Shown: positions 1 to 64,000 of the stretch, piece by piece
Layout: each line of letters begins with the position of its first letter
How positions within the stretch are numbered: the first letter of the stretch is position 1
Origin: Gracilimonas sp.
GTDB lineage: Bacteria > Bacteroidota > Rhodothermia > Balneolales > Balneolaceae
Reading direction: 5' to 3'
Length of the DNA: 64,000 nucleotides
Assembly: GCF_017641085.1 (NCBI RefSeq)
Contig: NZ_JAEPPI010000001.1
Location: 1,054,001 to 1,118,000, forward strand
The notes under the pieces: model-generated
Database searches by the model: none
Seen by the model: the letters and a program-made list of their open reading frames with translations, nothing else
What the model was told of the DNA's origin: nothing
Made by a program: the position numbers and the translations under genes

Positions 1-1
1 A

Positions 2-247
2 CTTAAACCGTTCAAGAACGGGCCGTTTCTTCTTGCAAAAGAATATGGTTTCAAATTACAGCCCATGGTAATTGATGGTGGTTTCGAGGCTATGCCATCC
101 GGTTCAAAACATTTAAAACCAAATGTTCGGTTTAAACTTAGAGTACTGGATGCCCTTGATCCTTCTGATTTTGAAGATATGAGGGAACTAAAAGACCACA
201 TCAGATTGCTTATGCAACAACAGTTAACAGAACTCAAACCTACTTGA
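2..247 (+). CDS. 1-acyl-glycerol-3-phosphate acyltransferase, C-terminal end (partial)
   Basis: Only the last ~81 residues are in the window; the reading frame is open from base 2 and the start lies upstream. The visible part opens with a PFKNGPFLLA-type stretch and continues with VIDGG followed by a KP-V-FK strand. This is what follows the FPEG motif in PlsC-family lysophosphatidate acyltransferases, which acylate lysophosphatidic acid to phosphatidic acid at the inner membrane. The catalytic HX4D motif is not visible, so the assignment rests on the C-terminal pattern alone. The stop TGA overlaps the TTG start of the next gene, suggesting co-transcription. A second complete PlsC-like gene lies at 31606. 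Confidence 0.6.
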   Translation, partial: LKPFKNGPFLLAKEYGFKLQPMVIDGGFEAMPSGSKHLKPNVRFKLRVLDALDPSDFEDMRELKDHIRLLMQQQLTELKPT

Positions 248-924
248 TCGACAAATTTCGCGACATCTATTATGGTGAGCTTGAGCATGAACACCGTTTC
301 ATGTTATCACTGATATGTGCGGAATTACTGATTATCTGCTTGTTAAAGTTTTGGCCCATCCCGGAAGGTCCGCCTAAAGAATATGTAGACACCTTCACCG
401 ATGAAGTCATTTACGTGGAGAATTCAATTATCACTAAACAGACTTCAGCACCGGCTGCCCCCCCAAGACCGCGCGTTCCTGTTCCTGTACCAAACGATGA
501 AGTGATAGAGGAAGAAATCGATTTTCCTGACTTCGAAGATCTGCTCTCAAAATATGAAGCGGACGGAGAGGAGGGATTTTCTGACGCTCAGGGTGAGGGG
601 GAGTTTGTGGGCAGCCCCGAACAGCCAGCCGGTTTGGTTCGGATTGTAGAGCCTACCGTTCCGGAAGCTGCACAGAGAGCGAATATCAAAGCCCGTGTTA
701 AGGTTACTTTTTTGGTAGGCACAAAAGGGCAGGTGGAAGACTATTATATCTCAGAAATACGAGTGTATGATAGAGAAGGAAATTATGAAGTGGTAAACCA
801 AATAGGGTATGGGATAATGGAAGCCGTACTGCAGGCGGCAGCCAAGTGGCGTTTTACGCCGGCTAAAGACGATGGAAGGCCCGTTAAAACCTATGTTGAA
901 AATAGTTTTAATATTGGCTTCTAA
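244..924 (+). CDS. TonB-like energy transducer protein
   Basis: A 226-residue protein starting at TTG, which overlaps the stop of the previous gene by four bases. It has one N-terminal membrane segment (about residues 17-37). A proline-rich linker (about 68-85, APAAPPRPRVPVPVP) and a strongly acidic stretch follow. The C-terminal part (about 130-226) resembles the TonB C-terminal domain: it keeps a PTVPEAA-type entry, a V-V-F-V-G strand ending in G-V, and AAAKWRFTPA near the end. Such proteins couple the inner-membrane proton gradient to outer-membrane receptors or act in envelope transport. No ExbB/ExbD or receptor gene is adjacent, so the partner is unknown. Confidence 0.72.
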   Translation: MIDKFRDIYYGELEHEHRFMLSLICAELLIICLLKFWPIPEGPPKEYVDTFTDEVIYVENSIITKQTSAPAAPPRPRVPVPVPNDEVIEEEIDFPDFEDLLSKYEADGEEGFSDAQGEGEFVGSPEQPAGLVRIVEPTVPEAAQRANIKARVKVTFLVGTKGQVEDYYISEIRVYDREGNYEVVNQIGYGIMEAVLQAAAKWRFTPAKDDGRPVKTYVENSFNIGF

Positions 925-996
925 ATACGTTGATATAGGGTATAAATACTTCTATCTTAGGCGCCCTTCGATAAGGCTTTTCATCTATTTTCAAAC

Positions 997-1085
997 GGAG
1001 AGGTGCCAGAGCGGTCGAACGGGCTCGCCTGGAAAGCGAGTGTGCCCCTTCCGGGGTACCGAGGGTTCGAATCCCTCCCTCTCCG
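997..1085 (+). tRNA. tRNA-Ser (anticodon GGA)
   Basis: The acceptor stem GGAGAGG (997-1003) pairs with CCTCTCC (1078-1084), with discriminator G at 1085. The anticodon stem CTCGC/GCGAG (1024-1028/1036-1040) encloses loop CTGGAAA, placing GGA at 1031-1033, which reads UCC codons. A long variable arm (about 1041-1060) is the class II signature of serine tRNAs, and the T arm carries GGTTCGAATCC. The 3' CCA is not encoded. The 3' end is duplicated downstream at 1204-1220. Confidence 0.95.
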
Positions 1086-1203
1086 CATTAAGTACTATAC
1101 AAACTGCTAGCCATTCACCCAGCGTTATTTTAATAAAGAAGAGGGATGAGAAGCCTGTCCCGCTTTTAACCCGGATTTAGAAAACGGAAACAGTCCTGCG
1201 GGA

Positions 1204-1220
1204 AATCCCTCCCTCTCCGC
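1204..1220 (+). repeat. Duplicated tRNA-Ser 3' end (att-like direct repeat)
   Basis: Seventeen bases identical to 1070-1086, the T-arm 3' strand and acceptor 3' strand of tRNA-Ser plus one base, recur 134 bp downstream. The rest of the tRNA is not repeated. This is the geometry left by tRNA-targeted integrases (attL/attR pair), here with only about 117 bp between copies and no integrase. It may be the scar of a lost element or the 3' remnant of a second tRNA gene. The intervening 1087-1203 holds no convincing gene. Confidence 0.55.
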
Positions 1221-1286
1221 CATTTTTTCCCATCTGAACTCTTCTAAGCATAGTCTCCTTCCTCTAAAAATTCTTATACTTGCTTC

Positions 1287-1925
1287 ATGAAAAGATTAGA
1301 GACGAAACACATCGATTTTTGGCCCGATGATGTACTACTCGGGGAAGCTGAAATTGGCGCTTCGGATTCCACAAACATCCTTAGTAAGGAAGAGTTGGAA
1401 GAGTATCAGGGGTTTGCCAGTGCCAACAGGAAAGCTGAATATCTGGCGGCTCGTCACCTGTTCAGACATCTGCTTCATAGTTTAAACATTGCACCGGACG
1501 AAGTTGACCTGGTAAAAGAAGAAATGGGGAAGCCATATGCCCAACATCACAACGAACTTATCTATGTGAGCTTTTCACACTCACCCCAAAAAGTGTACTG
1601 TGCTCTTTCACTCTCAATAAATATTGGCCTGGATGTTGAACTTGCAGATCGGAAAATCAATCCGGCAGTAGTAAAAAGAATATTGAACGATGAAGAGCAG
1701 GGGACATTGGCTTCAGAAGAACCGGTGAAATTATGGACCGTAAAAGAAGCCGCCGTTAAATGCCTGGGCACCGGGTTGAGAACCAATCTGAACGACCTCA
1801 CTATATTAAAGAATCAAAAAAACCGCTTTTCTGTAAGATTTAACAATGATAAATTATTTGAAATTTGTAGTTTCAGGCTAACAAATCATCAGATAGCATT
1901 AGCTTATCAAAGCAAACATATTTGA
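1287..1925 (+). CDS. 4'-phosphopantetheinyl transferase superfamily protein
   Basis: A 212-residue Sfp-type enzyme that would transfer phosphopantetheine from CoA to a serine of acyl- or peptidyl-carrier proteins in the cytoplasm. Visible signatures are the Mg-binding IGLDVE (D116, E118), the downstream W-x-x-K-E-A motif (W150, K153, E154, A155) and an SFSHS segment at 95-99 that contacts CoA in the family. The length is close to the usual ~220. A TATACTTG sequence about 13 bases before the ATG resembles the Bacteroidota -7 box, which would give a nearly leaderless mRNA. A hairpin terminator follows at once. The carrier-protein substrate cannot be inferred from the neighbours. Confidence 0.88.
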   Translation: MKRLETKHIDFWPDDVLLGEAEIGASDSTNILSKEELEEYQGFASANRKAEYLAARHLFRHLLHSLNIAPDEVDLVKEEMGKPYAQHHNELIYVSFSHSPQKVYCALSLSINIGLDVELADRKINPAVVKRILNDEEQGTLASEEPVKLWTVKEAAVKCLGTGLRTNLNDLTILKNQKNRFSVRFNNDKLFEICSFRLTNHQIALAYQSKHI

Positions 1926-1930
1926 CTAAA

Positions 1931-1984
1931 AGCTCGGAAATATCATTTCTCCCGGTAAGAGGGAAGGTATCTCCGGGCTTTTTT
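1931..1984 (+). terminator. Rho-independent terminator after the PPTase gene
   Basis: AGCTCGGA (1931-1938) pairs, with one G-U, with TCCGGGCT (1972-1979), followed by six T. A small inner TCCC/GGGA hairpin sits in the loop. It begins five bases after the PPTase stop and argues that the next gene starts at ATG 2019 and not at the TTG inside this structure. Confidence 0.7.
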
Positions 1985-2018
1985 GTTTATACAAACGAAA
2001 TATCATCAGCACACAATT

Positions 2019-2771
2019 ATGGATGTACAGAGCCTTACGCAGCATCAGATCCAGGAACACGTTAAAAATGCGAAGCACTTAAACACCAACGCCGAGCATG
2101 TTCGGATGCTGTTTGTCCCAAACAACATAGATGCACATAACTTCGGGGAACTTTGCACTATCTATAAAACCGTCGTTAATCAAACCTTCGATACGGTAGT
2201 TGTCATCGAATCCTATACCGGGCATTTGCAGAAAAAACTGGCCATGCCTTCCAATAAAGTGTTTGAAACCCGGTTTGGGGAAGTGCCTGTTAATGATTTT
2301 CTGAGAAATGAATTTTGTGATGAAGAGGACGATTTTTTTATCGCAGATGAAGGCTACAGCAAAGAAATGAGCCTGTACACACAGCTTCCGATTTTGCAGT
2401 CTTGCTTCTCGGATTTCGAAGTGGTGAGCTTACAAATTGGCGATTATGATCCGGCGATCATTCGTGAACTCGCTTATACATTGGATGAACTGCTGCTTAA
2501 CCGAAACGCCCTTATCGTTTATTGTTGTGATGTGCCGGCTTCGAGCCCTGAAGAGCTGGAAAAACTGCGTTCATTGGTCGTTAACAACAAAGAGTCAGGC
2601 TTGATGCATTACCTGAACAGTAATGAGAAGACCGTGAAAGGAGCCCGTGCATTTATGAGCGGAATCCTGGTGGCCCGCTCCTGGGGTTATGATGTTGAAT
2701 TCCTGGATCATATCGAATCTGCCACCAATATCTGTGGATATGCCAAGCGCACAGAACCTCAAATGGCCTGA
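2019..2771 (+). CDS. Memo-like family protein, divergent
   Basis: A 250-residue cytoplasmic protein with the overall plan of the Memo/AMMECR-linked MEMO1 fold. An FxxRFGEVPVNDF segment matches the family's TPLGxVPVD. Then come an MSLYTQLPILQ segment (family EHSLEVQLPFLQ), a V-SLQIGDYDP strand and a C-terminal helix pair. The family's usual histidine/cysteine residues are not conserved: the first motif reads VPNNID instead of VPHAGY, the SSDxSHY position reads CCDVPAS, and the CG motif is GARAF. It is therefore probably a derived, possibly non-metal form. I start it at ATG 2019 because the upstream TTG lies in a terminator. It is followed two bases later by the DUF2520 gene. Confidence 0.6.
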   Translation: MDVQSLTQHQIQEHVKNAKHLNTNAEHVRMLFVPNNIDAHNFGELCTIYKTVVNQTFDTVVVIESYTGHLQKKLAMPSNKVFETRFGEVPVNDFLRNEFCDEEDDFFIADEGYSKEMSLYTQLPILQSCFSDFEVVSLQIGDYDPAIIRELAYTLDELLLNRNALIVYCCDVPASSPEELEKLRSLVVNNKESGLMHYLNSNEKTVKGARAFMSGILVARSWGYDVEFLDHIESATNICGYAKRTEPQMA

Positions 2772-2773
2772 TT

Positions 2774-3631
2774 ATGAAGAACCCCCGCATTACCATAATT
2801 GGACTGGGAAGCGTGGGAACAGCATTACTGAACGTGCTGACGAGATCAGGTTATGAGGTTATATCAGTTTTTAACCGTTCCGAAATAGACCCGGAATTAA
2901 TCAGGAATTTCCCGGATACCTATTTCGGTAAAGGGATTCCCAATAATCAAAATAAACTCGGGGAACTGGCTTTTCTGACCGTTTCTGATGATGCGATTGA
3001 CAGCGTGGTTACACAGTTATCAGAACGATGTATTGATTTGGAAGACAAAAGTTTGGTTCACTGCTCAGGCGTACATCCCTCAAAGATATTATTACCTCTT
3101 AGTAAGAAAGGGGCTTCCATTGCCTCATTTCACCCTATGAAAGCCATCACTCCTAAAACATCCTCTTTCGAAAGTACGTGGTTTGATGTTGAAGGGGATG
3201 GGGTGGCTATTCGACGCCTTAAGGATCTGGCTGATAGCCTAAGCGCTCATGTATTTAAGGTTGAACCGAAAGCCAAGCCATTGCTTCACGCTTCAGCTGT
3301 GGTTGCTTCTAATTACCTGGTAGTGTTGGCTGAACTGGTAACAAAGATCTCTGCATTGGGAGGCGTACCGGAAGATACGGCCCTGAAAGCCATTACCCCT
3401 TTGATGGAAAACACCCTTCGGAATGTAAAAGAGCTGGGGGTAACCGAAGCTTTAACCGGCCCCATTGCACGGGGTGATTTAAAAACGGTAAAACAACATG
3501 TGGAGAGTTTGGAAAATGCACCCGAACTGCTTTCTTTATATAAAACATTGGGAATTGAAGCCGTGAAAATTGCCGTGCGGAAAAACGGTGAAACAGATTC
3601 CCTGGAAGAAATAAGAAAGTTATTGTCGTGA
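2774..3631 (+). CDS. Rossmann-fold DUF2520 protein
   Basis: A 285-residue protein with an N-terminal NAD(P)-binding Rossmann unit: GLGSVG at residues 10-15, then a VFNRS turn. An SFHPMKAI segment is typical of the DUF2520/F420-dependent-NADP-oxidoreductase-like family. The all-helical C-terminal half resembles 6-phosphogluconate-dehydrogenase-like dimerisation domains, with an ITPLMENTLRNV motif and a TGPIARGD motif. The reaction is unknown for this family, although a 2-dehydropantoate- or pyrroline-carboxylate-reductase-like redox reaction is plausible. It starts two bases after the Memo-like gene and its TGA overlaps the GTG of the next gene, so translation is probably coupled. Confidence 0.8.
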   Translation: MKNPRITIIGLGSVGTALLNVLTRSGYEVISVFNRSEIDPELIRNFPDTYFGKGIPNNQNKLGELAFLTVSDDAIDSVVTQLSERCIDLEDKSLVHCSGVHPSKILLPLSKKGASIASFHPMKAITPKTSSFESTWFDVEGDGVAIRRLKDLADSLSAHVFKVEPKAKPLLHASAVVASNYLVVLAELVTKISALGGVPEDTALKAITPLMENTLRNVKELGVTEALTGPIARGDLKTVKQHVESLENAPELLSLYKTLGIEAVKIAVRKNGETDSLEEIRKLLS

Positions 3632-3978
3632 GCTCGGATAAAGCCTCTGACTTTTACGAACGAGTGTATGAAGTGGTAGCCCGGATACCTCAGGGTAAAG
3701 TGACTTCTTACGGAGCGATTGCCCGATATCTTGGAGTGGAGTCCGGAGCAAGGATGGTTGGTTATGCAATGAATAACTACCGGAGCTATGACTTAGGTTA
3801 CGAATTACCGGCACATCGGGTATTAAACAGATTGGGTCAGCTTACCGGTCGTGCTCATTTTGAAGGAGATACCATGAAAGAGCGACTGCAACAGGAGGGC
3901 GTTCAATTTAAAGAAGATTATACCGTTGATATTGAACACCACTTTTGGAATCCCATGGAATTATCTGAGAAAGTATGA
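3628..3978 (+). CDS. Alkyltransferase-like (ATL) DNA-binding protein, MGMT family
   Basis: A 116-residue protein matching the C-terminal DNA-binding half of O6-alkylguanine-DNA alkyltransferases: IPQGKVTSYGAIA, an ARMVG arginine-finger helix and the active-site loop. The acceptor cysteine is missing: the PCHR loop reads PAHR (A62). Proteins of this kind (ATL/Atl1, eATL) bind O6-alkylguanine without repairing it and hand it to nucleotide excision repair. The start is GTG, overlapping the preceding stop. The next gene starts inside its stop codon (ATGA), so it is embedded in a run of five co-oriented genes. Confidence 0.88.
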   Translation: MSSDKASDFYERVYEVVARIPQGKVTSYGAIARYLGVESGARMVGYAMNNYRSYDLGYELPAHRVLNRLGQLTGRAHFEGDTMKERLQQEGVQFKEDYTVDIEHHFWNPMELSEKV

Positions 3979-4460
3979 AGACTGTAATAAGCAGTATTGT
4001 CCTGATATTGATGAGCCTGTCCTTTTCAGGTGATGAGATTCTTGTAGATGCTACAGCTGATCAAATTATGGCAAAGGTGGAAGAGTACAAAGGTGAGAAG
4101 CCGGTTTTGATGAATTTCTGGGCAACGTGGTGTGCTCCCTGCATCGAAGAATTTCCCTACCTGATGGAGCTTAATGAGAAATATGAGGGGGATTTTAAAC
4201 TGATTTTTGTTTCCGGTGATTTCAGGGAAGCCCGCGATGAGGCTGAAAAATTCCTGAAGGAACAAGGCGTGGATTTTGAAACCTATTTTAAAGTGGGCAA
4301 AGACAATGAATTCATAACAACGATTTCTAATGATTGGACGGGTGCACTTCCTTTTACCATTGTGTATAATAAACAGGGAGAGGTAACGGCTTCATGGGAA
4401 GGAAAAGCTGAACTGGAGACTTTTGAATCGGAACTACTTAATGTCATAAATGAGGACTAA
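3975..4460 (+). CDS. TlpA-like thioredoxin-fold protein, exported
   Basis: A 161-residue protein with an N-terminal hydrophobic signal (residues 1-18) and a thioredoxin fold carrying WCAPC (C53, C56). A GALPFTIVY cis-proline loop lies near residue 118. It would act in the periplasm as a thiol reductase or disulfide carrier, as TlpA/ResA proteins do. Its ATG overlaps the ATL stop by four bases and another exported redoxin follows after three bases. The pair thus probably shares a redox role; the substrate is unknown. Confidence 0.85.
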   Translation: MKTVISSIVLILMSLSFSGDEILVDATADQIMAKVEEYKGEKPVLMNFWATWCAPCIEEFPYLMELNEKYEGDFKLIFVSGDFREARDEAEKFLKEQGVDFETYFKVGKDNEFITTISNDWTGALPFTIVYNKQGEVTASWEGKAELETFESELLNVINED

Positions 4461-4463
4461 GCC

Positions 4464-5081
4464 ATGAAAAAATTGATAAAATTTGTCACGGGATTTTCGG
4501 CCGTTTTGGTTTTAACCGCCTTTGCTCAAATGCAATCAACCAATAGTCTCGAAATTGGTGATAAAGCTCCCCAGATAAATCAGGAAGTGGAAGATACTTC
4601 GGGTAGAACACTGACATTGGCCGGAGTAGCCGGAGATAAGGGGCTTCTTGTGGTGTTTTCTTGCAATACTTGTCCATGGGTAGCTAAATGGGAAGACCGG
4701 TATAATGGCCTGGCCGCGCTTGCTGAAGCTAACGATATTGGGATGATCGCTCTGAACCCAAACGAGCGTATCCGAAACCGGGGAGAATCGATGGAAGACA
4801 TGAAAAAACGTGCTCAGAAACAGGATTATGAATTTCCTTATGCACTGGATGAGAATCACGTGATTGCCGATGCCTTTGGGGCAACACGCACACCTGAAGT
4901 CTTTCTTTTTGATGAGAATTTAACGCTGGTATATCATGGGGCTATAGATGATAATGCTGATGATGCCAATGCAGTGGAGGCAACGTACGCCGCAGATGCT
5001 ATAAATCAGCTTATGAGCGGAAATGAAATCAGTACAAAAGAAACCCGCTCGCTTGGATGTACCATAAAGCGAACCAAGTAA
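4464..5081 (+). CDS. Exported redoxin/AhpC-TSA-like thioredoxin-family protein
   Basis: A 205-residue protein with a signal peptide (about 1-21). A peroxiredoxin-like DKAP entry and a CNTCPW motif (C67, C70) follow in place of the thioredoxin WCxxC. A TPEVFLFD segment comes later and a conserved GCTIKR tail ends the protein (C199). This architecture belongs to the thioredoxin-family proteins often annotated as alkyl hydroperoxide reductase/thiol specific antioxidant family. The extra C-terminal cysteine suggests a third redox-active thiol. It is the last gene before a strong terminator. Confidence 0.82.
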   Translation: MKKLIKFVTGFSAVLVLTAFAQMQSTNSLEIGDKAPQINQEVEDTSGRTLTLAGVAGDKGLLVVFSCNTCPWVAKWEDRYNGLAALAEANDIGMIALNPNERIRNRGESMEDMKKRAQKQDYEFPYALDENHVIADAFGATRTPEVFLFDENLTLVYHGAIDDNADDANAVEATYAADAINQLMSGNEISTKETRSLGCTIKRTK

Positions 5082-5106
5082 TTTTACTGAAAAACCCGTA
5101 ATTTTG

Positions 5107-5132
5107 AGCCACGCCACAACGTGGCTTTTTTT
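5107..5132 (+). terminator. Rho-independent terminator before queD
   Basis: AGCCACG (5107-5113) pairs perfectly with CGTGGCT (5120-5126) around a six-base loop and runs into seven T. It closes the Memo-to-redoxin gene run and separates it from the queuosine genes. Confidence 0.9.
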
Positions 5133-5179
5133 ATTGAATGATATCTCTAATTAATGATATCAAAATTACAGACTATATA

Positions 5180-5569
5180 ATGCCAACCTGGACGCTACAT
5201 ACAGAATTTAAATTTGATGCTGCCCATTTTATCGAAGGATATGATGGGAAGTGCGGTAGAATGCATGGGCATTCTTACAAAGTGAAGATGACGGCTAAAT
5301 CCAATAAGTTAAATCCTTCCCAATATTTGGAAACCCCGGATATGGTATGCGACTTCAAAGAACTGAAGTGGGCAGCCAAAGACTCAGAAAAGGGTGGGTT
5401 TGATCATGGATTTTTAAATGAACTGATGCCCGAGAATACGACGGCAGAGCGGATTGCTGAATTCATCCACAAAGAAACCAAAAGCCGGATTCCCGGAGAA
5501 ATTGAGTTAACAGTTACGGTTTGGGAAACAGAAACCAGCTGGGTAGAATACACCGATAAAGATGTTTAA
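5180..5569 (+). CDS. queD: 6-carboxytetrahydropterin synthase QueD
   Basis: A 129-residue T-fold enzyme that converts dihydroneopterin triphosphate to 6-carboxy-5,6,7,8-tetrahydropterin, the second step towards preQ0/queuosine. Zinc ligands H16, H29 and H31 and the nucleophile C25 are visible in the CxxxHGH motif, and an HGFLNE motif follows. An upstream in-frame ATG (5138) would add 14 unconserved residues next to the terminator, so I prefer ATG 5180, which starts with MPTW. It overlaps queE by eight bases, and no preQ1 riboswitch is recognisable in the short leader. Confidence 0.93.
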   Translation: MPTWTLHTEFKFDAAHFIEGYDGKCGRMHGHSYKVKMTAKSNKLNPSQYLETPDMVCDFKELKWAAKDSEKGGFDHGFLNELMPENTTAERIAEFIHKETKSRIPGEIELTVTVWETETSWVEYTDKDV

Positions 5570-6212
5570 AACCGAAAATCATAACAATCTGCTTACAGAT
5601 GCAAAAGACTTCCTGGAAGTGGAATATCCGGTGATGGAACATTTTTATACCATTCAGGGAGAAGGAGCCCACACGGGCCGGGCGTCATACTTTATTCGTA
5701 CGGCAGGTTGTGATGTGAATTGCTGGTGGTGTGACGTTAAAGATAGCTGGGAAGAGGAAGGACACCCTAAGTTAACGGTTGGTGAGTTGGTAGATGCAGC
5801 TAAAGAAAGCGGAGCACCATTTGTTGTGATTACCGGGGGAGAGCCTCTTTTGCATGATTTATTACCGCTTACCCTTGGGTTAAAATCAGCCGGATTGCAG
5901 GTTCATATAGAAACCAGTGGTTCATCCCCATTATCAGGGCAGTTGGATTGGATCACCCTGTCGCCCAAACGGTTCAAAAAACCCACCGAAGAAGTATTTG
6001 CCTATGTGGATGAACTAAAGGTGGTTGTACTCACTAATAAAGATTTAAAGTGGGCAGAAGAGAACGCTGAAAAATGCCCGGCAGGAACAAAGCTGCTGCT
6101 CCAGCCTGAGTGGGAGACTCCGAAATCCATAGATCTGATTGTGGACTATGTGAAGGAAAACCCGGAATGGGGTATTAGTCTTCAGACGCATAAATTTTTA
6201 AAAGTACCGTAA
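5562..6212 (+). CDS. queE: 7-carboxy-7-deazaguanine synthase QueE
   Basis: A 216-residue radical-SAM enzyme that makes 7-carboxy-7-deazaguanine from the QueD product. The cluster motif is CX3CX2C (C50, C54, C57), preceded by the substrate-binding YTIQGEGxxTG segment and followed by ITGGEPLLH and an IETSG strand, all typical of QueE. Overlap with queD implies coupled translation. The later steps (QueC, QueF, Tgt, QueA/QueG) are not in this window, but a candidate enzyme that decorates queuosine lies at 38361. Confidence 0.95.
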   Translation: MFKTENHNNLLTDAKDFLEVEYPVMEHFYTIQGEGAHTGRASYFIRTAGCDVNCWWCDVKDSWEEEGHPKLTVGELVDAAKESGAPFVVITGGEPLLHDLLPLTLGLKSAGLQVHIETSGSSPLSGQLDWITLSPKRFKKPTEEVFAYVDELKVVVLTNKDLKWAEENAEKCPAGTKLLLQPEWETPKSIDLIVDYVKENPEWGISLQTHKFLKVP

Positions 6213-6219
6213 CAGTACC

Positions 6220-6933
6220 ATGTCATTCAGCAACCAATCGGTAATTATAACAGGGGGCAGTAAAGGGATAGGCCTTTCTATTGCCAGGGTGTTTGCACGA
6301 AAAACAAATCACTCCCTTGTCTTAATTGCCCGAAATGAACAAGAATTAGCCGAAGCTAAAGAGGAATGTATTTCGGCCGGAGCTTCGAGGGTTGAAACTC
6401 TTTCCCTGGATATCACTAATGAGGACAAGATAGGGGAGATCGATTTTGGGAAGCTCAATCCGGGCGTTTTGATTAACAATGCCGGTTCATTCTTATTTAA
6501 AAAATTGGAGGATACATCCAATGAAGAGTTTGTATCCCAGTTTCAAATAAATGCTGCCGGTGCATTTAATCTCACAAAAGCTGTACTTCCTGAACTGAAG
6601 AACAAGGAAAGGGGGTTAATTGTAAATATAAGCTCTGTGGGAGCTTTGAGGGGTTTAAAAGACAGTGGGGCATACTCTATGTCCAAACATGCCTTGTTGG
6701 GCTACACACGCTCTCTCAGAAAAGAATTGATGGGTACAAATGTAGCTGTTACGGCCATTAATCTTGGTCAGACATACTCAACATCCTGGCATGAAGTTGA
6801 TATCGATCCCATCAAGCTTATTGATCCTGAAGACGTTGGAAGGCTCATTGTATCTCTTTCAGAATTGAGCAGCAGAAGCGTTGCCGAAGAAATTACCTTG
6901 ATGCCTCAGGGTGGAGAGGTGGCTCCGATGTAA
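6220..6933 (+). CDS. Short-chain dehydrogenase/reductase, sepiapterin-reductase-like
   Basis: A 237-residue classical SDR with the NADP-binding TGGSKGIG (11-18), an NNAG motif (87-90), and the catalytic triad S139, Y152, K156. The C-terminal half (a TYSTSW-VD stretch, then PEDVG, then a VAEEITLMPQGGE ending) resembles bacterial sepiapterin reductase as I remember the Chlorobium enzyme. It starts seven bases after queE, whose upstream partner QueD is a homologue of pyruvoyl-tetrahydropterin synthase. A pterin reductase role is therefore attractive but inferred. A general 3-oxoacyl or sugar reductase is the alternative. Confidence 0.75.
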   Translation: MSFSNQSVIITGGSKGIGLSIARVFARKTNHSLVLIARNEQELAEAKEECISAGASRVETLSLDITNEDKIGEIDFGKLNPGVLINNAGSFLFKKLEDTSNEEFVSQFQINAAGAFNLTKAVLPELKNKERGLIVNISSVGALRGLKDSGAYSMSKHALLGYTRSLRKELMGTNVAVTAINLGQTYSTSWHEVDIDPIKLIDPEDVGRLIVSLSELSSRSVAEEITLMPQGGEVAPM

Positions 6934-7377
6934 CTATTTCTATACCTCAATTCCAGTCTCAAGTCTTGTGGTACCTGAATGATCGAATACTCAAATAACC
7001 CTTCCAGGGTTAAGGCAATGATCCTTATTAAGGCAAAGGGGTTTAACCCTGGAAGGGTTATAGGGGATAAATCGAATATGAAAAGTATTAAAACTTCCTT
7101 AATCTACATCCAACCTAATTTTTATTTCGTAGATTGATTCGAGCCCGGTTAGGCATTGCAAAAAAAGAACCAATACGGTAATTTTTTCTGCGAATATTAA
7201 AATTTTTTAATTATGTTTTGTAACAATTGAAAAATAGATCACTCTTGTGATCAAGAAAAAACCAAACAACACTAAATAATTTCTAATTTACTTTGATGCA
7301 GTTATTACTAAAATTTGTATCAGATAAATTGAAAACAGTTTAACAAACACAAAACAACACTACAATAGGAGATCATC
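6934..7377. other. Intergenic leader of the pilin-like genes
   Basis: 444 bases without a gene. The first third carries the inverted repeat described separately. The rest is very AT-rich and probably holds the promoter and 5' leader of the pilin-like gene. I see no clean Bacteroidota -7/-33 pair; TTATGTTTTG near 7213 and ACTAAAATTTG near 7308 are only loose matches. An AGGAGA ribosome-binding site sits six bases before the ATG at 7378, strong by the standard of this window. Confidence 0.4.
6996..7060. repeat. Inverted repeat with 16-bp perfect arms
   Basis: TAACCCTTCCAGGGTT (6996-7011) is exactly complementary to AACCCTGGAAGGGTTA (7045-7060), with a 33-base loop. Each arm is itself nearly palindromic (AACCC..GGGTT), as in REP-like elements. 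It lies between the SDR gene and the pilin leader with no T-run, so it is more a mobile palindromic element than a terminator. Confidence 0.75.
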
Positions 7378-7830
7378 ATGGGTCAACAACAATTACTTCT
7401 TGTAATTCTCGTAACAATCATCGTAGGTATTGCGACGGTTGTGGCTATTAACACATTCGGATCAGCTGCTGATTCAGCTAACCTTGACGCAGTTCGTCAG
7501 GATATTGCTACATTCGCTTCTTCAGCACAGGGCTACTTTATGAAGCCTGAAATGCTTGGCGGCGGTGGCGGTGACTGGGAAGGTATTACCTTCAATACAG
7601 TTGCTTTCCCGGCTGACGAAATCGCTAACGGCGGTTTAACAGCAGTAAACGCTAACGGTGTATATACTTTCTCTGCACCTGGTGCTACTGACACTACCTT
7701 TACCCTTACTGCTTATCCTGCTAGCCGTATTGACGGACCGGTTACCTCTTCAGTTAGTTCTGCAACTGGTAACGGACCTCTTACTGCGGATATCGGACCA
7801 GGTGGTATTTCTTGGATTGAAAATGACTAA
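7378..7830 (+). CDS. Pilin-like protein with minimal leader (candidate filament subunit)
   Basis: A 150-residue protein beginning MGQQQ, then an unbroken hydrophobic helix to about residue 24 that ends AINTFGSA. A globular beta-rich domain with a five-glycine stretch (about 62-66) and a secreted-protein composition (G, A, T, S, N, few charges) follows. The plan is that of type IV pilins/pseudopilins, but the leader is only MG, there is no FTLIE motif and no Glu at +5. It has a strong ribosome-binding site and its own terminator, consistent with high expression. A paralogue with the same LLLVILVT helix follows. Function is inferred; likely partners are the assembly genes at 20919-30549. Confidence 0.6.
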   Translation: MGQQQLLLVILVTIIVGIATVVAINTFGSAADSANLDAVRQDIATFASSAQGYFMKPEMLGGGGGDWEGITFNTVAFPADEIANGGLTAVNANGVYTFSAPGATDTTFTLTAYPASRIDGPVTSSVSSATGNGPLTADIGPGGISWIEND

Positions 7831-7864
7831 TATAGATTAGAATCTATATCATTAGTTTACAATG

Positions 7865-7894
7865 AATGGCTCCTGAAAGGGAGCCATTTTTTTT
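7865..7894 (+). terminator. Terminator between the two pilin-like genes
   Basis: AATGGCTCC (7865-7873) pairs with GGAGCCATT (7880-7888) around a six-base loop and is followed by eight T. It lies between the two pilin-like genes and would make the upstream one the more abundant transcript. Confidence 0.88.
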
Positions 7895-7924
7895 ACTCCA
7901 CTCTTATTTTATTCGGAGGTCAAA

Positions 7925-8296
7925 ATGGGAAAAAGAGAACTACTGCTGGTCATATTAGTTACTGTACTTGTTGCCATTACAGTTTCAGTAGCTTTTAACA
8001 CGTTTTCCAAGGGAGAGCTAAATCCTAACAGGTCAGCTACGTTGCAGGGTATGTATGAAGCAATAGGTAGATCTGTAGCCTATTATGAGCGCCCAAGAAT
8101 TCAGGGAGGCGGTCAGAATTCTTTTGAGGATGTTACTTTGAAAGATCTTTATCTGCAAAGTGAAAATGGTCATGGTACTTATACCATTTCAGACAGAACC
8201 TATAATTCATTTCGTTTAGTGGGAAGACCAACAAATACTGATATTGTATTAGAGGTCATGGTTTATGCGGATTCCACCGTATGGATTCAAAGATAA
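7925..8296 (+). CDS. Second pilin-like protein (candidate minor subunit)
   Basis: A 123-residue protein beginning MGKRE, then a hydrophobic helix (about 6-25) sharing LLLVILVT and the NTF exit with the upstream protein. A short polar domain with a GGGQNSFEDV turn and a beta-rich end (VWIQR) follows. It has a perfect-looking GGAGGT site seven bases before the ATG. If cleaved after Gly2 it carries Glu at +3, whereas its neighbour has Gln there. Read-through past the intervening terminator would give lower expression, as for a minor pilin. Role is inferred; it is not recognisable as any named pilin. Confidence 0.55.
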   Translation: MGKRELLLVILVTVLVAITVSVAFNTFSKGELNPNRSATLQGMYEAIGRSVAYYERPRIQGGGQNSFEDVTLKDLYLQSENGHGTYTISDRTYNSFRLVGRPTNTDIVLEVMVYADSTVWIQR

Positions 8297-8312
8297 TACT
8301 TCGTTTCTTTAC

Positions 8313-10913
8313 TTACTTCTTAAACAGCTTGCTCTCAGGATTACCTCCTGATCTCAAATAAGCAATCAAGTCCCTAAGCTCATCTTCATTTAACGGGTTC
8401 AGTAAATTTGCCGGCATCTGAGAAATGCTCGATGGTTCTACGGATTGAACCTGATTCTTACTCACCATAATTGCTGATTGGTCCGGGTCTCTCGGATATA
8501 TTTTAAGGGTATCTGTTTCTTCTACAACCAGCCCAAGGATCAATTCTCCGCTCTTCAGCTTTACTTCTGAGCTGCTATACTGATCTGAAATAAGTGAATT
8601 TGGGTTGATAATATCTTCCAGTAAAACAGAAACTGACGATCTAAGGCCGATGGTGCTTAAATCCGGCCCAATATTTCCACCATAGCCGTTAAATCGGTGA
8701 CAGGAAGCACAACCGGTGGCAAAAAAAGCATTCCTGCCATTCTCGAAGTTCCGATCGGTGAGGTGATCGGATACAGCTACGATAGCTTCGTTTACCGTCC
8801 AGTCCCGCCCGGGGCCCTCCGGAGGTTGTACTTCAAAATCAGGTTCCGTTATTAAACTTACACCCGTAATACCTGCTACGGCATCGTGCTCTTCTTCCGA
8901 GGCGTTGCTCAATGCATCATCCCTGATCTTCCTCAAATATCCGGTATAGCTTGAACCGCCCATTTTTCCGGAAGCTTCATTGATGTAAGTGAAATATTCC
9001 CTTCGTTGCTCAATGGTCCACCCGGTTTTGAGGTTTCTGAGCATAAACAGGTATTCGATTTCCTGTACCGGCGGCGGATTTTGTTGCATTTTCTCGATGG
9101 TTCCGTCCGGATGATCAACAACGCCTAACCAGTTGGGTTTGGAATCTCGGGGCTTTGGGTTCTGTACTAAAGCCAGGGCTTTTTCAATCACTCTTGAGTC
9201 TTCCAGGTAAACCAGCAAACGTATCAGCTCTGTATTGAGTCGGGTATTTTCAGAGGGCAGAAGTTGCTGCAGTTTATCCGTTATTAATTCTTTTTGTGCA
9301 TTATCCGGGTCTCCAAGACGCATGATAACCAGCGATAATGCCCGCAAGTATCCTAATTTCTGGTCTGGGTTGAAAGAGTCGAGGTTTGTCTCAATCAACG
9401 AGTTGATGGCGTCTTCTCTGTATATTTGAGAGTCAGATCTAGCCAAGGCAATCAACCCATTTATCTTAGCCCAGGGCTTATCTTCATTAAGAGCTTTGTT
9501 AGCCCATAAATTCACAGGTTGAGATTCTACCGCAACACGCGCTGCATAGCGTATAAACTGATCGTCAGAATCAAGGTGAGGCCAGGCTTCCTGAATAGCT
9601 TTAGGGTTTGTTTTACCATGAAATTGTTCCAGATTTTTACGAATCTGGCGAGCTTGTTTAGCCTCGGTATTATCAGGGTAGGGAGCAGGGTCCGTTGCTT
9701 CATCACCGGTATAAACTACCCGGTATAGTTTGGTGTCATTCGACCTTCCGCCAATGATGAAATACAGGGCTCCATCTTTACCAATTACAGCATCTGTCAA
9801 AGGAAGTGCATTGCCGGATAGAAATTTCTCTGCCCTGGCTTTATAAGTAGCACCATCAGGAGTTAGGTGGAAAGCGTATATGGTTCCGTATAACCAATCG
9901 AGTGCAAACAAAGCATGCTGGTATTTAGCCGGAAATTTAGCCCCTGTACCAAATAAAATTCCGGTGGGAGAACCACGACCGGTATTTAATGTGGGGGGAA
10001 GGCTGTCTTCATAATACTCTTTCCACTTCCCGCTACCACTTCGCCAGCCATAGTCACTGCCACTTGTAACGTGAATAAGCCTCGTTGGGCGGTACCATGG
10101 CATGCCTAAATCCCATTCCATATCGGAATCAAACGTGAACAACTCCCCGTGGGGGTTCACGGCTGCATCATAAGGATTCCTATATCCGATACTGAACATT
10201 TCCCATTTTGAAGCATCAGGGTTAATTTTAGCTATGTAACCACCGGGCGCATAAATACCGCGGGCATTACCTCTGATATCCCACATCCGGGGAAGCAATA
10301 AATCCTCATCCCAATTAGGCAAACGGCTGGAGTTTAGTTCGGGCTCCGGCGTGTAATTTCCGTTGATCACATATAAGTCATTATCTGTAGCGGTATTAAT
10401 AACGCTGTGATTTCCATGCTCAGCCAGTTTGGCCGGTCCACCAAGAAATTCCAGAACATCAAACTGATCATCACCACGTTCATTACTCATTTTGAATATA
10501 CCTTTGCCGCCAACATTGGCATACAAGTCCTGATTCTTCCAGGCAAAGCCATTTACCCCCGACAGAGGAATGGTAACCTCTTCAATTTCAACCTCAGGAT
10601 TCCCTTCAGTCTCATTTAACGTAACCCGGTACATACCTTTATTACTTTGATCGGAAGCTATCAATCGGCCCTGATTATCAACGGTGAGGGCAATCCAGGT
10701 GCCATAGCTGCCTCTCGGAACTTCATACAGCAGTTGTGCTTCAAAGCCGGGTAATGTTTGAATTTCAGAACTGGCCAGGTCTTGTTGGTTTACCTCCGGC
10801 TGAGTCTGTTCTGTTTGCTGATCTGAGGATGAAGTGCAGCCTGTAATAAATAAAAGCGCGGCTGAAATGATAGTGAGGTAAAAACTTCGATTTCGTTGGT
10901 TAATGCTATGCAT
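8313..10913 (-). CDS. Haem-binding dehydrogenase-like lipoprotein with C-terminal cytochrome c domain
   Basis: An 866-residue lipoprotein: the signal peptide ends in a lipobox with C26. Residues ~50-400 form a beta-propeller of the sorbosone/glucose-dehydrogenase-like 'membrane-bound dehydrogenase' type. A HEAT-like helical stretch (~420-680) follows. The C-terminal cytochrome c domain has CASCH (C735-H739) and GPDLSTIG. This combination is common in the PVC-type haem-binding proteins of carbohydrate-oxidising operons. It would oxidise a sugar or alcohol outside the inner membrane and pass electrons to a cytochrome; the substrate is unknown. It is the last gene of a minus-strand operon with a DUF1080 protein and a BNR lipoprotein. 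Confidence 0.75.
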   Translation of the reverse strand: MHSINQRNRSFYLTIISAALLFITGCTSSSDQQTEQTQPEVNQQDLASSEIQTLPGFEAQLLYEVPRGSYGTWIALTVDNQGRLIASDQSNKGMYRVTLNETEGNPEVEIEEVTIPLSGVNGFAWKNQDLYANVGGKGIFKMSNERGDDQFDVLEFLGGPAKLAEHGNHSVINTATDNDLYVINGNYTPEPELNSSRLPNWDEDLLLPRMWDIRGNARGIYAPGGYIAKINPDASKWEMFSIGYRNPYDAAVNPHGELFTFDSDMEWDLGMPWYRPTRLIHVTSGSDYGWRSGSGKWKEYYEDSLPPTLNTGRGSPTGILFGTGAKFPAKYQHALFALDWLYGTIYAFHLTPDGATYKARAEKFLSGNALPLTDAVIGKDGALYFIIGGRSNDTKLYRVVYTGDEATDPAPYPDNTEAKQARQIRKNLEQFHGKTNPKAIQEAWPHLDSDDQFIRYAARVAVESQPVNLWANKALNEDKPWAKINGLIALARSDSQIYREDAINSLIETNLDSFNPDQKLGYLRALSLVIMRLGDPDNAQKELITDKLQQLLPSENTRLNTELIRLLVYLEDSRVIEKALALVQNPKPRDSKPNWLGVVDHPDGTIEKMQQNPPPVQEIEYLFMLRNLKTGWTIEQRREYFTYINEASGKMGGSSYTGYLRKIRDDALSNASEEEHDAVAGITGVSLITEPDFEVQPPEGPGRDWTVNEAIVAVSDHLTDRNFENGRNAFFATGCASCHRFNGYGGNIGPDLSTIGLRSSVSVLLEDIINPNSLISDQYSSSEVKLKSGELILGLVVEETDTLKIYPRDPDQSAIMVSKNQVQSVEPSSISQMPANLLNPLNEDELRDLIAYLRSGGNPESKLFKK

Positions 10914-10972
10914 GCAGAGTTAATAAAGGGTAAAATTCTTGATGATTTACTTAGCTAAAGTACTAATAGTGC

Positions 10973-11689
10973 TCATAATTTCTTCAATTGGATATTTCGG
11001 AACTCAACTCTCATTGGAGGTCCCAGGTGAAGCTGAAATCCTAATTTGTTACCGGCAGAATTTGACACTCCATCACCCATCAGGATAGTCATAACCTGAC
11101 CGTTTATAAGATGGATGATGGAATTCCCACGGGCTATGATATGATATTGGTTCCAGGCATTATCAGTGGTATCAATTTTTGATATCAATGATTCCTGCGT
11201 TCCGGTTCTTGCTAAAACTTCAGAAGAAGTACCGTTCGTTAGGTTCACAATTTCTCCACGGTTTGCTAAGGTAGCTCGGCCTCTTTCTTCATACACATTC
11301 CCGGTATATTTATGTGAACCATCAAAGTCAGCCTGATAACCACGAAGCATAAATTCTTTTCCTTCCACGGGTTCGCTTCGGTAGTTGATACCGCTGTTTC
11401 CCTTTTGTGAAATCCTGAAGTCGGCCTTTAGCTCAAAGTCATGACCGGTGTTACCTTCCCAAATAAAGAAAGTATTCTCAATCAGGATATTATCAGGGGT
11501 GATCTCACCAATTAAGACTCCATCCTCAAATCGCCAATATCCATCCTTTCCGCTCCATTGGTTCAGTTTGCTGTCCGTTAAGATGGTCTGGAATTTGTTG
11601 TCTCCACTGGGAGTGGGAGATTTTGATGGTTCACAACCGGTAAGCAGCAGTAGAATAACGAAAGGGAGTATGCAAGCTTTCAGATTCAT
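10973..11689 (-). CDS. DUF1080 (3-keto-disaccharide hydrolase-like) lipoprotein
   Basis: A 238-residue lipoprotein (lipobox cysteine C19) with a concanavalin-like jelly-roll of the DUF1080 family. Visible marks are a WxFEDGVLIGE start, a DFELKADFRIS strand, GNSGINYRSE, a GYQADFDG motif and a closing FRNIQLKKL strand. DUF1080 domains are known as 3-keto-disaccharide hydrolases or glycan-binding modules. Pairing with a propeller-cytochrome dehydrogenase fits a route that first oxidises a sugar and then hydrolyses it. It lies between the cytochrome gene and the BNR gene on the same strand with short gaps. Confidence 0.85.
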   Translation of the reverse strand: MNLKACILPFVILLLLTGCEPSKSPTPSGDNKFQTILTDSKLNQWSGKDGYWRFEDGVLIGEITPDNILIENTFFIWEGNTGHDFELKADFRISQKGNSGINYRSEPVEGKEFMLRGYQADFDGSHKYTGNVYEERGRATLANRGEIVNLTNGTSSEVLARTGTQESLISKIDTTDNAWNQYHIIARGNSIIHLINGQVMTILMGDGVSNSAGNKLGFQLHLGPPMRVEFRNIQLKKL

Positions 11690-11706
11690 AGAATGGGTAA
11701 TGATGG

Positions 11707-12897
11707 CTATTTCAATTCAAACATTCGGATTCTTTTTTGTTCTTCAGAAACATCGGTAAAAGCTATAAGAATACCACGATCTGATGTAGTTATCTGTGGA
11801 AATCCTGTACTTCTTTTTCCTGAGATATTTGGAATGGAATATTGTTCTAGTGGTTCACCTTTTAGGGAATAAGAGGCCAGGTTTAGCTGCCCGGAATCAT
11901 CAACTGAAGAAAGCCAGCTAACCCAGATTTTGTCATCATTCATTAAGATATCCGTTCTTCCTATTGCATGTTGGCCATCTACTGAAATCACGGTATCATA
12001 AGTTAGGCCAAAATCATTGGATATGCCGAGTTGTACTTTTGGCTGTCCATTTGCACCTGTGAACCAACTTGTGGCAACGATTTTATTATGTGCATCGATA
12101 GCAGGGCCGTTCACGGGACAAGCGGCTATTTCCCAATTATCTTTGTGCACAACCTTGGGTTCGCTCCATCTCCCATCCCTGAAAACTGAGGAATAAATAT
12201 CACGAATTTCATCTTCCGTACGGTTTCGGTAGTTCACAATAAATCCGCTCTCCGTTTTAGCTAACGAGGTGTTGCAACAATCACATACAGAATCATCAAT
12301 GAGGAATTTCTCTATGACTTGACCCTTTCTGTCAATAATGGCTCCACGTAAGGTCATGGCCTTGCTGAGATCTGCATATTCGTGATGATCTCGCCCGGCA
12401 GTCTTGCGGCCATCTAACCATACCGCCATGAAGGTGGAATCGGAAGCAGGAAGCATACTCAGGAATCCGTGCTCGGTTGCAGTTTCATCCTGATGAGGGA
12501 TAGTTCTTTCCGTCCATTCGTTATTGAAAGCTGAGATATTAACATCATAGGCATACGTTCCACCGGGTTTTTTATTAAGCCAGTGAGCTGCCATCGGTTG
12601 TCCATCTTTTCCAATGATGGAAGGATAATCTGCCCAGTTTAGAAACCAGGTAGAATCATCTGAAATAATAGTAGGTTCAGACCATGTACTGTTCTCAAAA
12701 GAGGCGTATTTTAACTCCGCAAGTTGTTCTCTTTCTTCCACCCAGCTCATAAAAACAGTGCCGGTATTATCAGTGTATAAAGAGGGCAGGGAGCTATTAT
12801 CACCGGCTACAGACGGTATCTCCTGAAGTTGTACGTCAGCAGTTTTGGAGCAACTGTTTGCCAGTAAAAGAACGCTAAGAAGGATCAGTAATCTCAT
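11707..12897 (-). CDS. BNR/sialidase-like propeller lipoprotein
   Basis: A 396-residue lipoprotein (lipobox C16). Residues ~30-390 form repeated propeller blades with sialidase/BNR-like features (SxPSLYTDNTGTVFMSW, VNGPAIDAHNKIVATSW, FPQITTSDRGILIAF). There are no catalytic sialidase residues that I can identify. A CDCC cluster (C205, C207, C208) is unusual for an exported protein and could be a metal or thiol site. Its start overlaps the end of the upstream small membrane protein by 23 bases, so the two are translationally linked. Substrate and role are unknown. Confidence 0.65.
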   Translation of the reverse strand: MRLLILLSVLLLANSCSKTADVQLQEIPSVAGDNSSLPSLYTDNTGTVFMSWVEEREQLAELKYASFENSTWSEPTIISDDSTWFLNWADYPSIIGKDGQPMAAHWLNKKPGGTYAYDVNISAFNNEWTERTIPHQDETATEHGFLSMLPASDSTFMAVWLDGRKTAGRDHHEYADLSKAMTLRGAIIDRKGQVIEKFLIDDSVCDCCNTSLAKTESGFIVNYRNRTEDEIRDIYSSVFRDGRWSEPKVVHKDNWEIAACPVNGPAIDAHNKIVATSWFTGANGQPKVQLGISNDFGLTYDTVISVDGQHAIGRTDILMNDDKIWVSWLSSVDDSGQLNLASYSLKGEPLEQYSIPNISGKRSTGFPQITTSDRGILIAFTDVSEEQKRIRMFELK

Positions 12898-13273
12898 GTT
12901 GTTTTGTATATAATTGATAGGCTAAGAATATACCTAATACATGCAGTAGTATAACAATTCCAAAATACCATAATGGTTCGGATTGATAAGAATTATAAAA
13001 TTCCATGGCTCTCCACCCAATCAAAATAACGCCAAAAATCAGAGCATTAAGAAGGGTATTTTTATTGATTACCGTGAGGATTAGCATAGAAACAAGCCAC
13101 GTACTTGTAAGTACAGATAGCAATATCACAACAATCCAAACGGTGGATGGCAAGTGTGAAATGCCATAAAATTGGAAATCAATGCGATGATAAAAGGTGA
13201 TGATAAGCCGGGCAAACCCTTCAAAAAAGAGGAATCCGGCAAATCCTGATGTAATGGCCAAAAAAGATTTCAT
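12875..13273 (-). CDS. Small integral membrane protein of unknown function
   Basis: A 132-residue protein with four hydrophobic segments (about residues 5-25, 42-68, 71-88 and 101-121) and a charged C-terminal tail. I start it at the ATG at 13273 (MKSFLAITSG). A longer in-frame opening continues into the heptanucleotide array and the opposite-strand glycosylase gene, and that extension is repeat translation. It overlaps the next gene by 23 bases and seems to be the first gene of the BNR/DUF1080/cytochrome operon. I do not recognise the family. Confidence 0.65.
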   Translation of the reverse strand: MKSFLAITSGFAGFLFFEGFARLIITFYHRIDFQFYGISHLPSTVWIVVILLSVLTSTWLVSMLILTVINKNTLLNALIFGVILIGWRAMEFYNSYQSEPLWYFGIVILLHVLGIFLAYQLYTKQHEITDPS

Positions 13274-13335
13274 GAACGGTTTTTTGCTGTGGATTGTATG
13301 GACTTCCAAGTCATTAACCAAACTTTTTACGTGAG

Positions 13336-13454
13336 AACGACCAACGACCAACGACCAACGACCAACGACCAACGACCAACGACCAACGACCAACGACCAA
13401 CGACCAACGACCAACGACCAACGACCAACGAATAACGAATAACGAATAACGAAT
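13336..13454. repeat. Heptanucleotide tandem array
   Basis: Thirteen exact copies of AACGACC (13336-13426) are followed by four copies of AACGAAT (13427-13454), all in register. The array fills the space between divergent genes and ends 12 bases before the ATG of the Fpg/Nei gene. The unit of 7 is not a multiple of 3, so any reading frame through it shifts with copy number. The exactness of the copies suggests recent expansion by slipped replication. It has no spacers and is not a CRISPR. Confidence 0.95.
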
Positions 13455-13466
13455 AAAAACGAAATC

Positions 13467-14294
13467 ATGCCAGAAGGACCGGAAATTTGGAGAGCAGCAG
13501 ATAAAATCAGTGAAGCCATTACAGGTAAGGAAATCGAAGAAGTATTTTTTGCTTTTGAAGAGCTTAAACCATTTGAGCAAGAGCTACAGGGTTTAAAAGT
13601 AGATTCCATCACCCCAAGAGGAAAAGCCATTGTTACTTCTTTTGAGAACCACCTGAATCTATATTCCCACAATCAGCTTTATGGAAAGTGGATGATTGGG
13701 AAAGATGGGAGTGAGCCCGAAACTAATCGGTCGCTGAGAGTGGCGATTCATACTTCTGATTCATCGGCCTTTTTATATTCTGCCTCCGAAATTGAAATGC
13801 TTGAGGACGGCGAAGTGGAGGCCCATCCCTATATAAAGAAACTTGGTCCGGATGTGGTGCACCCTGAAACCACGTATGATGAAGTATTGCAGCGGTACCA
13901 AAGCAGTTCGTTTAAGAACCGAAAGCTCTCAACGTTGCTATTAGATCAGGGTTTCTTAAGCGGTCTTGGAAATTATTTGAGAAGCGAAATCTTATTTTGT
14001 TCAGGCGTTGATCCTGAGTTTAGACCCAGAGATTGTAGTGAAGATCAAATAGAAGCATTGGCAAAACATTCACTCGAACTTTCGCGCAGATCCTACAAAA
14101 CCGGCGGACTCACAACCCCCGATGATTTGGTAAAGGCGCTGAAAGAGGAGGGAGCTTCCAGAAAGCAATACCGGCACTATGCGTATGGAAGAGCGGATAA
14201 ACCATGCTACAAATGCGGCAAGGAAATACAGGTTATGGAAACCGGTGGTCGAAAGATTTACTATTGTGAAACCGAACAGAAAACTACGAATTAA
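13467..14294 (+). CDS. Fpg/Nei family DNA glycosylase (endonuclease VIII-like)
   Basis: A 275-residue base-excision repair glycosylase/AP-lyase. After removal of Met1 the catalytic PEGPE start is intact, which fixes the start codon. The H2TH region (LLDQGFLSGLGNYLRSEILF) and a C-terminal zinc-finger stretch follow. The finger begins CYKCG but ends YYCETEQ, so the fourth cysteine of the usual C-x-x-C pair is a glutamate. Metal binding may be altered or lost. Overall it is closer to Nei (oxidised pyrimidines) than to MutM. The heptamer array directly upstream could affect its expression. Confidence 0.88.
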   Translation: MPEGPEIWRAADKISEAITGKEIEEVFFAFEELKPFEQELQGLKVDSITPRGKAIVTSFENHLNLYSHNQLYGKWMIGKDGSEPETNRSLRVAIHTSDSSAFLYSASEIEMLEDGEVEAHPYIKKLGPDVVHPETTYDEVLQRYQSSSFKNRKLSTLLLDQGFLSGLGNYLRSEILFCSGVDPEFRPRDCSEDQIEALAKHSLELSRRSYKTGGLTTPDDLVKALKEEGASRKQYRHYAYGRADKPCYKCGKEIQVMETGGRKIYYCETEQKTTN

Positions 14295-14331
14295 ATAGCT
14301 GTTCCGGGTGCAATATTGGTGCTAAACTTTG

Positions 14332-14339
14332 TATGTTTG
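14332..14339 (+). promoter_or_regulatory. TAnnTTTG -7 box upstream of the DUF4920 gene
   Basis: TATGTTTG matches the Bacteroidota sigma-A -7 consensus. It lies 29 bases before ATG 14368. The upstream in-frame ATG at 14329 would lie across this box, which supports the later start. A TTG occurs at 14316, closer than the usual -33 spacing, so only the -7 element is convincing. Confidence 0.4.
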
Positions 14340-14367
14340 GGCTCCTAAAAAACTAAAGAAAGTAAAC

Positions 14368-14859
14368 ATGAAAAAGATATTTGTACCTGTAATTTTGATG
14401 TTACTGTCCACTCCTTTGCTTGCCCAGGAAGCAGAGGTTATCCGGCTTTCGGAGCCGGTTCAGGAAACAGAAACGTATGAAGTATTTGGTTCTGAAGTAG
14501 AGCAATGGAAAGAGGTAACATCACTTGTTTCGCTAATTGAATCTGAGAAAGAGCTTTCAGGAGAGCAAGTAACGATAGAAACAGAAGTAGCTAAAGTTTG
14601 CCAAAAGAAAGGCTGCTTTTTTGTGGCTAATCAGGATGGCTACTCTGCGCGGATCACCTTTAAGGATTATGGATTTTTCATTCCAACAGATTCCCAGGGC
14701 AAAACCGTTACATTAGTAGGAACTTTTACCGTCAAAGAGCTTTCTGAGGATCAGGCTAAGCATTATGCTGAAGACGCAGGCGAAGATGCTGAGGCAATCA
14801 AAGGCCCTCAAAAAGAGTATTCTATTGTAGCTACATCCGTCATGATTCCTAAATCATAA
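14368..14859 (+). CDS. DUF4920 domain exported protein
   Basis: A 163-residue protein with a signal peptide ending near residue 20 (LLAQ). A single OB-like DUF4920 domain covers about residues 45-160. The diagnostic features are a conserved cysteine pair in VCQKKGCF (C78, C83) and the ARITFKDYGFFIPTD strand. The family's function is unknown; the cysteines suggest metal or redox chemistry in the periplasm. An earlier ATG in frame would place the signal peptide internally, so I chose ATG 14368. It precedes a small metallopeptidase-like gene by 27 bases. Confidence 0.82.
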   Translation: MKKIFVPVILMLLSTPLLAQEAEVIRLSEPVQETETYEVFGSEVEQWKEVTSLVSLIESEKELSGEQVTIETEVAKVCQKKGCFFVANQDGYSARITFKDYGFFIPTDSQGKTVTLVGTFTVKELSEDQAKHYAEDAGEDAEAIKGPQKEYSIVATSVMIPKS

Positions 14860-14886
14860 CATTAATTTTAGATATTTAAACTATTC

Positions 14887-15378
14887 ATGCCAGAGAACGA
14901 TTTTTTACAAGCTGAAGCGACTATTCATTCAACCAAGCAATTGATGGAATCTCCGGAAGTGGAGGCCATTGCCAAGAAAGTTATTGAAAAGCATAAACTC
15001 GAATTTGGCCCTGCTGAGATCGGCTATTTTCTTGTTTACCCGAATCTTTCCAAACAGCGGGCGGCCAAGTGTATGAAAGCCAGCCGCGAAGTAAAACATT
15101 ATTCCGGTAATGACTACCTGATAGAAATATCCGGGGAGTTGTGGGATATGCTCGATAATGAAACGAAGGAGATGATGCTCTACCACGAGCTTCTTCATGT
15201 AGACCCGACTTTTAAGTCTAAGACTCAGGAGTGGAAAATGACCATCCGTAAGCCGGATTTTGCAGACTTCTACACCATCAATGATAAATTTGGGAACGAG
15301 TGGTACAAGACTATTCAGGCCACAGCTTCTTCTCTATACGATCTGGATCCACGCCAGGAGAGTAAAGTAAAATTGTAA
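14887..15378 (+). CDS. Putative HExxH metallopeptidase-like protein
   Basis: A 163-residue protein with a zinc-binding HELLH (H100, E101, H104) followed by VDP, and a preceding EIxGELWDML segment. This pattern is that of the 'putative phage metallopeptidase' family, where the second ligand set lies just after the helix. No signal peptide is present, so it should be cytoplasmic. No phage genes flank it, so a prophage origin is not supported. Substrate unknown. Confidence 0.65.
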   Translation: MPENDFLQAEATIHSTKQLMESPEVEAIAKKVIEKHKLEFGPAEIGYFLVYPNLSKQRAAKCMKASREVKHYSGNDYLIEISGELWDMLDNETKEMMLYHELLHVDPTFKSKTQEWKMTIRKPDFADFYTINDKFGNEWYKTIQATASSLYDLDPRQESKVKL

Positions 15379-15385
15379 GGGGATA

Positions 15386-15457
15386 ATAGGTTTTAGGCGA
15401 TAGGCTTTAAGTGTTAGGAATGAGCCTAACACCTAACACCTTGCCACTAAAACCTAT
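15386..15457. repeat. Heptad-periodic hairpin between convergent genes
   Basis: The left arm reads as successive degenerate 7-mers beginning TAGG/TAAG (TAGGTTT, TAGGCGA, TAGGCTT, TAAGTGT, TAGG). The right arm carries AACACCT twice, TGCCACT and AAAACCT. GTGTTAGG/CCTAACAC and ATAGGTTTTAG/CTAAAACCTAT pair, giving a long imperfect hairpin. The outer right arm overlaps the stop codon of the SUI1 gene. It may act as a two-way terminator. The 7-base period echoes the exact array at 13336. Confidence 0.6.
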
Positions 15458-15678
15458 CTCACCTCGTAGCCTTCTTTTTCCAGGATTTTCTTGATTCGAT
15501 CGACATGATCTCCCTGGATTTCAATGGTCTTGCCTTTTATAGTACCACCGGTGCCCAGCTGGGTTTTCAATTTCTTCTCTAAATCTTCGATTACCTGAGG
15601 GTTGTGGGTGATTCCTCGAATAACGGAAACCTGCTTTCCTCTTCGTCCGGCCGTTTCCATTTTTACACTAACTTTCAT
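15454..15678 (-). CDS. SUI1/YciH-family translation factor domain protein
   Basis: A 74-residue protein made of only the SUI1/eIF1 fold. The family signature GTGGTIKGKTIEIQGDH is intact, followed by the closing KILEKEGYEV helix-strand. Bacterial YciH-type proteins are thought to affect start-site fidelity or stress translation. It is shorter than the usual ~105 residues because it lacks the N-terminal extension. It starts one base after the MATE stop, so it is the last gene of a three-gene minus-strand operon. Confidence 0.85.
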   Translation of the reverse strand: MKVSVKMETAGRRGKQVSVIRGITHNPQVIEDLEKKLKTQLGTGGTIKGKTIEIQGDHVDRIKKILEKEGYEVR

Positions 15679-15679
15679 T

Positions 15680-17092
15680 CTATACTTTGGTTTTTTTCCA
15701 ATTTCCGCGTCGGAACAATATAAAGCCTATTACGCCCAATAGTGATTCCGCAACTACTATAGAGTAAAAAACTCCTTCTTCGTTCCATTCAAGCGTTATG
15801 GCGAGGAAGTAAGCAAGCGGGATTTCGATAAGCCAGAAGCAAATAAGGTTGATGAGAGTGGGCGTTTTAGTATCACCGGCACCGTTAAAGGCCTGAATAA
15901 TCACCATCCCGAAAGCATACGCCAGATATCCATAACTCATAATACGCAGGCATTTTGAGCCAACAGCAATGATGGCGGCATCATCAGTGAAAATGCTCAC
16001 CAGGTTTTCGGAAAATATCAGGAAGCAAACCCCGACCAAGCCCAAAAATATCATATTGATGATAGCCGATATCCAGGTTGATTTCTCTGCTCTTTCGGGT
16101 TGATTGGCTCCCAGATTTTGCCCCACAAGGGTTGCAGCTGCGTTACTCATGCCCCAGGAAGGAAGAATGGAAAATATTAGTATGCGAATGGCAATGGTAT
16201 ATCCGGCCAAAGCAATACTTCCGAATTCAGCAATAATCCGTACAAGACCAACCCAACTGGCCGTAGCAATCAAGAACTGCCCTATACCGCCAATTGAAAC
16301 CCGAATCATCCTTTTAAGGATCTCTGTTTGGATAGATATATGCCTTCTTAGGATGATAATTCGTCCTTTTCCATCAAACAGGCGGTAGAACTGGTAACAT
16401 ACACCGATTCCTCGTCCTATGGTTGTTGCTACTGCAGCTCCTGCTATTCCAAGCTCAGGAAAAGGGCCGTAACCAAAAATCAGAAGTGGGTCTAATACAA
16501 TATTGATTCCATTGGCAATCCAAAGCACTCTCATTGCTATGGCGGCATCACCGGCTCCACGGAAAATAGAGTTGATCACAAACAGGAACATAATGACCAA
16601 ATTCCCGCCTAACATAATGGCTGTGTAGGAGGAAAGGTGAGTGGCTATATTCTCATTTGCCCCCATCAGCTGCAAAATTTCTTTTGCATAAAATATCCCT
16701 GTTAAGGAAATAGGAGCAGAAATAATCAAGCAGACAAAAATAGCCTGAACGGCTGACTTTGCGGCATCATCTTTATTCTTCTCGCCAATTCGGCGTGATA
16801 TGATAGCGGTGGTGGCCATGCTGAAGCCAATGGCGATGGCATATACAAGGGTGAGAACAGATTCGGTGATACCAACGGCCGCGACAGCATCTGCGCCAAG
16901 CTTGGAGACAAAGAAAATATCGACAACGGCGAAAATGGATTCCATCATCATCTCCAGCACCATGGGGATGGACAGAATTAATATAGCTCTGCTAATATTT
17001 CCTTTAGTAAAGTCGAGCTCGGTTCCAGCCAGAGAGGCTTTTATATCAACCCATATTGAATTTGGGGAAGTTTCTGGCTGTATTTCGGACAT
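15680..17092 (-). CDS. MATE family efflux transporter
   Basis: A 470-residue membrane protein with twelve predicted helices in two repeated halves. The first half begins ISRAILILSIPMVLEMM and holds AVGITESVL, and the second repeats the pattern after about residue 250 (GQFLIATASW). It contains AATLVGQNLGA, a typical MATE motif. It would export cationic drugs or metabolites using Na+ or H+. An unusually long 30-residue N-terminal tail precedes helix 1. It begins three bases after the preceding gene on the same strand. Confidence 0.88.
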   Translation of the reverse strand: MSEIQPETSPNSIWVDIKASLAGTELDFTKGNISRAILILSIPMVLEMMMESIFAVVDIFFVSKLGADAVAAVGITESVLTLVYAIAIGFSMATTAIISRRIGEKNKDDAAKSAVQAIFVCLIISAPISLTGIFYAKEILQLMGANENIATHLSSYTAIMLGGNLVIMFLFVINSIFRGAGDAAIAMRVLWIANGINIVLDPLLIFGYGPFPELGIAGAAVATTIGRGIGVCYQFYRLFDGKGRIIILRRHISIQTEILKRMIRVSIGGIGQFLIATASWVGLVRIIAEFGSIALAGYTIAIRILIFSILPSWGMSNAAATLVGQNLGANQPERAEKSTWISAIINMIFLGLVGVCFLIFSENLVSIFTDDAAIIAVGSKCLRIMSYGYLAYAFGMVIIQAFNGAGDTKTPTLINLICFWLIEIPLAYFLAITLEWNEEGVFYSIVVAESLLGVIGFILFRRGNWKKTKV

Positions 17093-17095
17093 AGA

Positions 17096-17692
17096 CTAAT
17101 GTGGACGAGGGGAAAGAAAGTGGGAACCGTGAACGTGCCAGTTCTGTACTTTCCAGGCCATCTTTTCAATAAAAGAGGAGGGGGCTTTAAATAGTACTAC
17201 AGAGTCTGACTTTCTGACTACCATACGATCCAGTTGATCAAATTCTTTGAATTCAAGAACTACAGGTGCTTTAATCTTATCTACGTTTCTGAGAAAATAT
17301 TTTTCCTGTGGGGAAGCATACTTCACAACAGATCCGGTAAATCCGGTATAGACGCCATTTAGCTGTTCTGCGTTCTTAAAGATGACAAGTGGCGCTTTTT
17401 CATCAATAGAAGAAAAACAGTCATTGATGTTGGTATAACTTTCTTCTTCATAAGGTGTTACAATTTCTGCCAAATCAATGACAACTGCTTCACCTATGAT
17501 TTCTCTTTTAAGTTCATCAAGGGCGGCTTCGCGATTAGTGGTAAAAGGTCCTGCATAAACAATCAGTGTATGCTCAGAATCGCCAAGGTTTCTGAATTTT
17601 TTTAGAAACTCTTTGTAGTTCACACTGTTGTATTCAAAAGTATTCTTTGCGTCCATATTCGAAAACTGTACCTGATTATTGATGAGCTTCAA
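17096..17692 (-). CDS. Degenerate AAA+-like protein of unknown function
   Basis: A 198-residue soluble protein with the spacing of a small AAA+ core. A LIVYAGPFTTNREAAL strand-loop-helix stands where Walker A should be, but lacks GxxGxGK. A PLVIFKNAEQL stretch stands at Walker B and a VVLEFKEFDQLDRMV stretch at sensor 1. No nucleotide-binding lysine or catalytic acid pair is visible, so ATP hydrolysis is unlikely. It leads the operon with MATE and SUI1. The fold is inferred from pattern only. A later ATG (17656) is a possible start. Confidence 0.5.
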   Translation of the reverse strand: MKLINNQVQFSNMDAKNTFEYNSVNYKEFLKKFRNLGDSEHTLIVYAGPFTTNREAALDELKREIIGEAVVIDLAEIVTPYEEESYTNINDCFSSIDEKAPLVIFKNAEQLNGVYTGFTGSVVKYASPQEKYFLRNVDKIKAPVVLEFKEFDQLDRMVVRKSDSVVLFKAPSSFIEKMAWKVQNWHVHGSHFLSPRPH

Positions 17693-17730
17693 AGGTAGCG
17701 GTTAGAACGATTGTAAGAAAGGCTTAAAAC

Positions 17731-17761
17731 AAAAAAAGTCCGCCTGTTTAGGGCGGACTTT
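17731..17761 (-). terminator. Terminator after the Ig-like lipoprotein gene
   Basis: AAAGTCCGCC (17735-17744) pairs with GGCGGACTTT (17752-17761); on the minus strand the stem is followed by a run of seven T. It begins about 20 bases after the stop of the minus-strand lipoprotein gene. Confidence 0.9.
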
Positions 17762-17783
17762 GGATAAATACTCAGAATGTAAA

Positions 17784-19238
17784 TTAATTGACACTTTTTC
17801 TTCTGGTACCTGATATACCTGAGTACGTTGTTGTTTGTCCAGAAGGGGTGGTAACACTAATTTTAATAGTTAGATCTGCAGGATCTGCGGACTCCTCATC
17901 TGTATCGCGAATGGAAAACTGGAATTCAGTTGCGCCTGGACCAGGATATAGATAATTACCCAGTGTAAAATCGGTATCCCCGGTAACTTCAATATCATCG
18001 CCACCATCAATCGATATCTCTGTTCCCGCTGCCATTGGATTGCCATTAAGGTCGGTAACAGTGTAGGTAAAACTCGCACCTCCATTCGGTTGAAGGTCAA
18101 AAGTTGTTGGGTTTGCTGATATGGATGCACTCGAAGTTGAAAATACAATAATTACATTCTTTTCAATTTCCTGGTTGTTTCCATTTATGGTTCTGGCTGT
18201 TACTGTAGCATAACCATCACGGCCCCCACTTCCAGCTACATTGTCAGTTGGGCGAGGATCACCGGAAATAAGGTTCACAGTAACCTCTCCATCATCATTC
18301 GTATTTCCTGCACCTGAACCCTGAATAATGCCACCTGTGGTTGTGAAATAAACGGCCGTTCCTGGTTTAACAGGGTTGCCAAATTGGTCACCGAGAATTA
18401 CCGTTAAAGGATTTCGGTTTCCGTTTATCGACCAACCCTCGAAATTGTAATTATCTGCAGCAATACTAAAGTGATCTAAGTCGGGAAATCCCCCATGGAT
18501 GGTAATAGCTACAGGTCTTGACCGGATTGTAAGCCCTACGTCTTCACGGACAATTTCTGCTTGTATCTGTACTACTCCAGCTATATTTCCACTATACAAA
18601 TTTGATGTAACGGTTCCGTTAGCATTCGTTGTTGCGGTTACTGGAGTTATCCCTTCTCCTCCATTAGGGCCGGAGATAATTGAAAACGTTACTTCTTCAG
18701 AATTATTCAAGTCAAGGTTTCTTCCAGATGAATCCTGAACCTGAAAAGTAAAGCTGGTATTAACGATACCGCCTGTTTCTGCAATGTTAATTGTTTCTTC
18801 AGTAATCCCATCAAGAATTATGGATGCAGCACCAGCAGAAGGTCCGGCTACACCTCCGTCATCATCTCCATCATCGCCTCCGTTGTCAGAGGTTTCAGGA
18901 TCTAATTGAAAATTGAAATTCGTAATGTTATCACCAGAAGCTACCTGTACACTACGGCTGTCTGATACATAATCGGTTGCAGAAGCAGCTAAGGTTATAT
19001 CAGTAAGTTCTGAAACGTCAATATTGCTGAATGAGTACTGACCGACTGAATCTGTTCGTGTAAAGTCACTGAATTCCTGAGGACTTGTAATTTGTACGGT
19101 AGCGTTTGCAATCGCATTACCATTCACAGAGTTGGTGACAGCACCCTGGATTACGACAGACTCGTCATCATTAGAAGTACAACCAACAAAAAACTGAATT
19201 AATAAAGCCGTGCAAAGAAGTAGAGATATTTTACGCAT
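17784..19238 (-). CDS. Ig-like (Big) repeat lipoprotein
   Basis: A 484-residue lipoprotein (lipobox near FVGC, residue 20). First comes a carboxypeptidase-regulatory-like domain (about 30-115). A glycine/aspartate-rich linker (about 117-130, GGDDGDDDGG) follows. Then come two or three bacterial Ig-like (invasin/intimin Big_1-type) domains, where VTVNLISGD and VTSNLYSG mark the repeated strand ends. Such proteins are surface adhesins or structural lipoproteins. It lies beside an MFS gene and about 1.7 kb from the pilus-like operon, on the other strand. A link to the filament is speculative. Confidence 0.75.
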   Translation of the reverse strand: MRKISLLLCTALLIQFFVGCTSNDDESVVIQGAVTNSVNGNAIANATVQITSPQEFSDFTRTDSVGQYSFSNIDVSELTDITLAASATDYVSDSRSVQVASGDNITNFNFQLDPETSDNGGDDGDDDGGVAGPSAGAASIILDGITEETINIAETGGIVNTSFTFQVQDSSGRNLDLNNSEEVTFSIISGPNGGEGITPVTATTNANGTVTSNLYSGNIAGVVQIQAEIVREDVGLTIRSRPVAITIHGGFPDLDHFSIAADNYNFEGWSINGNRNPLTVILGDQFGNPVKPGTAVYFTTTGGIIQGSGAGNTNDDGEVTVNLISGDPRPTDNVAGSGGRDGYATVTARTINGNNQEIEKNVIIVFSTSSASISANPTTFDLQPNGGASFTYTVTDLNGNPMAAGTEISIDGGDDIEVTGDTDFTLGNYLYPGPGATEFQFSIRDTDEESADPADLTIKISVTTPSGQTTTYSGISGTRRKSVN

Positions 19239-19362
19239 AGTTTTTTCTTTTATAGAGAACTAAGGGGATACTAAGTTACAATAAAATTCATTTCAAGTTA
19301 GAAATACGTTATAAATGAGAAAGAGGAGAGAAGGAGTCAGGTAATCTTATGGAATCAAAAGC

Positions 19363-20583
19363 TTAGGCATTTATTGGGTCGGCTTTTTCGGTATTCAAAT
19401 CAGGTTCGGGCACGTATTTCCACACTACATAGGCCATCAGAAGGATCATTGCAGTGCCCATCAGTGTATTGCTTACATACCCCTGTTGTACATAAAACGG
19501 GCCTGCTATAGAACCACCAACCCCGTATCCTACCTGACCGATAGCTACCAACAAACTCATTAAAGACCCTCTGTTGTCGGATTTTATAAGTTGTGTTGAT
19601 AAGGCCTGAAAAGGACTGATTCTCATCGCTATGAGAACCATGGCTGCAAAAAAGATGAGGTAGGCTACCCAAAATTCAGATACTACATAGGTGGTAATAC
19701 CCATCACCACAGAAAGACCCAGGCAGGAAATGATGATGATCTTCTTGCGTCCGATACGATCTGATATTTTACCTGCGATAGGGCCGGTAATCACATTTGC
19801 CACGCCTCCCACAAAGAAAAGAGTTGCTATAGCCTTGCCATCCACTCCAAAAGAGGTTTCAAGCCAGGTGGGCAGGTAAACCACGTACACCGAGATACTC
19901 AAAAACATAACCACATAAGCAAAAGCAACAGCTCGTACTTCACTCCGCTTAAGTAGCTCGTAATATTTTGAGATCGAACCTTTAAAGGTAACCCTGTCTT
20001 TTGACAGCTCTACATTTGGCTGCGGAACTTTAAATAAGATAAGGATGAAGGTTAGGGCCATGATACAACCAAAGAGTACAAAAGGAATTCGGAAGCCAAA
20101 TAAATCAGCGAGCAGTGTTCCGATGGGAATTCCTAAAATTTGCCCCATGGCGATACCGCTCATGACCCAGCCATTGGCCCAGCCTCTTCTCTCGTAGGGG
20201 AAGTAATCTCCAACATAGGCAACGGCAGCACCACTTAGCACACCGCCTGCCATGCCCGCTAAAGCCCTAACGATCAGAAGTCCAATAAATGAATCCACTA
20301 ATCCATGAAGAAATAGGAAGAAGGAAATGCCACCTGTTCCAATCAGCAAAATCTTACGGCGTCCGATTTTATCAGACAGAGGCCCCATTATAATGGCAAA
20401 AAGACCAACCATTACTGCGTAAACGGTAACGAGGTTGCCTAAAATTTCAAATGGAGTTCCCAGTTGTTCACTGATGCGGGGCAGAATGGGTGAAATAATC
20501 ATGACCTGACTACTTGCTGCAAAAACAAGTAGCCAGAGGGCAAAAATAATAAGGTAAGGGTTGCCGTCTTGCTTCTTCGTCAT
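19363..20583 (-). CDS. MFS transporter
   Basis: A 406-residue major facilitator with twelve helices. The A-motif GPLSDKIGRRK follows helix 2 (about residues 66-76) and its pair GKISDRIGRKK appears after helix 8, which marks the two homologous halves. It resembles the bicyclomycin/arabinose-type DHA1 exporters. No cargo can be deduced. It starts ~340 bases from the divergent pilus-like operon. Confidence 0.85.
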   Translation of the reverse strand: MTKKQDGNPYLIIFALWLLVFAASSQVMIISPILPRISEQLGTPFEILGNLVTVYAVMVGLFAIIMGPLSDKIGRRKILLIGTGGISFFLFLHGLVDSFIGLLIVRALAGMAGGVLSGAAVAYVGDYFPYERRGWANGWVMSGIAMGQILGIPIGTLLADLFGFRIPFVLFGCIMALTFILILFKVPQPNVELSKDRVTFKGSISKYYELLKRSEVRAVAFAYVVMFLSISVYVVYLPTWLETSFGVDGKAIATLFFVGGVANVITGPIAGKISDRIGRKKIIIISCLGLSVVMGITTYVVSEFWVAYLIFFAAMVLIAMRISPFQALSTQLIKSDNRGSLMSLLVAIGQVGYGVGGSIAGPFYVQQGYVSNTLMGTAMILLMAYVVWKYVPEPDLNTEKADPINA

Positions 20584-20918
20584 TCTGAATTATTTGAACC
20601 AAGATAGAGTGCAGATTTATAAAAAACAGTAAATAATTTTATGAGCAGTTCGGCTATTTTAAAACGATAATTAATGTTTTCTGAAGAGGTGTCGATGAAC
20701 AATCAAATCACTTTAAAAAATTCAAATATACTTTTTATAACATTATTCTTATTTCTGAAAAAAAAGTAGTTTATTGTAACAAATTAGGATATATATCATC
20801 ATTAAAAGGCAACCCGGTGTCGCTTTATTTTCGTACTCGATAAAAGTGGTACTATATTTAAAAGTAAAATTAATTCAGACGCGTCGTCTAAGAACCGAGA
20901 AGGGTAATTTTTAGCATT
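20584..20918. other. Intergenic region upstream of the pilus-like operon
   Basis: 335 bases without a convincing gene, between divergent MFS and GspF-like genes. The GspF side is AT-rich with TACTATATTTA (about 20851), one mismatch from a TAnnTTTG box. No clear -33 element was found. A stretch around 20807 (AAAAGGCAACCCGG) looked like a c-di-GMP riboswitch but lacks the rest of the fold. Confidence 0.3.
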
Positions 20919-22256
20919 ATGGCACAATTCAGGCTAAAAGCGATTTCGCAAAAAGGTAAAGTAGTTCAAACTGAATTTGAAGCTGACAATAAGAAAGAAG
21001 CTCAACTTAAAGTAGACAGGCTTTCGAAGACCAATGGATTGAAGATCCAGTCGGTGGACGAGAAAGTGATGTTTATGTATAAAGTGCAGCGACCGGGAAA
21101 GCCGGTGGTTACAGGTGAGCAGGAAGCATACAGTAAAGAAGAATTAGAAAAAGCGCTCGTTAAGCTTGGCTATAAAGTTAAAAGCATCAATAAAAAGCTT
21201 TTCGACTTCAAAGGCGGAGTGCCTCAGCAGGAAGTTGTGACCTTCATCCGGCTATCTTCTGATTTGCTGCAGCAGCAACTTCCTTATGATGAGATCCTGA
21301 ACCTGCTGTACGAAGATACCCAGAACAAGCGGATGAAAGAGGTAATTAAAACCATCCAGAAAGACCTGAAGGATGGTAAAGAAGGTTCTGAGGTGTACGG
21401 AAAGCATGAAGATGTATTCGGTAAGTTTGCGGCTTATATGTTAAGTGTTGCCTCAACCTCAGGTAATATGGCCCTTGTTTTTGAAAGTACCGCAAAATTT
21501 ATGGAGAGGGACGCTGAGTTTAAAAAGAATATGCGCCGTGCCCTTATGATGCCTGCGGTTACCGTATTGGCTGTAATTGGGGTTGTTCTGTTTTATGTGG
21601 GATATATTTTCCCTGCAACGGCCGAAATGTTCCTGGAAATGGATATCGCTCTTCCTCCAATGACGGCCGCTACCCTCGAAATGAGTTACTGGCTGCGGGA
21701 TAACTGGGTATTGATTGTACTTTCATTCGTTATACCTATTGCTGGTTTTATCTATTTTGTTCGAACACCAAAGGGGCAGCTCTTTAAAGATAAATATATT
21801 ATACATTTACCCGTTTTGGGTGATTTATTGCATAAAACAAGTATTGAGATTTTTGCCCGGGTGTTTTACACTCTCTATAGTGGTTCAGGACAAAACATCG
21901 AAGTTATTAAGGTGGCTTCTGAAGCATGCAGGAACAAATACATGGAAAAGCAGATTAAAGAAGTCGCGATACGAAAAATGCTGAAGGATGGTGCCGGACT
22001 TATCGAGTCGATGGAGGCTACCGGTGTTTTTACAAATACAGCTTTAAGTAGATTCAGGCTGGGTGCTGAGTCGGGTGCTTTAAGGGAAAATGCCAAACAG
22101 CTGGCCGAGTACTACGAAATTCAAACCACCTATAAGATGCAGTCGGTAATTGATATGATTAATCTGTTTATCAATATGTTTATCATGGTTGCGCTGATTG
22201 CTATTACTGTTGTTTCTTCTGAATCAGCCGTAATTCAGCCGAATTCAGGTGTCTAA
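20919..22256 (+). CDS. GspF/PilC-like inner-membrane platform protein
   Basis: A 445-residue polytopic protein of the type II secretion/type IV pilus platform family, which anchors the assembly ATPase. Two copies of the short N-terminal T2SSF-type segment (about residues 1-48 and 52-95) precede the first cytoplasmic helical domain. Membrane spans lie near 208-235, 261-283 and 412-433. The second cytoplasmic domain (~290-405) keeps FARVFYTLYSGSG and RLGAESGAL motifs. It is the first gene of a seven-gene co-directional operon. Confidence 0.9.
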   Translation: MAQFRLKAISQKGKVVQTEFEADNKKEAQLKVDRLSKTNGLKIQSVDEKVMFMYKVQRPGKPVVTGEQEAYSKEELEKALVKLGYKVKSINKKLFDFKGGVPQQEVVTFIRLSSDLLQQQLPYDEILNLLYEDTQNKRMKEVIKTIQKDLKDGKEGSEVYGKHEDVFGKFAAYMLSVASTSGNMALVFESTAKFMERDAEFKKNMRRALMMPAVTVLAVIGVVLFYVGYIFPATAEMFLEMDIALPPMTAATLEMSYWLRDNWVLIVLSFVIPIAGFIYFVRTPKGQLFKDKYIIHLPVLGDLLHKTSIEIFARVFYTLYSGSGQNIEVIKVASEACRNKYMEKQIKEVAIRKMLKDGAGLIESMEATGVFTNTALSRFRLGAESGALRENAKQLAEYYEIQTTYKMQSVIDMINLFINMFIMVALIAITVVSSESAVIQPNSGV

Positions 22257-22265
22257 GAGTTTTAA

Positions 22266-24041
22266 ATGGGAAAAATAAACATACGCAGACATATTGGGGA
22301 TATCCTTGTAAACAAGGGTATTATCACTAAAGAGCAGTTGCAAAAAGGCTTGTCGATTCTCTCAGAAGAACCAAAAGAGAGCAACCGTAGGCTGGGGCAA
22401 ATTCTTTCACAGGACCTGGGATTGAACCGGCACCTGATCATGAAGGAAATTGCCAACATCTATGCCTTCCGCGAGGTTTTGAAAGATGTAGATGAAATTC
22501 CGGGAGAGGTTCTCGATCATATCAAAGAAAACCTGGAAGATCTCCCCAAAGAGATTGTAGATGAACTGGTACACCATAAGGCTCTTCCGTATCAGAAAAC
22601 CAAGAATTCCATTGTAATTGCTGCGGCAGATCCATCTGATCCTAACATTCAAAGTGTACTCAATAAGATTAATTTCAAGCAGACGGAGTTAGTCTATTGT
22701 AAATACGAGTCGATTGAAGACATCCTGTCTAAAGTTTACGAGCAAAAGAATGAATTCCTGGACCTGCTCGAAGAAATCGATTATGAAGAGCCTGATTTAG
22801 ATAAGAATCAGGAAGAAATTGACGAAGAAGAGATTGATGCCGAGATCAATCAGAGTATGCTTAATTCTTTGGTGGAAGGGATGTTGGTAGAATCAGTTCG
22901 CCAGGGAGTTAGTGATATGCACATCGTGCCAAGTTCCCCAACCACCACGGATATCCGGTTTCGTGTGGATGGTAAATTACAGCTTTGGTATCAACAGAAG
23001 AATGTGAAGCCGGAAGCTATTTCAGCCGTTATTAAAGATAAAACCCGTAATGTTGATCGTTTTGAGCGGGATGCCTCACAGGATGGTTTTATTCAGCGGC
23101 AAATTGATGGCGTTGGGATTCGGTACCGGGTTTCTATTATGCCCATTGTTGGGAAGCAGTACGATCGGAAGTTTGAGTCAATTGTAATTCGGGTTTTGGA
23201 TGACCGAAATGTAATTCGTGACCTGGATAAACTGGGTTTGCAGAAGCAGGCGAAAGAAAATTTCATAAAATCAATCCAAAAACCCTCCGGTATCGTAATT
23301 ATTACGGGTCCCACGGGAAGTGGTAAATCAACTACGTTGGTAGCCGCCTTGTACTATGTAATTGATCCGACAAAAAATGTGCTTACCGTAGAGGAACCTG
23401 TGGAGTACATTATTGAAGGAGCTAGGCAGCTAAAGATCAGTAATCATATGACCTTTGATCAGTCGATCAGGGGTATTCTCCGGCATGACCCTGATATTGT
23501 ACTTGTAGGGGAGATGAGGGATTTAAAGACCGCCGAAATTGCTATTAAACTGGCTAATACCGGTCACTTAACCTTTTCAACCCTTCACACCAATGATGCG
23601 CCCAGTGCAATTTCCCGTTTGTTTAAGATGGGGGTTGAGCCATTTTTGATTGCAAATGCCGTAAACCTGGTAGTTGCCCAGCGTTTGATCAGGCGGTTGT
23701 GCAGTAATTGCAAGGAACAGTTTACACCACATCCCGAGACGGCCAAGGGAATTGGTTTTACCGATAAAGAAATTGAAGAAACAACATTCTACAAAGCGGT
23801 TGGCTGCGAAAAATGTAATGAAACAGGCTTTAAAGGCCGTGCGGGTATTCACGAGGCCCTTTATTTCTCAAAAGAGATAAAGCAAATGATTCTGGATGCC
23901 GGTGGCGATATTGATGAAGGAGCTATCAAAGAGATGGCAATGTCGCAAGGTATGCTTACATTGCGCGGGTCTGGCCGGGAGCGTGTGAAAGAAGGTGTTT
24001 CTACGATCGAAGAAATTGTGGCTGCAACTATTGAAGATTAA
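22266..24041 (+). CDS. GspE/PilB-like assembly ATPase
   Basis: A 591-residue hexameric-type secretion ATPase. The N-terminal T2SSE_N domain (~1-150) is followed by an acidic linker (~165-195) and the core ATPase. The core has Walker A GPTGSGKST (~347-355), the Asp-box TVEEPVEY, Walker B DPDIVLVGEMRD (~407-418) and a HTNDA motif. The zinc site has the CxxC pairs CSNC (~478) and CEKC (~514), as in GspE/PilB. It drives extension of the filament or pseudopilus from the cytoplasmic side. It lies nine bases after the platform gene. Confidence 0.93.
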   Translation: MGKINIRRHIGDILVNKGIITKEQLQKGLSILSEEPKESNRRLGQILSQDLGLNRHLIMKEIANIYAFREVLKDVDEIPGEVLDHIKENLEDLPKEIVDELVHHKALPYQKTKNSIVIAAADPSDPNIQSVLNKINFKQTELVYCKYESIEDILSKVYEQKNEFLDLLEEIDYEEPDLDKNQEEIDEEEIDAEINQSMLNSLVEGMLVESVRQGVSDMHIVPSSPTTTDIRFRVDGKLQLWYQQKNVKPEAISAVIKDKTRNVDRFERDASQDGFIQRQIDGVGIRYRVSIMPIVGKQYDRKFESIVIRVLDDRNVIRDLDKLGLQKQAKENFIKSIQKPSGIVIITGPTGSGKSTTLVAALYYVIDPTKNVLTVEEPVEYIIEGARQLKISNHMTFDQSIRGILRHDPDIVLVGEMRDLKTAEIAIKLANTGHLTFSTLHTNDAPSAISRLFKMGVEPFLIANAVNLVVAQRLIRRLCSNCKEQFTPHPETAKGIGFTDKEIEETTFYKAVGCEKCNETGFKGRAGIHEALYFSKEIKQMILDAGGDIDEGAIKEMAMSQGMLTLRGSGRERVKEGVSTIEEIVAATIED

Positions 24042-24120
24042 TAAGCGGAAAACTTGAAATTAAATATTAACTTAATGCATATTGCTGTTATGCCAGTAGT
24101 AACCATTACAGGGGTTTAGT

Positions 24121-24627
24121 ATGAGTACTGAGATGTCAAATTCCGGCGATGAATTAATGACCGATTACATAAAGAAGTTTTTGAAAGAACCTCCGTTGCT
24201 TCTGAAAAACTTCCATTATGAGGACGTTCTGGAGTTCCTTCAGTTAGGGAAGGAAGAAAGGTTTCTGTCTGATGAAATTATTTTGAATGAGTCGGAATAT
24301 GTTAATTCAGCCTATTTAGTAGCTGAAGGAAAAGTATGTATTTGGAAGGATAACATACAGTTAGCTACGTTGGGAGAAGGTAATTTTTTAGGGGAAACTT
24401 TCTTATTCAGTAAAAATAATAGAATGGCTAAGGTTACAGCTGAGGGCGATTGTGTGGTACTCAGATACGAGCGATATGAAGCCCTTAATTTTTTCAGGAA
24501 AAAACCCGAAAAGCTGTTTAATATCTTTACAAAAAATATCATCGAAATACAGCAGCGAAAAATAAGTAACATGAACGTTCAATTACTCAACTTAAAGAAG
24601 AGGTTATTGAACGATACCAATTGGTAA
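24121..24627 (+). CDS. Cyclic-nucleotide-binding-fold protein without DNA-binding domain
   Basis: A 168-residue protein whose middle (~45-150) has the cNMP-binding jelly-roll: an ILNESEYVNSAYLVAEGKVCIW stretch with the family's G-V-L spacing, then LGEGNFLGE and a phosphate-cassette-like region. The canonical R-A-A/T pair of CRP/PKA is not obvious (LGETFLFSKNNRMA), so ligand binding is uncertain. There is no helix-turn-helix, so it is not a transcription factor. It sits 79 bases after the extension ATPase and 142 before the PilT-like ATPase. A role in switching or tuning the motors is inferred. Confidence 0.7.
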   Translation: MSTEMSNSGDELMTDYIKKFLKEPPLLLKNFHYEDVLEFLQLGKEERFLSDEIILNESEYVNSAYLVAEGKVCIWKDNIQLATLGEGNFLGETFLFSKNNRMAKVTAEGDCVVLRYERYEALNFFRKKPEKLFNIFTKNIIEIQQRKISNMNVQLLNLKKRLLNDTNW

Positions 24628-24769
24628 TACTGTAAACATCATTGTACGGCAAATTGATAAATTGCAAGCACATAAGCTTGGATTATTAGTTTTTTTTAAT
24701 TTTTTTCGTAACAATAGGCCTTTACAGGTATCCTGTTATTTGTCATCAACAAATTGATTTGGCTTTATT

Positions 24770-26017
24770 ATGGAGGCGGCAACCAAGAAATCCGAAAAGC
24801 TATCAGAACTGGTTCAGCCGGTTATTGATCAATTACCCCGAACTTCCAGGGGAATAGATCGCCACGTCCAGTTGGGAAATGTGGTTGATAACCTGGGGGA
24901 CGATCACCGGGAGAGTCTTTCGGATATATTAGACGGCTACCTGAAAAGGATGCTGAAGAATGATGCTTCTGATATTGATTTAGGTGGTCCTGGCTGTGAT
25001 GGCAGGGTTTGGTACCGAATTTATGGTGACAAAAAACCTGCAAAAGTACCCGTAAGCCTATCTTTGGATGAAACGAATGTACTATTGCATAACGCTATTC
25101 TTCCATCCCAGAGAAAAAAGCTAATAGAAGACAAGAATCTTGACTTTTCTTATTCAATAGAGCTTGGAAACGGCAAACAACAGCGTTTTCGGGCCGATAT
25201 GTATTTTGACCTGGAGCACCTTGCGCTCAACATGCGTAAGATTGACAATACCATCCGCCCATTTAAGAACCTGAACGTACATACAGAGGTAGCCAAAGCT
25301 CTCAGTTTAAAGTACTACAAGTACGGTTTAACGCTTATTACTGGTATTACGGGTTCCGGTAAGTCATCTACACTGGATACCATTATAGACGCCAACAATC
25401 GGACGGTTGATTCTCATATTGTAATTATAGCCTCTCCGGTTGAATTAATACACACACCCATCAAATCGGTGGTTCGACACAGGGAAGTAGGCCGGGATGT
25501 TGAATCTTTTAAAGAAGGTGCAGTGCAGGCTCTTCGTCAGGATCCGGATATTATTGTGATTGGTGAGCTTCGAGATCCCGAAACTATTATGACAGCCCTG
25601 GAAATTACTGATTCCGGTCACAAAACCTTCGGAACTCTTCACACATCATCAGCCATGGAGAGTATTGAGCGTATTTTGGGTGAGGTTCCAACAGAAGAGC
25701 AGAACAGGGTTCGGGTGAGGTTGGCTGATGTTTTGACGTGCGTTGTCAGTCAAAAACTGGTCCCCAGCCTGGATGGAAAACGAGTATTAGCTAAAGAAGT
25801 ATTGATGGTAAACACTTCTGTCAGGGCAGCAATTCGCAATAATAATATAGGGGAGATCTATCAGATGTTGATGGAAGGCGGAGAAAAAGGGATGAATACG
25901 ATGGAACAAGATCTTAAGAGGCTGTACACCGATGGTATTATTTCTAAAGAAAATGCACTAAATCACGCCAACAACAAAACTAAAATGGTTCAACTGCTAA
26001 GTGAAGTTAATTACTAA
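24770..26017 (+). CDS. PilT-like retraction ATPase
   Basis: A 415-residue ATPase resembling PilT/PilU, which powers pilus retraction. The core has Walker A GITGSGKSST (~191-200), Walker B DPDIIVIGELRD (~255-266), a TLHT/SA segment and a VRVRLADVLTCVVSQKL helix. The Asp-box reads IIASPVEL (~219) instead of the usual TIEDPIEF, losing two acidic residues. An N-terminal extension of about 50 residues is longer than PilT's. It is followed nine bases later by the PilMN fusion. Confidence 0.88.
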   Translation: MEAATKKSEKLSELVQPVIDQLPRTSRGIDRHVQLGNVVDNLGDDHRESLSDILDGYLKRMLKNDASDIDLGGPGCDGRVWYRIYGDKKPAKVPVSLSLDETNVLLHNAILPSQRKKLIEDKNLDFSYSIELGNGKQQRFRADMYFDLEHLALNMRKIDNTIRPFKNLNVHTEVAKALSLKYYKYGLTLITGITGSGKSSTLDTIIDANNRTVDSHIVIIASPVELIHTPIKSVVRHREVGRDVESFKEGAVQALRQDPDIIVIGELRDPETIMTALEITDSGHKTFGTLHTSSAMESIERILGEVPTEEQNRVRVRLADVLTCVVSQKLVPSLDGKRVLAKEVLMVNTSVRAAIRNNNIGEIYQMLMEGGEKGMNTMEQDLKRLYTDGIISKENALNHANNKTKMVQLLSEVNY

Positions 26018-26025
26018 GGCTGAAT

Positions 26026-27765
26026 ATGTTATCTAATAAGACATATACCGGAATTGTTGTTGACGAAGAGTTTCTGAAAGTTGCCCGTATTAAAATTACC
26101 GGTAAACAGGTTTCGTTAGTCAGTTTGGACAAAGTGCGCCTGGTGGAGAGCCTTAAGGGCAAAGCTAAAGCTGCCAAAGAAGAAGAAACAGTTGATGTTT
26201 TTGACAGCATTGATGACAGCCTTGATGATGAAGATGTAATTTTTGGTCTGGAAGAAGAGGAAGAAGATCAAACCGAGGAGTTGGATTTAGATGCTTTTGA
26301 GGATGATCTCGATGACCTTGATTTTGATAATCTCGACGATTTAGAGGGTTCCGATGAGATCGTTGATACCGATATGGTCGACGAAACCGAAGCGGCGGCA
26401 TCTAATGAACTGCTATTATATAACCTTTTAAGCTCTACAGATTCCAAGAGGGTGGATGTTGGTCTAAGTATCCCTGCCGGACAAACTATTTTCCAGATCC
26501 TTAAAGATGTTGACTTTTCCGAGACCAAAAAGAAAGACCTTCAGATTATCGTAGATGATCGTCTCGAAGCCCTTCATGGGGTATCCAAAGCCGAAGATTA
26601 TTACTCATATTCGGTACGTGATGACGGAGCCCTGCTCCTTACCTCTATTGATGATGAGCCGGATTTACTGAAACTGATGAACCGAACCCGTGACATGTAT
26701 CGCGGAAAATTGTTCATCAATGAGATCTTACCGGATGAAATTCTTCTATTGGGGCTGATCAGGGCAAATTATGAGCTTGAGATAAACAGTATTACCGGTG
26801 TGGTTCAGTTTGGTGAAAAGACCAGCAGAATCCTGTTTTTAAAAGGCTCTCAGCTATGGATTGTATCACCGATAATTACCGAAGGAATTAAGAATCCTAA
26901 ATTTCTGAATACAATATTCAGTAAAATCCTTTTCCAGCTCGATACCGGTGAGGTTCCGAACCTTGATCGGCTTATCATATGTAATAATTCGCTGGGAGAT
27001 GATGCAATCGAGTTCTTTGAGGAGCGTTTTCAGGATGTAAACGTTTCAGAGTTTGAATTTTCTGATGATTTCTTTGACGCCGAAGATATCAATCCTTCCT
27101 CCATTCCTGCTTTCACTACTGCAATTGGTGCTGCATGGTCGGCTTCCGGATTTCAAAAAGACAATTTCCCAAGCATTTCTTTCTTGCCTAGTTATGTAAT
27201 AGACAGGCAGAAGATTTTTAAGCTGCAATGGCATGGATTTTTACTATTGCTTTTGATTTTGCTTACGCCAATTGTATCAAACCACTTTTATACTCAGAAT
27301 GCGGTAGAAATAGATCGCCTGAGAAATGAAGTGAGCACATTAAATTCTCAAATACAATCGCTTGAGCCCACCGTTCAGCGTTATAATCAAATAAGTTCCG
27401 ACTTAGAACAAATTCAGGCTAAGCTTGTGCTATTGAGTGAGCTGAACCAGGGAACCTTACGCTGGAGCAAGAACCTCGATCGAATTAATAGTGGGGTAGA
27501 TGATGTAAACTCTGTCTGGCTCACTTCAGCTACCACTCTCCCAAATGGTGATATCGAATTAAGCGGATATGCTGTTTACAGAGAGCGAATAGCAGAGTTG
27601 GCGGATGTATTTGAAGATGCAACGCTTTTGAATGTTACCTCAGATCAAATCCGGGAACAGGATGTTTACAGCTTTACTTATGTTGTTTCAGAGTTTTTTG
27701 AGGATGAAAGCATTTACACCCCACAAAGTGTGCAGGGAATTGAAGAATTAATACAAGGGAACTAA
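26026..27765 (+). CDS. PilM-PilN fusion protein (GspL-like)
   Basis: A 579-residue protein. Residues ~1-50 and ~130-390 make an actin-like PilM/GspL-cytoplasmic domain (GIVVDEE, LLSSTD, VGLSIPAG, TSRILFLKG, AIGAAWSA). They are interrupted by a strongly acidic, Glu/Asp-rich insert (~53-125). A single membrane span (~398-421), a coiled coil (~425-475) and a PilN-like periplasmic ferredoxin-fold domain (~490-579, LPNGDIELSGYA) follow. In typical pili PilM and PilN are separate; here they are joined as in GspL of type II systems. The acidic insert is unusual. Confidence 0.82.
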   Translation: MLSNKTYTGIVVDEEFLKVARIKITGKQVSLVSLDKVRLVESLKGKAKAAKEEETVDVFDSIDDSLDDEDVIFGLEEEEEDQTEELDLDAFEDDLDDLDFDNLDDLEGSDEIVDTDMVDETEAAASNELLLYNLLSSTDSKRVDVGLSIPAGQTIFQILKDVDFSETKKKDLQIIVDDRLEALHGVSKAEDYYSYSVRDDGALLLTSIDDEPDLLKLMNRTRDMYRGKLFINEILPDEILLLGLIRANYELEINSITGVVQFGEKTSRILFLKGSQLWIVSPIITEGIKNPKFLNTIFSKILFQLDTGEVPNLDRLIICNNSLGDDAIEFFEERFQDVNVSEFEFSDDFFDAEDINPSSIPAFTTAIGAAWSASGFQKDNFPSISFLPSYVIDRQKIFKLQWHGFLLLLLILLTPIVSNHFYTQNAVEIDRLRNEVSTLNSQIQSLEPTVQRYNQISSDLEQIQAKLVLLSELNQGTLRWSKNLDRINSGVDDVNSVWLTSATTLPNGDIELSGYAVYRERIAELADVFEDATLLNVTSDQIREQDVYSFTYVVSEFFEDESIYTPQSVQGIEELIQGN

Positions 27766-27772
27766 TAGTCAA

Positions 27773-28642
27773 TTGTCATACGCGGTCCGAAATACCATCA
27801 TTCTGTTAGTAACACTTACGCTGTTTGTAGGTGCTGCTTTCTCTTATATCAAGTTTTTCCAAATGTCTGAATTGCAAGAGCTTCAGACTTCGGTAACGGA
27901 AAAGCAAAAGGATTTTAACAGCAAGAAGGCTACCAGTGACGCCTTTCCGGCTTTAAATCAAAGATACCAACAGGCGCTTTCTATCATTGAAAATGCAGAT
28001 AAATCCCTTTTTAAATCACCTAACCCAGATGATATTTACGATTATCTGAACTATATAAGTAATAGCAGTACATCGTCTAAAGTGTTTTTTGATTTTGTTT
28101 TCGTTGACTCCACAGCTCAGGATCAGTATGGAATTGTGAATGCTGAAATAAACGGATACGGCTCTTACACTAACTTCGTGAACTTTGTGAATAAGATTGA
28201 GAACAGCCAGCTGTTGAATAAAATCTCTGAGATTACACTCACACCGCCCAGCTCTAATCCTGAAGAGCTCAATGACATTACTTTTACTTTTATTTTAGAA
28301 AGCTATTACGAGCGCATCCCCATCCAGGATGGTTTGACACTGACCAGCCAGCTCACAATGGATGAACGCGTTTCAACATTTAACCCATTTTACCCACTTA
28401 TACAGGAAGTAATTCCTCCTAATGATGATAATCTCATTAATGTGGAACAAAGCAGATTAATAGGCCTTACTGCATCGCGAATATTTCTCGTAGATCAGGG
28501 AGGAAACATAAATTCACTTAGAAAAGGGGATGAAGTGTACCTTGGTGAATTAGAATCTATAGACCTTAAAAATAAATCCGCTACTTTTAATCTAAACAAA
28601 GGTGGCATCACGGAATTGGTTACCTTGGAGATAGAGCGATGA
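27773..28642 (+). CDS. PilO-PilP fusion protein
   Basis: A 289-residue protein that starts at TTG. An N-terminal membrane span (~8-28), a coiled coil (~30-75) and a PilO-like periplasmic domain (~80-190, ending TFTFILESYY) come first. A C-terminal ~70-residue domain follows (~218-289) with a LTASRIFLVDQGG...KGDEVYLGELESI pattern. That pattern matches the PilP/GspC homology-region domain that contacts the secretin. Joining PilO and PilP in one chain replaces the separate lipoprotein PilP. Its stop overlaps the secretin start by four bases (ATGA). Confidence 0.75.
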   Translation: MSYAVRNTIILLVTLTLFVGAAFSYIKFFQMSELQELQTSVTEKQKDFNSKKATSDAFPALNQRYQQALSIIENADKSLFKSPNPDDIYDYLNYISNSSTSSKVFFDFVFVDSTAQDQYGIVNAEINGYGSYTNFVNFVNKIENSQLLNKISEITLTPPSSNPEELNDITFTFILESYYERIPIQDGLTLTSQLTMDERVSTFNPFYPLIQEVIPPNDDNLINVEQSRLIGLTASRIFLVDQGGNINSLRKGDEVYLGELESIDLKNKSATFNLNKGGITELVTLEIER

Positions 28643-30549
28643 AACCCATGAAAGCAACATTCTACACAAAAGGTTTTTTGTCATTAGTCCTTTTCGGCTT
28701 GGTAAGTTTACTACAACCGCAGCTTGTACATGCTCAGGTAGTCGATCCTCTAAAAGAATACACCAATCCGGAAGAGATCGTAGCTTTCGACAAAAGCACG
28801 ACCTACAACGAGGCTATTGAGATAATTAATACCTTTGCCCAGGAATTTGAAAACAGGTTTATTGTTGACAATTCTGCTTACAGCGGAACCATTGGTGTGA
28901 CGTTGCCAGCCATGCACTGGAAAGATGCGCTTCAATACATCATGCGGTTTAATAACCTTGAGCTGGAAGAATACGAAGACTTTTATGAAATAAATGTTCC
29001 GGCACCTCCTACTACTGGAACTACAACTCAGGCTTCAGGTGGGGGTTCTAACGCATCTCAGGGCCAACCTCCAACAGCTACAACCCGAACGCAGGAAGTG
29101 CGTATTAATGCTACATTTTTTGAAGGGAATAAAAGAGCACTTCAGGAAATCGGGATAGACTGGTCCACACTGACAAGTGACGTACCTGCTAATTTGGGAG
29201 ATTTTGTAGGTGCTGATGGGAATCAAGGCATCCCATCTACCGATTTTAACGATCAGTTCGTATCCGTTAACTCCTACAACGCTGCCAGTGTTTCTCAGAA
29301 TGCCTTTAACGCCCTTGTTAATTTAGGCGAAGTCGGTCCCGGAATCAGTGTACAAGCGTTATTCAGTGCTTTTGAGGCTGATAACCTTGGTAAGGTTTTG
29401 GCTACTCCATCTATTAAAGTAGTGGATGGCGAAGAGGGAAATATCCAGGTAGGGCAGGATTTCTCTATTAAACAGCGTGATATAGCCGGTAACGTGACGG
29501 ATAACTTTATTAGTACAGGAACCATTCTTACCGTAACTCCTGAAATTATCAGTCAGGGCGACACCTCTTTTATCTATCTCTCGCTGGAAGTAGAACGTTC
29601 TACCGTTCTGCCCGATGTAGTTAGTACCATTGTAAACAAACAGGAAGCAACAACTTCAGCTATCCTGCTGAATGGCGAAGCAACCTATGTTGCCGGATTG
29701 TATCGAACGGAAGAATCTTCAGTGCGAAGGGGAGTTCCCATTCTCAAAGATTTACCGGGTTGGTTCTTTGGTCTCCGTTATTTATTTGGATATAACTCCA
29801 AAGACTATTCCGAGAATGAATTGATTATCATCGTGCAGGCTGAGTTGATTAAACCGGTTTCAGAACGAATTTCAGATCGCAAGCTTACTAAACGCGAAGT
29901 GCTGAACAATACCCGCGATGGTATGCGAACCGATTTAGACCGCGTGTTTACCACCGAAACGTTTGATATGCCCGTGGAGGAAGAAATAGCTGAGGCTCAG
30001 CAGGAAGAACAACCGGCCATGGACGATTCAACCCTTGCGGAAACGGACAAGGATAATACCCAGCCGGATACCATGACTGTTGAGGAACAACCGGTAGATG
30101 CCGAAGAAGAGGATGCACTTACGGATGAGCAACAGGAACTGGCTAAAGATTTAAGTATGCCTGTTGATAAGCCGGAATTAATGGTGGTTGTACCGAAGGC
30201 ATTCAATTTGGATGAATATCTGGAGTACCAACAGAATGAGCAGCAAGTAGAGACCATGCAGGAAGAGACCTCCAATTTAAAATACTTTGTGATTGGCGGT
30301 TCATTTCTTGTTCCGGGTAATGCACAGAACTTTAAATCCACTCTTGAGCAAGAAGGCTATAACACACAAATCCTGTTTAACCCCGAAACCCGATTTAACT
30401 ACGTAGCTTACGAAGGGTTTGCCGATTTCAATACGGCTGTTGAACGAACGCTTGAAATCAGGGACAGCTTTAACAGTGAAGCGTGGTTGTTTACTCTGAG
30501 AAACGGCAACAACCCGAATGCTGAGCGGGTTAACGGCAGCAGCGAATAA
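28639..30549 (+). CDS. Secretin (GspD/PilQ-like) with C-terminal SPOR domain
   Basis: A 636-residue outer-membrane secretin. A signal peptide cleaves after VHA (residue 32) and an STN/N0 domain (~50-112) follows. A GT/S-rich linker (~115-145) precedes the secretin core (~150-415), which carries GEATYVAGLYR, VPILKDLPG and ENELIIIVQAELI. A long acidic linker (~440-540) leads to a C-terminal SPOR domain (~547-628), with YFVIGGSF and an A-YEGFADF segment. SPOR domains bind denuded glycan strands of peptidoglycan, so this secretin could be tethered to the wall. No pilotin gene is adjacent. Confidence 0.88.
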   Translation: MKPMKATFYTKGFLSLVLFGLVSLLQPQLVHAQVVDPLKEYTNPEEIVAFDKSTTYNEAIEIINTFAQEFENRFIVDNSAYSGTIGVTLPAMHWKDALQYIMRFNNLELEEYEDFYEINVPAPPTTGTTTQASGGGSNASQGQPPTATTRTQEVRINATFFEGNKRALQEIGIDWSTLTSDVPANLGDFVGADGNQGIPSTDFNDQFVSVNSYNAASVSQNAFNALVNLGEVGPGISVQALFSAFEADNLGKVLATPSIKVVDGEEGNIQVGQDFSIKQRDIAGNVTDNFISTGTILTVTPEIISQGDTSFIYLSLEVERSTVLPDVVSTIVNKQEATTSAILLNGEATYVAGLYRTEESSVRRGVPILKDLPGWFFGLRYLFGYNSKDYSENELIIIVQAELIKPVSERISDRKLTKREVLNNTRDGMRTDLDRVFTTETFDMPVEEEIAEAQQEEQPAMDDSTLAETDKDNTQPDTMTVEEQPVDAEEEDALTDEQQELAKDLSMPVDKPELMVVVPKAFNLDEYLEYQQNEQQVETMQEETSNLKYFVIGGSFLVPGNAQNFKSTLEQEGYNTQILFNPETRFNYVAYEGFADFNTAVERTLEIRDSFNSEAWLFTLRNGNNPNAERVNGSSE

Positions 30550-30555
30550 AAATAA

Positions 30556-31338
30556 TCAGGAGTGAGCCTTCAGGTACTGAATTGAAACCCGGTTAAAAGC
30601 TTCGGGTCGCTCCACGTTGCAAACGTGCCCGCAATTTTCGATTACCTTGAGAGTAGAATTCTTGTGCTTTTCCACGATCTGTTTAACAGGAGGGAGAAAC
30701 ATATAATCTTCACTGCCCATCACGTATAGCATTGGGGATTCAACCTCTTTTTCTTTGAAGTACCGAAGGAGCGGATTAACTTCATTGGTAAGCTTAAACC
30801 ATCGCAAAAATTCCTTCTGATATAATTTCTTCGCTTCTCGGATAAACAAGTTTCTGGATTTGGCGTGATGTTTCTTAGGCATAATAATCCAGGCAAACAG
30901 CTTGTATAACCACATGTAGGGGATGAACCGTTTGAACATGTGCCCGACAAAGACAAGAATTCTGGAGCGGACATTAAGCCGTGTGATGGCCCCACAAAGA
31001 ATAGAAGATTTGACGCGATTGGGTGCAATTTCGGCAATAGTACGGATGATAATTGTACCAAGGGAGACCCCTATAAAATGAGCCTTTTCAATGTTGAGGT
31101 GGTCCAGCACATCCAGAATGTCCTGACTTATAAACTCAAATGAATAGTTCTCTTCATAATACTTCTGAAGCAGATCTTTTGACTTTCCATGTCCGCGCAG
31201 ATCAACCATAAGCACATTAAAATGCTTCTTGAAATCCCTTAGCTGACTAAACCAGATAGATGAGCTTCCGCCGGCACCGTGCACAAACACGACCCAGTCT
31301 CTCTTTTCAGATGATTTATATTCTTTGTAGTACAACAT
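30556..31338 (-). CDS. Alpha/beta hydrolase
   Basis: A 260-residue hydrolase with oxyanion loop HGAGG (20-24), nucleophile elbow GVSLG (S92), acid D210 and H237 (CGH). All triad positions of the alpha/beta-hydrolase fold are intact. No signal peptide. The family includes esterases, haloperoxidases and C-C hydrolases, so substrate specificity is open. It is convergent with the secretin gene at a gap of only six bases. Confidence 0.85.
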   Translation of the reverse strand: MLYYKEYKSSEKRDWVVFVHGAGGSSSIWFSQLRDFKKHFNVLMVDLRGHGKSKDLLQKYYEENYSFEFISQDILDVLDHLNIEKAHFIGVSLGTIIIRTIAEIAPNRVKSSILCGAITRLNVRSRILVFVGHMFKRFIPYMWLYKLFAWIIMPKKHHAKSRNLFIREAKKLYQKEFLRWFKLTNEVNPLLRYFKEKEVESPMLYVMGSEDYMFLPPVKQIVEKHKNSTLKVIENCGHVCNVERPEAFNRVSIQYLKAHS

Positions 31339-31605
31339 ATTTAATGGTACAAATATATATCAATTAAGTAAATATCTAAGCAACTCAAGCTGGCATGCAA
31401 TTGAAATTAATCCTAATCCAGCCAGTAGCTCTTTATACGTCAGGGAAGCTGTTGATATAATCATTTATGATACGGCTCCTTTCCATAAACTAATTTTGAT
31501 GATGTAGAGTTTAGATTTCTACCCAAACTGATACCTATATCCACTAACTAAAATCAGCATGACAAAAAGCCCTGTTTTTCTGAAAGAAATTGTTAATTTC
31601 TGCCC

Positions 31606-32415
31606 ATGAATTTTCTACGGGCTATTATAAAATTATTCAGCTTTCTGGTTTCAACCTTGTTTTTCTATTCCCTGATTATGCTGTGTCTGTTTGCTTCGGT
31701 TGTTGGGTTGAACTATGAAAAATGCCGGGGGTATCTTCTTAGGAGCTGGGGTAAGGTGTGTTGCCGGATAATAGGTATACATATTGAAGTTAAGAACGAT
31801 GCTCCTGAACCGCCATTTTTGTTGGTTTCCAACCATCTGAGTTACATTGACATTTTCGTGCTATTTTCGCAGTTAAGATGCCTTTTTGTGGCAAAGAGTG
31901 ATGTAAAAGCCTGGCCGTTAATCGGTTTTATTATTAGAACATGCGGTATTTTATTTATTGACAGGAACAGAAAACGGGATGTAACCAGGGTCAACAAACT
32001 CATCTCTAAAAATATAAATACCAATCAGGGCATTATCATTTTTCCGGAAGGGACCACCAGTCCGGGTTACGAAATATTACCATTCCGGTCTTCATTACTG
32101 GAATACCCTGCGTCCCGGCAATTTCCTGTTTCTACCGTTGCCGTTTCTTACAGAACCGAACCGGAAGAAGCTCCGGCTTACGAAACCATTTGTTGGTGGG
32201 ATGATACCCCATTCTTTGTACATTTCTTCAACCTGCTGAAACTAAAATCCTTTACAGCCGTTGTTAATTTTGGTCCGGATGAAATCACGGCCAACGATCG
32301 AAAAGTATTAGCTGAACGATTGAAAAGTGAAATTGAGGAACAGTTCGTACCCGTTATTTCTGAAACAGAATTTCTTGATCAAAACAGGGAATTCACACCC
32401 ATTGCATTCTCTTAA
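31606..32415 (+). CDS. Lysophosphatidate acyltransferase-like protein (PlsC family)
   Basis: A 269-residue membrane acyltransferase with an N-terminal span (~8-34), the catalytic HX4D motif in NHLSYID (H77, D82) and the substrate motif FPEGT (146-150). It would acylate lysophosphatidic acid or a related lysolipid at the inner membrane. A GNPSR-like second motif reads LFIDRNRKRD. It precedes a DedA-family gene by 21 bases. It differs in sequence from the partial acyltransferase at the start of the window. Confidence 0.88.
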   Translation: MNFLRAIIKLFSFLVSTLFFYSLIMLCLFASVVGLNYEKCRGYLLRSWGKVCCRIIGIHIEVKNDAPEPPFLLVSNHLSYIDIFVLFSQLRCLFVAKSDVKAWPLIGFIIRTCGILFIDRNRKRDVTRVNKLISKNINTNQGIIIFPEGTTSPGYEILPFRSSLLEYPASRQFPVSTVAVSYRTEPEEAPAYETICWWDDTPFFVHFFNLLKLKSFTAVVNFGPDEITANDRKVLAERLKSEIEEQFVPVISETEFLDQNREFTPIAFS

Positions 32416-32436
32416 TTCCATGAGGAAACTCTGTTC

Positions 32437-33213
32437 GTGAAGCTTATTCATTTCTGCATATTTCTGATCTTAGTAGTGGGTACAACCGTTCCGGTCTCAG
32501 GCACTCCAAAGCAAGCCACTGACTCAGTTTTTCAAGATATGGGGGCTCCAGATACAACCGGGCAGCTTTCTGATACCTTAAAGCTAAAAAAGGACAGCCT
32601 TCAGAAGCTGGTGCCTTACCTGGATGACGTTGAGGCTGACTCGAAGAATAAGCTTTTAGTACTGTATATGTTAGCGATCATTCTGGCTACATTTATGAGT
32701 GAAGATCTTGCATGTATAGGAGCCGGACTGATGGCTGCACAGGGACTCATTGATTTCTGGCCGGCAGCCATAGCCGCAACAGCCGGAATTTATATAGGAG
32801 ATTTCACCCTGTATTTTGCCGGTCGGTTAATGGGGAATGGTATTTTCAATATCCCGCCATTTAAATGGATGGTAAAAAAAGAAAATGTGTACAGTGCCGA
32901 AGCCTGGTTTGAAAAGAAAGGCCCTGTAATTTTAGTATTGAGTCGTTTTATTCCGGGAAGCCGGTTTCCGGTGTATCTGAGTGCCGGCATCTTAAAAACG
33001 GGATTCTGGACCTTCCTTCTATATTTTGGATTAACCGCACTGCTTTGGACGCCCACTTTTGTATGGCTTTCCGTGTTTGCCGGTAATGAATTGCTGCTTT
33101 TTTATGAAGCCTATGAAGAGTATGCCGTTTGGGCCGCGTTGGTCGTCTTTATCTTTATTCTTGTTCTGCTTAAATATTTGGTTCCGTTAATGAAGAAGAA
33201 GTTTGGGGTTTAA
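32437..33213 (+). CDS. DedA/VTT family membrane protein
   Basis: A 258-residue protein starting at GTG. A signal-like hydrophobic start (1-22) precedes a polar stretch (~25-70). The VTT (DedA/SNARE-associated) domain follows with the re-entrant motif SEDLACIGAG and the conserved FIPGSRFPVYLSAG segment. DedA-family proteins move lipid carriers (for example undecaprenyl phosphate or phospholipids) across the inner membrane. The link to the upstream acyltransferase gene suggests a joint lipid function. The exposed N-terminal polar region is longer than in typical DedA proteins. Confidence 0.88.
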   Translation: MKLIHFCIFLILVVGTTVPVSGTPKQATDSVFQDMGAPDTTGQLSDTLKLKKDSLQKLVPYLDDVEADSKNKLLVLYMLAIILATFMSEDLACIGAGLMAAQGLIDFWPAAIAATAGIYIGDFTLYFAGRLMGNGIFNIPPFKWMVKKENVYSAEAWFEKKGPVILVLSRFIPGSRFPVYLSAGILKTGFWTFLLYFGLTALLWTPTFVWLSVFAGNELLLFYEAYEEYAVWAALVVFIFILVLLKYLVPLMKKKFGV

Positions 33214-33230
33214 AACGGTTCTTTTCATCC

Positions 33231-33263
33231 AAAAAAAAGCCCGACTCTTTTCAGAACCGGGCT
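33231..33263 (-). terminator. Terminator after the isocitrate dehydrogenase gene
   Basis: AGCCCG (33238-33243) pairs with CGGGCT (33258-33263); read on the minus strand the stem is followed by eight T. It lies 22 bases beyond the icd stop and also separates it from the convergent DedA gene. Confidence 0.85.
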
Positions 33264-33285
33264 CTTCAGTTTAGTTTGCTTGAAA

Positions 33286-35517
<2,232 letters not shown>

Positions 35518-35631
35518 TTAAATAAATGGTTAATGTTCAATAATTAAATGTGAAGATCGAAAAAATGGTTTCCGAAGAAAAATTCAGGGGCAGGGAGTTT
35601 ACAAATTTTAGAAGCAAAAGAACATTCGAAA

Positions 35632-35712
35632 GAATATCGAACATTCAATAATGAAGTACACGGCAAGTACTTTAGCCCAGATTCATTATTCCTGATGGAA
35701 TGTTCGATATTC
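35632..35712. repeat. Inverted repeat with 15-bp arms
   Basis: GAATATCGAACATTC (35632-35646) is exactly complementary to GAATGTTCGATATTC (35698-35712). Just inside, AATAATGA (35647-35654) pairs with TCATTATT (35683-35690), so the arm extends to ~23 bp. Read from 35632 the left arm is roughly 7-periodic (GAATATC, GAACATT, CAATAAT, GAAGTAC), echoing the heptad arrays at 13336 and 15386. It sits in the 280-base gap between icd and a small membrane protein gene; no T-run follows. Confidence 0.7.
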
Positions 35713-35794
35713 ACCCGTCAAATTCTGTATATTAGATAAGATTTGGCAACCACCTGCGTTAGCCATCCAAAGCCAATAAAATTGAGGTGTTGTT

Positions 35795-36001
35795 ATGATC
35801 AGACCGATGTTCGGCTTCCGGCCTAAACCCAAAAAATTTGATTACCCGTTTCGCTATTACGATCCCGAAAAGGATGAAAAAGAAAAGCGCCGAAAGCGGA
35901 TCAAATTTGAGACCCATACAAGACGAAGACCGGCACAATTTACCCGCGTGGTTTTTTACGCGGCATGCCTTGCCCTTATTGTTTATTTAATTTCACTTTA
36001 A
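35795..36001 (+). CDS. Small single-span membrane protein
   Basis: A 68-residue, very basic protein: Arg/Lys-rich cytoplasmic part (residues 1-46, with EKDEKEKRRKR), then one C-terminal membrane helix (~48-67). No family recognised. It ends 18 bases before mutL on the same strand. Its strongly basic cytoplasmic region could bind nucleic acid or lipid head groups. Confidence 0.55.
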   Translation: MIRPMFGFRPKPKKFDYPFRYYDPEKDEKEKRRKRIKFETHTRRRPAQFTRVVFYAACLALIVYLISL

Positions 36002-36019
36002 AATACGTACAGACAACCA

Positions 36020-37867
36020 TTGAGCGATACCCGGATTAGCGATTCCATTATACATCAGCTTCCCCCAGAAATAAGTAATAAAATTGCGGCCGGAGAAGTA
36101 ATTCAACGCCCGGCTTCTGTAGTTAAAGAACTTCTCGATAACGCCATTGATGCCGGCGGTGATCAGGTAAAAATTCTTATCCAAAATGCCGGACGGACCC
36201 TGATCCAGGTTTCTGATAACGGGTGCGGAATGAGTAAGGAGGATCTCCCGCTTTGCTTTGAACGTCACGCTACTTCAAAGATTAATTCGGTTGATGACCT
36301 TTTTAAAATTCGCACGCTGGGTTTTCGGGGTGAAGCGATGGCTTCTATTGCATCGGTATCCCAGGTAACCGTTAAGACCAAGCGAGCCGGTGATGAAAAT
36401 GGCTGGGAGTTTGAAGTTTGGGGCGGAGAGGAGAGGGAAATCAAACCCACTGCCATTGATAATGGAACAACTATTGCCGTTCGCAATCTCTTTTTTAATG
36501 TACCGGCCCGGCGACAGTTTTTGAAAACAGATGTGACTGAGCTCCGGCATATCCTGAGGACCATTCAATATGCTGCCCTGGCTAATACCGATGTGGCTTT
36601 TTATGTGGAAGCCGATGGCGATATCATTTATGATTTACCGGTTCAGGACTTGAAAGACCGGGTTACACAAATTTTTGGAAGTTCCTACAAAGCCAGCCTG
36701 ATTGAGTTTGGGGAAGAAACCAGCTACGTGAAGATTCACGGCTTTGCATCCGATCCCAAGCTGGCCAAAAAAAGCCGGGGAGAGCAGTTCTTATTTGTGA
36801 ACGGCCGGCCTTTTCAGCACCGGTACCTTACCCATGTGATATTGAGTTTGTATGATGCATGGACCCGCAATAATGAATACCCGTTTTATGCGCTTTTCTT
36901 TGATATTGATCCTTCCAAAGTAGATGTGAACGTACATCCTTCTAAAATGGAGGTGAAATTTGAAGACGAACGCAGTGTGATTCAGCTTGCACGGTCGGTA
37001 GTGAACCGGGCTTTGAATAAACATTTCCAGGTGCCCAATATTCAGCAGAATCAGGATGCTTTTTTAAGTGATGATCCGTCCAAAGGATTTGATTCAGGAT
37101 TCAGTTTTAACAAGCCCCAGTCGTCCGGGCAAAGCGGAGGCGGATTTCAAATTCCATCCCGAATCAATAATCGCTCTTCCAATATTGGAGGGAGAGGGGA
37201 TGAATTTGGAGAGAAATTGTATGGAGGCGGTTCACCACAACGACCCAACTACTCCGAAGCTGAAAACTTTGATCCTGCCGAGGATGAGCAGAAGAAAGTG
37301 ACTCAGGAGAAGGGGTTCTGGCAGTTGCATAACACGTATATCCTCACTCAAACCCGAACCGGGCTTACGGTCATTGATCAACATTTGGCCCATAAGCGCA
37401 TCATTTTTGAAAAGGCGATCAATGCCACTGAAGAAGCACTTCCAAGTACACAGCAGCTGTTATTTGCGCAAACTCTGGAGCTTTCTGCATCCGATTATAC
37501 GCTCCTGAAAGAGCTGCATTCCATTATTCAGCGGATGGGTTTTTCCGTACAGCTGCTCAGTGGAAATACTGCGATGATCAACGGCGTTCCGGCTGATATT
37601 GAAATCGGGAATGAGGAAGAGGTGCTAATTTCGATGCTGCACCAGTATCAGGAGCTGGGCCAAAAGGTGAAGCTGGAAGCCCGGGAGAAGCTGGCCATCG
37701 CTTTTGCGGCTAAAGCAGCCATTCCCCGCGGTAAAAAACTCACCGAACAGGAGATGGAGGGACTCGTGGATCAACTTTTTGCCTGTGAGCAACCGTATCT
37801 GGATCCATTGAAGAAACCCACGATCAGCTACATCCCGCTGGATGAGATACAGTCGAGGTTTAGGTAG
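36020..37867 (+). CDS. mutL: DNA mismatch repair protein MutL
   Basis: A 615-residue MutL starting at TTG. The N-terminal GHKL ATPase is intact: KIAAGEVIQRPASVVKELLDNAIDAG, DNGCGM and GFRGEA. The C-terminal domain has a DQHLAHKRIIFE motif (453-464) where the endonuclease-active family has DQHAxxExxxxE; the middle Glu is Lys. The downstream ACx/CPHGRP metal motifs are AAK (563-565) and LDPLKKP. The endonuclease site is therefore probably inactive or remodelled. Confidence 0.93.
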   Translation: MSDTRISDSIIHQLPPEISNKIAAGEVIQRPASVVKELLDNAIDAGGDQVKILIQNAGRTLIQVSDNGCGMSKEDLPLCFERHATSKINSVDDLFKIRTLGFRGEAMASIASVSQVTVKTKRAGDENGWEFEVWGGEEREIKPTAIDNGTTIAVRNLFFNVPARRQFLKTDVTELRHILRTIQYAALANTDVAFYVEADGDIIYDLPVQDLKDRVTQIFGSSYKASLIEFGEETSYVKIHGFASDPKLAKKSRGEQFLFVNGRPFQHRYLTHVILSLYDAWTRNNEYPFYALFFDIDPSKVDVNVHPSKMEVKFEDERSVIQLARSVVNRALNKHFQVPNIQQNQDAFLSDDPSKGFDSGFSFNKPQSSGQSGGGFQIPSRINNRSSNIGGRGDEFGEKLYGGGSPQRPNYSEAENFDPAEDEQKKVTQEKGFWQLHNTYILTQTRTGLTVIDQHLAHKRIIFEKAINATEEALPSTQQLLFAQTLELSASDYTLLKELHSIIQRMGFSVQLLSGNTAMINGVPADIEIGNEEEVLISMLHQYQELGQKVKLEAREKLAIAFAAKAAIPRGKKLTEQEMEGLVDQLFACEQPYLDPLKKPTISYIPLDEIQSRFR

Positions 37868-37872
37868 TTTGC

Positions 37873-38030
37873 GTCATCCTGATCCCGAATGCTCGGGAGA
37901 AGGATCTTGCCTTTTGCGAAGCATCGTATGTTTTCTTTAACCGGATTTTGCTACTAACCCTTTAGTGGCAAAAGTAGTCTTCCTAATCATTTCGTGGCAA
38001 AGATTCTTCGGGCGTACCCTCAGAAAGACT
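37873..38030. repeat. Dispersed GTCATCCTGA repeat, diverged copy
   Basis: Begins GTCATCCTGATCC and continues GAAGGATCTTG. An ATCATTTCGTGGCAAAGATTC stretch near its end is almost identical to the corresponding part of the copies at 39516 and 59313. The middle differs from those copies, so this is a diverged or composite member. Confidence 0.55.
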
Positions 38031-38075
38031 TAATGTTGTTTGTTGAGCCCCACAGAGGAACCAGTAAATGTCCCA

Positions 38076-38230
38076 CGTCATTGCGAGGAGTTTAAAATAT
38101 CGAATGTCGGGTTGGGGTGAATAACGACGAAGCAATCTCCCCGAATCGACCTCCCAAGTGGCTTAGGGAGATCGCGTCGTCGTAAAGCATAGAGGCAAAA
38201 ACATCACCACCAAGCCTCCTCGCGATGACG
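38076..38230. repeat. MITE-like inverted-repeat element
   Basis: CGTCATTGCGAGGAG (38076-38090) pairs with CTCCTCGCGATGACG (38216-38230) with one mismatch (tolerated as G-U). A second internal pair, ACGACGAAGCAATCTCC against GGAGATCGCGTCGTCGT, differs at two positions. The whole unit is ~155 bp and contains no ORF. It has the form of a miniature palindromic element. Confidence 0.7.
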
Positions 38231-38360
38231 TATTACAGTTAATCCTGGAAATCCTCTCCATCCTGAAAATCATGGTTCAAAACCTTCTTAACACTACCAT
38301 TATTCGGTTCAGTAATAAATTTCTTATACTTATCGCTTTCTCAAGATTTAGATTGGTTAC

Positions 38361-39476
38361 ATGAATATTCTGGCGGTAGAACCATTTTATAGCGGCTCGC
38401 ACAAGGCTTTTTTAAAAGGACTGGAAAAGCATTCCCGCCATAATATTATTCCCATCAAGCTTAATTATAAGGGGTGGAAATGGCGGATGCACGGTGACTC
38501 GGTTTCACTGGCTGAAATGACCAAGAAGGTGGATGAGAATATCAATCTGTTGCTTACCAGCAGCATGACTAATTTACCGGCGTTCATGGCGCTGACTAAT
38601 CCCCGATTTGCTCACACACCGGTCATTATGTATATGCATGATAACCAGTTTACACGCCCCATTCCGGAAGGTGAGAGCAGAGATTTGACCTACTGCTATA
38701 TTAACTATCTGAGCATGCTGGTGGCTGATAAACTATTGTTTTCTTCTCAGTTTCACCTGGATGATTTACTGGAAGCCCTGCCTAAATTTTTGGATAAGTT
38801 TCCGGATACCAATCAATACAATACCGTTGAACGTATTGCAAAGAAGAGTATCGTCATGCACCCGGGGCTGGATCTTTCCAGTTTTGACAAGCAGCCGGAT
38901 ACCCGGAATCAGAATGAAAACCCGGTGATTGTCTGGAACCAGCGCTGGCAGTTTGACCGGAATCCCGCCATGTTTTTCAGAGTGCTAAACCGGCTGAATG
39001 ATATTGATCTGAAATTCGACCTGATTTTAGCAGGGGATACTCAGCACGAAAAGCCCGAAGAGTTTGAGAAAGCCTGGCAGCGGTTCGGGCAGCAGATCAC
39101 CCATTTTGGGTATGTGGATGACAAGGAAAATTACAGCAAACTACTCCATTCTGGTGATATTGTGGTTTCTACAGCCAGTTATGAATTTTTCTGTGTGGCT
39201 ATAATGGAAGCCATTTATTGCGGCTGTCATCCGCTGGTACCCAACTCATTGCACTACCCGGAACTGATTCCACAAAGCCTGCACGACCCGCTTTTACATG
39301 CCCCGGTTTTATATGAAACGGAGGACGATCTTTTTCATCACCTAAAAGATTTGCTGACCGGTAAAACCAAATCCCTGCCTAAAAATTCCCTTCAGAATAT
39401 TAACCGACACCTGGACTGGAAGAAGCGGATCAAAGATTTTGACCAGCTTTTTGATGAAGTGGTTGAGGCTAAGTGA
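38361..39476 (+). CDS. tRNA-queuosine alpha-mannosyltransferase-like glycosyltransferase (DUF3524/QTMAN family)
   Basis: A 371-residue GT-B glycosyltransferase. The N-terminal DUF3524 domain (~1-170) starts ILAVEPFYSGSHKAFL and carries the KWRMHG and MHDNQF motifs typical of the family. The C-terminal GT1-like donor domain (~190-350) has HPGLDLSSF, ASYEFFCVAIMEAIYCGCHP and YPELI motifs. The vertebrate relative (GTDC1/QTMAN) adds mannose to queuosine-34 of tRNA-Asp. The same window has queD and queE, so bacterial glycosylation of Q-tRNA is possible, though the substrate remains inferred. Confidence 0.85.
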   Translation: MNILAVEPFYSGSHKAFLKGLEKHSRHNIIPIKLNYKGWKWRMHGDSVSLAEMTKKVDENINLLLTSSMTNLPAFMALTNPRFAHTPVIMYMHDNQFTRPIPEGESRDLTYCYINYLSMLVADKLLFSSQFHLDDLLEALPKFLDKFPDTNQYNTVERIAKKSIVMHPGLDLSSFDKQPDTRNQNENPVIVWNQRWQFDRNPAMFFRVLNRLNDIDLKFDLILAGDTQHEKPEEFEKAWQRFGQQITHFGYVDDKENYSKLLHSGDIVVSTASYEFFCVAIMEAIYCGCHPLVPNSLHYPELIPQSLHDPLLHAPVLYETEDDLFHHLKDLLTGKTKSLPKNSLQNINRHLDWKKRIKDFDQLFDEVVEAK

Positions 39477-39515
39477 AATCGGCTTTGGTAGGGGTTTACT
39501 TATCAACCAATGGGA

Positions 39516-39636
39516 GTCATCCTGAGCGAAAGAAAGCAGAATCAGGATTAAGATGTTAATCGCGAAGGATCTAAGCCAGAAAAATTTGGCAGGCATTTCG
39601 TGGCTAAGATTCATCGCTCCGCTCTGAATGACTTTA
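39516..39636. repeat. Dispersed GTCATCCTGA repeat, copy 1
   Basis: About 121 bases alignable end to end with 59313-59436: both begin GTCATCCT, share CGCGAAGGATCT and TTTGGC/CTTGGT blocks, and end AAGATTCATCGCT-CGCTCTGAATGACTTT. I judge the two about four-fifths identical by eye. The terminal 29-base block recurs in reverse at 61185-61214. Confidence 0.8.
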
Positions 39637-39638
39637 TC

Positions 39639-39752
39639 CTCGTTCCGCCGCTCTGCTGCGCAACGCATGATGGAAGCTCAGCTTCCTGCTCTTTCTGGTT
39701 AATGTGAGGCAGAGCCTCGTTAGGGTATTCCGGAGCGGAGCACCGGAACGAG
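39639..39752. repeat. Inverted-repeat element with CTCGTTCCG arms
   Basis: CTCGTTCCG (39639-39647) and CGGAACGAG (39744-39752) are exact complements and further pairing continues imperfectly inwards. It abuts the preceding dispersed repeat. No protein is encoded. Confidence 0.55.
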
Positions 39753-39784
39753 TTAAATGATCCTGCTTGACAGCCTTTGCTTCT

Positions 39785-39873
39785 CGGTCTGACGGCTTAA
39801 AGTCCGTCTGACCGTTGCTATTCTGCTTAGCAGGCCCATTCAGACAATCCATCAGACGGGTAATCCGTCAGAT
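39785..39873. repeat. Pair of TCTGACGG/CCGTCTGA-type hairpins
   Basis: GGTCTGACGG and CCGTCTGACC are imperfect complements around CTTAAAGT. A second unit, CCATCAGACGG-GTAAT-CCGTCAGATGG, follows with a single mismatched centre pair in each arm. Both hairpins use the same TCAGACGG core. The region lacks coding potential. Confidence 0.45.
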
Positions 39874-39958
39874 GGATCTCATATCCTTATCAAGCATCTA
39901 AATTAGTTCCTGTCAAAGAATCTTAGGGAGTACCTTCAGAGTGAATTCGGATTCTTAA

Positions 39959-41473
39959 TTAAAACGGGGCGTCTTCGTCGGGGGCGGGGCTGTGTGGCAT
40001 GGGAGGGGCGTCGTTTCCGCCGCCATTATTACCTCCACCATCACCAAGAAAAGGATCGTTATTCTCAGCTGAGGTGAGATTCTCAAACCGGGCGTAATCT
40101 TTCACAAAGTACATCATCTTGCTGCCAACCGGTCCGTTACGCTGTTTCCCGATGATCACCTCGGCAATACCCGCGGTTGATTGTCCTTCAGCGGTGGTTG
40201 TAATACCATAATATTCTGGACGATAGAGGAACATTACAATATCGGCATCCTGCTCAATAGAACCTGACTCACGAAGGTCAGATAGCTGCGGACGTTTATC
40301 TCCACCACGCTGCTCAACTGCACGTGAGAGCTGTGAAAGTGCAATTACAGGGACATCCAGCTCTTTGGCAAGACCTTTTAGTCCACGTGAAATGGAGGCG
40401 ATTTCCTGCTCACGACTTCCGATGTCTTTGGCGTTCGACTGCATCAGCTGGAGGTAATCAATTACGATGAGTCCGATACCTTTTTCACTTTTCAGTCGCC
40501 GGCATTTAGTTCTCAACTCCATGAGGCTGATACCGGGTGTGTCATCAATATAAATTTCTGCACTAAACAGGCGACTGGCTGCATCAATCAGCTTGCGGAA
40601 GTCCTCATCTTTTAGGGTACCTTTTCGGGCTTCATCAGCACGAACGCGGGCTTCCATAGTTAATAAACGCTGAACTAAAGACTGATTAGACATCTCCAAA
40701 CTGAAAAGGGCAATCGGGGTTCGGAGTTTTTCATCCGGATGCATAGCGGCGTTACGAGCAGCGGTTAATACAAAAGCGGTTTTACCCATCGAAGGTCGGG
40801 CTGCTATAATAACGAGATCTCCTTTTTGCCAGCCGGCGGTCATGTCATCAACGGCAAGTCCGGACGGTACCCCGGTAATTCCATAATCTTTACCACGAAG
40901 GTCTTCCAGGTAGGAGAGCGTATCCTTCAAAAGCTTTTCAACCGGAACGGCAGAACTTCGGCTTTTTTGGTTGGAAAGGTCAAAAATGCGCTGCTCGGCG
41001 GTATCCAGCACATCGTATGCATCGCTGGTGGTGTCGTAGGCATCTTTGATGACATCGTTACTTGCCAGGATCAGGTTCCGTTTGATAGCTTTCTCAATAA
41101 TGATCTGAGCATGATACTCGATGTTAGCCGAAGAACTCACAGACCGGGTAAGGTCAGATAAATAGGTTGGGCCGCCACAAGCATCCAGCAGGTTGTTGTC
41201 TTTGAGCTCGGTTTCTACCGTGAGCAGATCCAGCGGATTGTCCCGCTCATACAGATTAGATAGCGTTTCAAAAATATGGCGGTTGGCGGTTTTGTAGAAA
41301 TCGGTGGGCTTCAACATTTGGAGAGCAATGGTAGCCGCTCCGTGTTCAATCAGCATGGCACCTAATACGGCTTCTTCAACTTCTACGGCCTGGGGAGGAA
41401 CACGCCCGCCTTGTTCCAGAACTTTATCATCATTCTTATAATTGTTGCCGTAAGATCCGTTCTTTTTTGCCAT
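39959..41473 (-). CDS. dnaB: Replicative DNA helicase DnaB
   Basis: A 504-residue hexameric helicase that unwinds DNA ahead of the replisome. The N-terminal domain (~22-130, VPPQAVEVEEAVLGAML) and a RecA-like motor with Walker A ARPSMGKT (225-232) are present. DYLQLM (Walker B) and SQLSRAVEQR follow. No intein. A Gly/Asn/Pro-rich low-complexity C-terminal tail (~475-504) is longer than in E. coli DnaB. Confidence 0.96.
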   Translation of the reverse strand: MAKKNGSYGNNYKNDDKVLEQGGRVPPQAVEVEEAVLGAMLIEHGAATIALQMLKPTDFYKTANRHIFETLSNLYERDNPLDLLTVETELKDNNLLDACGGPTYLSDLTRSVSSSANIEYHAQIIIEKAIKRNLILASNDVIKDAYDTTSDAYDVLDTAEQRIFDLSNQKSRSSAVPVEKLLKDTLSYLEDLRGKDYGITGVPSGLAVDDMTAGWQKGDLVIIAARPSMGKTAFVLTAARNAAMHPDEKLRTPIALFSLEMSNQSLVQRLLTMEARVRADEARKGTLKDEDFRKLIDAASRLFSAEIYIDDTPGISLMELRTKCRRLKSEKGIGLIVIDYLQLMQSNAKDIGSREQEIASISRGLKGLAKELDVPVIALSQLSRAVEQRGGDKRPQLSDLRESGSIEQDADIVMFLYRPEYYGITTTAEGQSTAGIAEVIIGKQRNGPVGSKMMYFVKDYARFENLTSAENNDPFLGDGGGNNGGGNDAPPMPHSPAPDEDAPF

Positions 41474-41594
41474 GATTGAAACTGAAAACTAAAGGGTACT
41501 GCTGAAATCCGAACTTCGAAAATAGGTATAATATGAAAGCAAAATGAGATTCTTTTTAAACAATTTTTGAACAGGGTTATCCACATTGCGTTAA

Positions 41595-42122
41595 TTAATC
41601 GGTACTCAATTTGGAGTAGATGTCAATGTCGATATAGCGCCCGTTTTTTATCTCTGCATTTCGCATGGTTCCTTCGAAGGTGAAGTTGAGTTTATCGAGC
41701 GCTTTTTTGCAGTTTGTGTTTTGGCTCTCTACAAATCCTTCAATGCGGTGGAGGTTCAATTCTTCAAACCCATGTTTAAGAATGACCGGGATCGCTTCGC
41801 CCATAAAACCGTTTCCCCAAAATTCAGGCAGCAGCCAAAATCCAAATTCTGCCTTTTTATGATCCCGTTCGATATCGTTAAGTCCACCCGCGCCAATAAA
41901 CTTCCCTGAACCCTTCAAGCAAATAGCCCACCATGCACCGGTTTCATTTTTTTCGTGATCAGCAAACCATTTCATTTGCTCTTTGGCTGACTCCCTGGTC
42001 TCAAAACTGATGCCGTAATACTTAATGATGTCCGGGTTGGATAGACCTTTAAACACATTATCGAGGTCGCTTTCGGTAAAGGAGCGGAGAATAAGTTGTT
42101 CAGTTTTAAGGGTGGGAATCAT
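41595..42122 (-). CDS. GNAT family N-acetyltransferase (RimJ/RimL-like)
   Basis: A 175-residue acetyltransferase: TEQLILRSFTESDLDNVFKGLSNPDI is the RimJ/RimL entry, FGFWLLPEFWGNGFMGEA contains the acetyl-CoA loop, and NTNCKKALDKLNFTFEGTMRN is the closing motif. It would acetylate an amino group on a ribosomal protein or a small molecule; the acceptor cannot be told. It lies ~120 bases upstream of dnaB on the same strand. Confidence 0.88.
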   Translation of the reverse strand: MIPTLKTEQLILRSFTESDLDNVFKGLSNPDIIKYYGISFETRESAKEQMKWFADHEKNETGAWWAICLKGSGKFIGAGGLNDIERDHKKAEFGFWLLPEFWGNGFMGEAIPVILKHGFEELNLHRIEGFVESQNTNCKKALDKLNFTFEGTMRNAEIKNGRYIDIDIYSKLSTD

Positions 42123-42182
42123 GTGGCTTGTTAGCTTTGATTAATAAAGTAATAATATATAATGCATAAACTTTAAACATTG

Positions 42183-42190
42183 TATATTTG
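42183..42190 (+). promoter_or_regulatory. TAnnTTTG -7 box upstream of the sensor kinase gene
   Basis: TATATTTG matches the Bacteroidota sigma-A -7 element. It would give a leader of roughly 85-90 bases before the TTG start at 42284. No clear TTTG -33 partner at the right distance. Confidence 0.4.
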
Positions 42191-42283
42191 GCCCGATATT
42201 TCTGTTAAGGACTATTCAAGAGAAGCTTTAGTCATCACGAGATTGCTGATAATATTTTAAACTAAAAATATCTTCCTTTAGGT

Positions 42284-45200
42284 TTGAAGTTCTTTAACTA
42301 CTTTCTGTTCCGCTTTTTACTTTTTGTATTGATGCTGTTTGGGCCCGTTAACCTGGCGGCCCAATTCTACCCGGCAAAAACATATTCCATTGTAGATGGA
42401 TTGCCCTCCAATGCCATCTATGATGTTGTTCAGGCAGATAACAGCGTTATGTGGTTTGTTACATCCAAAGGTGTTACAACCTATGATGCACACGAATGGC
42501 AGGTATTTCCGGATAGTTTGCAGTTACCCACTTACCTGAGTACCAAAATTGTTAAAAGCAGTGACGGACATATTTGGGTTGCAGGCAAAAACGATACCGA
42601 ATATGTCATTAAGCTTTTTGATGACCAGAAGTGGAGTACCATTGCATTTCCTGAAACCTGGAGAGAGAAACAGTCTGCTTTTTCGTTTGAAGTTATGACG
42701 ACCGGAGATCAACATAAGATCGTATTGGCCGGTATGCGGGAAGTGCATCTATACTCTACAGAAACCAAACAGTGGAAGCAGCTTACATTTTCCGGAGGGA
42801 TTAATCCTGCAATCAATTCTACAGTTAATATCGAAGACCGTGTCTATATAAACACTCGGAAAGGACAATTTGCTATAGAAAATTGGGAGATTGTCAGAAG
42901 TGAATACGCGCCTTATTTCCATGAATTTCAGGATGTACTCACGGTTACAAAGAAAGACAGCATTCTGTATGTATTAGGGTTCGATTGGCTGGCAAAAATT
43001 GAGGATGATAATTTTAAGCTGCTTTCAGACAACTTGGGTATAAAAGTTCGCTCTACCTATAACCGCCATTCTTTAGTGATTGATCAACGCAACAGGATTT
43101 TCTTCAGCAGTAACTCACGTGTAATGCAATTTAACAGCGTGACGGGCAAAACCATACCACTTGAAGTGAATGGGCGCACCAATAATATCTTCTCCAACAA
43201 ACTGTACCTGGATAAAGAACAAAATATATGGTCGGTTGATAATCGGGGGTTGTTCAAGTTTAATATCCTGAATTTTAAAAGTTATAACAGAGATTCCGGA
43301 CTTGCTGAAAATGAGGTAAGCGCCATTTTTGAAGCAACTGATGGTACGCTATATATAGCTAACCCTTCTCACCTTCATGTTTTGGAGGATGGGCAAATAT
43401 CCAGGCAATATTCACTCAAAACAAATCAAGACAGGCCAACTCGGTTATCGCAAATAACAGAACATTATGATGGTTCTCTTTATTTAGCGGCTGGTGCTGC
43501 AGGTTTATACCAACTAAAGAACGGAGCATTATCGCCAGTATTTGAAAGTCATTCCATCCAATATGTTACGGGAGTACAAAGCTTTGATGGGCATATTTAT
43601 TTCTCCAATTCGGAATTCATTTACCGAATAGAGGAGGATGGTACATTCTCAAAATTGAATGAAGAGGCCTTTTATTACATTCGCAACATTGTTGAATTAG
43701 ATGAAGATAAATTGGCTTTTCTTAGTGCACGGGAAGGTTTGTACCTCTACAAAGATGGAGAAGTAACGAACTACAATTCAGGCCTGATTAACTACAATAA
43801 CATCTACGATGCTGTTTATTGGCAAGATCGCCTGTTACTTGGTACTTCAGCCGGATTAGCCACTCTGGATGGAGATCAGATCACTCCATTTCAAATCAGT
43901 AATTTTGATGATGTGGTCTTTTCTTTACTGGTTGACCGAAAAAGTCAGTTGTGGATTGGTACTTTTAACGGAGTGTTTAAATGGGATGGCCAAACTCTGG
44001 AGCAATTTTCGGTGGCACAGGGACTGACAGGAAATGAAATCAACAGGAATGCTTTAATACAGGATAAAGAAGGCGATATTTGGATTGGCACCGAACTGGG
44101 AGTGAGCGCTTACGATGAGGACGAGGATATGTCGGCCGAGAAAGATCCGGACTTATACTTTACATCCGTTCGTACTGAAGATAATCGTGAATTGACTTTA
44201 GCTACTTCCCCTGAACTTGCATACACTCAGAATACGCTAACGTTCCGGTTCAAGGGAATCTCTTTCCTATATAATGACCGTATTTTTTACCGCTACCGGC
44301 TTTCGGGATTGGAGGACGACTGGAATTTCTCTAACAATTTTAGCAATCCCGGTGTCACCTACCGAAACCTCGATTCAGGCTTTTACACCTTTGAGGTGCA
44401 GGCACGGAATGAAATCAGCGACTGGAGTGAATCCAGGGAATTTACCTTCACCATTGCAAAGCCTTTTTACAGTACCTGGTGGTTTTTTGGTTTAGCCGTC
44501 ATTTTGTTCGCTGTGATTATATACATAGCTCTTCGTTTGCGCTATCTGTATTTGATTACCAAGCAAAAAAAGCTGAAGGAAATGGTTGAAGATCGAACCC
44601 GAAGTATCACCGACAAGAACCTTCAGATCAAATCAAAAAATGAAGAACTGCTTCAGGTTAATAAAGAACTACATGAAAAGACGGACTCACTGAATTCGGC
44701 TTTAAATAAATTAGAAACAGCACAGGTTAAACTTGTTCAAAAAGAAAAAATGGCTGCTTTAGGGGTTTTAACAGCCGGTGTAGCTCATGAAATCAACAAC
44801 CCTGTCAACTATATTAAATCTGCTTCAGAGCTCATCAGCCAGATGATAGAAGAGGAAGACGATAAACTGGTTATCGAAGAGAAAGAGGTTTTTCAGGAAG
44901 TGTTCAAAACCATTGAAATTGGTGTAGGGCGCATTGTGTCAATTGTAAGGAGTCTGAGTTCATTCAGCAGAACGAATGAGACTGACAAAGGTGACTGTGA
45001 CATCAATAGTATTTTTGACGAGTGTTTGCTGATTTTGAAAAATGAGTACAAAGGCCGCGTAGATATTGTGAAAGACTACAGCGAGAAGGCGGTCACCATT
45101 CAGGGCAATGAAGGCAAGTTATATCAGCTGTTCACTAATATCATTATGAATGCCATCCAGGCCATAGAAGGAGAAGGGGTTGTTTCTATAAAAACTTGGA

Positions 45201-45448
45201 ATAAAGATCATACCGTTTATATTGAAGTGAAGGATACCGGGAAAGGGTTTGACGAAACCGTAAAAGAGAAATTGTTCGATCCCTTTTTCACTACAAAAGA
45301 ACCAGGAAAGGGTACCGGATTAGGTTTATCCATTGCTTATAACATTGTGGAAGAACACAACGGTGAAATTCATTATGATTCAGCTCCCGGTGCAGGGACT
45401 ACCGTAACCGTTAAATTCCCTGAAAAGCAGGTTAATGATGTCGTCTAA
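42284..45448 (+). CDS. Two-component-propeller sensor histidine kinase
   Basis: A 1054-residue kinase starting at TTG. A signal peptide (1-~26) leads to a periplasmic beta-propeller with Reg_prop repeats (~30-615; IWVAGK, LWIGTFNGVF and IWIGTELGV units) and a Y_Y_Y domain (~640-725). A membrane span (~728-752) and a coiled coil (~760-820) follow. HisKA has H835 in GVAHEINNP, and HATPase_c keeps NAIQAI, DTGKGFD and GTGLGLS. Such kinases sense polysaccharides or other ligands in the periplasm. It has no fused receiver or DNA-binding domain; the next gene supplies a separate receiver, overlapping by 14 bases. Confidence 0.92.
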   Translation: MKFFNYFLFRFLLFVLMLFGPVNLAAQFYPAKTYSIVDGLPSNAIYDVVQADNSVMWFVTSKGVTTYDAHEWQVFPDSLQLPTYLSTKIVKSSDGHIWVAGKNDTEYVIKLFDDQKWSTIAFPETWREKQSAFSFEVMTTGDQHKIVLAGMREVHLYSTETKQWKQLTFSGGINPAINSTVNIEDRVYINTRKGQFAIENWEIVRSEYAPYFHEFQDVLTVTKKDSILYVLGFDWLAKIEDDNFKLLSDNLGIKVRSTYNRHSLVIDQRNRIFFSSNSRVMQFNSVTGKTIPLEVNGRTNNIFSNKLYLDKEQNIWSVDNRGLFKFNILNFKSYNRDSGLAENEVSAIFEATDGTLYIANPSHLHVLEDGQISRQYSLKTNQDRPTRLSQITEHYDGSLYLAAGAAGLYQLKNGALSPVFESHSIQYVTGVQSFDGHIYFSNSEFIYRIEEDGTFSKLNEEAFYYIRNIVELDEDKLAFLSAREGLYLYKDGEVTNYNSGLINYNNIYDAVYWQDRLLLGTSAGLATLDGDQITPFQISNFDDVVFSLLVDRKSQLWIGTFNGVFKWDGQTLEQFSVAQGLTGNEINRNALIQDKEGDIWIGTELGVSAYDEDEDMSAEKDPDLYFTSVRTEDNRELTLATSPELAYTQNTLTFRFKGISFLYNDRIFYRYRLSGLEDDWNFSNNFSNPGVTYRNLDSGFYTFEVQARNEISDWSESREFTFTIAKPFYSTWWFFGLAVILFAVIIYIALRLRYLYLITKQKKLKEMVEDRTRSITDKNLQIKSKNEELLQVNKELHEKTDSLNSALNKLETAQVKLVQKEKMAALGVLTAGVAHEINNPVNYIKSASELISQMIEEEDDKLVIEEKEVFQEVFKTIEIGVGRIVSIVRSLSSFSRTNETDKGDCDINSIFDECLLILKNEYKGRVDIVKDYSEKAVTIQGNEGKLYQLFTNIIMNAIQAIEGEGVVSIKTWNKDHTVYIEVKDTGKGFDETVKEKLFDPFFTTKEPGKGTGLGLSIAYNIVEEHNGEIHYDSAPGAGTTVTVKFPEKQVNDVV

Positions 45449-45809
45449 ACCGTCCATACTGTATGTAGATGATGAACACATCAATCTTTTCTTATTTGGC
45501 AGGTTGATGGATAAATACTTTAAAGTTATTACGGCTATATCAGGGCCCGAAGGTTTGCAAAAACTGGAGAATAACCCTGAAATTAAATTGGTTATTACCG
45601 ATTTAAGAATGCCGAAAATGGATGGCTTGGAGTTTGTCAAAAAAGCAAAAAGCCATTTTGGAAACATCCCTTATGTGATTTTATCCGGCTTCGAGAAAAG
45701 CGATGAGGTCAAAGAAGCCATTGATGAAGGTTTGGTACAGGAATACATCCAAAAACCGTATAGTTCTGAAGTAGTAGCAAACCGGATCATGGAATGTATT
45801 TCAAACTGA
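45435..45809 (+). CDS. Single-domain response regulator (CheY-like receiver)
   Basis: A 124-residue receiver domain with acidic pair D12-D13, phosphoacceptor D56 in ITDLRMPKMDG and conserved K near 108 (IQKPY). No output domain, so it may relay phosphate or act by protein contact. The gene overlaps the sensor kinase gene by 14 bases, which implies that kinase is its partner. Confidence 0.9.
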   Translation: MMSSKPSILYVDDEHINLFLFGRLMDKYFKVITAISGPEGLQKLENNPEIKLVITDLRMPKMDGLEFVKKAKSHFGNIPYVILSGFEKSDEVKEAIDEGLVQEYIQKPYSSEVVANRIMECISN

Positions 45810-45812
45810 TGA

Positions 45813-46613
45813 TCAGGGTTGCCCACCCAATTCATCGTATCTTTTTCTGAGCAATTGCACATCTTCCCAGGTAGGCCGCTTGTACTTTTGGTTATAGAGC
45901 AAGGCTGCCGGGTGATAGGTAACCATCAGTTCCCGCCCATGAAATTCATGGAATGTGCCTCTCAGATTACCCAAAGAAGTTTCTTTATCCAGCAGGGTTG
46001 TTGCTGAGATCCTTCCCACACATAAAATGAGCTTCGGATCTATCAGTTCAATCTGCTTAAGCAGGTAGGGCAGGCTTCGCTGACGTTCTTCCGGTTCCGG
46101 GTCCCGGTTATCAGGCGGGCGGTGTTTTAAAATGTTGGCAATATAAATATCAGACCGTTCGAAATTGATGGCTGCCATTATTTTATCCAACAGCTGCCCG
46201 GCCTGGCCCACAAAAGGCTCTCCTTGTTGGTCCTCGTTGTAACCAGGAGCTTCTCCAACAATCATCAGGTCGGCTTTAGGGTTGCCTACACCAAATACAA
46301 GATTGGTACCTTCCAGGTCTGTTTTCAGTTCTTCAGCTTCCTCACAAAGCGCTTTAAGTTCATCGAGCGTAGAGCATTCCTCAATGAGTTCTGCGGGTGA
46401 TTTCTGAACCTCAATTTCCGCTTTGTTTTCTTCAGAAACTTCGGCCTGTTGCTGATTCTGTGGTTCAGATTTATAGGGCGTATCCGGCTCTTGAACCTGT
46501 TTATTTTCAATCTCGGATTTGTCCTCCACCTGCACGGAAAAATCACCATACATTTCCCGTTGTTGTTGAAGAAAACGGGTGGCTTTTTTTAAAAATTCTT
46601 TAGGGTCGTCCAT
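45813..46613 (-). CDS. Uracil-DNA glycosylase superfamily protein (family 4/5-like)
   Basis: A 266-residue protein with an N-terminal extension (~1-100, Gln/Glu/Lys-rich, probably disordered). The UDG fold follows: GEAPGYNEDQQGEPFVG (motif 1), NILKHRPPDNRDP, and HPAALL (motif 2). Catalytic elements are intact. The four iron-sulfur ligands of family 4 are mostly lost: of C-x2-C only C90 remains (A93 opposite), the KCRPP cysteine is H164 and the E-x3-C cysteine is S180. It is convergent with the receiver gene. Confidence 0.85.
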   Translation of the reverse strand: MDDPKEFLKKATRFLQQQREMYGDFSVQVEDKSEIENKQVQEPDTPYKSEPQNQQQAEVSEENKAEIEVQKSPAELIEECSTLDELKALCEEAEELKTDLEGTNLVFGVGNPKADLMIVGEAPGYNEDQQGEPFVGQAGQLLDKIMAAINFERSDIYIANILKHRPPDNRDPEPEERQRSLPYLLKQIELIDPKLILCVGRISATTLLDKETSLGNLRGTFHEFHGRELMVTYHPAALLYNQKYKRPTWEDVQLLRKRYDELGGQP

Positions 46614-46662
46614 GAATTAGCTGTTAAAACGATTTTTTACCATTGACTAAGATAAAGCCTGC

Positions 46663-47286
46663 TCACCACAATTTCTCCAACATTGCATACAGAACTACTC
46701 CGGCTGCCACCGATACATTCAGGGAATGCTTTTGCCCAAACTGTGGAATGGCCACAAAGCAGTCGATATGGGGAAGCAGTTCATCATCAATTCCGGTGAC
46801 TTCATTCCCCAAAACAATACAGATTTTATCGTATGATTTCGGATCAAAATCAGGCAGGGAAACACTATCTGTGGTTTGTTCCAGTCCGGCTATATAGTAT
46901 CCTTCTTTTTTCAGCTTTCTGATAGCCTCAGTGCCTTCCTCCACATACGACCACTCCACAAATTCCTCAGCTCCGATTGCTGTCTTATTGATTTCAGGCC
47001 GGGGTGGAGTGGGAGAATAACCGGAAAGCACAATCTCTGAAACCCCAAAAGCATCTGCTGAACGAAATATTGAACCCACATTGTGCAGGCTCCGGATATT
47101 ATGAACCAGTACCTTTAAGCTGCTCAGCTTTTTGGGAGCTGTTCTGGAGAGGTTCTCCTTAAGAATTTCTTTCGTAGTTAGTTTGTTCAAAGCCAGTGAA
47201 TAGTTTAAAATTTCTTCAGAAAAAGCCTCATTACACACTAATGATTGTTTAACTTTGAGGCCAACATTATCCGCACAAAATATCAT
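46663..47286 (-). CDS. SpoU/TrmH family RNA 2'-O-methyltransferase
   Basis: A 207-residue SPOUT methylase. Motif 1 (VLVHNIRSLHNVGSIFRSADAFGV) binds RNA and SAM, motif 2 is IVLGNEVTGID, and motif 3 is CFVAIPQFGQKHSLNVSVAAGVVLY. It would add 2'-O-methyl groups to tRNA or rRNA; the target nucleotide is unknown. It has no N-terminal substrate domain of the RlmB kind. It is separated from the divergent MFS gene by only 25 bases. Confidence 0.92.
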   Translation of the reverse strand: MIFCADNVGLKVKQSLVCNEAFSEEILNYSLALNKLTTKEILKENLSRTAPKKLSSLKVLVHNIRSLHNVGSIFRSADAFGVSEIVLSGYSPTPPRPEINKTAIGAEEFVEWSYVEEGTEAIRKLKKEGYYIAGLEQTTDSVSLPDFDPKSYDKICIVLGNEVTGIDDELLPHIDCFVAIPQFGQKHSLNVSVAAGVVLYAMLEKLW

Positions 47287-47311
47287 TGTTCAGGCATCAT
47301 TGCATTAATTC

Positions 47312-48547
47312 ATGAAACAAAAGAGAAGCGCAGCGCTCATCTTCATTTTTATTACGGTATTGGTGGATGTAATCGGCCTGGGCATCATCATACCGGTAAT
47401 GCCGGCTCTCATAATGGAGCTTACAGGCGGTGGATTAAGTGAAGCTTCGCTATATGCCGGCTGGATTACCTTTACTTATGCGGCAACTCAATTTCTGTTT
47501 GCCCCTGTAATTGGCGGGCTCAGCGACCGGTTCGGCAGAAGGCCGGTTCTGTTATTCTCATTGTTGGGTTTTGGATTGGACTATATCCTGCTCGGTTTTG
47601 CGCCCACCATCGTTTGGTTGTTCATTGGGCGGTTTCTGTCCGGGATTACCGGAGCGAGCTATACCACAGCCAGTGCATACATTGCGGATATCAGTCCGCC
47701 CGAAAGACGGTCACAAGACTTTGGTCTGATCGGCGCCGCTTTTGGCTTAGGATTTATAATCGGGCCATCTGTGGGGGGTATTTTAGGCGAATACGGAGCA
47801 AGAATTCCGTTTTTTGCTGCAGCAGGACTGGTGTTAGTAAACATGATGTACGGCTATTTTGTACTTCCTGAATCTCTTTCTAAAGAAAACCGGCGACCAT
47901 TTGACTGGACAAGGGCCAATCCGTTCGGTGCGCTCAAGCAAGTAAAGAAGTATCCCAAAATTGCGAGCCTGGTCGGAGTTTTCTTTTTGGTTTATGTAGC
48001 CAATCACGCCACACAAAGTACGTGGACCTATTTTACGATGGAGAAATTCAGCTGGAGCGAAATGAGGGTGGGACTTTCTCTGGGAGTAGTGGGTTTATCA
48101 GTTGTGGCTGTACAGGGAGGATTGATCAAAGTGGCTATTCCCAAACTTGGCAACAACCGGACGGTTTATTTTGGGTTGATGATGTACGTGCTTGGTTTTC
48201 TCGGCTTTGCCTTTGCCAATCAGGGGTGGATGATGTTTGCGGTGATTGTTCCGTTCTGCGTAGGCGGATTAGCTACACCGGCTTTGCAGGGCATTATTTC
48301 TAATGAAGTCCCGCAAAATGCTCAGGGTGAATTACAGGGTGCGTTAACCAGTCTCATTAGCTTTTCGGCTATCTTTGGTCCGCCTATGATGACGAATCTG
48401 TTTGGGTATTTTACTTCAGATATAGCTCCGTTTTACTTTCCGGGGGCACCTTTCTTTCTTGGAGCGGTTTTGGTGACTGTAGCTATTCTTTGGGCTACAA
48501 AGTCGTTAGGTATTAAAGAAAAGATAGTGGTGTACGGGGATGACTAA
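47312..48547 (+). CDS. TetA-like MFS transporter
   Basis: A 411-residue twelve-helix MFS transporter of the TCR/Tet DHA1 branch: VDVIGLGIIIPVMP in helix 1, motif A GGLSDRFGRRPV after helix 2, and GRFLSGITGASYTTASAYIADISPPERR in helices 4-5. Such proteins export tetracycline or other cations, but most chromosomal homologues have no resistance role, so I do not call it a resistance gene. It is divergent from the methylase gene and convergent with the SulP gene. Confidence 0.85.
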   Translation: MKQKRSAALIFIFITVLVDVIGLGIIIPVMPALIMELTGGGLSEASLYAGWITFTYAATQFLFAPVIGGLSDRFGRRPVLLFSLLGFGLDYILLGFAPTIVWLFIGRFLSGITGASYTTASAYIADISPPERRSQDFGLIGAAFGLGFIIGPSVGGILGEYGARIPFFAAAGLVLVNMMYGYFVLPESLSKENRRPFDWTRANPFGALKQVKKYPKIASLVGVFFLVYVANHATQSTWTYFTMEKFSWSEMRVGLSLGVVGLSVVAVQGGLIKVAIPKLGNNRTVYFGLMMYVLGFLGFAFANQGWMMFAVIVPFCVGGLATPALQGIISNEVPQNAQGELQGALTSLISFSAIFGPPMMTNLFGYFTSDIAPFYFPGAPFFLGAVLVTVAILWATKSLGIKEKIVVYGDD

Positions 48548-48548
48548 C

Positions 48549-50282
48549 TCATGCGCTGTGGTCGGAATAATCGGATAGTCTTGAACCCTCATCACTGTGA
48601 TCCTGCTTTCTGAGGGCAGCTTTAACGGCTTCGTGGACGGTGCTGTAAATTCGGTCACTTTTCACAAACGCACCTATTTCTGACCGGCGTATTACATCTC
48701 TCACCGGTCCGATTAATCCTGATAAATACAGCTCTATGCCATATTTGTTGAGTGTTTCGATGATCATCATCAGCGTATCCATAGCTGAAACATCCAGATC
48801 TCCTATGGTGCTGCCATCTATAATCACATATTTGGGAGAGGTGTTTCGGTTCATGCTTTCTTCCAGAATGTAATTCTTGAAGAATTCGGCATTCACAAAT
48901 GAAAAAGAAGCATCGATACGGAGAATGAGGACGCCCGGAATCTTTTTGGCGTTATCGAAACGTGAGATGTTTTTAAAATCGCGGGTGCCGGGAATTAATC
49001 CGAGCTCTGCAACCGTAGGCTTGCTCATTTTGATGAGTAGAGCCAGTACCGAAGCAATAATGCCAATAATAATGCCTTCCTGAATCCCAATAACCAATAC
49101 GCTGGCAAAGGTAATAAAAGCTACCACTGCGTCTCTGCGCTTGGTATTAATCAGGAACCGCAGTTCTTTAATGTCAATCAAGCTGCTCACTGATACCACG
49201 ATAATGGCCCCAAGCAAAGGTTCGGGGAGCACCTCAAAAAGAGAGGTTAAAAACAGGAGGGTTAGCAAAATGAGTATTCCTGCAAAAATATTATTGATGG
49301 AAGTTTTAGCTCCGGCCTGTTCGGCGATGGCTGACCGGGAAAAACTGGAAGAAACCGGCAACGATTGAAACAATCCCCCCACGATATTACTGCTTCCGAT
49401 CGCGATGAGTTCCTGATTGGGGTTTACGGTATAGCCGTGCTTTCGGGCAAATGATTTTGATAGAGATGCTACGGTCATAAACTGAACAAGTGAAAGCGTT
49501 AAAGCATTGGGCAACAGTGATTTTATCTCCTCATAACTGGTGTTGTGAAGAGCAAAATCAGGAAGTCCGGAAGGGATATCTCCAATTTGAGAAATACCGA
49601 AATCAGCAATGTTTACAAAAGAAACAACCAGTATGGTAAGCACCACCAGAATCACTGACTCCGGCAGATGGGAGTAGAACCTTTTCATCCCCGCTAAAAA
49701 ACAAATAAACGCAATAGACAGAGCCAAAGATGGAGTATGAACCTGGTCTAAATGACCGGACAGGTGATAAAAAATCTCATGAATATACTGGGTGTTTGGA
49801 ATGTCAATATTTAGGAGCGTTCCCATCTGGCTGGCAATGATGATAATGGGGGCTGCTATGGTGAACCCGGATATGACCGGCCTCGAAAACAGGTTGAAGG
49901 CAAAGCCAAGCTTAAATACCCCCATCAAAACCTGTAATATCCCGGTCAGCACGGCAATCATAACGGCGAGAATTGCCTTTTGAGTGAGATCATCTCCGGC
50001 AAGAATGCCTAAACCTGCTGCCAGAATAAGCATGTCGATGGCTACCGGTCCGATTGAAATATGTCGGGAGGTCCCGAAAAGCGGATAAATGAAAAGCGGT
50101 AGCAGCCCGGCATATAGTCCATAAATTGGGGGCACACCGGCGATAACTGCATAAGCCATGCCCTGAGGAATCAATACAACACCTACGGTAGCTCCGGCCA
50201 CAATATCGTTTTTCAGCTTGCTGATATCGTAGTTGCTGAGTACCTCGAGAATGGGTAAGTATTTTGTAAGCAATTTCTTCAT
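48549..50282 (-). CDS. SulP family anion transporter with STAS domain
   Basis: A 577-residue inner-membrane transporter: DIVAGATVGVVLIPQGMAYAVIAGVPPIYGLYAGLLPLFIYPLFGTSRHISIGP is the SulP signature region, QSLPVSSSFSRSA follows, and a C-terminal cytoplasmic STAS domain runs ~435-555 (YVIIDGSTIGDLDVSAMDTL). It would import sulfate, bicarbonate or dicarboxylate. It lies three bases after the SLC13-like gene on the same strand. Confidence 0.9.
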   Translation of the reverse strand: MKKLLTKYLPILEVLSNYDISKLKNDIVAGATVGVVLIPQGMAYAVIAGVPPIYGLYAGLLPLFIYPLFGTSRHISIGPVAIDMLILAAGLGILAGDDLTQKAILAVMIAVLTGILQVLMGVFKLGFAFNLFSRPVISGFTIAAPIIIIASQMGTLLNIDIPNTQYIHEIFYHLSGHLDQVHTPSLALSIAFICFLAGMKRFYSHLPESVILVVLTILVVSFVNIADFGISQIGDIPSGLPDFALHNTSYEEIKSLLPNALTLSLVQFMTVASLSKSFARKHGYTVNPNQELIAIGSSNIVGGLFQSLPVSSSFSRSAIAEQAGAKTSINNIFAGILILLTLLFLTSLFEVLPEPLLGAIIVVSVSSLIDIKELRFLINTKRRDAVVAFITFASVLVIGIQEGIIIGIIASVLALLIKMSKPTVAELGLIPGTRDFKNISRFDNAKKIPGVLILRIDASFSFVNAEFFKNYILEESMNRNTSPKYVIIDGSTIGDLDVSAMDTLMMIIETLNKYGIELYLSGLIGPVRDVIRRSEIGAFVKSDRIYSTVHEAVKAALRKQDHSDEGSRLSDYSDHSA

Positions 50283-50285
50283 TTG

Positions 50286-52073
50286 TTAAAACGACCAAAA
50301 TAACGGGATAGCAAAGGTACCGATAATCCAGAACAAGAGGTTAAGCGGGGTTCCGACTTTTACAAAGTCCATGAATTGATACTGCCCCGGGCCAAAAATC
50401 ATGGTATTGGTTTGGTAACCAATGGGCGACATAAAACTAAGCGAAGCAGCCATGGTCACAGCCACCAACAGAGGTTCTGCATTCACGCCAATGCTGGTGG
50501 AGGCTTCAATGGCTATGGGGGCGAGCAGTGCGGCTGTAGCCTGGTTGGAAATCAGGTTGGTGAGCATCATGGAGAGAAAGAAAAAAGCGGAAAGAACAGC
50601 TGTTGGACCAAAAGCCTCAAGGTTTGTGATTACGGTATCTGCCAATAGCTGTGCGGCACCGGTCTTTTGCATGGCCACTCCAAGGGGCAGAACCCCGCCC
50701 AGAAGAAAGATTACTTTCCAGTTGATGCTTTGATAGGCCTCTTCGTTGGTCAGGCAGCCCGTCAATATCATCAGGATCACTCCGCAAATTGCACTTGCTA
50801 CGATGGGCAGCAAACCCAAAGCAGCGGTCCCAACAACTCCAAGAATAATGGCAATAGCTACAGGAATTTTGGATTGGTTTAAATCCGGAATGTCAATTTC
50901 GGTTGCAAGTACGAATTCTTCTGCCGTTTTAATGTCATTCACCCGTTCCTTTTTAGCATAAAGCAAAACAGAAGTTCCGCTTTGCAAGCGAATATCGGAT
51001 AGTTTATCCTGCTGAACTTTTCCTTTTTGCCGGATTGCAAGAACCTGGGCTTCATATAACTTATAGAATTCAATATCACGCAAGGGCATTCCGTCATAAG
51101 AAGATTCCGGGGCAATTACCGCCTCAATCAGCTGCGCATTACCCATCTCAAAATCTTTATCTTCCCAGTGCTCGGAAGGTTTTATGAGCACATCCTCACG
51201 ATTCAACAGCTTATTAATCTCCTTTACGCTTCCGCGAATTCTCAGCACATCTTCAGCTTCCAGGGTAATACTTTCACGGTCTGTTTTAGAGGTTCCATCT
51301 TTATCAAAAACTTCAACGATATCGAGGTCCAGGTCCTGGATAAGCTTGGTATTCTTTAGAGGAGTATCCACAAAAGGGGACTGGGCATTCAGGATAACGT
51401 CAGTAAGGTAACTCTGCATTTCGAAGGTATCGGTCAGCTCCTGGTCTTTGCGCCGCTCAGGAATCAGGTTGATTCCCATGGTGAACAGATACAGAAATCC
51501 GGCTGCAAAAAAGATGATGCCGACCGGGGCAAATTCAAACATTCCAAAACCGGCCAGCCCGTTTTCGGTGGCTATGGAATCTACCAGTAGGTTTGTGGAG
51601 GTACCGATGAGTGTACAAACACCGCCGAACATCGCTGCAAAAGACATAGGCATCAATAATTTTGAAGCACTTTCCCCCAGGTCTTTGGAAAGCCCGATAA
51701 TCACCGGAATAAAAATAGCTACTGCTGCCGTATTATTAATGAAGGCAGATATAACTCCGATGGTCATCATTATTATGAAAATGGCCATGCGGTAATTGAG
51801 TTGACTAAGCTTAAAAAACCAGTCACCAACAATATTAAGGGCTCCGGTACGCCTGAGTCCTTCGCTGAGAATAAACATACAGGCAATGGTAACCGTAGCC
51901 GTGTTGCTGAATCCGGACAGCCCCTCAGCTGGGGTTAGAATGCCGGATACAACCAATGTAGCAAGAAGAATAAGGGAAGTTACATCAAACGAAATCCGCT
52001 TATTCACAAAAAGGAATACAGCTAAAACAATGAGGCTGTAAACGAACCAAATTTCAAGTGAAATTCCGAACAT
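50286..52073 (-). CDS. SLC13/DASS-like anion permease with RCK_C domains
   Basis: A 595-residue permease of the DASS/ArsB superfamily. Membrane helices flank a cytoplasmic insert (~205-370) that resembles two TrkA-C (RCK_C) domains: VFDKDG, LRIRGSVKEINKLL, PESSYDGMPLRDIEF and VLAIRQKG. Conserved FINNTAAVAIF and NLISNQATAALL motifs mark the two halves. It may take up sulfate or dicarboxylates, and its pairing with SulP suggests a common anion such as sulfate. It is the first of the two genes. Confidence 0.88.
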   Translation of the reverse strand: MFGISLEIWFVYSLIVLAVFLFVNKRISFDVTSLILLATLVVSGILTPAEGLSGFSNTATVTIACMFILSEGLRRTGALNIVGDWFFKLSQLNYRMAIFIIMMTIGVISAFINNTAAVAIFIPVIIGLSKDLGESASKLLMPMSFAAMFGGVCTLIGTSTNLLVDSIATENGLAGFGMFEFAPVGIIFFAAGFLYLFTMGINLIPERRKDQELTDTFEMQSYLTDVILNAQSPFVDTPLKNTKLIQDLDLDIVEVFDKDGTSKTDRESITLEAEDVLRIRGSVKEINKLLNREDVLIKPSEHWEDKDFEMGNAQLIEAVIAPESSYDGMPLRDIEFYKLYEAQVLAIRQKGKVQQDKLSDIRLQSGTSVLLYAKKERVNDIKTAEEFVLATEIDIPDLNQSKIPVAIAIILGVVGTAALGLLPIVASAICGVILMILTGCLTNEEAYQSINWKVIFLLGGVLPLGVAMQKTGAAQLLADTVITNLEAFGPTAVLSAFFFLSMMLTNLISNQATAALLAPIAIEASTSIGVNAEPLLVAVTMAASLSFMSPIGYQTNTMIFGPGQYQFMDFVKVGTPLNLLFWIIGTFAIPLFWSF

Positions 52074-52316
52074 CAGCTATATAATATTGAATTAGTTGAC
52101 GGAGCCTTAGTGGTTAAATAATAAGACACATATCTCATAACTTACTTAATATTACAAGTTCAAAGAAAAAATAGTTTGAATTGTTATATTGAAAACAATG
52201 ATGGATATACATCCGTTAACATCTTATTTTAGCCTGTTGATGAACAGAAATAGAAAGGCGTCTGCCGGTGGTGGATGGCTTTTTTTATTTAATGAAACCG
52301 AACAAAAGAAGAGATT

Positions 52317-52790
52317 ATGAGCAAAGTTCAATACCTCACACAAGAAGGTTACGACAAATTGGAAGCGGAACTGAAAGATCTTAAAACCCGCGGACGACGA
52401 GAGATTGCAGAAGAGATAGCAGAAGCCCGGGCTAAAGGGGATTTGAGTGAGAATGCAGAGTATGATGCCGCTAAAGAGGCACAGGGGCACATGGAAGACC
52501 GTATCACCAAGCTTGAGGATGCTCTTGCAAACGCCCGGGTATTGGATAAAAGTGAGCTTGATCTTTCCAAAGTGAGGGTGCTTACAACCGTTACCATCCT
52601 GAATAAGAAAATGGGCAAGGAGATGAAGTACACACTCGTTTCTCCTAATGAAGCTGATTTTGCAGCCGGTAAAATTTCAGTTGACTCTCCGATAGGACAG
52701 GCTTTAATGGGGCGTGAGATTGGTGAAACGGTAGAAGTAGAAGTGCCTGCCGGTAAGCTCGAACTGGAAGTGAAAAATATCGAAATCTGA
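52317..52790 (+). CDS. greA: Transcription elongation factor GreA
   Basis: A 157-residue GreA, one residue shorter than E. coli GreA. The N-terminal coiled coil includes ARAKGDLSENAEYDAAKE with the tip acidic residues that stimulate RNA cleavage, and the C-terminal FKBP-like domain includes SPIGQALMG. It rescues backtracked RNA polymerase. It starts the operon that runs to pta. Confidence 0.97.
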   Translation: MSKVQYLTQEGYDKLEAELKDLKTRGRREIAEEIAEARAKGDLSENAEYDAAKEAQGHMEDRITKLEDALANARVLDKSELDLSKVRVLTTVTILNKKMGKEMKYTLVSPNEADFAAGKISVDSPIGQALMGREIGETVEVEVPAGKLELEVKNIEI

Positions 52791-52806
52791 TTTCACCCAC
52801 CTTCCC

Positions 52807-53265
52807 ATGAAAAAGCTCATTGATGTGTATCCGTATAAGATAAAGGGAGGGCAACCTCTTTTCCTGATCTTTAAGCGGTCTTCCGAAAAAATCTACGGAA
52901 ATCAATGGCGCATGGTAGGCGGTAAGGTGAAAGAGGGGGAAACAAGCTGGGAGGGAGCCCTTCGCGAACTCAAGGAAGAGACCGGGCTTTCTCCGGTGAA
53001 ATTCTGGACCATACCTTCAGTAAACCAGTTTTATGAGGCTAAATCAGATTCTGTACATGCCATACCGGCTTTTGCAGCTGAGCTGAGTGGAAACAAAGAA
53101 ATTAAGCTTGATGACGAACATTCTGAATATAAATGGGTTAGTATTGAAGGTGTGGAGCCTTACATAAGCTGGCCGGAACAGCGCAGACTCATGAAGATGA
53201 TGCACGACATTTTAACTGATCAATTCCTTCAAATACTTCCAGAGTGGATAATAGATATTTCTTAA
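52807..53265 (+). CDS. Nudix hydrolase
   Basis: A 152-residue Nudix protein; the box GGKVKEGETSWEGALRELKEETG carries all catalytic Glu/Arg residues. Substrate-specific elements resemble dihydroneopterin-triphosphate or (d)NTP pyrophosphatases. It follows greA by 16 bases and overlaps the outer-membrane protein gene by 22 bases, so it is translated with it. Confidence 0.88.
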   Translation: MKKLIDVYPYKIKGGQPLFLIFKRSSEKIYGNQWRMVGGKVKEGETSWEGALRELKEETGLSPVKFWTIPSVNQFYEAKSDSVHAIPAFAAELSGNKEIKLDDEHSEYKWVSIEGVEPYISWPEQRRLMKMMHDILTDQFLQILPEWIIDIS

Positions 53266-54482
53266 TCACCCTTCTTTTTGTTTTGATTCCCGGAGTGCTT
53301 TTTGCTCAGAACGACAAGTATAAGCTGGAATTTGCTCCTGATCTCTGGTATAACAGCGTAGATGGTATTCGCGTTGGTGCGCGTGTGTTGGGGGATATGG
53401 AAGGCACTTTTCAGGATGGACCTCACCGACTGGATGCCGGAATGTGGCTGGGAACCAATTTCCCCGATCAGCCGGTGTCGTACTATGTGTCATTCACCGA
53501 GCCTGTTCCTGCGCTTTCAGAATTTGGGGAAGAATTTAATGTACAGCTGATCAGCAGCATCAGAACCGGATACAACCGTCATGGAGTGGCCCTTAATAAG
53601 CGCTTTCAGAAAGGGTTTGATGAACTGCGGCATCAGGAAATCAGGGTAAGTGTGTTCCAGGAAAAAGCTGCCGAAAATGCCTACAGGCTTAATGCATTTC
53701 AGGAAACCGACTGGAAAACGCTGGCCGGAATTGAATTTCGAACCAGCGGATTTACAAGTCTTGGTGCGCTTAAGACGTATCTTTCTTTTCAGCAGAATGT
53801 GAATCCGGCTTCCGGAAATTTTTCATTGGGAAGTGCTGAAGTAAAGCACCAAACTGAATTAGGGAAAGGGTTCGGTTTAAATCTCAGGGCATTTGGAGCC
53901 TTGGTCAGTTCCGATGCTCCCTTTGAATATAATTACAGTATGGCTAACAGAGCGCCCATATCCTGGTTGAATAATGGGGTAACAAGGGCCAGTGGTACAA
54001 TCCCGGATCTATTTTTTGAAAATGGGCTTGTTCAGATAGCAGGTGGATTTAATCTCAGAGGATACAGTAAAGCATCTTTTACCAGCTCTGGTGGAAATAA
54101 AGATTATACCATTAGTTATTTAGGGACTTTGGATAAAGGTTTCTCAGTGAATACAGAACTGATTTTCCCGAATTACCTGAACTCTTTGTTAGACCGCTCT
54201 ATTCTTGGAGATTTTGTTCACCTTAAATCCTACTTATTCCAGGATGTGGGAAGAGTAAGTGGAATCAGAATTGAAGATGATATCTCTCTCGACTTTGAAC
54301 AAACCGTTGCTGATGCCGGAATTGGACTCCAGTTTTCAATTAATATTCCGGATTGGCTAGGCAAAGACCGGGGATTCGCCATCAGATATGAGGTTCCACT
54401 ATGGCTATCAGATCCTGGAAACGGAGAAGAATCCTTTAAATTTCGTAATTTGATCGGCATCGGAGCAGTAATTTCACTTTAA
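53244..54482 (+). CDS. Outer-membrane beta-barrel protein of unknown family
   Basis: A 412-residue protein starting at GTG, with a signal peptide ending near VLFAQ (residue 22). Alternating hydrophobic beta-strands extend over the entire length, ending in a C-terminal aromatic/hydrophobic strand (GIGAVISL) as outer-membrane barrels do. Its C-terminal half (FNLRGYSKASF, LDKGFSVNTELIFP, YLFQDVGRVSG) looks like a 12-16-strand barrel of the BamA/TamA-like or peptidase-associated type. The function is not recognised. Confidence 0.6.
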   Translation: MDNRYFLITLLFVLIPGVLFAQNDKYKLEFAPDLWYNSVDGIRVGARVLGDMEGTFQDGPHRLDAGMWLGTNFPDQPVSYYVSFTEPVPALSEFGEEFNVQLISSIRTGYNRHGVALNKRFQKGFDELRHQEIRVSVFQEKAAENAYRLNAFQETDWKTLAGIEFRTSGFTSLGALKTYLSFQQNVNPASGNFSLGSAEVKHQTELGKGFGLNLRAFGALVSSDAPFEYNYSMANRAPISWLNNGVTRASGTIPDLFFENGLVQIAGGFNLRGYSKASFTSSGGNKDYTISYLGTLDKGFSVNTELIFPNYLNSLLDRSILGDFVHLKSYLFQDVGRVSGIRIEDDISLDFEQTVADAGIGLQFSINIPDWLGKDRGFAIRYEVPLWLSDPGNGEESFKFRNLIGIGAVISL

Positions 54483-54489
54483 CTCATTT

Positions 54490-55707
54490 ATGAAGACCCT
54501 TGTAATAAACTGCGGCAGCTCATCCATAAAGTATCAGCTCATTAACACAGAGAATAAAGAATGTCTTTGTAAGGGGTTGGTAGAACGAATTGGTGCCGTT
54601 ACCTCCATTATCAAGCAAGAGTTCAAGGACGAAAAGCCGCTCAAAAAATCCATGGTGATTGAGAACCATGCGGCTGCGCTCAAGAAGATTATGGAACTGT
54701 TGATTGAAGCAGATAACGATTACCTGCAATCGCTTGATGAAATTGAGGCTGTAGGCCACAGGGTTGTGCACGGAGGAGAAACGTTCAAGGATTCTGTGCT
54801 TATTGATGAAGACGTGGAAGAGGCCATCCAACAGGCTTTTGACATCGCTCCATTGCACAATCCTCCAAACCTGGAAGGGATTCGTGCTGCCAAGAAACAC
54901 CTGCCAAATGTGCCGCATGTTGCTGTGTTTGATACGGCTTTTCATCACTCTATACCGCAGCACGCTTATCTATATGGAATCCCAAACCGGCTATACCGGC
55001 GGTATAAGATCAGGAAGTACGGCTTTCACGGAACCTCTCACTATTATGTGAGCCGTCAGTATCACAAAATTTCAGGTAAACCAAAGAAGGGTTCTAAAGT
55101 TATTACCTGTCATTTGGGAAATGGGTGCTCGGTCACAGCCATAAAAGACGGAAATTCATATGACACGAGCATGGGATTCTCACCGCTTGAAGGGCTGGTA
55201 ATGGGAACCCGAAGCGGAGACATCGATCCCTCTATCTTGTTCTACCTCATAGAGAAAGAGGAATTATCTCTTGCAAATGTTCACGCATTGCTAAATAAAC
55301 ATAGTGGACTTTTAGGGCTCAGCGGATATGCAGCCGACATGCGGGATTTACTGGATGAGGCTGAAAGCGGTGACCGAAGAAGTAACGAAGCCATTGATGT
55401 ATTTTGTTATCGGGTTAAAAAATATATCGGTTCGTATATTGCGGCACTGAATGGGGTGGATGCCATTATTTTTACCGGGGGAATTGGTGAGAATGCAGCC
55501 CCGATTCGAGAAAAAATATTGGACGATATGCAGTATGCCGGCATCGAAATTGACGGTGAAAAGAATGGAAATCTGAATGGTGATACCAAGATCAGTTCGG
55601 ATACTTCCAAGGTTGATGTTCACGTTATTCCAACAAACGAAGAACTTGTGATAGCCATAGACTCGGCTAAAATTGCCACGGCTTCAAAACAAACTCCATG
55701 GGCATAA
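54490..55707 (+). CDS. ackA: Acetate kinase
   Basis: A 405-residue enzyme that makes acetyl phosphate from acetate and ATP (or reverse). Conserved VINCGSSSIKYQL, the HRVVHGGE motif, FDTAFH, KYGFHGTSH and GGIGENAAPIREKI are all present. Together with pta at the end of the operon it forms the acetate/acetyl-CoA route. It starts seven bases after the outer-membrane protein gene; its stop overlaps the next gene by 10 bases. Confidence 0.97.
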   Translation: MKTLVINCGSSSIKYQLINTENKECLCKGLVERIGAVTSIIKQEFKDEKPLKKSMVIENHAAALKKIMELLIEADNDYLQSLDEIEAVGHRVVHGGETFKDSVLIDEDVEEAIQQAFDIAPLHNPPNLEGIRAAKKHLPNVPHVAVFDTAFHHSIPQHAYLYGIPNRLYRRYKIRKYGFHGTSHYYVSRQYHKISGKPKKGSKVITCHLGNGCSVTAIKDGNSYDTSMGFSPLEGLVMGTRSGDIDPSILFYLIEKEELSLANVHALLNKHSGLLGLSGYAADMRDLLDEAESGDRRSNEAIDVFCYRVKKYIGSYIAALNGVDAIIFTGGIGENAAPIREKILDDMQYAGIEIDGEKNGNLNGDTKISSDTSKVDVHVIPTNEELVIAIDSAKIATASKQTPWA

Positions 55708-57431
55708 ATAAACCTTTTATTCTTTTTATAGCCTTGATTTCAGCGTTGCTGTTTCAGGGTTGTTCCAGTACCAGCTGGGTAGTGGTAGATGATCAGGCTT
55801 TGGATATAAATGATTATGAGTTGATCTCGTCCCGGTACTACCTGGAAAGCACCAACGGGATCACCCCAAACCAGCCGCTCATTCATTTTGACCTGAAATC
55901 GATTAACACCTATGAGTATGCGGAAAGGGTTAAAACGGAGCGCTACATTCAGCGGTACAGGCCAAGGATTGGATATGTTTTGTTGGGTGCTGCCGGAGCC
56001 GGGCTTTCGTATTATGCAGCTTTTTCTGACCAACTGCTGGATCGACCAACCGATGAACAGCGGTACGCCCTTATGGGAGCCGGGACGTTACTAACCGGCT
56101 TGTCTTTTTTGAATATGAAACCGGTTGGTGAACCGACAAAGACAGGGGAGGGCCGGCTTTTACGACAAACCGGAACTGCTACTGAAATTGATACCACCAA
56201 TGCCCGACCCTACAACACCGACAATCCGGGCATGCGAATATCGTACAATAACCGGGTGTTGGTTGAGAATGTAGAATGGGATTTTAACGGTGGTCGGATT
56301 TCCATAAATCTTGCCGAAGAAATAGATGCCGGGATATTTGGGGAAAACCCTGCCCACAACCTTGTAGTTGAGGCCTTTTATGATTCTCTTTCTCAAAGAA
56401 AAGAAGTCCCTGTTCCGTCTGTATTTGAACAGTTTGTGGTGGTGGATGTTCAGATAACCGCCCTCAGAAATGAACCGGAATCGAATCCGGGAAATATTTT
56501 GACCGACCTTGCCGAAGGCAGTCAGCTTAAACTGGTATCTGAAGAAGGAGATTGGTACAAAGTGTTGTATGGTATTTCCGAGACCTGGGTATCTGCCAAC
56601 GATGTACGCATGATTTGGCGTCCTTCTGAATTCGCATCCGATCTTTCGGTGATAGCCATCCCTAATGTTCCTTTTGGTTCAGTTGATGTGGAGCGGAACA
56701 TTCCGGTATTGGGGAGAAGCTCTCTCAACTCCGGGGCTTTTATATTATCCAATAACCAGTACGAGGGGGAGCTGTCGGAACGTATCTATGGACAGCGTGA
56801 TACCAAGTTGATGGAAGAGTATTTCATACAGGGATTTGGGGTTCGCAGTACCCGGGTAATAAAAGCTATGAACGCCACCAGTGATCTTATGGTCGAAAGA
56901 GCCTATTCCCGGCTGGCAGCCACCCTGAGTGATAGCCGCCACAACCTAAATGTATATATAAATGGATATGCTGAAATCAGGGACGGACTGGTCTATCTTT
57001 TGGGAAGTGAATTAAATGATGACGGTGAATTTCAGCTGATAGATCTTCAAAAACTGTTTCGGGCATTTAATAATCTGGATCTGAATTCTATAAAGGTTTT
57101 TGCCGACCTGGATATTCTTAACGATGACGGTTCAACACAGGCTCTTGAAGACCTGGCTTCCATCATAACAGAGCGTAATTTTGCATCCGCAGTATTTTTT
57201 GCATCCCGCCCCGATCAGCGTTCCGGTATTTTTTCTTCTACCAATGGAGAACAAAACCGCCACAGTATATTTACCTACTACCTGGCTGAGGCAATTAAGC
57301 AGCGAAATATGTCGATGAATGCCATTTATGGACATCTTGAGCGGAATGTGCCTTTTACCTCACGAAGCTTGTACGAGCGGCCTCAGAATCCATTGTTTTT
57401 TGGGAACAGAGAGCTTGAGCTTCTGAACTGA
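55698..57431 (+). CDS. Lipoprotein with SH3 and pseudo-caspase domains
   Basis: A 577-residue lipoprotein (lipobox C22). A variable N-terminal part (~25-240) precedes an SH3-like domain (~250-308; LRNEPESNPGNILTDLAEGS, DWYKV, WVSANDV). A C-terminal domain (~333-577) keeps the caspase/C14 fold pattern (AFILSNNQYEGEL, RSTRVIKAMNATSDLMVERAYSRL, VYLLGSEL). The catalytic His-containing GHG reads GYAE (423-426) and the DAC cysteine region reads VFADLDIL (467-474), so it cannot be a peptidase. It is translationally coupled to ackA and EamA. Possible scaffold. Confidence 0.7.
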   Translation: MGINKPFILFIALISALLFQGCSSTSWVVVDDQALDINDYELISSRYYLESTNGITPNQPLIHFDLKSINTYEYAERVKTERYIQRYRPRIGYVLLGAAGAGLSYYAAFSDQLLDRPTDEQRYALMGAGTLLTGLSFLNMKPVGEPTKTGEGRLLRQTGTATEIDTTNARPYNTDNPGMRISYNNRVLVENVEWDFNGGRISINLAEEIDAGIFGENPAHNLVVEAFYDSLSQRKEVPVPSVFEQFVVVDVQITALRNEPESNPGNILTDLAEGSQLKLVSEEGDWYKVLYGISETWVSANDVRMIWRPSEFASDLSVIAIPNVPFGSVDVERNIPVLGRSSLNSGAFILSNNQYEGELSERIYGQRDTKLMEEYFIQGFGVRSTRVIKAMNATSDLMVERAYSRLAATLSDSRHNLNVYINGYAEIRDGLVYLLGSELNDDGEFQLIDLQKLFRAFNNLDLNSIKVFADLDILNDDGSTQALEDLASIITERNFASAVFFASRPDQRSGIFSSTNGEQNRHSIFTYYLAEAIKQRNMSMNAIYGHLERNVPFTSRSLYERPQNPLFFGNRELELLN

Positions 57432-58294
57432 TGGGACTTGTTTACATCTTTCTGAGTATTTCCTGTTCGCTGACTATTGCTCAGATCCTTAAGCTTGCGG
57501 AAAACAGAAAACTGAATGTGCTCAAAATCCTGGTGTGTAATTACCTTGCGGGATTTCTGATTAGCCTGTTCAACTCTGCTGAATTTGAAGTATTCCCTGA
57601 AGTTTCACCGGAACCGGGCATCTGGCTTGTTATCCTGGCCGTAGTTCTGGGTATTGTTTTTATCGCCAACATGGTGGTTTACAGTCGCTCTATTGACCGG
57701 GTAGGAATGGGAGTCAGTATCGCTGCCATGCGGATGTCGCTTATATTCCCGATCGCCGTTAGCCTTTTCGTTTTTGGGGAAGCCATTGGAGGACTAAAGT
57801 ATTTCGGTATTGTTCTGGCCTTGGGTTCTTTGTTGTTGATGGTGCCTCGTATCAAAACAAAAAGTATCTCCGGTTTTTCTGATGCCTGGCTTCCGGTTCT
57901 GATTTTTATCATGACCGGAATGGCCGATACCGGACTGAAAGTGTATGAACAAGTGTTTTCAGAACAGATATCAGAAGACCTTTTTGTATCAGGAATCTTC
58001 TTTTTTTCCTTTTTGGTGGGGTTGGGAATCCTTTTAAAAAGAAAAGAGATTCACTTTACCTTCACAGAAATCGTGTATGGTATTGCAACAGGTGTTGTAA
58101 ATCTCTATTCATCCATCTTTTTGATTTACGCATTAAAACTGATGCCGGGATCTATTGTGTTCCCGTTGGTGAATGTAAGCCTGGTTGTTCTGGGAACCTT
58201 GATAGGCATCGGAATCTGGAAGGATAAACCCTCCGTTAAACAGTGGTCAGGTTTGGCCATAGCGGTAATTTCAATCATTTTATTAGTAGGATAA
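57431..58294 (+). CDS. EamA/DMT family transporter
   Basis: A 287-residue protein with ten hydrophobic segments in two five-helix repeats, with the usual end-of-repeat patterns (FGEAIGGLKYFGIVLALGSLLLM and GIGIWKDKPSVKQWSGLAIAVISIILL). It exports or imports small metabolites. Overlaps the lipoprotein stop (TGATG-type) and the pta start by one base. Confidence 0.85.
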   Translation: MGLVYIFLSISCSLTIAQILKLAENRKLNVLKILVCNYLAGFLISLFNSAEFEVFPEVSPEPGIWLVILAVVLGIVFIANMVVYSRSIDRVGMGVSIAAMRMSLIFPIAVSLFVFGEAIGGLKYFGIVLALGSLLLMVPRIKTKSISGFSDAWLPVLIFIMTGMADTGLKVYEQVFSEQISEDLFVSGIFFFSFLVGLGILLKRKEIHFTFTEIVYGIATGVVNLYSSIFLIYALKLMPGSIVFPLVNVSLVVLGTLIGIGIWKDKPSVKQWSGLAIAVISIILLVG

Positions 58295-59247
58295 TGGACA
58301 TAATCGAAGACATACGCAGTCGATCTGAATCATCATTGAGAACAATCGTTTTCCCCCGTTCTTCGGACCAGCGAGTCATAAAAGCGGCGGAATACCTGCA
58401 GAAAAATAAACTCGCAAAACCGATTCTGATTCAAAACGAGGGAGCCGGGATTCTGGAAAGCCTTAATTTCATAGATCCTGTTTCGGATGAAAATCTAAAA
58501 AAATATGCCCGAGCGTTTTATGAACGAAGAAAGCATAAAGGCATAACGGAAGCAGAAGCTATTGATGTGATCAAGGATCCGCTGTTTTTTGCTGCGGCCA
58601 TGGTTGCGGCCGGTGATGCGGATGGATGCGTTGCCGGTTCGGTATCCACAACGGGAGATGTATTGCGGGCAGCTATACAAACCATAGGTCTCAAGCCGGG
58701 CTCCAACGTGGTATCCAGTGTTTTCTTGATGAGCTTTGATGATGGAAGGGTGTTTACCTACGGAGATTGTGCCGTAGTCCCTTATCCGAATGCGGAACAG
58801 TTGGCCACTATTGCAATGGATTCGGCTCAAACTCACAAAAAAGTAACCGGTCACGATCCGCGGGTGTCCATGCTTTCCTTTTCAACAAAGGGCAGTGCCC
58901 AGCATGAGCGCATTGACCTGGTTCGGGAAGCTCTGGAAATCGTGAAGTCTCACAATCTCGATTTTCCCATAGATGGTGAACTGCAATTTGACGCTTCCAT
59001 CATCCCAGAAATCGCCAAACGTAAAGCTCCCGACTCTGAAGTAGCCGGAAAAGCGAATGTGTTCATCTTCCCAAACCTGGATGCCGGGAATATTTCCTAT
59101 AAAATCACCGAACGATTGGCCGGGGCCACCGCTACAGGTCCCATCATTCAGGGACTGGCAAAACCCATGATGGATTTATCGAGAGGTTGCTCCTGGGAAG
59201 ATATCGTAAACACCGCTTGTGTTTGCTCTTTGATGGGCAGTAATTAA
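58294..59247 (+). CDS. pta: Phosphate acetyltransferase
   Basis: A 317-residue short-type Pta that converts acetyl-CoA and phosphate to acetyl phosphate. Typical features are RTIVFPRSSDQRVIKAAEYL, AAAMVAAGDADGCVAGSVSTTGDVLRAAIQTIG, an FTYGDCAVVPYPNAEQLATIA block and the C-terminal NAGNISYK-type and GPIIQGLAKPMMDLSRG elements. The start is the ATG overlapping the EamA stop, not the ATG 51 bases upstream. It lacks the regulatory N-terminal domain of long Pta proteins. Confidence 0.95.
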   Translation: MDIIEDIRSRSESSLRTIVFPRSSDQRVIKAAEYLQKNKLAKPILIQNEGAGILESLNFIDPVSDENLKKYARAFYERRKHKGITEAEAIDVIKDPLFFAAAMVAAGDADGCVAGSVSTTGDVLRAAIQTIGLKPGSNVVSSVFLMSFDDGRVFTYGDCAVVPYPNAEQLATIAMDSAQTHKKVTGHDPRVSMLSFSTKGSAQHERIDLVREALEIVKSHNLDFPIDGELQFDASIIPEIAKRKAPDSEVAGKANVFIFPNLDAGNISYKITERLAGATATGPIIQGLAKPMMDLSRGCSWEDIVNTACVCSLMGSN

Positions 59248-59312
59248 TCGAGGCACTATTTTTGAACCTTGATTTAAAGGATGGTTGGATTACCTTGATT
59301 AGAAACTAACCG

Positions 59313-59436
59313 AGTCATCCTATTCGTAAGAAAGTAGAAGCAGGTTTAGGATGCTTACCGCGAAGGATCTTAGTCAGAAAATGCTTGGTAATCATTTCAT
59401 GGCAAAGATTCATCGCTACGCTCTGAATGACTTTGG
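59313..59436. repeat. Dispersed GTCATCCTGA repeat, copy 2
   Basis: About 124 bases alignable over their entire length with the copy at 39516-39636, in the same orientation. The terminal AAGATTCATCGCTACGCTCTGAATGACTTT differs by one base from that copy. It lies between pta and the suf promoter. Confidence 0.8.
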
Positions 59437-59560
59437 TGGAGACAGATTATTCACTACCACAAATACCAATCCCTGGCTCGCAATTACTTACCGTTTCAAA
59501 CCTATTCATTCAATAGAGATTCTCAATCATTTCAGATTTAGTTAAGAAAGGGAGATTTCG

Positions 59561-59568
59561 TATATTTG
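59561..59568 (+). promoter_or_regulatory. TAnnTTTG -7 box for the suf operon
   Basis: TATATTTG fits the Bacteroidota -7 consensus exactly; expected start near 59574, giving an ~95-base leader to sufB at 59668. The -33 position (~59533-59545) carries only TTTAGTT, an approximate match. Confidence 0.5.
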
Positions 59569-59667
59569 TACTCAATCTAAATAGGCCTGCAAAACAGCGA
59601 ACTTAAACTTGAGAAAGGTTGTTTTTCAGGCGGAATCAAGAAGCAAAATTTTAAGACCAAATAACTA

Positions 59668-61110
59668 ATGAGCGAAACGCAAGCGTTAGAGTCAATGATT
59701 GGGGAAGAGTACAAATATGGCTTTTCCACCGATGTTGAATACGAAGATTTTCCAAAGGGACTTAACGAAGATATCATCCGCGAACTATCTGCTCGAAAAG
59801 AAGAGCCGGAGTGGATGCTTGAGTTCCGTTTGAAGGCTTATCGGGCGTGGACTGAAATGGAAGAGCCGGATTGGTTCAATGCAACCTATGAAAAGCCTGA
59901 TTTTGAGAATATCCAGTATTACTCAGCTCCCAAAAATAAACCCAAACTCGACAGCCTGGATGATGTAGATCCAAAAATTCGTGAGACTTACGAAAAATTG
60001 GGAATACCGCTGGAAGAACAGAAACAACTGGCAGGTGTAGCCGTTGACGCTGTGTTTGACAGTGTTTCCGTTTTCACCAGTTTCAAAGAAAAATTAGCCG
60101 AAGCCGGTGTAATTTTCTGCTCTATTTCAGAAGCCATCAAAGAATATCCTGAGTTGGTCAAAAAATACATGGCTTCTGTAGTGCCAATTCGAGATAATTT
60201 TTATTCAGCATTGAACTCAGCGGTATTTTCAGATGGATCTTTCTGCTATGTGCCGAAAGACACCGTGTGCCCAATGGAGCTTTCTACTTACTTTCGGATT
60301 AATAATATGAATTCCGGACAGTTCGAAAGAACCCTGATTATTTGTGAAGACAATAGTCATGTGAGTTATCTCGAAGGCTGTACAGCCCCTATGTTTGATG
60401 AGCATCAGCTACACGCAGCGGTTGTTGAATTGGTGGCGATGGAAAACGCTGAAATCAAGTATTCCACTATTCAAAACTGGTATGCCGGAGATGAAGATGG
60501 AAAAGGCGGTATTTATAATTTTGTGACTAAGCGAGGAGCTTGCCGCGGTGACAACTCCAAGATCAGCTGGACTCAGCTTGAAACAGGTTCTGCAGTAACC
60601 CTTAAATATCCAAGTGTAATTTTACAGGGCGATAACTCCATCGGTGAGTTTTACTCGGTTGCTGTGACTAACAAGCGTCAGCAGGCTGATACCGGTACCA
60701 AAATGATTCATATTGGGAAAAACACCAAGAGTACAATTATTTCGAAAGGTATTTCTGCCGGACATTCACAAAACAGCTATCGTGGGGAAGTTAAAATCTC
60801 CAAGAAAGCAGATGGTGCGCGTAATTATTCAGTGTGTGACTCGATGTTGATCGGGCAGACATGCGGTGCGCATACATTCCCTTATATCTCTTCTCAGAAT
60901 CCTACTGCAAGTGTGGAGCACGAAGCTTCAACTTCACGGGTAGGGGAAGAGCAGATTTTCTACCTGATGCAACGAGGCATTAGTGAGCAGGATGCCATTT
61001 CCATGATTATTAATGGATTTGTGAAAGAGGTACTGAAAGAACTGCCGCTTGAATTTGCTACCGAAGCAAACGCTTTGTTAGATGTTAAATTGGAAGGAAG
61101 TGTAGGGTAA
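59668..61110 (+). CDS. sufB: Fe-S cluster assembly protein SufB
   Basis: A 480-residue SufB, a scaffold subunit that builds [Fe-S] clusters with SufC and SufD. Characteristic stretches are the [18 protein letters not shown] start, a CYVPKDT motif, a SYLEGCTAP motif, [16 protein letters not shown] and the C-terminal [16 protein letters not shown] helix. The conserved ligand-region cysteine near 405 is in the C-S-Q-C-stretch [10 protein letters not shown]. It is the first gene of sufBCDS. Confidence 0.97.
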
Positions 61111-61214
61111 AACCAGTCGGCCTGGCTACGCACGCTCTGCGTTGTAGCGTTTGGCGACGACGCAGAGCGCCATCACCAGTGGCGAAGTCATTCAGAGCGA
61201 TAGCGATGAATCTT
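61111..61214. repeat. Hairpin and reverse dispersed-repeat fragment between sufB and sufC
   Basis: CGCTCTGCGT (61133-61142) pairs perfectly with ACGCAGAGCG (61160-61169). After it, 61185-61214 is the reverse complement of the 29-base end block of the dispersed repeats at 39516 and 59313, with one inserted base. The CGACGCAGAGCG core recurs near 63450 in the sufD-sufS gap. Confidence 0.75.
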
Positions 61215-61286
61215 CACAAGTCCGGCATGATAAGGATGATCAAAACGACAAAGAACTTAAATCAAAAAAAAGAAAAGAACGATAAC

Positions 61287-62060
61287 GTGTTAGAGATTAA
61301 AAATTTACATGCCTCAGTAGAAGGCGAAGAAGAACAGATTCTGAAGGGTGTGAACCTGAAGATCAATAAAGGTGAAATCCATGCCATTATGGGACCGAAC
61401 GGCAGCGGGAAGAGTACGCTGGCCAAAGTTGTTTCAGGTCACCCGGAGTATGAAGTAACCGAAGGCGAAATCCTTTTTGAAGGAGAAGACATCACCGAAA
61501 TGGATGCCGATGAACGAGCTCACCTTGGGCTGTTTCTGGCATTTCAGTATCCGGTAGAAGTTCCCGGGATCACCAACAAAACCCTTCTTCGTGAATCCTA
61601 CAACACGATAGCCCGCGAAAACGGCCGGGAAGAACTTGATCCGATTGAATTTGAGGATTACCTGAAAAGTCGCCTCGAAGTCATCGATATGAAAGATGAA
61701 TTCCTCGAGCGAAGCATCAACACCGGATTTTCTGGTGGAGAGAAGAAGAAGAATGAGGTATTCCAGATGGCCGTGCTGAATCCAAAGCTGGCTTTTATGG
61801 ACGAAACCGATTCAGGCCTTGACATTGATGCTCTTAAAATCGTGTCTGACGGCATCAACAAAATTGCCGGACCGGAAAACGGAATTGTATTGATTACTCA
61901 TTACCAGCGTCTGCTGAATTACATCACCCCGGATTACGTCCATGTAATGATGGGTGGTAAAATCGTCAAATCAGGCGACAAGAATCTTGCTCTCGAACTT
62001 GAAGACCAAGGTTACGACTGGTTAGAAAAAGAATTTTCCCTAAATGGAGAGGCTCAGTAA
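61287..62060 (+). CDS. sufC: Fe-S cluster assembly ATPase SufC
   Basis: A 257-residue ABC-type ATPase that powers the SufBC2D scaffold. Walker [11 protein letters not shown]-loop [10 protein letters not shown], signature [10 protein letters not shown], Walker [13 protein letters not shown] and switch H ITHYQRLL are all present. I start it at GTG 61287 because the conserved LEIKNLHA begins there. An earlier ATG (61179) lies inside the repeat fragment. It overlaps sufD by one base. Confidence 0.96.
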
Positions 62061-63397
62061 TGAGTGTAGCAGTAAAAGAAAAAGAAACCATTTTAGACTT
62101 TCTGGACGGCAATTTTGAAACGGTATCCAATGTTTCAGCCATTGCCGGATTGAATGAGAAAGGAGCAGGGAATATTTCTGAATTCCCATTTCCAACCAAA
62201 AAGGACGAAGACTGGCGATTCACGGATCTGAAATCAATCAGCCGAAGTCATTTTGTACCGGTTTCAGAAGCCGGAGCAGTTTCTCCGGGTGATATCAGTG
62301 AATACTACCTGCCGGAAGCCGCCAACAGCCGATTGGTTTTTGTGAATGGCGAATTTGATGGCGATTTGTCTTCAACTTCCGACATCCCTGAAAACGTAAT
62401 TGTTGGCACACTGGCCGAAAACGGTGATTCTGACATCATTGAAAAACATTTGGGTGCATACACTAATTACGACGAAGATCAGGATGTATTTGCAGCACTG
62501 AACGACGCAAATTTCAAAGACGGTGCTTTCATTTACGTTCCTAAGGAAACGAAAGTAGAAGTTCCGATTCATATTCTGAATGTATTTACAGACGCTGAGA
62601 AAGCTTTTTATGCTACTCCACGCGTATTGTTTGTGGGAGAAGCTTATTCCAAATCAACGATTGTTGAAGAGCACGTGGCACTGGTTCAGAATGAATACCT
62701 GAACGTGACCGTGAATGAGTTTAAGCTGTTTGAAGGAGCGCATGTGCACCATGCACGCATTCAGCGCGACAGTAAGAAGGCGAATCATATTTCCCGCCCG
62801 ATTGCTCACCTTGATAAATACGCTGAATATCACTCATACACTATTTGTTTGGGTGCAAAATTGTTCAGAAATGACCCACGTGTTGTTCAGAACGATGAAG
62901 AAGTCGATTTCACAATCGATGGCCTGGTGCTGATTGATGGCGAGCAAATTGCCGATACGCATTCAGCAATCGATCACAGACACTGGCATGCGAAAAGCCA
63001 CCAGCTTCATAAAGTAGTAGTGAACGACAAAGCACATTCCATCTTTAACGGTAAGATTTTTGTTCGGGAAGATTCTCAGAAAATCGATTCTTTCCAGGAA
63101 AACCGAAACTTGCTGTTATCTGTTGATGGTACGGTTCACACCAAGCCACAGCTTGAGATTTTTTCAGATGACGTGCTCTGCTCTCACGGTGCAACCATTG
63201 GTCACCTGAATGAAGACGAGGTATTTTACCTCCACAGTCGCGGGCTTACTAAAAAGAAGGCACGCGAATTACTGGTTTACGCTTTCACTCTCGAAAGTAT
63301 CGAGAATATGGAAGTGGAATCGGTGCATAAATTATTATTAGATGAAGTAGTCAAATTCACCAGCCGCGACGAGGAATTTGTTTCGGTAGGTGAGTAA
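62060..63397 (+). CDS. sufD: Fe-S cluster assembly protein SufD
   Basis: A 445-residue SufD, partner of SufB in the SufBC2D complex. Characteristic regions are EFPFPTKKDEDWRFTDLKSI at the start, HYA/HSAIDHRHWHA, IFNGKIFV and LCSHGATIGHLNEDEVFYLHSRGL with the conserved CSH. The ATG overlaps the sufC stop by one base. Confidence 0.96.
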   Translation: MSVAVKEKETILDFLDGNFETVSNVSAIAGLNEKGAGNISEFPFPTKKDEDWRFTDLKSISRSHFVPVSEAGAVSPGDISEYYLPEAANSRLVFVNGEFDGDLSSTSDIPENVIVGTLAENGDSDIIEKHLGAYTNYDEDQDVFAALNDANFKDGAFIYVPKETKVEVPIHILNVFTDAEKAFYATPRVLFVGEAYSKSTIVEEHVALVQNEYLNVTVNEFKLFEGAHVHHARIQRDSKKANHISRPIAHLDKYAEYHSYTICLGAKLFRNDPRVVQNDEEVDFTIDGLVLIDGEQIADTHSAIDHRHWHAKSHQLHKVVVNDKAHSIFNGKIFVREDSQKIDSFQENRNLLLSVDGTVHTKPQLEIFSDDVLCSHGATIGHLNEDEVFYLHSRGLTKKKARELLVYAFTLESIENMEVESVHKLLLDEVVKFTSRDEEFVSVGE

Positions 63398-63411
63398 GAA
63401 TTACACACCTT

Positions 63412-63465
63412 GCTCTGATGCTCAGCATCGGAGCTTAATTGGTGCCGACGCAGAGCGTCGCCACC
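63412..63465. repeat. Two tandem hairpins between sufD and sufS
   Basis: GCTCTGATGCT (63412-63422) pairs with AGCATCGGAGC (63424-63434) with one mismatch, and GGTGCCGACGC (63441-63451) pairs with GCGTCGCCACC (63455-63465) with one mismatch. The central CGACGCAGAGCG is shared with the hairpin in the sufB-sufC gap. Neither hairpin is followed by a T-run, so they are not classic terminators. Confidence 0.7.
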
Positions 63466-63481
63466 AGTAGATTATTTGTAA

Positions 63482-64000
63482 ATGGAAGAAGCACTGAAAC
63501 AAGATACCGCCACATTAACTACGGATTGGGAAGCCATCCGAAATCAATTTCCTGTGCTTAAGCGGGAAGTGAAGGGGAATCCTTTGGTGTATCTTGACAA
63601 CGGTGCTTCCAGCCAGATGCCACAGCGTGTGATTGATCGCATCAACGATTATCATTCCAATGAACATGCAAATGTTCACCGCGGAATACACACCTTGAGT
63701 CAGGAGGGAACGGATGCTTTTGAAGCAGCCCGGACCAAAGTAAAAGATTTCATCAATGCCCGTCATCTGGAAGAAATCATTTACACCACCGGAACTACCG
63801 ACTCCATCAATCTGGTAGCCAACAGCTATGGGCGAAAGCATTTCCGGGAAGGAGATGAAATCATCCTTTCCGCCATGGAGCATCACGCCAATATTGTACC
63901 CTGGCAAATGGTGGCAGAGGAAACGGGAGCCAAGATCAAAGTCATTCCGATGACTGACGAAGGCGAGTTGGTGATGGAAGAGTTTCATAAACTGCTTTCA
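63482..64000 (+). CDS. sufS: Cysteine desulfurase SufS, N-terminal part (partial)
   Basis: The first 173 residues of a group II cysteine desulfurase, which supplies sulfur to SufBCD. NPLVYLDNGASSQMP is the class start signature, HANVHRGIHTLS follows, and TTGTTDSINLVA and SAMEHHANIVPW line the pyridoxal-phosphate site. The catalytic lysine and cysteine lie beyond the window. The start ATG 63482 follows two hairpins. Confidence 0.94.
   Translation, partial: MEEALKQDTATLTTDWEAIRNQFPVLKREVKGNPLVYLDNGASSQMPQRVIDRINDYHSNEHANVHRGIHTLSQEGTDAFEAARTKVKDFINARHLEEIIYTTGTTDSINLVANSYGRKHFREGDEIILSAMEHHANIVPWQMVAEETGAKIKVIPMTDEGELVMEEFHKLLS

Follow-up and report, generated by a model that had tools for sequence, protein, structure and literature searches.

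Two adjacent genes with leaderless products

The window, by which we mean the whole 64,000-nucleotide stretch of Gracilimonas sp. DNA that was analyzed, carries two neighboring genes on the plus strand whose products we call pilin 1 and pilin 2. Pilin 1 (7378..7830; 150 aa; MGQQQLLLVILVTIIVG... / MGQQQLLLVILVT...) is the putative major pilin, identified from its ORF, an AlphaFold2 model, structural matches, and a family found in 77 of 116 relatives; pilin 2 (7925..8296; 123 aa; MGKRELLLVILVTVLVA... / MGKRELLLVILVT...), the putative minor pilin, is identified from its ORF, AlphaFold2 model, and structural matches. The first-pass annotation had described both proteins as starting with Met-Gly followed directly by a hydrophobic helix with a shared core. 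Both ORFs were confirmed at these positions, the two proteins are 36% identical in a pairwise alignment, and conservation of the core is far above chance. Its description of Met-Gly as a leader is not quite right; judged from the reading frames, both proteins are most likely leaderless. A Shine-Dalgarno-like AGGAG/GGAGG stands ahead of the ATG of both genes, and the frame extends 5′ of the ATG for 3 codons in pilin 1 and ∼16 codons in pilin 2, with no ATG, GTG, or TTG in either stretch. Nor did any of 106 distinct pilin relatives from related genomes have an alternative upstream start (0/106). With no in-frame alternative available, the idea that a start codon farther upstream had been missed was rejected for both window genes and for these relatives. 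Neither pilin carries a class III signal peptide, that is, a leader of 6 to 26 aa ending in Gly or Ala ahead of a hydrophobic tract, and hmmscan gave no PF07963 (N_methyl) match over the cut-off in either protein. Pfam and NCBIfam searches with the two pilins returned only sub-threshold matches, to ComP_DUS (18.2 bits; cut-off 27.3), MacB_PCD, and GspH (14.2 bits; cut-off 80), and these identities were set aside for that reason. A third leaderless pilin paralogue of 148 aa (MGQQQLLLVILVAVLVG) lies in the same genome (G000:C1:619011-619448; L087:412-855).

Between the two genes is an intrinsic terminator (7864..7895, plus strand), with an 11-pair stem at 7864-7889, a T run, and a folding z of -4.95. 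A hairpin followed by a T run is present in 27 of the 30 pilin-pilin gaps of relatives, and the stem sequences differ. The terminator is probably an attenuator favoring pilin 1, and we infer that pilin 1 is a highly expressed major pilin and pilin 2 a minor pilin reached by read-through. The window also holds a perfect 7-base tandem repeat at 13336-13456, made up of 13.7 copies of AACGACC and then 4.3 copies of AACGAAT.

Predicted fold and register

Structure prediction had been proposed as a check for a pilin fold, and both predicted structures are pilins. The AlphaFold2 model of pilin 1 (pLDDT 94.1) consists of a helix at residues 2-55 and a beta sheet, that of pilin 2 has a pLDDT of 92.3, and both models show the long N-terminal helix and antiparallel beta-sheet head of the type IV pilin fold. 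For pilin 1, a Foldseek search of the PDB returned no hit with E <= 0.001; VIA-align was run on its candidates as a second look, and pilin 2 was compared by VIA-align only. For pilin 1, type IV pilins and pseudopilins fill the first 15 rows, led by 4noa with Z 7.7 and an rmsd of 2.8 across 92 residues, and the first unrelated row has Z 3.5. For pilin 2, every one of the first 17 rows is a type IV pilin, led by 5v23 with Z 8.9 and an rmsd of 2.4 across 82 residues, and the first unrelated row has Z 5.2. Z values under 8 are common with this method, and an unbroken top run of pilins is hard to obtain by chance. By predicted fold, both ORFs are type IV pilins, an assignment that draws on VIA-align together with weak sequence matches (best E 0.004).

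The solved pilins also supply a register. In weak sequence alignments (E 0.0084 to 1.1), residue 6 lines up with residue 3 of the chain in PilA5, PilE1, geopilin 2m7g, and 6xxe. In structural alignments, residue 4 corresponds to residue 1 of FimA (pilin 1) and of PilA4 (pilin 2), and residue 5 of pilin 2 corresponds to residue 1 of the PAK and gonococcal pilins. The offset is thus mostly 3, which puts the start roughly three residues, or two without Met, ahead of the canonical +1, and the conserved Gly17 stands where the Gly of mature position 14 would be. This register disfavors a two-residue Met-Gly leader, as the canonical +1 is residue 4. The residues named in the first-pass annotation, Glu in pilin 2 and Gln in pilin 1, are as it said, but their placement at +3 presumes a cut after Gly2; counted from Met, they are residue 5. 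It was right that Glu is absent from canonical position 5, which in the register of solved pilins is occupied by Leu8. An hhalign comparison of the pilin family with the canonical pilins of a second system found in some relatives (see below) gave E 0.025 and 0.089, which is not significant, in a different register.

Conservation of the N terminus

Conservation among relatives is concentrated at the start of the protein, where the mean frequency of the top residue is 0.82 (residues 1-27) versus 0.44 for the remainder in a 93-row alignment. The 106 distinct relatives were obtained from 130 matching ORFs by removing duplicates and one lacking a start (cut by the locus end), and the alignment by further removing near-duplicates at 80% identity and a GTG-start sequence. 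Among the 106, residue 2 is Gly in 100, Ala in 5, and Ser in 1, and residue 5 is Gln in 97, Glu in 7, Thr in 1, and His in 1. The start MGQQQLLL occurs in 79 sequences and is encoded by 48 different 24-mers of DNA; therefore, it is the protein that is conserved, and this is not recent copying. In 20 further loci from genomes outside the window's class, drawn from a pattern-free search, there were 44 pilin matches, all of which (44/44) start with Met-Gly followed by Gln4 and Gln5; a further in-frame start lies upstream in three of these loci (L250, L260, and L261). N termini from scans that require MGQQQ are biased, and the counts from the 106 relatives and the 20 loci are not. In 87 of the 93 alignment rows there is no charged side chain in the first 12 residues, so the usual Glu5 contact would be unable to operate in them.

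The assembly operon and its co-occurrence with the pilins

On the same strand, 12.6 kb downstream of the pilins, is a type IV pilus operon. It begins with the platform protein PilC (20919..22256; T2SSF, 2e-27), whose orthologues in pilin-bearing genomes are 41-100% identical, followed by the extension ATPase PilB with an MshEN domain (22266..24041; T2SSE, 1.8e-99; MshEN, 2.9e-07; TIGR02538, 443.6 bits, below the cut-off of 675.65), a protein with a cyclic-nucleotide-binding domain (24121..24627; cNMP_binding, 8.9e-13), and a PilT-type retraction ATPase (24770..26017; TIGR01420, 309.7 bits, cut-off 319.1) with orthologues in the same operon elsewhere. Next come a putative PilM/PilN-like inner-membrane protein (26026..27765), PilO (27773..28642; PF04350, 1.8e-06), and the secretin PilQ (28639..30549; PF00263, 7.6e-28). 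In the PilMNO complex, PilO was matched by profile and PilM/N assigned by position only, the PilM/PilN-like protein having no pilus Pfam match and a conserved place between PilT and PilO. PilB, PilC, PilT, and a secretin, which together mark a type IVa machine, are all present in this one system. The cNMP-binding protein, found at the same place in two other loci (L147 and L158), could point to nucleotide control of pilus extension or retraction. The MshEN domain is one linked to c-di-GMP binding; in the PilB homologue the MshE-related motif is sub-threshold.

Co-occurrence with this operon had been named as a check on the pilins. In 394 genomes of the phylum, the pilin family was found in 130 and a PilC orthologue in 129, with both in 127, the pilin alone in 3, PilC alone in 2, and neither in 262; the PilC count is 146 matches less 17 that were assigned to other systems (those listed have E 3e-11 to 4e-23). 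Among the 116 relatives, 77 have the pilin family, 78 a PilC orthologue (a 79th genome, with a 23% match only, was excluded), 74 both, and 8 PF01478. In all 20 of the phylum loci that were fetched, the pilins precede pilC on the same strand, and in the majority of relatives examined they do so directly. The order pilin-PilC-PilB-PilT recurs in most of 15 loci compared, followed, in loci of sufficient length, by the PilM/N-like protein, PilO, and PilQ. One of the fetched loci (L254; G206:C8:137700-143500) has four leaderless pilins in tandem ahead of pilC, and three of these resemble one another in the N-terminal stretch that was read.

For the wider spread, one genome per species from 84,980 species was scanned for the start MGQQQ[LI][LI][LV][VLI], which yielded 546 stretches, 455 of them encoding a relative. 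Labels among the best 80 of these 455 are Balneolota in 54, and also Rhodothermota, KSB1, Gemmatimonadota, Kryptonia, and Fidelibacterota/Neomarinimicrobiota; the start MGQQQLLL itself recurs in contigs labeled Balneolota, KSB1, Gemmatimonadota, Kryptonia, and Marinimicrobia. A few scan labels (Mollicutes, Deltaproteobacteria, Patescibacteria, and Chitinophagaceae) may reflect errors of binning or naming. In 53 of 79 MGQQQ-start loci, PilC follows on the same strand, no more than 3.1 kb downstream. About half of the remaining 26 end within 5 kb, and about ten have some 9 kb on that side without PilC; two Gracilimonas loci are among those with no nearby PilC, their pilins standing apart from the operon as in the window.

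Prepilin peptidase and a second, canonical system

A type IVa machine also includes the prepilin peptidase PilD. Profile searches of the window's own genome (98.4% complete) found neither a PF01478 prepilin peptidase nor a PF07963 N_methyl prepilin, and with PF06750 gave one sub-threshold match (12.6 bits) in an 81-aa frame. Across the 394 phylum genomes, PF01478 was detected in 51, short forms included; 15 of these are among the 127 genomes with both pilin and PilC, leaving 112 of the 127 without it, and the other 36 have no Met-Gly pilin match. Of the genomes that have the pilin and no peptidase match, 12 consist of a single contig.

Where the peptidase is present, it keeps company with other pilins. 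In all eight peptidase-positive genomes among the 116 relatives, an N_methyl pilin is found no more than 1 kb from PF01478, which is either on a different contig from the Met-Gly pilins or at least 25 kb away from them. Seven of the eight also have a second PilC-like protein (22-24% identity), and G042 has a fragment. The pilins of this second system are canonical, with leaders of 6-13 aa ending in Gly and with Glu5, in a set of 15 rows selected by a GFTLxE-like pattern and taken from 8 of the 20 loci L227-L246. This minority of Balneolaceae (L031-L038 and L227-L246) has an A24 peptidase, leader-bearing N_methyl pilins, and a distant PilC. In 79 other pilin-bearing genomes, which are the 127 without the window's own family members and 8 near relatives of listed ones, N_methyl was found in 8/8 with PF01478 and 1/71 without, so that all 16 of the tested genomes with both the pilin and the peptidase have N_methyl. 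By gene content, then, canonical prepilins travel with the peptidase and leaderless pilins do not, with the exceptions of G018 and G064, where N_methyl prepilins and a second PilC were found and PF01478 was not, and of G174, which has N_methyl and no match to PF01478. Sensitivity of the search is imperfect, as Lactococcus, one of 14 control genomes, likewise gives N_methyl prepilins and no PF01478 match. Beyond the Bacteroidota sample, leaderless pilins and the peptidase often coexist, because 11 of 22 genomes reached via MGQQQ loci hold PF01478, and processing after Gly may occur there.

Proposed assembly of pilins made without a leader

We consider it likely that the two proteins are subunits of a retractable, type IVa-like pilus, made leaderless and assembled without a prepilin peptidase by the products of pilC-pilB-(cNMP)-pilT-pilM/N-pilO-pilQ. 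The first-pass annotation had suggested that they could be filament subunits of the operon 12 kb away; the pilin fold and the co-occurrence support this, and a subunit role is what we infer from them. Translation would begin two to three residues ahead of the point where canonical prepilins are cut. Methionine aminopeptidase needs Gly, Ala, or Ser at residue 2, and because this residue is nearly always Gly, we propose that the cytosolic enzyme would remove Met, giving an N terminus of Gly-Gln-Gln-Gln or Gly-Lys-Arg-Glu. The hydrophobic helix would act as an uncleaved signal anchor inserted via SRP/Sec with the N terminus in and the C terminus out. PilB and PilC would then extract the subunit from the membrane and add it to the filament, PilT would retract the filament, and PilQ would be the exit pore. 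A prepilin peptidase would not be needed, and without PilD there would be no N-methylation. The conserved polar Gln-Gln-Gln cap is a candidate to substitute for the pair of free amine and Glu5 in docking.

Between a novel processing rule and no processing, which had been left as alternatives, we favor no processing and the novel rule less so, because the genome has no PF01478 peptidase and the proteins have no leader to remove. A novel rule could be a minimal two-residue leader, cut after Gly2 (or Gln3) by an unrecognized non-A24 peptidase, with the exposed Gln perhaps cyclizing to pyroglutamate; we regard this as unlikely. Gly, Ala, or Ser at residue 2 fits the need of methionine aminopeptidase equally well, and no peptidase gene was recognized among the operon genes scanned. 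The near invariance of Gly2 (100/106; 44/44) does recall the Gly that precedes the cleavage site of canonical prepilins, as described in an excerpt of a review (PMC4471445), but in the register of solved pilins it falls at -2, not -1. It is very unlikely that a diverged prepilin peptidase was missed and that the pilins are processed as usual. The control genome with N_methyl prepilins and no PF01478 match, and G018, G064, and G174 alike, speak for such an oversight, but the search works in this phylum, because it detected the peptidase in the 51 genomes and N_methyl accompanied it in 16/16; the single-contig genomes are also peptidase-negative, PF06750 gave noise only in the window's own genome, and there is no leader to cut.

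Least probable, in our judgment, is that these proteins are pilin-like membrane accessories (e.g., of the tip or platform) and that a different, unseen protein makes up most of the filament. The tip-capping minor pilin of canonical systems is without Glu5 (review, in excerpt), but these are the sole pilin-like genes found, the window's own genome has no N_methyl match, the family is linked to pilC across the phylum, tandem copies with similar N termini occur (four in L254), and the terminator that follows pilin 1 is consistent with a subunit made in large amounts. Taking the pilins as uncleaved filament subunits, we think it probable that they represent a branch of type IV filaments across Bacteroidota/FCB, built from pilins that are born mature, with no leader, peptidase, N-methylation, or Glu5, in which the Gly-Gln-Gln-Gln cap docks instead.

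Comparison with known type IV filaments

A leader-bearing prepilin and its peptidase are listed as universally conserved components of type IV filaments, Glu5 pilin mutants are unable to form homopolymers, and the prepilin helix is inserted by SRP/Sec (PMC4471445, in excerpt); Glu5 itself is described as almost invariable, not absolute, in canonical pilins (review, in excerpt). If our reading is true, a widespread natural system without leader, peptidase, and Glu5 would mean that the three are not required for pilus assembly, and pilin finders based on signal peptides would miss a large group. The roles of Glu5 and N-methylation would be directly testable, as some relatives carry both systems in one cell. 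In the open-licence PMC literature, as available in excerpt, we found no account of bacterial type IV pilins that lack a leader, and MGQQQ appears in print there in one unrelated nematode receptor paper only. The excerpted account of Caldithrix abyssi (PMC5317091) states that a pili IV cluster exists and nothing more, and that of Gracilimonas tropica (PMC4642740) calls the organism "non-motile" with pili unmentioned; that of PMC11071339 has nothing that bears on leaderless pilins. The Melioribacter roseus genome is reported, again in excerpt, to have pilus motors and neither pilA nor pilD (PMC3534657); the pilin was not recognized there, and leaderless pilins, if real, would explain both absences.

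The Bacteroidetes putative T2SS, as in Cytophaga hutchinsonii (CHU_3191-3201; PMC5553014, in excerpt), is likewise a T4P-related machine from the same wider phylum, and it clusters with T4aP (PMC6668835, in excerpt). In contrast to the window system, where an A24 peptidase and leader-bearing pseudopilins are absent from the cluster, the C. hutchinsonii locus has a Peptidase_A24 gene and recognized pseudopilins, and it resembles the second canonical system of 8 of the 116 relatives. MSHA loci likewise have no peptidase in the locus, but their genomes always hold one from another system (PMC6668835, in excerpt); unlike them, most pilin-bearing genomes here have no peptidase that we could find. 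With the type IVa pilus and its PilA/PilE subunits (class III signal peptide, PF07963/IPR012902), the window system shares the predicted pilin fold, the hydrophobic helix, and PilB, PilC, PilT, PilO, and PilQ, whereas its pilins have no leader, Gly-1, or in-register Glu5, and no prepilin peptidase was found in the genome. As read from sequence and predicted structure, the system is like a type IVa pilus by fold and machine, and by signal peptide and peptidase it is not a member.

Follow-up and report, generated by a model that had tools for sequence, protein, structure and literature searches.

The machine locus

Seven open reading frames, all on the forward (+) strand, lie at positions 20919-30549 of the window (the whole stretch of 64,000 nucleotides that was analysed). 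Each was verified at its coordinates; the intergenic gaps measure, in gene order, 9, 79, 142, 8 and 7 bp, and the final pair overlaps by 4 bp. The first gene (20919..22256) encodes a PilC/GspF platform protein (Pfam T2SSF, 2e-27, above the cut-off). It is followed by a gene for a PilB extension ATPase with an MshEN domain (22266..24041; MshEN, 2.9e-7), which matches Pfam T2SSE at 1.8e-99 and has TIGR02538 (PilB) as its best NCBIfam model (1e-132, under the equivalog cut-off). This ATPase carries Walker A at 348, Walker B at 413 and C-x2-C pairs at 479 and 514. The third gene (24121..24627) encodes a protein with a cyclic-nucleotide-binding fold (PF00027 cNMP_binding, 8.9e-13) and no DNA-binding domain. 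No match to it was found in the operons of the loci examined outside Balneolaceae, and among the loci seen it appears to be a Balneolaceae-specific addition.

The fourth gene (24770..26017) encodes a PilT-family retraction ATPase (TIGR01420, 2.5e-92, 309.7 bits against a cut-off of 319.1; Pfam T2SSE, 1.9e-32) with Walker A at 192, Walker B at 263 and the AIRN motif at 354. Two fusion proteins, described below, are encoded at 26026..27765 and 27773..28642, the latter from a TTG start. The last gene (28639..30549) encodes a PilQ secretin (PF00263 Secretin, 7.6e-28, above the cut-off) with a C-terminal extension that is possibly a SPOR domain (0.056, under the cut-off). The Pfam and NCBIfam matches thus bear out an earlier note on this DNA, which had read seven co-directional genes here and had named the platform, the extension ATPase, the cNMP-fold protein, the PilT-like ATPase and the secretin.

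The same note had proposed PilM-PilN and PilO-PilP fusions, and both proposals are supported. Taken on its own, the fifth protein has no family match over the cut-off; its match to the Amuc_1101 family is weak. A profile search of the PDB nevertheless aligns its residues 404-526 with PilN (3jc8, 2.2e-10), and its phylum-wide profile matches PilN at 4.2e-12, with PilM (2ych) as the second-ranked match at a weak E of 0.19. The protein has one transmembrane helix near 397, immediately before which the PilN 'NLLP' motif reads ISFLP. It would be a GspL-like fusion in which PilN follows a PilM-like domain. For the sixth protein, a Pfam PilO match (1.8e-6) is joined by structure-model matches: residues 81-181 to PilO (2rjz, Z 11.8), residues 225-288 to the GspC HR domain (3oss, Z 8.5, rmsd 1.2) and residues 213-287 to PilP (2y4y, Z 8.3). 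The predicted model confirms a PilO fold followed by a PilP/GspC domain.

The gene order PilC-PilB-PilT-PilMN-PilOP-PilQ is kept across Bacteroidota behind pilin genes. The earlier reading of a hybrid of pilus and type II secretion system in an unfamiliar order is thereby superseded by that of a conserved Bacteroidota arrangement which, judged from its genes, is closest to type IVa pili.

Two pilin genes upstream of the locus

The earlier note's reading of a missing pilin does not hold: two pilin genes lie 12 kb upstream inside the same window and a third paralogue lies elsewhere in the genome (C1:619011). Neither further pilins nor a peptidase were found in the approximately 20 kb surrounding the third paralogue. 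In most relatives the pilin genes are placed directly upstream of pilC. Pilin 1 (7378..7830, +; 150 aa, leaderless, beginning MGQQQLLLVILVTIIVGIATVVAINTF...) is probably the major pilin and pilin 2 (7925..8296, +; 123 aa, leaderless, beginning MGKRELLLVILV...) probably a minor pilin. Scans of the pilins with Pfam and NCBIfam gave no match over the cut-off.

The AF2 model of pilin 1 (pLDDT 85) consists of a helix (residues 2-55) and antiparallel strands. A Foldseek search of the PDB with this model gave no match better than E 1. When low-ranked Foldseek candidates were realigned, the best 22 structural matches were all pilins or pseudopilins (Z 7.6-4.5, thus all below 8), with the first non-pilin at 4.3. 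Six of the seven PDB matches of the pilin profile are type IV pilins (best 3.6e-4). Pilin 2 belongs to the pilin 1 family (E 2.2e-10; 2.1e-41 with the profile). Both upstream genes are thus predicted to encode type IV pilins.

Between the two genes lies an intrinsic terminator (hairpin and T run; 7864..7889, +), and a hairpin with a T run, of differing sequence, occupies the same place in six relatives. Its position after pilin 1 suggests a higher dosage of this subunit. In some relatives, pilB and pilT flank candidate minor pilins; these gave no Pfam match over the cut-off and no pilin match in the PDB, so their GspI/J/K-like names are drawn from the N-terminus, the protein size and the place in the gene order. 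In several Bacteroidia loci the pilins are preceded by a conserved gene whose sequence reads as aspS-like and which was considered to be outside the system.

Pilins without a leader peptide

Bacterial type IV pilins are made with leaders of 6-26 residues ending in Gly (PMC4471445). We surveyed the N-termini of 119 distinct pilin relatives, and in all of them the helix begins at the protein start, with no leader: the class III signal peptide (a leader of 6-26 aa ending at Gly-1) is absent from 119 of 119. The start reads MGQQQ in 109 of these pilins; residue 2 is Gly in 116 and Ala in three, the latter being minor pilins that begin MANKE. A longer alternative start was rejected on the evidence of the upstream codons, both for the two pilins and in the survey. 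Only three in-frame codons separate the upstream stop from the start of pilin 1, none of the 16 in-frame codons upstream of pilin 2 is a start codon, and 115 of the 119 genes have no in-frame start codon upstream. The N-terminus is conserved as protein, since it is encoded with every one of the four Gly codons and of the eight possible CAA/CAG triplets. In the structural register, canonical mature residue 1 corresponds to Gln4, not Gln3, and canonical position 5 to residue 8, which is hydrophobic in all 119; Glu5 is absent and residues 6-24 are uncharged.

We may wonder at this stage whether Met-Gly is itself a minimal leader of two residues, which a non-A24 peptidase would remove by cutting behind Gly2, in the way that PilD cuts behind Gly-1, thereby exposing Gln1 (perhaps as pyroglutamate). 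The near-invariant Gly2 would fit, as Gly ends canonical leaders (PMC4471445). Yet the MANKE pilins lack this Gly, Gly or Ala at position 2 would equally suit methionine aminopeptidase, and the register places mature residue 1 one position further on. Such a leader would also be below the known range of lengths, and no conserved peptidase gene was found in the pilus operon of relatives among the loci compared. We regard this reading as unlikely.

Prepilin peptidase and distribution across Bacteroidota

The genome (98% complete) contains no Peptidase_A24 match over the cut-off and no N_methyl match, and no prepilin peptidase was found in it with a same-genus peptidase as the query. The absence of the peptidase, which the earlier note had remarked on for the locus, hence extends to the whole genome. 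As a positive control, the same-genus genome G025 has a second locus in which an N_methyl prepilin (leader ...EEDG|FSLTELL) sits beside a Peptidase_A24.

Among 392 Bacteroidota genomes (PilB threshold E<1e-100), 130 have both the pilin and PilB, 2 and 3 have one alone and 257 have neither. The two thus go together almost without exception, although a P value for this co-occurrence assumes more independence than these mutually related genomes have. The pilin carriers (132 of 392) make up about a third of this phylum sample, and 117 of them have no prepilin peptidase. Those of the examined relatives that have a peptidase carry it in a second, T2SS-like locus, which encodes ordinary prepilins. 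Among cultured relatives, Gracilimonas mengyeensis DSM 21985 has a counterpart of the present operon, and for Rhodothermus marinus genetic modification has been reported (PMC5822342). Since these pilins have no leader to remove, the absent peptidase leaves no gap for another locus to fill.

Comparison with known systems

With the type IVa pilus (PilA/B/C/T/M/N/O/P/Q/D; Pseudomonas, Myxococcus) the system shares extension and retraction ATPases, a platform, a secretin, the N-O-P modules together with a putative PilM-like one, and the predicted pilin fold. It differs in lacking the class III leader, Glu5 and a prepilin peptidase, and in that M and N, and O and P, are fused. The pilus-like Amuc_1098-1101 locus of Akkermansia, from a different phylum, is similar in the PilO-type fold of Amuc_1100 (6kny, Z 9.1 to the O-P model) and in the Amuc_1101 family, which weakly matches the M-N protein.

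The GspL-like M-N fusion, together with the GspC-like HR domain, GspF and the secretin, is also found in the type II secretion system, and one could imagine that the locus secretes proteins by means of a short pseudopilus. In the same phylum, the Cytophaga hutchinsonii 'T2SS' (CHU_3191-3202), a different system that branches with type IVa pili, does secrete proteins (PMC6668835, PMC5553014) and has in common the secretin, platform, ATPase and PilM/N/O/P-like proteins. It possesses, however, its own Peptidase_A24 and ordinary prepilins, with an N_methyl pseudopilin in the cluster, none of which is present here, and it corresponds instead to the second locus of some relatives, such as that of G025. 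Moreover, the operon has a PilT-family ATPase, which type II secretion systems lack, leader-bearing pseudopilins and GspO are absent, and the terminator after pilin 1 points to a high-dosage subunit. A secretion machine is thus quite unlikely.

MSHA pilus (MSH) loci can likewise be without a prepilin peptidase gene and take the peptidase from other systems (PMC6668835), so that a hybrid might be envisaged which borrows both its peptidase and ordinary pilins from other parts of the genome. MSH genomes nevertheless always contain another system's peptidase, whereas genomes with leaderless pilins mostly contain none, this one included, and the operon has its own associated pilin family. An assembly gap might hide one gene in this genome but could not account for 117 of them, and borrowing is very improbable. 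Finally, a non-functional remnant, for which the decay of pilin 2 in two Balneola relatives is the sole point, is scarcely credible, as the reading frames and ATPase motifs are intact, PilB is conserved (88-99% within the genus, about 50% across the phylum) and the locus is single-copy: its two T2SSE-type ATPases are the only ones in the genome, so it is not the decayed duplicate of a canonical operon that the earlier note had allowed for.

Discussion

Read from the genes and the predicted fold, the locus and the two upstream pilin genes very probably form a type IVa-pilus-like machine using leaderless pilins. It is also likely, with somewhat less assurance, that they represent a phylum-wide type IV pilus lineage in which no subunit, whether major or minor, is made with a leader: each would be translated at its mature length, and assembly would need neither a prepilin peptidase nor Glu5 nor N-methylation. 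Removal of a leader would then not be intrinsically required for type IV filaments to assemble.

In such a machine, the pilin would enter the inner membrane via its N-terminal helix, leaving about five residues (Met-Gly-Gln-Gln-Gln) in the cytoplasm. Methionine aminopeptidase would probably take Met1 off Met-Gly or Met-Ala, probably as the sole trimming, and the resulting chain would exceed a canonical mature pilin by about two residues. PilC and PilB would then draw the pilin into the filament without prior leader cutting, and the polar Gln cap may substitute for the pairing of Glu5 with N-methyl-Phe1. Alignment with the PilQ secretin would fall to a complex of the PilM-PilN and PilO-PilP fusions, and retraction of the filament to PilT. 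Judging by these genes, DNA uptake, adhesion or twitching are the most likely candidate roles.

The features listed as common to essentially all type IV filaments include a leader peptide as well as a dedicated prepilin peptidase (PMC4471445). We found no description of leaderless or peptidase-free type IV pili in the open literature, a search that excluded subscription papers and preprints. The leaderless start perhaps explains why pilins had previously gone unfound in such bacteria, and MGQQQ followed by a hydrophobic helix, adjoining pilC, offers a search signature for pilins beyond the Pfam and NCBIfam cut-offs. A lineage in a major phylum, Bacteroidota, without the leader and mostly without the peptidase would break a near-universal rule, and its leaderless pilins make it testable whether leader cleavage is required for assembly or merely gates it.

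Two pilin genes without a leader sequence

The pilin was listed as missing from the locus in the earlier note. On reading the whole window, however, we found two short ORFs, at positions 7378–7830 (+; pilin 1, the probable major pilin, beginning MGQQQLLLVILVTIIVGIATVVAINTF) and 7925–8296 (+; pilin 2, the probable minor pilin, beginning MGKRELLLVILV). A third paralogue, with 57% identity to pilin 1, stands alone amid unrelated genes elsewhere in the genome (C1:619011; L117:14012–14458). In the model of pilin 1 (pLDDT 85), an antiparallel sheet follows an N-terminal helix of 54 residues. It was not recognised by Foldseek alone; when the Foldseek candidates were realigned, 22 type IV pilins or T2SS pseudopilins came top (Z from 7.6 to 4.5), compared with 4.3 for the best other fold. 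Searching the PDB with a 22-member pilin profile gave type IV pilins as six of the seven matches (best E = 3.6e-4). Structural and profile alignments alike place canonical mature residue 1 at residue 4 of pilin 1, so that the protein carries no more than three residues ahead of the canonical mature N-terminus.

Type IV pilins are defined by a leader of 6–26 residues with a glycine at its end, and by an almost invariable Glu5 (PMC4471445). Among 119 distinct pilins from the examined loci, the helix begins right after the start codon, the N-terminus being MGQQQ in 109 and residue 2 being Gly in 116 and Ala in three. No in-frame ATG, GTG or TTG lies upstream in 115 of them, the upstream frame is closed within five codons in 81, and positions 6–24 hold no charged residue. 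The codons of the conserved residues vary freely, showing that selection acts on the protein.

Linkage of the pilins and the machine

The gene order is pilin1–pilin2–pilC–pilB–cNMP–pilT–PilMN–PilOP–pilQ in most Balneolaceae loci and pilin–pilin–pilC–pilB–pilT–PilMN–PilOP–pilQ in other Bacteroidota families; in the window and the Gracilimonas loci about 10 kb or more separates the pilin pair from pilC. In the window, this interval includes a gene (17784–19238, −) for a lipoprotein-like protein whose Ig domains are of the invasin type (Big_1, Invasin_D3). Across 392 genomes sampled phylum-wide, with PilB called at E < 1e-100, pilin and PilB occur together in 130, singly in two and three, respectively, and are both absent from 257 (nominal P = 5e-98, which overstates independence as the genomes are related; the pattern covers many families). 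An intrinsic terminator (7864–7889) lies between the two pilin genes, and counterparts that differ in sequence occur in six relatives, as would be expected if pilin 1 were needed in excess. In two Balneola loci (L015:4678, L021:4623), the pilin-2 gene looks decayed and pilin 1 is intact.

The machine operon and its fusions

The window belongs to the family Balneolaceae (class Rhodothermia in GTDB), its nearest named loci being from Balneola and Gracilimonas. The seven ORFs of the operon (20919–30549, +) are all present exactly as first described, and their proposed families were borne out: PilC/GspF, PilB, a cNMP fold, a PilT-family ATPase, M–N, O–P and a secretin. PilB carries an MshEN domain, and a search of the genome (3.49 Mb, 98% complete) found only the two T2SSE-type ATPases of this operon. 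In some Rhodothermales-type genomes PilB has an N-terminal extension of about 650–830 residues with no Pfam domain (L084:8813–12298, L100:3176–6877). At its C-terminus, PilQ may carry a peptidoglycan-binding SPOR domain (30226–30549; E = 0.056, under the Pfam cut-off, and 0.047 in L022).

Both fusions stood, the PilM domain being putative. The M–N protein profile matches Myxococcus PilN (2e-10, or 4e-12 with a whole-phylum profile), with PilM as second match at only E = 0.19; the PilN 'NLLP' motif reads ISFLP, immediately N-terminal to the single TM helix. The O–P structure prediction comprises, in order, a TM/coiled-coil segment, a PilO-type domain (Z = 11.8 against 2rjz) and a C-terminal sandwich that matches both the GspC HR domain (Z = 8.5, rmsd 1.2) and PilP (Z = 8.3). 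PilP is thus present, as a fusion to PilO.

Between pilB and pilT lies a cNMP-binding-fold protein without a DNA-binding domain (24121–24627), matched only in Balneolaceae among the loci examined; it possibly places the machine under nucleotide control. In several relatives outside this family the same slot holds three extra proteins, candidate leaderless minor pilins (L146:12933–15337, L149:2886–5319, L092:8119–11017, L084:12535–14946), whose hydrophobic helix begins a few residues from the start (e.g. MGLGQTMLTIMALILMG, MGSQTILDLIASSMVFG, MGRASIYMIIGFCSIFL). In order and size they are reminiscent of GspI, GspJ and GspK; no family model scored above cut-off and no PDB match supported this likeness.

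Prepilin peptidase

The peptidase noted as missing from the locus is missing from the whole genome, in which no Peptidase_A24 scored over the cut-off and N_methyl had no match; a same-genus peptidase used as query found nothing (E = 0.16, two stops). In the phylum sample 132 genomes carry the pilin and 117 of these lack Peptidase_A24, with no statistical association between the two; in the class sample the peptidase is absent from 121/134. A genome of the same genus (G025) served as positive control: there the peptidase gene belongs to a second locus, which also encodes a separate ATPase, a secretin, proteins like PilN and PilO, and a prepilin of canonical type (MMSLQKKIKKLQQEEDG|FSLTELL...). 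N_methyl picks up this prepilin and Peptidase_A24 the peptidase, so that both models see the leaders and peptidase of the lineage when present. This type of arrangement also occurs in L091, L094, L097 and L112. The second locus is similar to the 'T2SS' of Cytophaga, a system with a Peptidase_A24 of its own (PMC5553014) that Denise et al. separate from true T2SS (PMC6668835). One Bacteroidota family (f27; G214, G238, G255 and others) has Peptidase_A24 and lacks both the leaderless pilins and this PilB.

Proposed mechanism and classification

With this gene set and predicted pilin fold, the machine is predicted to work like a type IVa pilus. The pilin would enter the membrane by its own helix and probably lose its Met to methionine aminopeptidase, for which Gly or Ala at position 2 makes a classic substrate. 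PilB and PilC would then extract it without a cleavage step, the PilM–PilN and PilO–PilP fusion proteins would align the machine, and the filament would exit via PilQ and be retracted by PilT. Leader, Glu5 and peptidase, three of the features that define type IV filaments, were each looked for and all three are lacking; we therefore name the system a leaderless variant, rather than an ordinary member. ComEC is present in the genome, which is compatible with DNA uptake as a candidate role.
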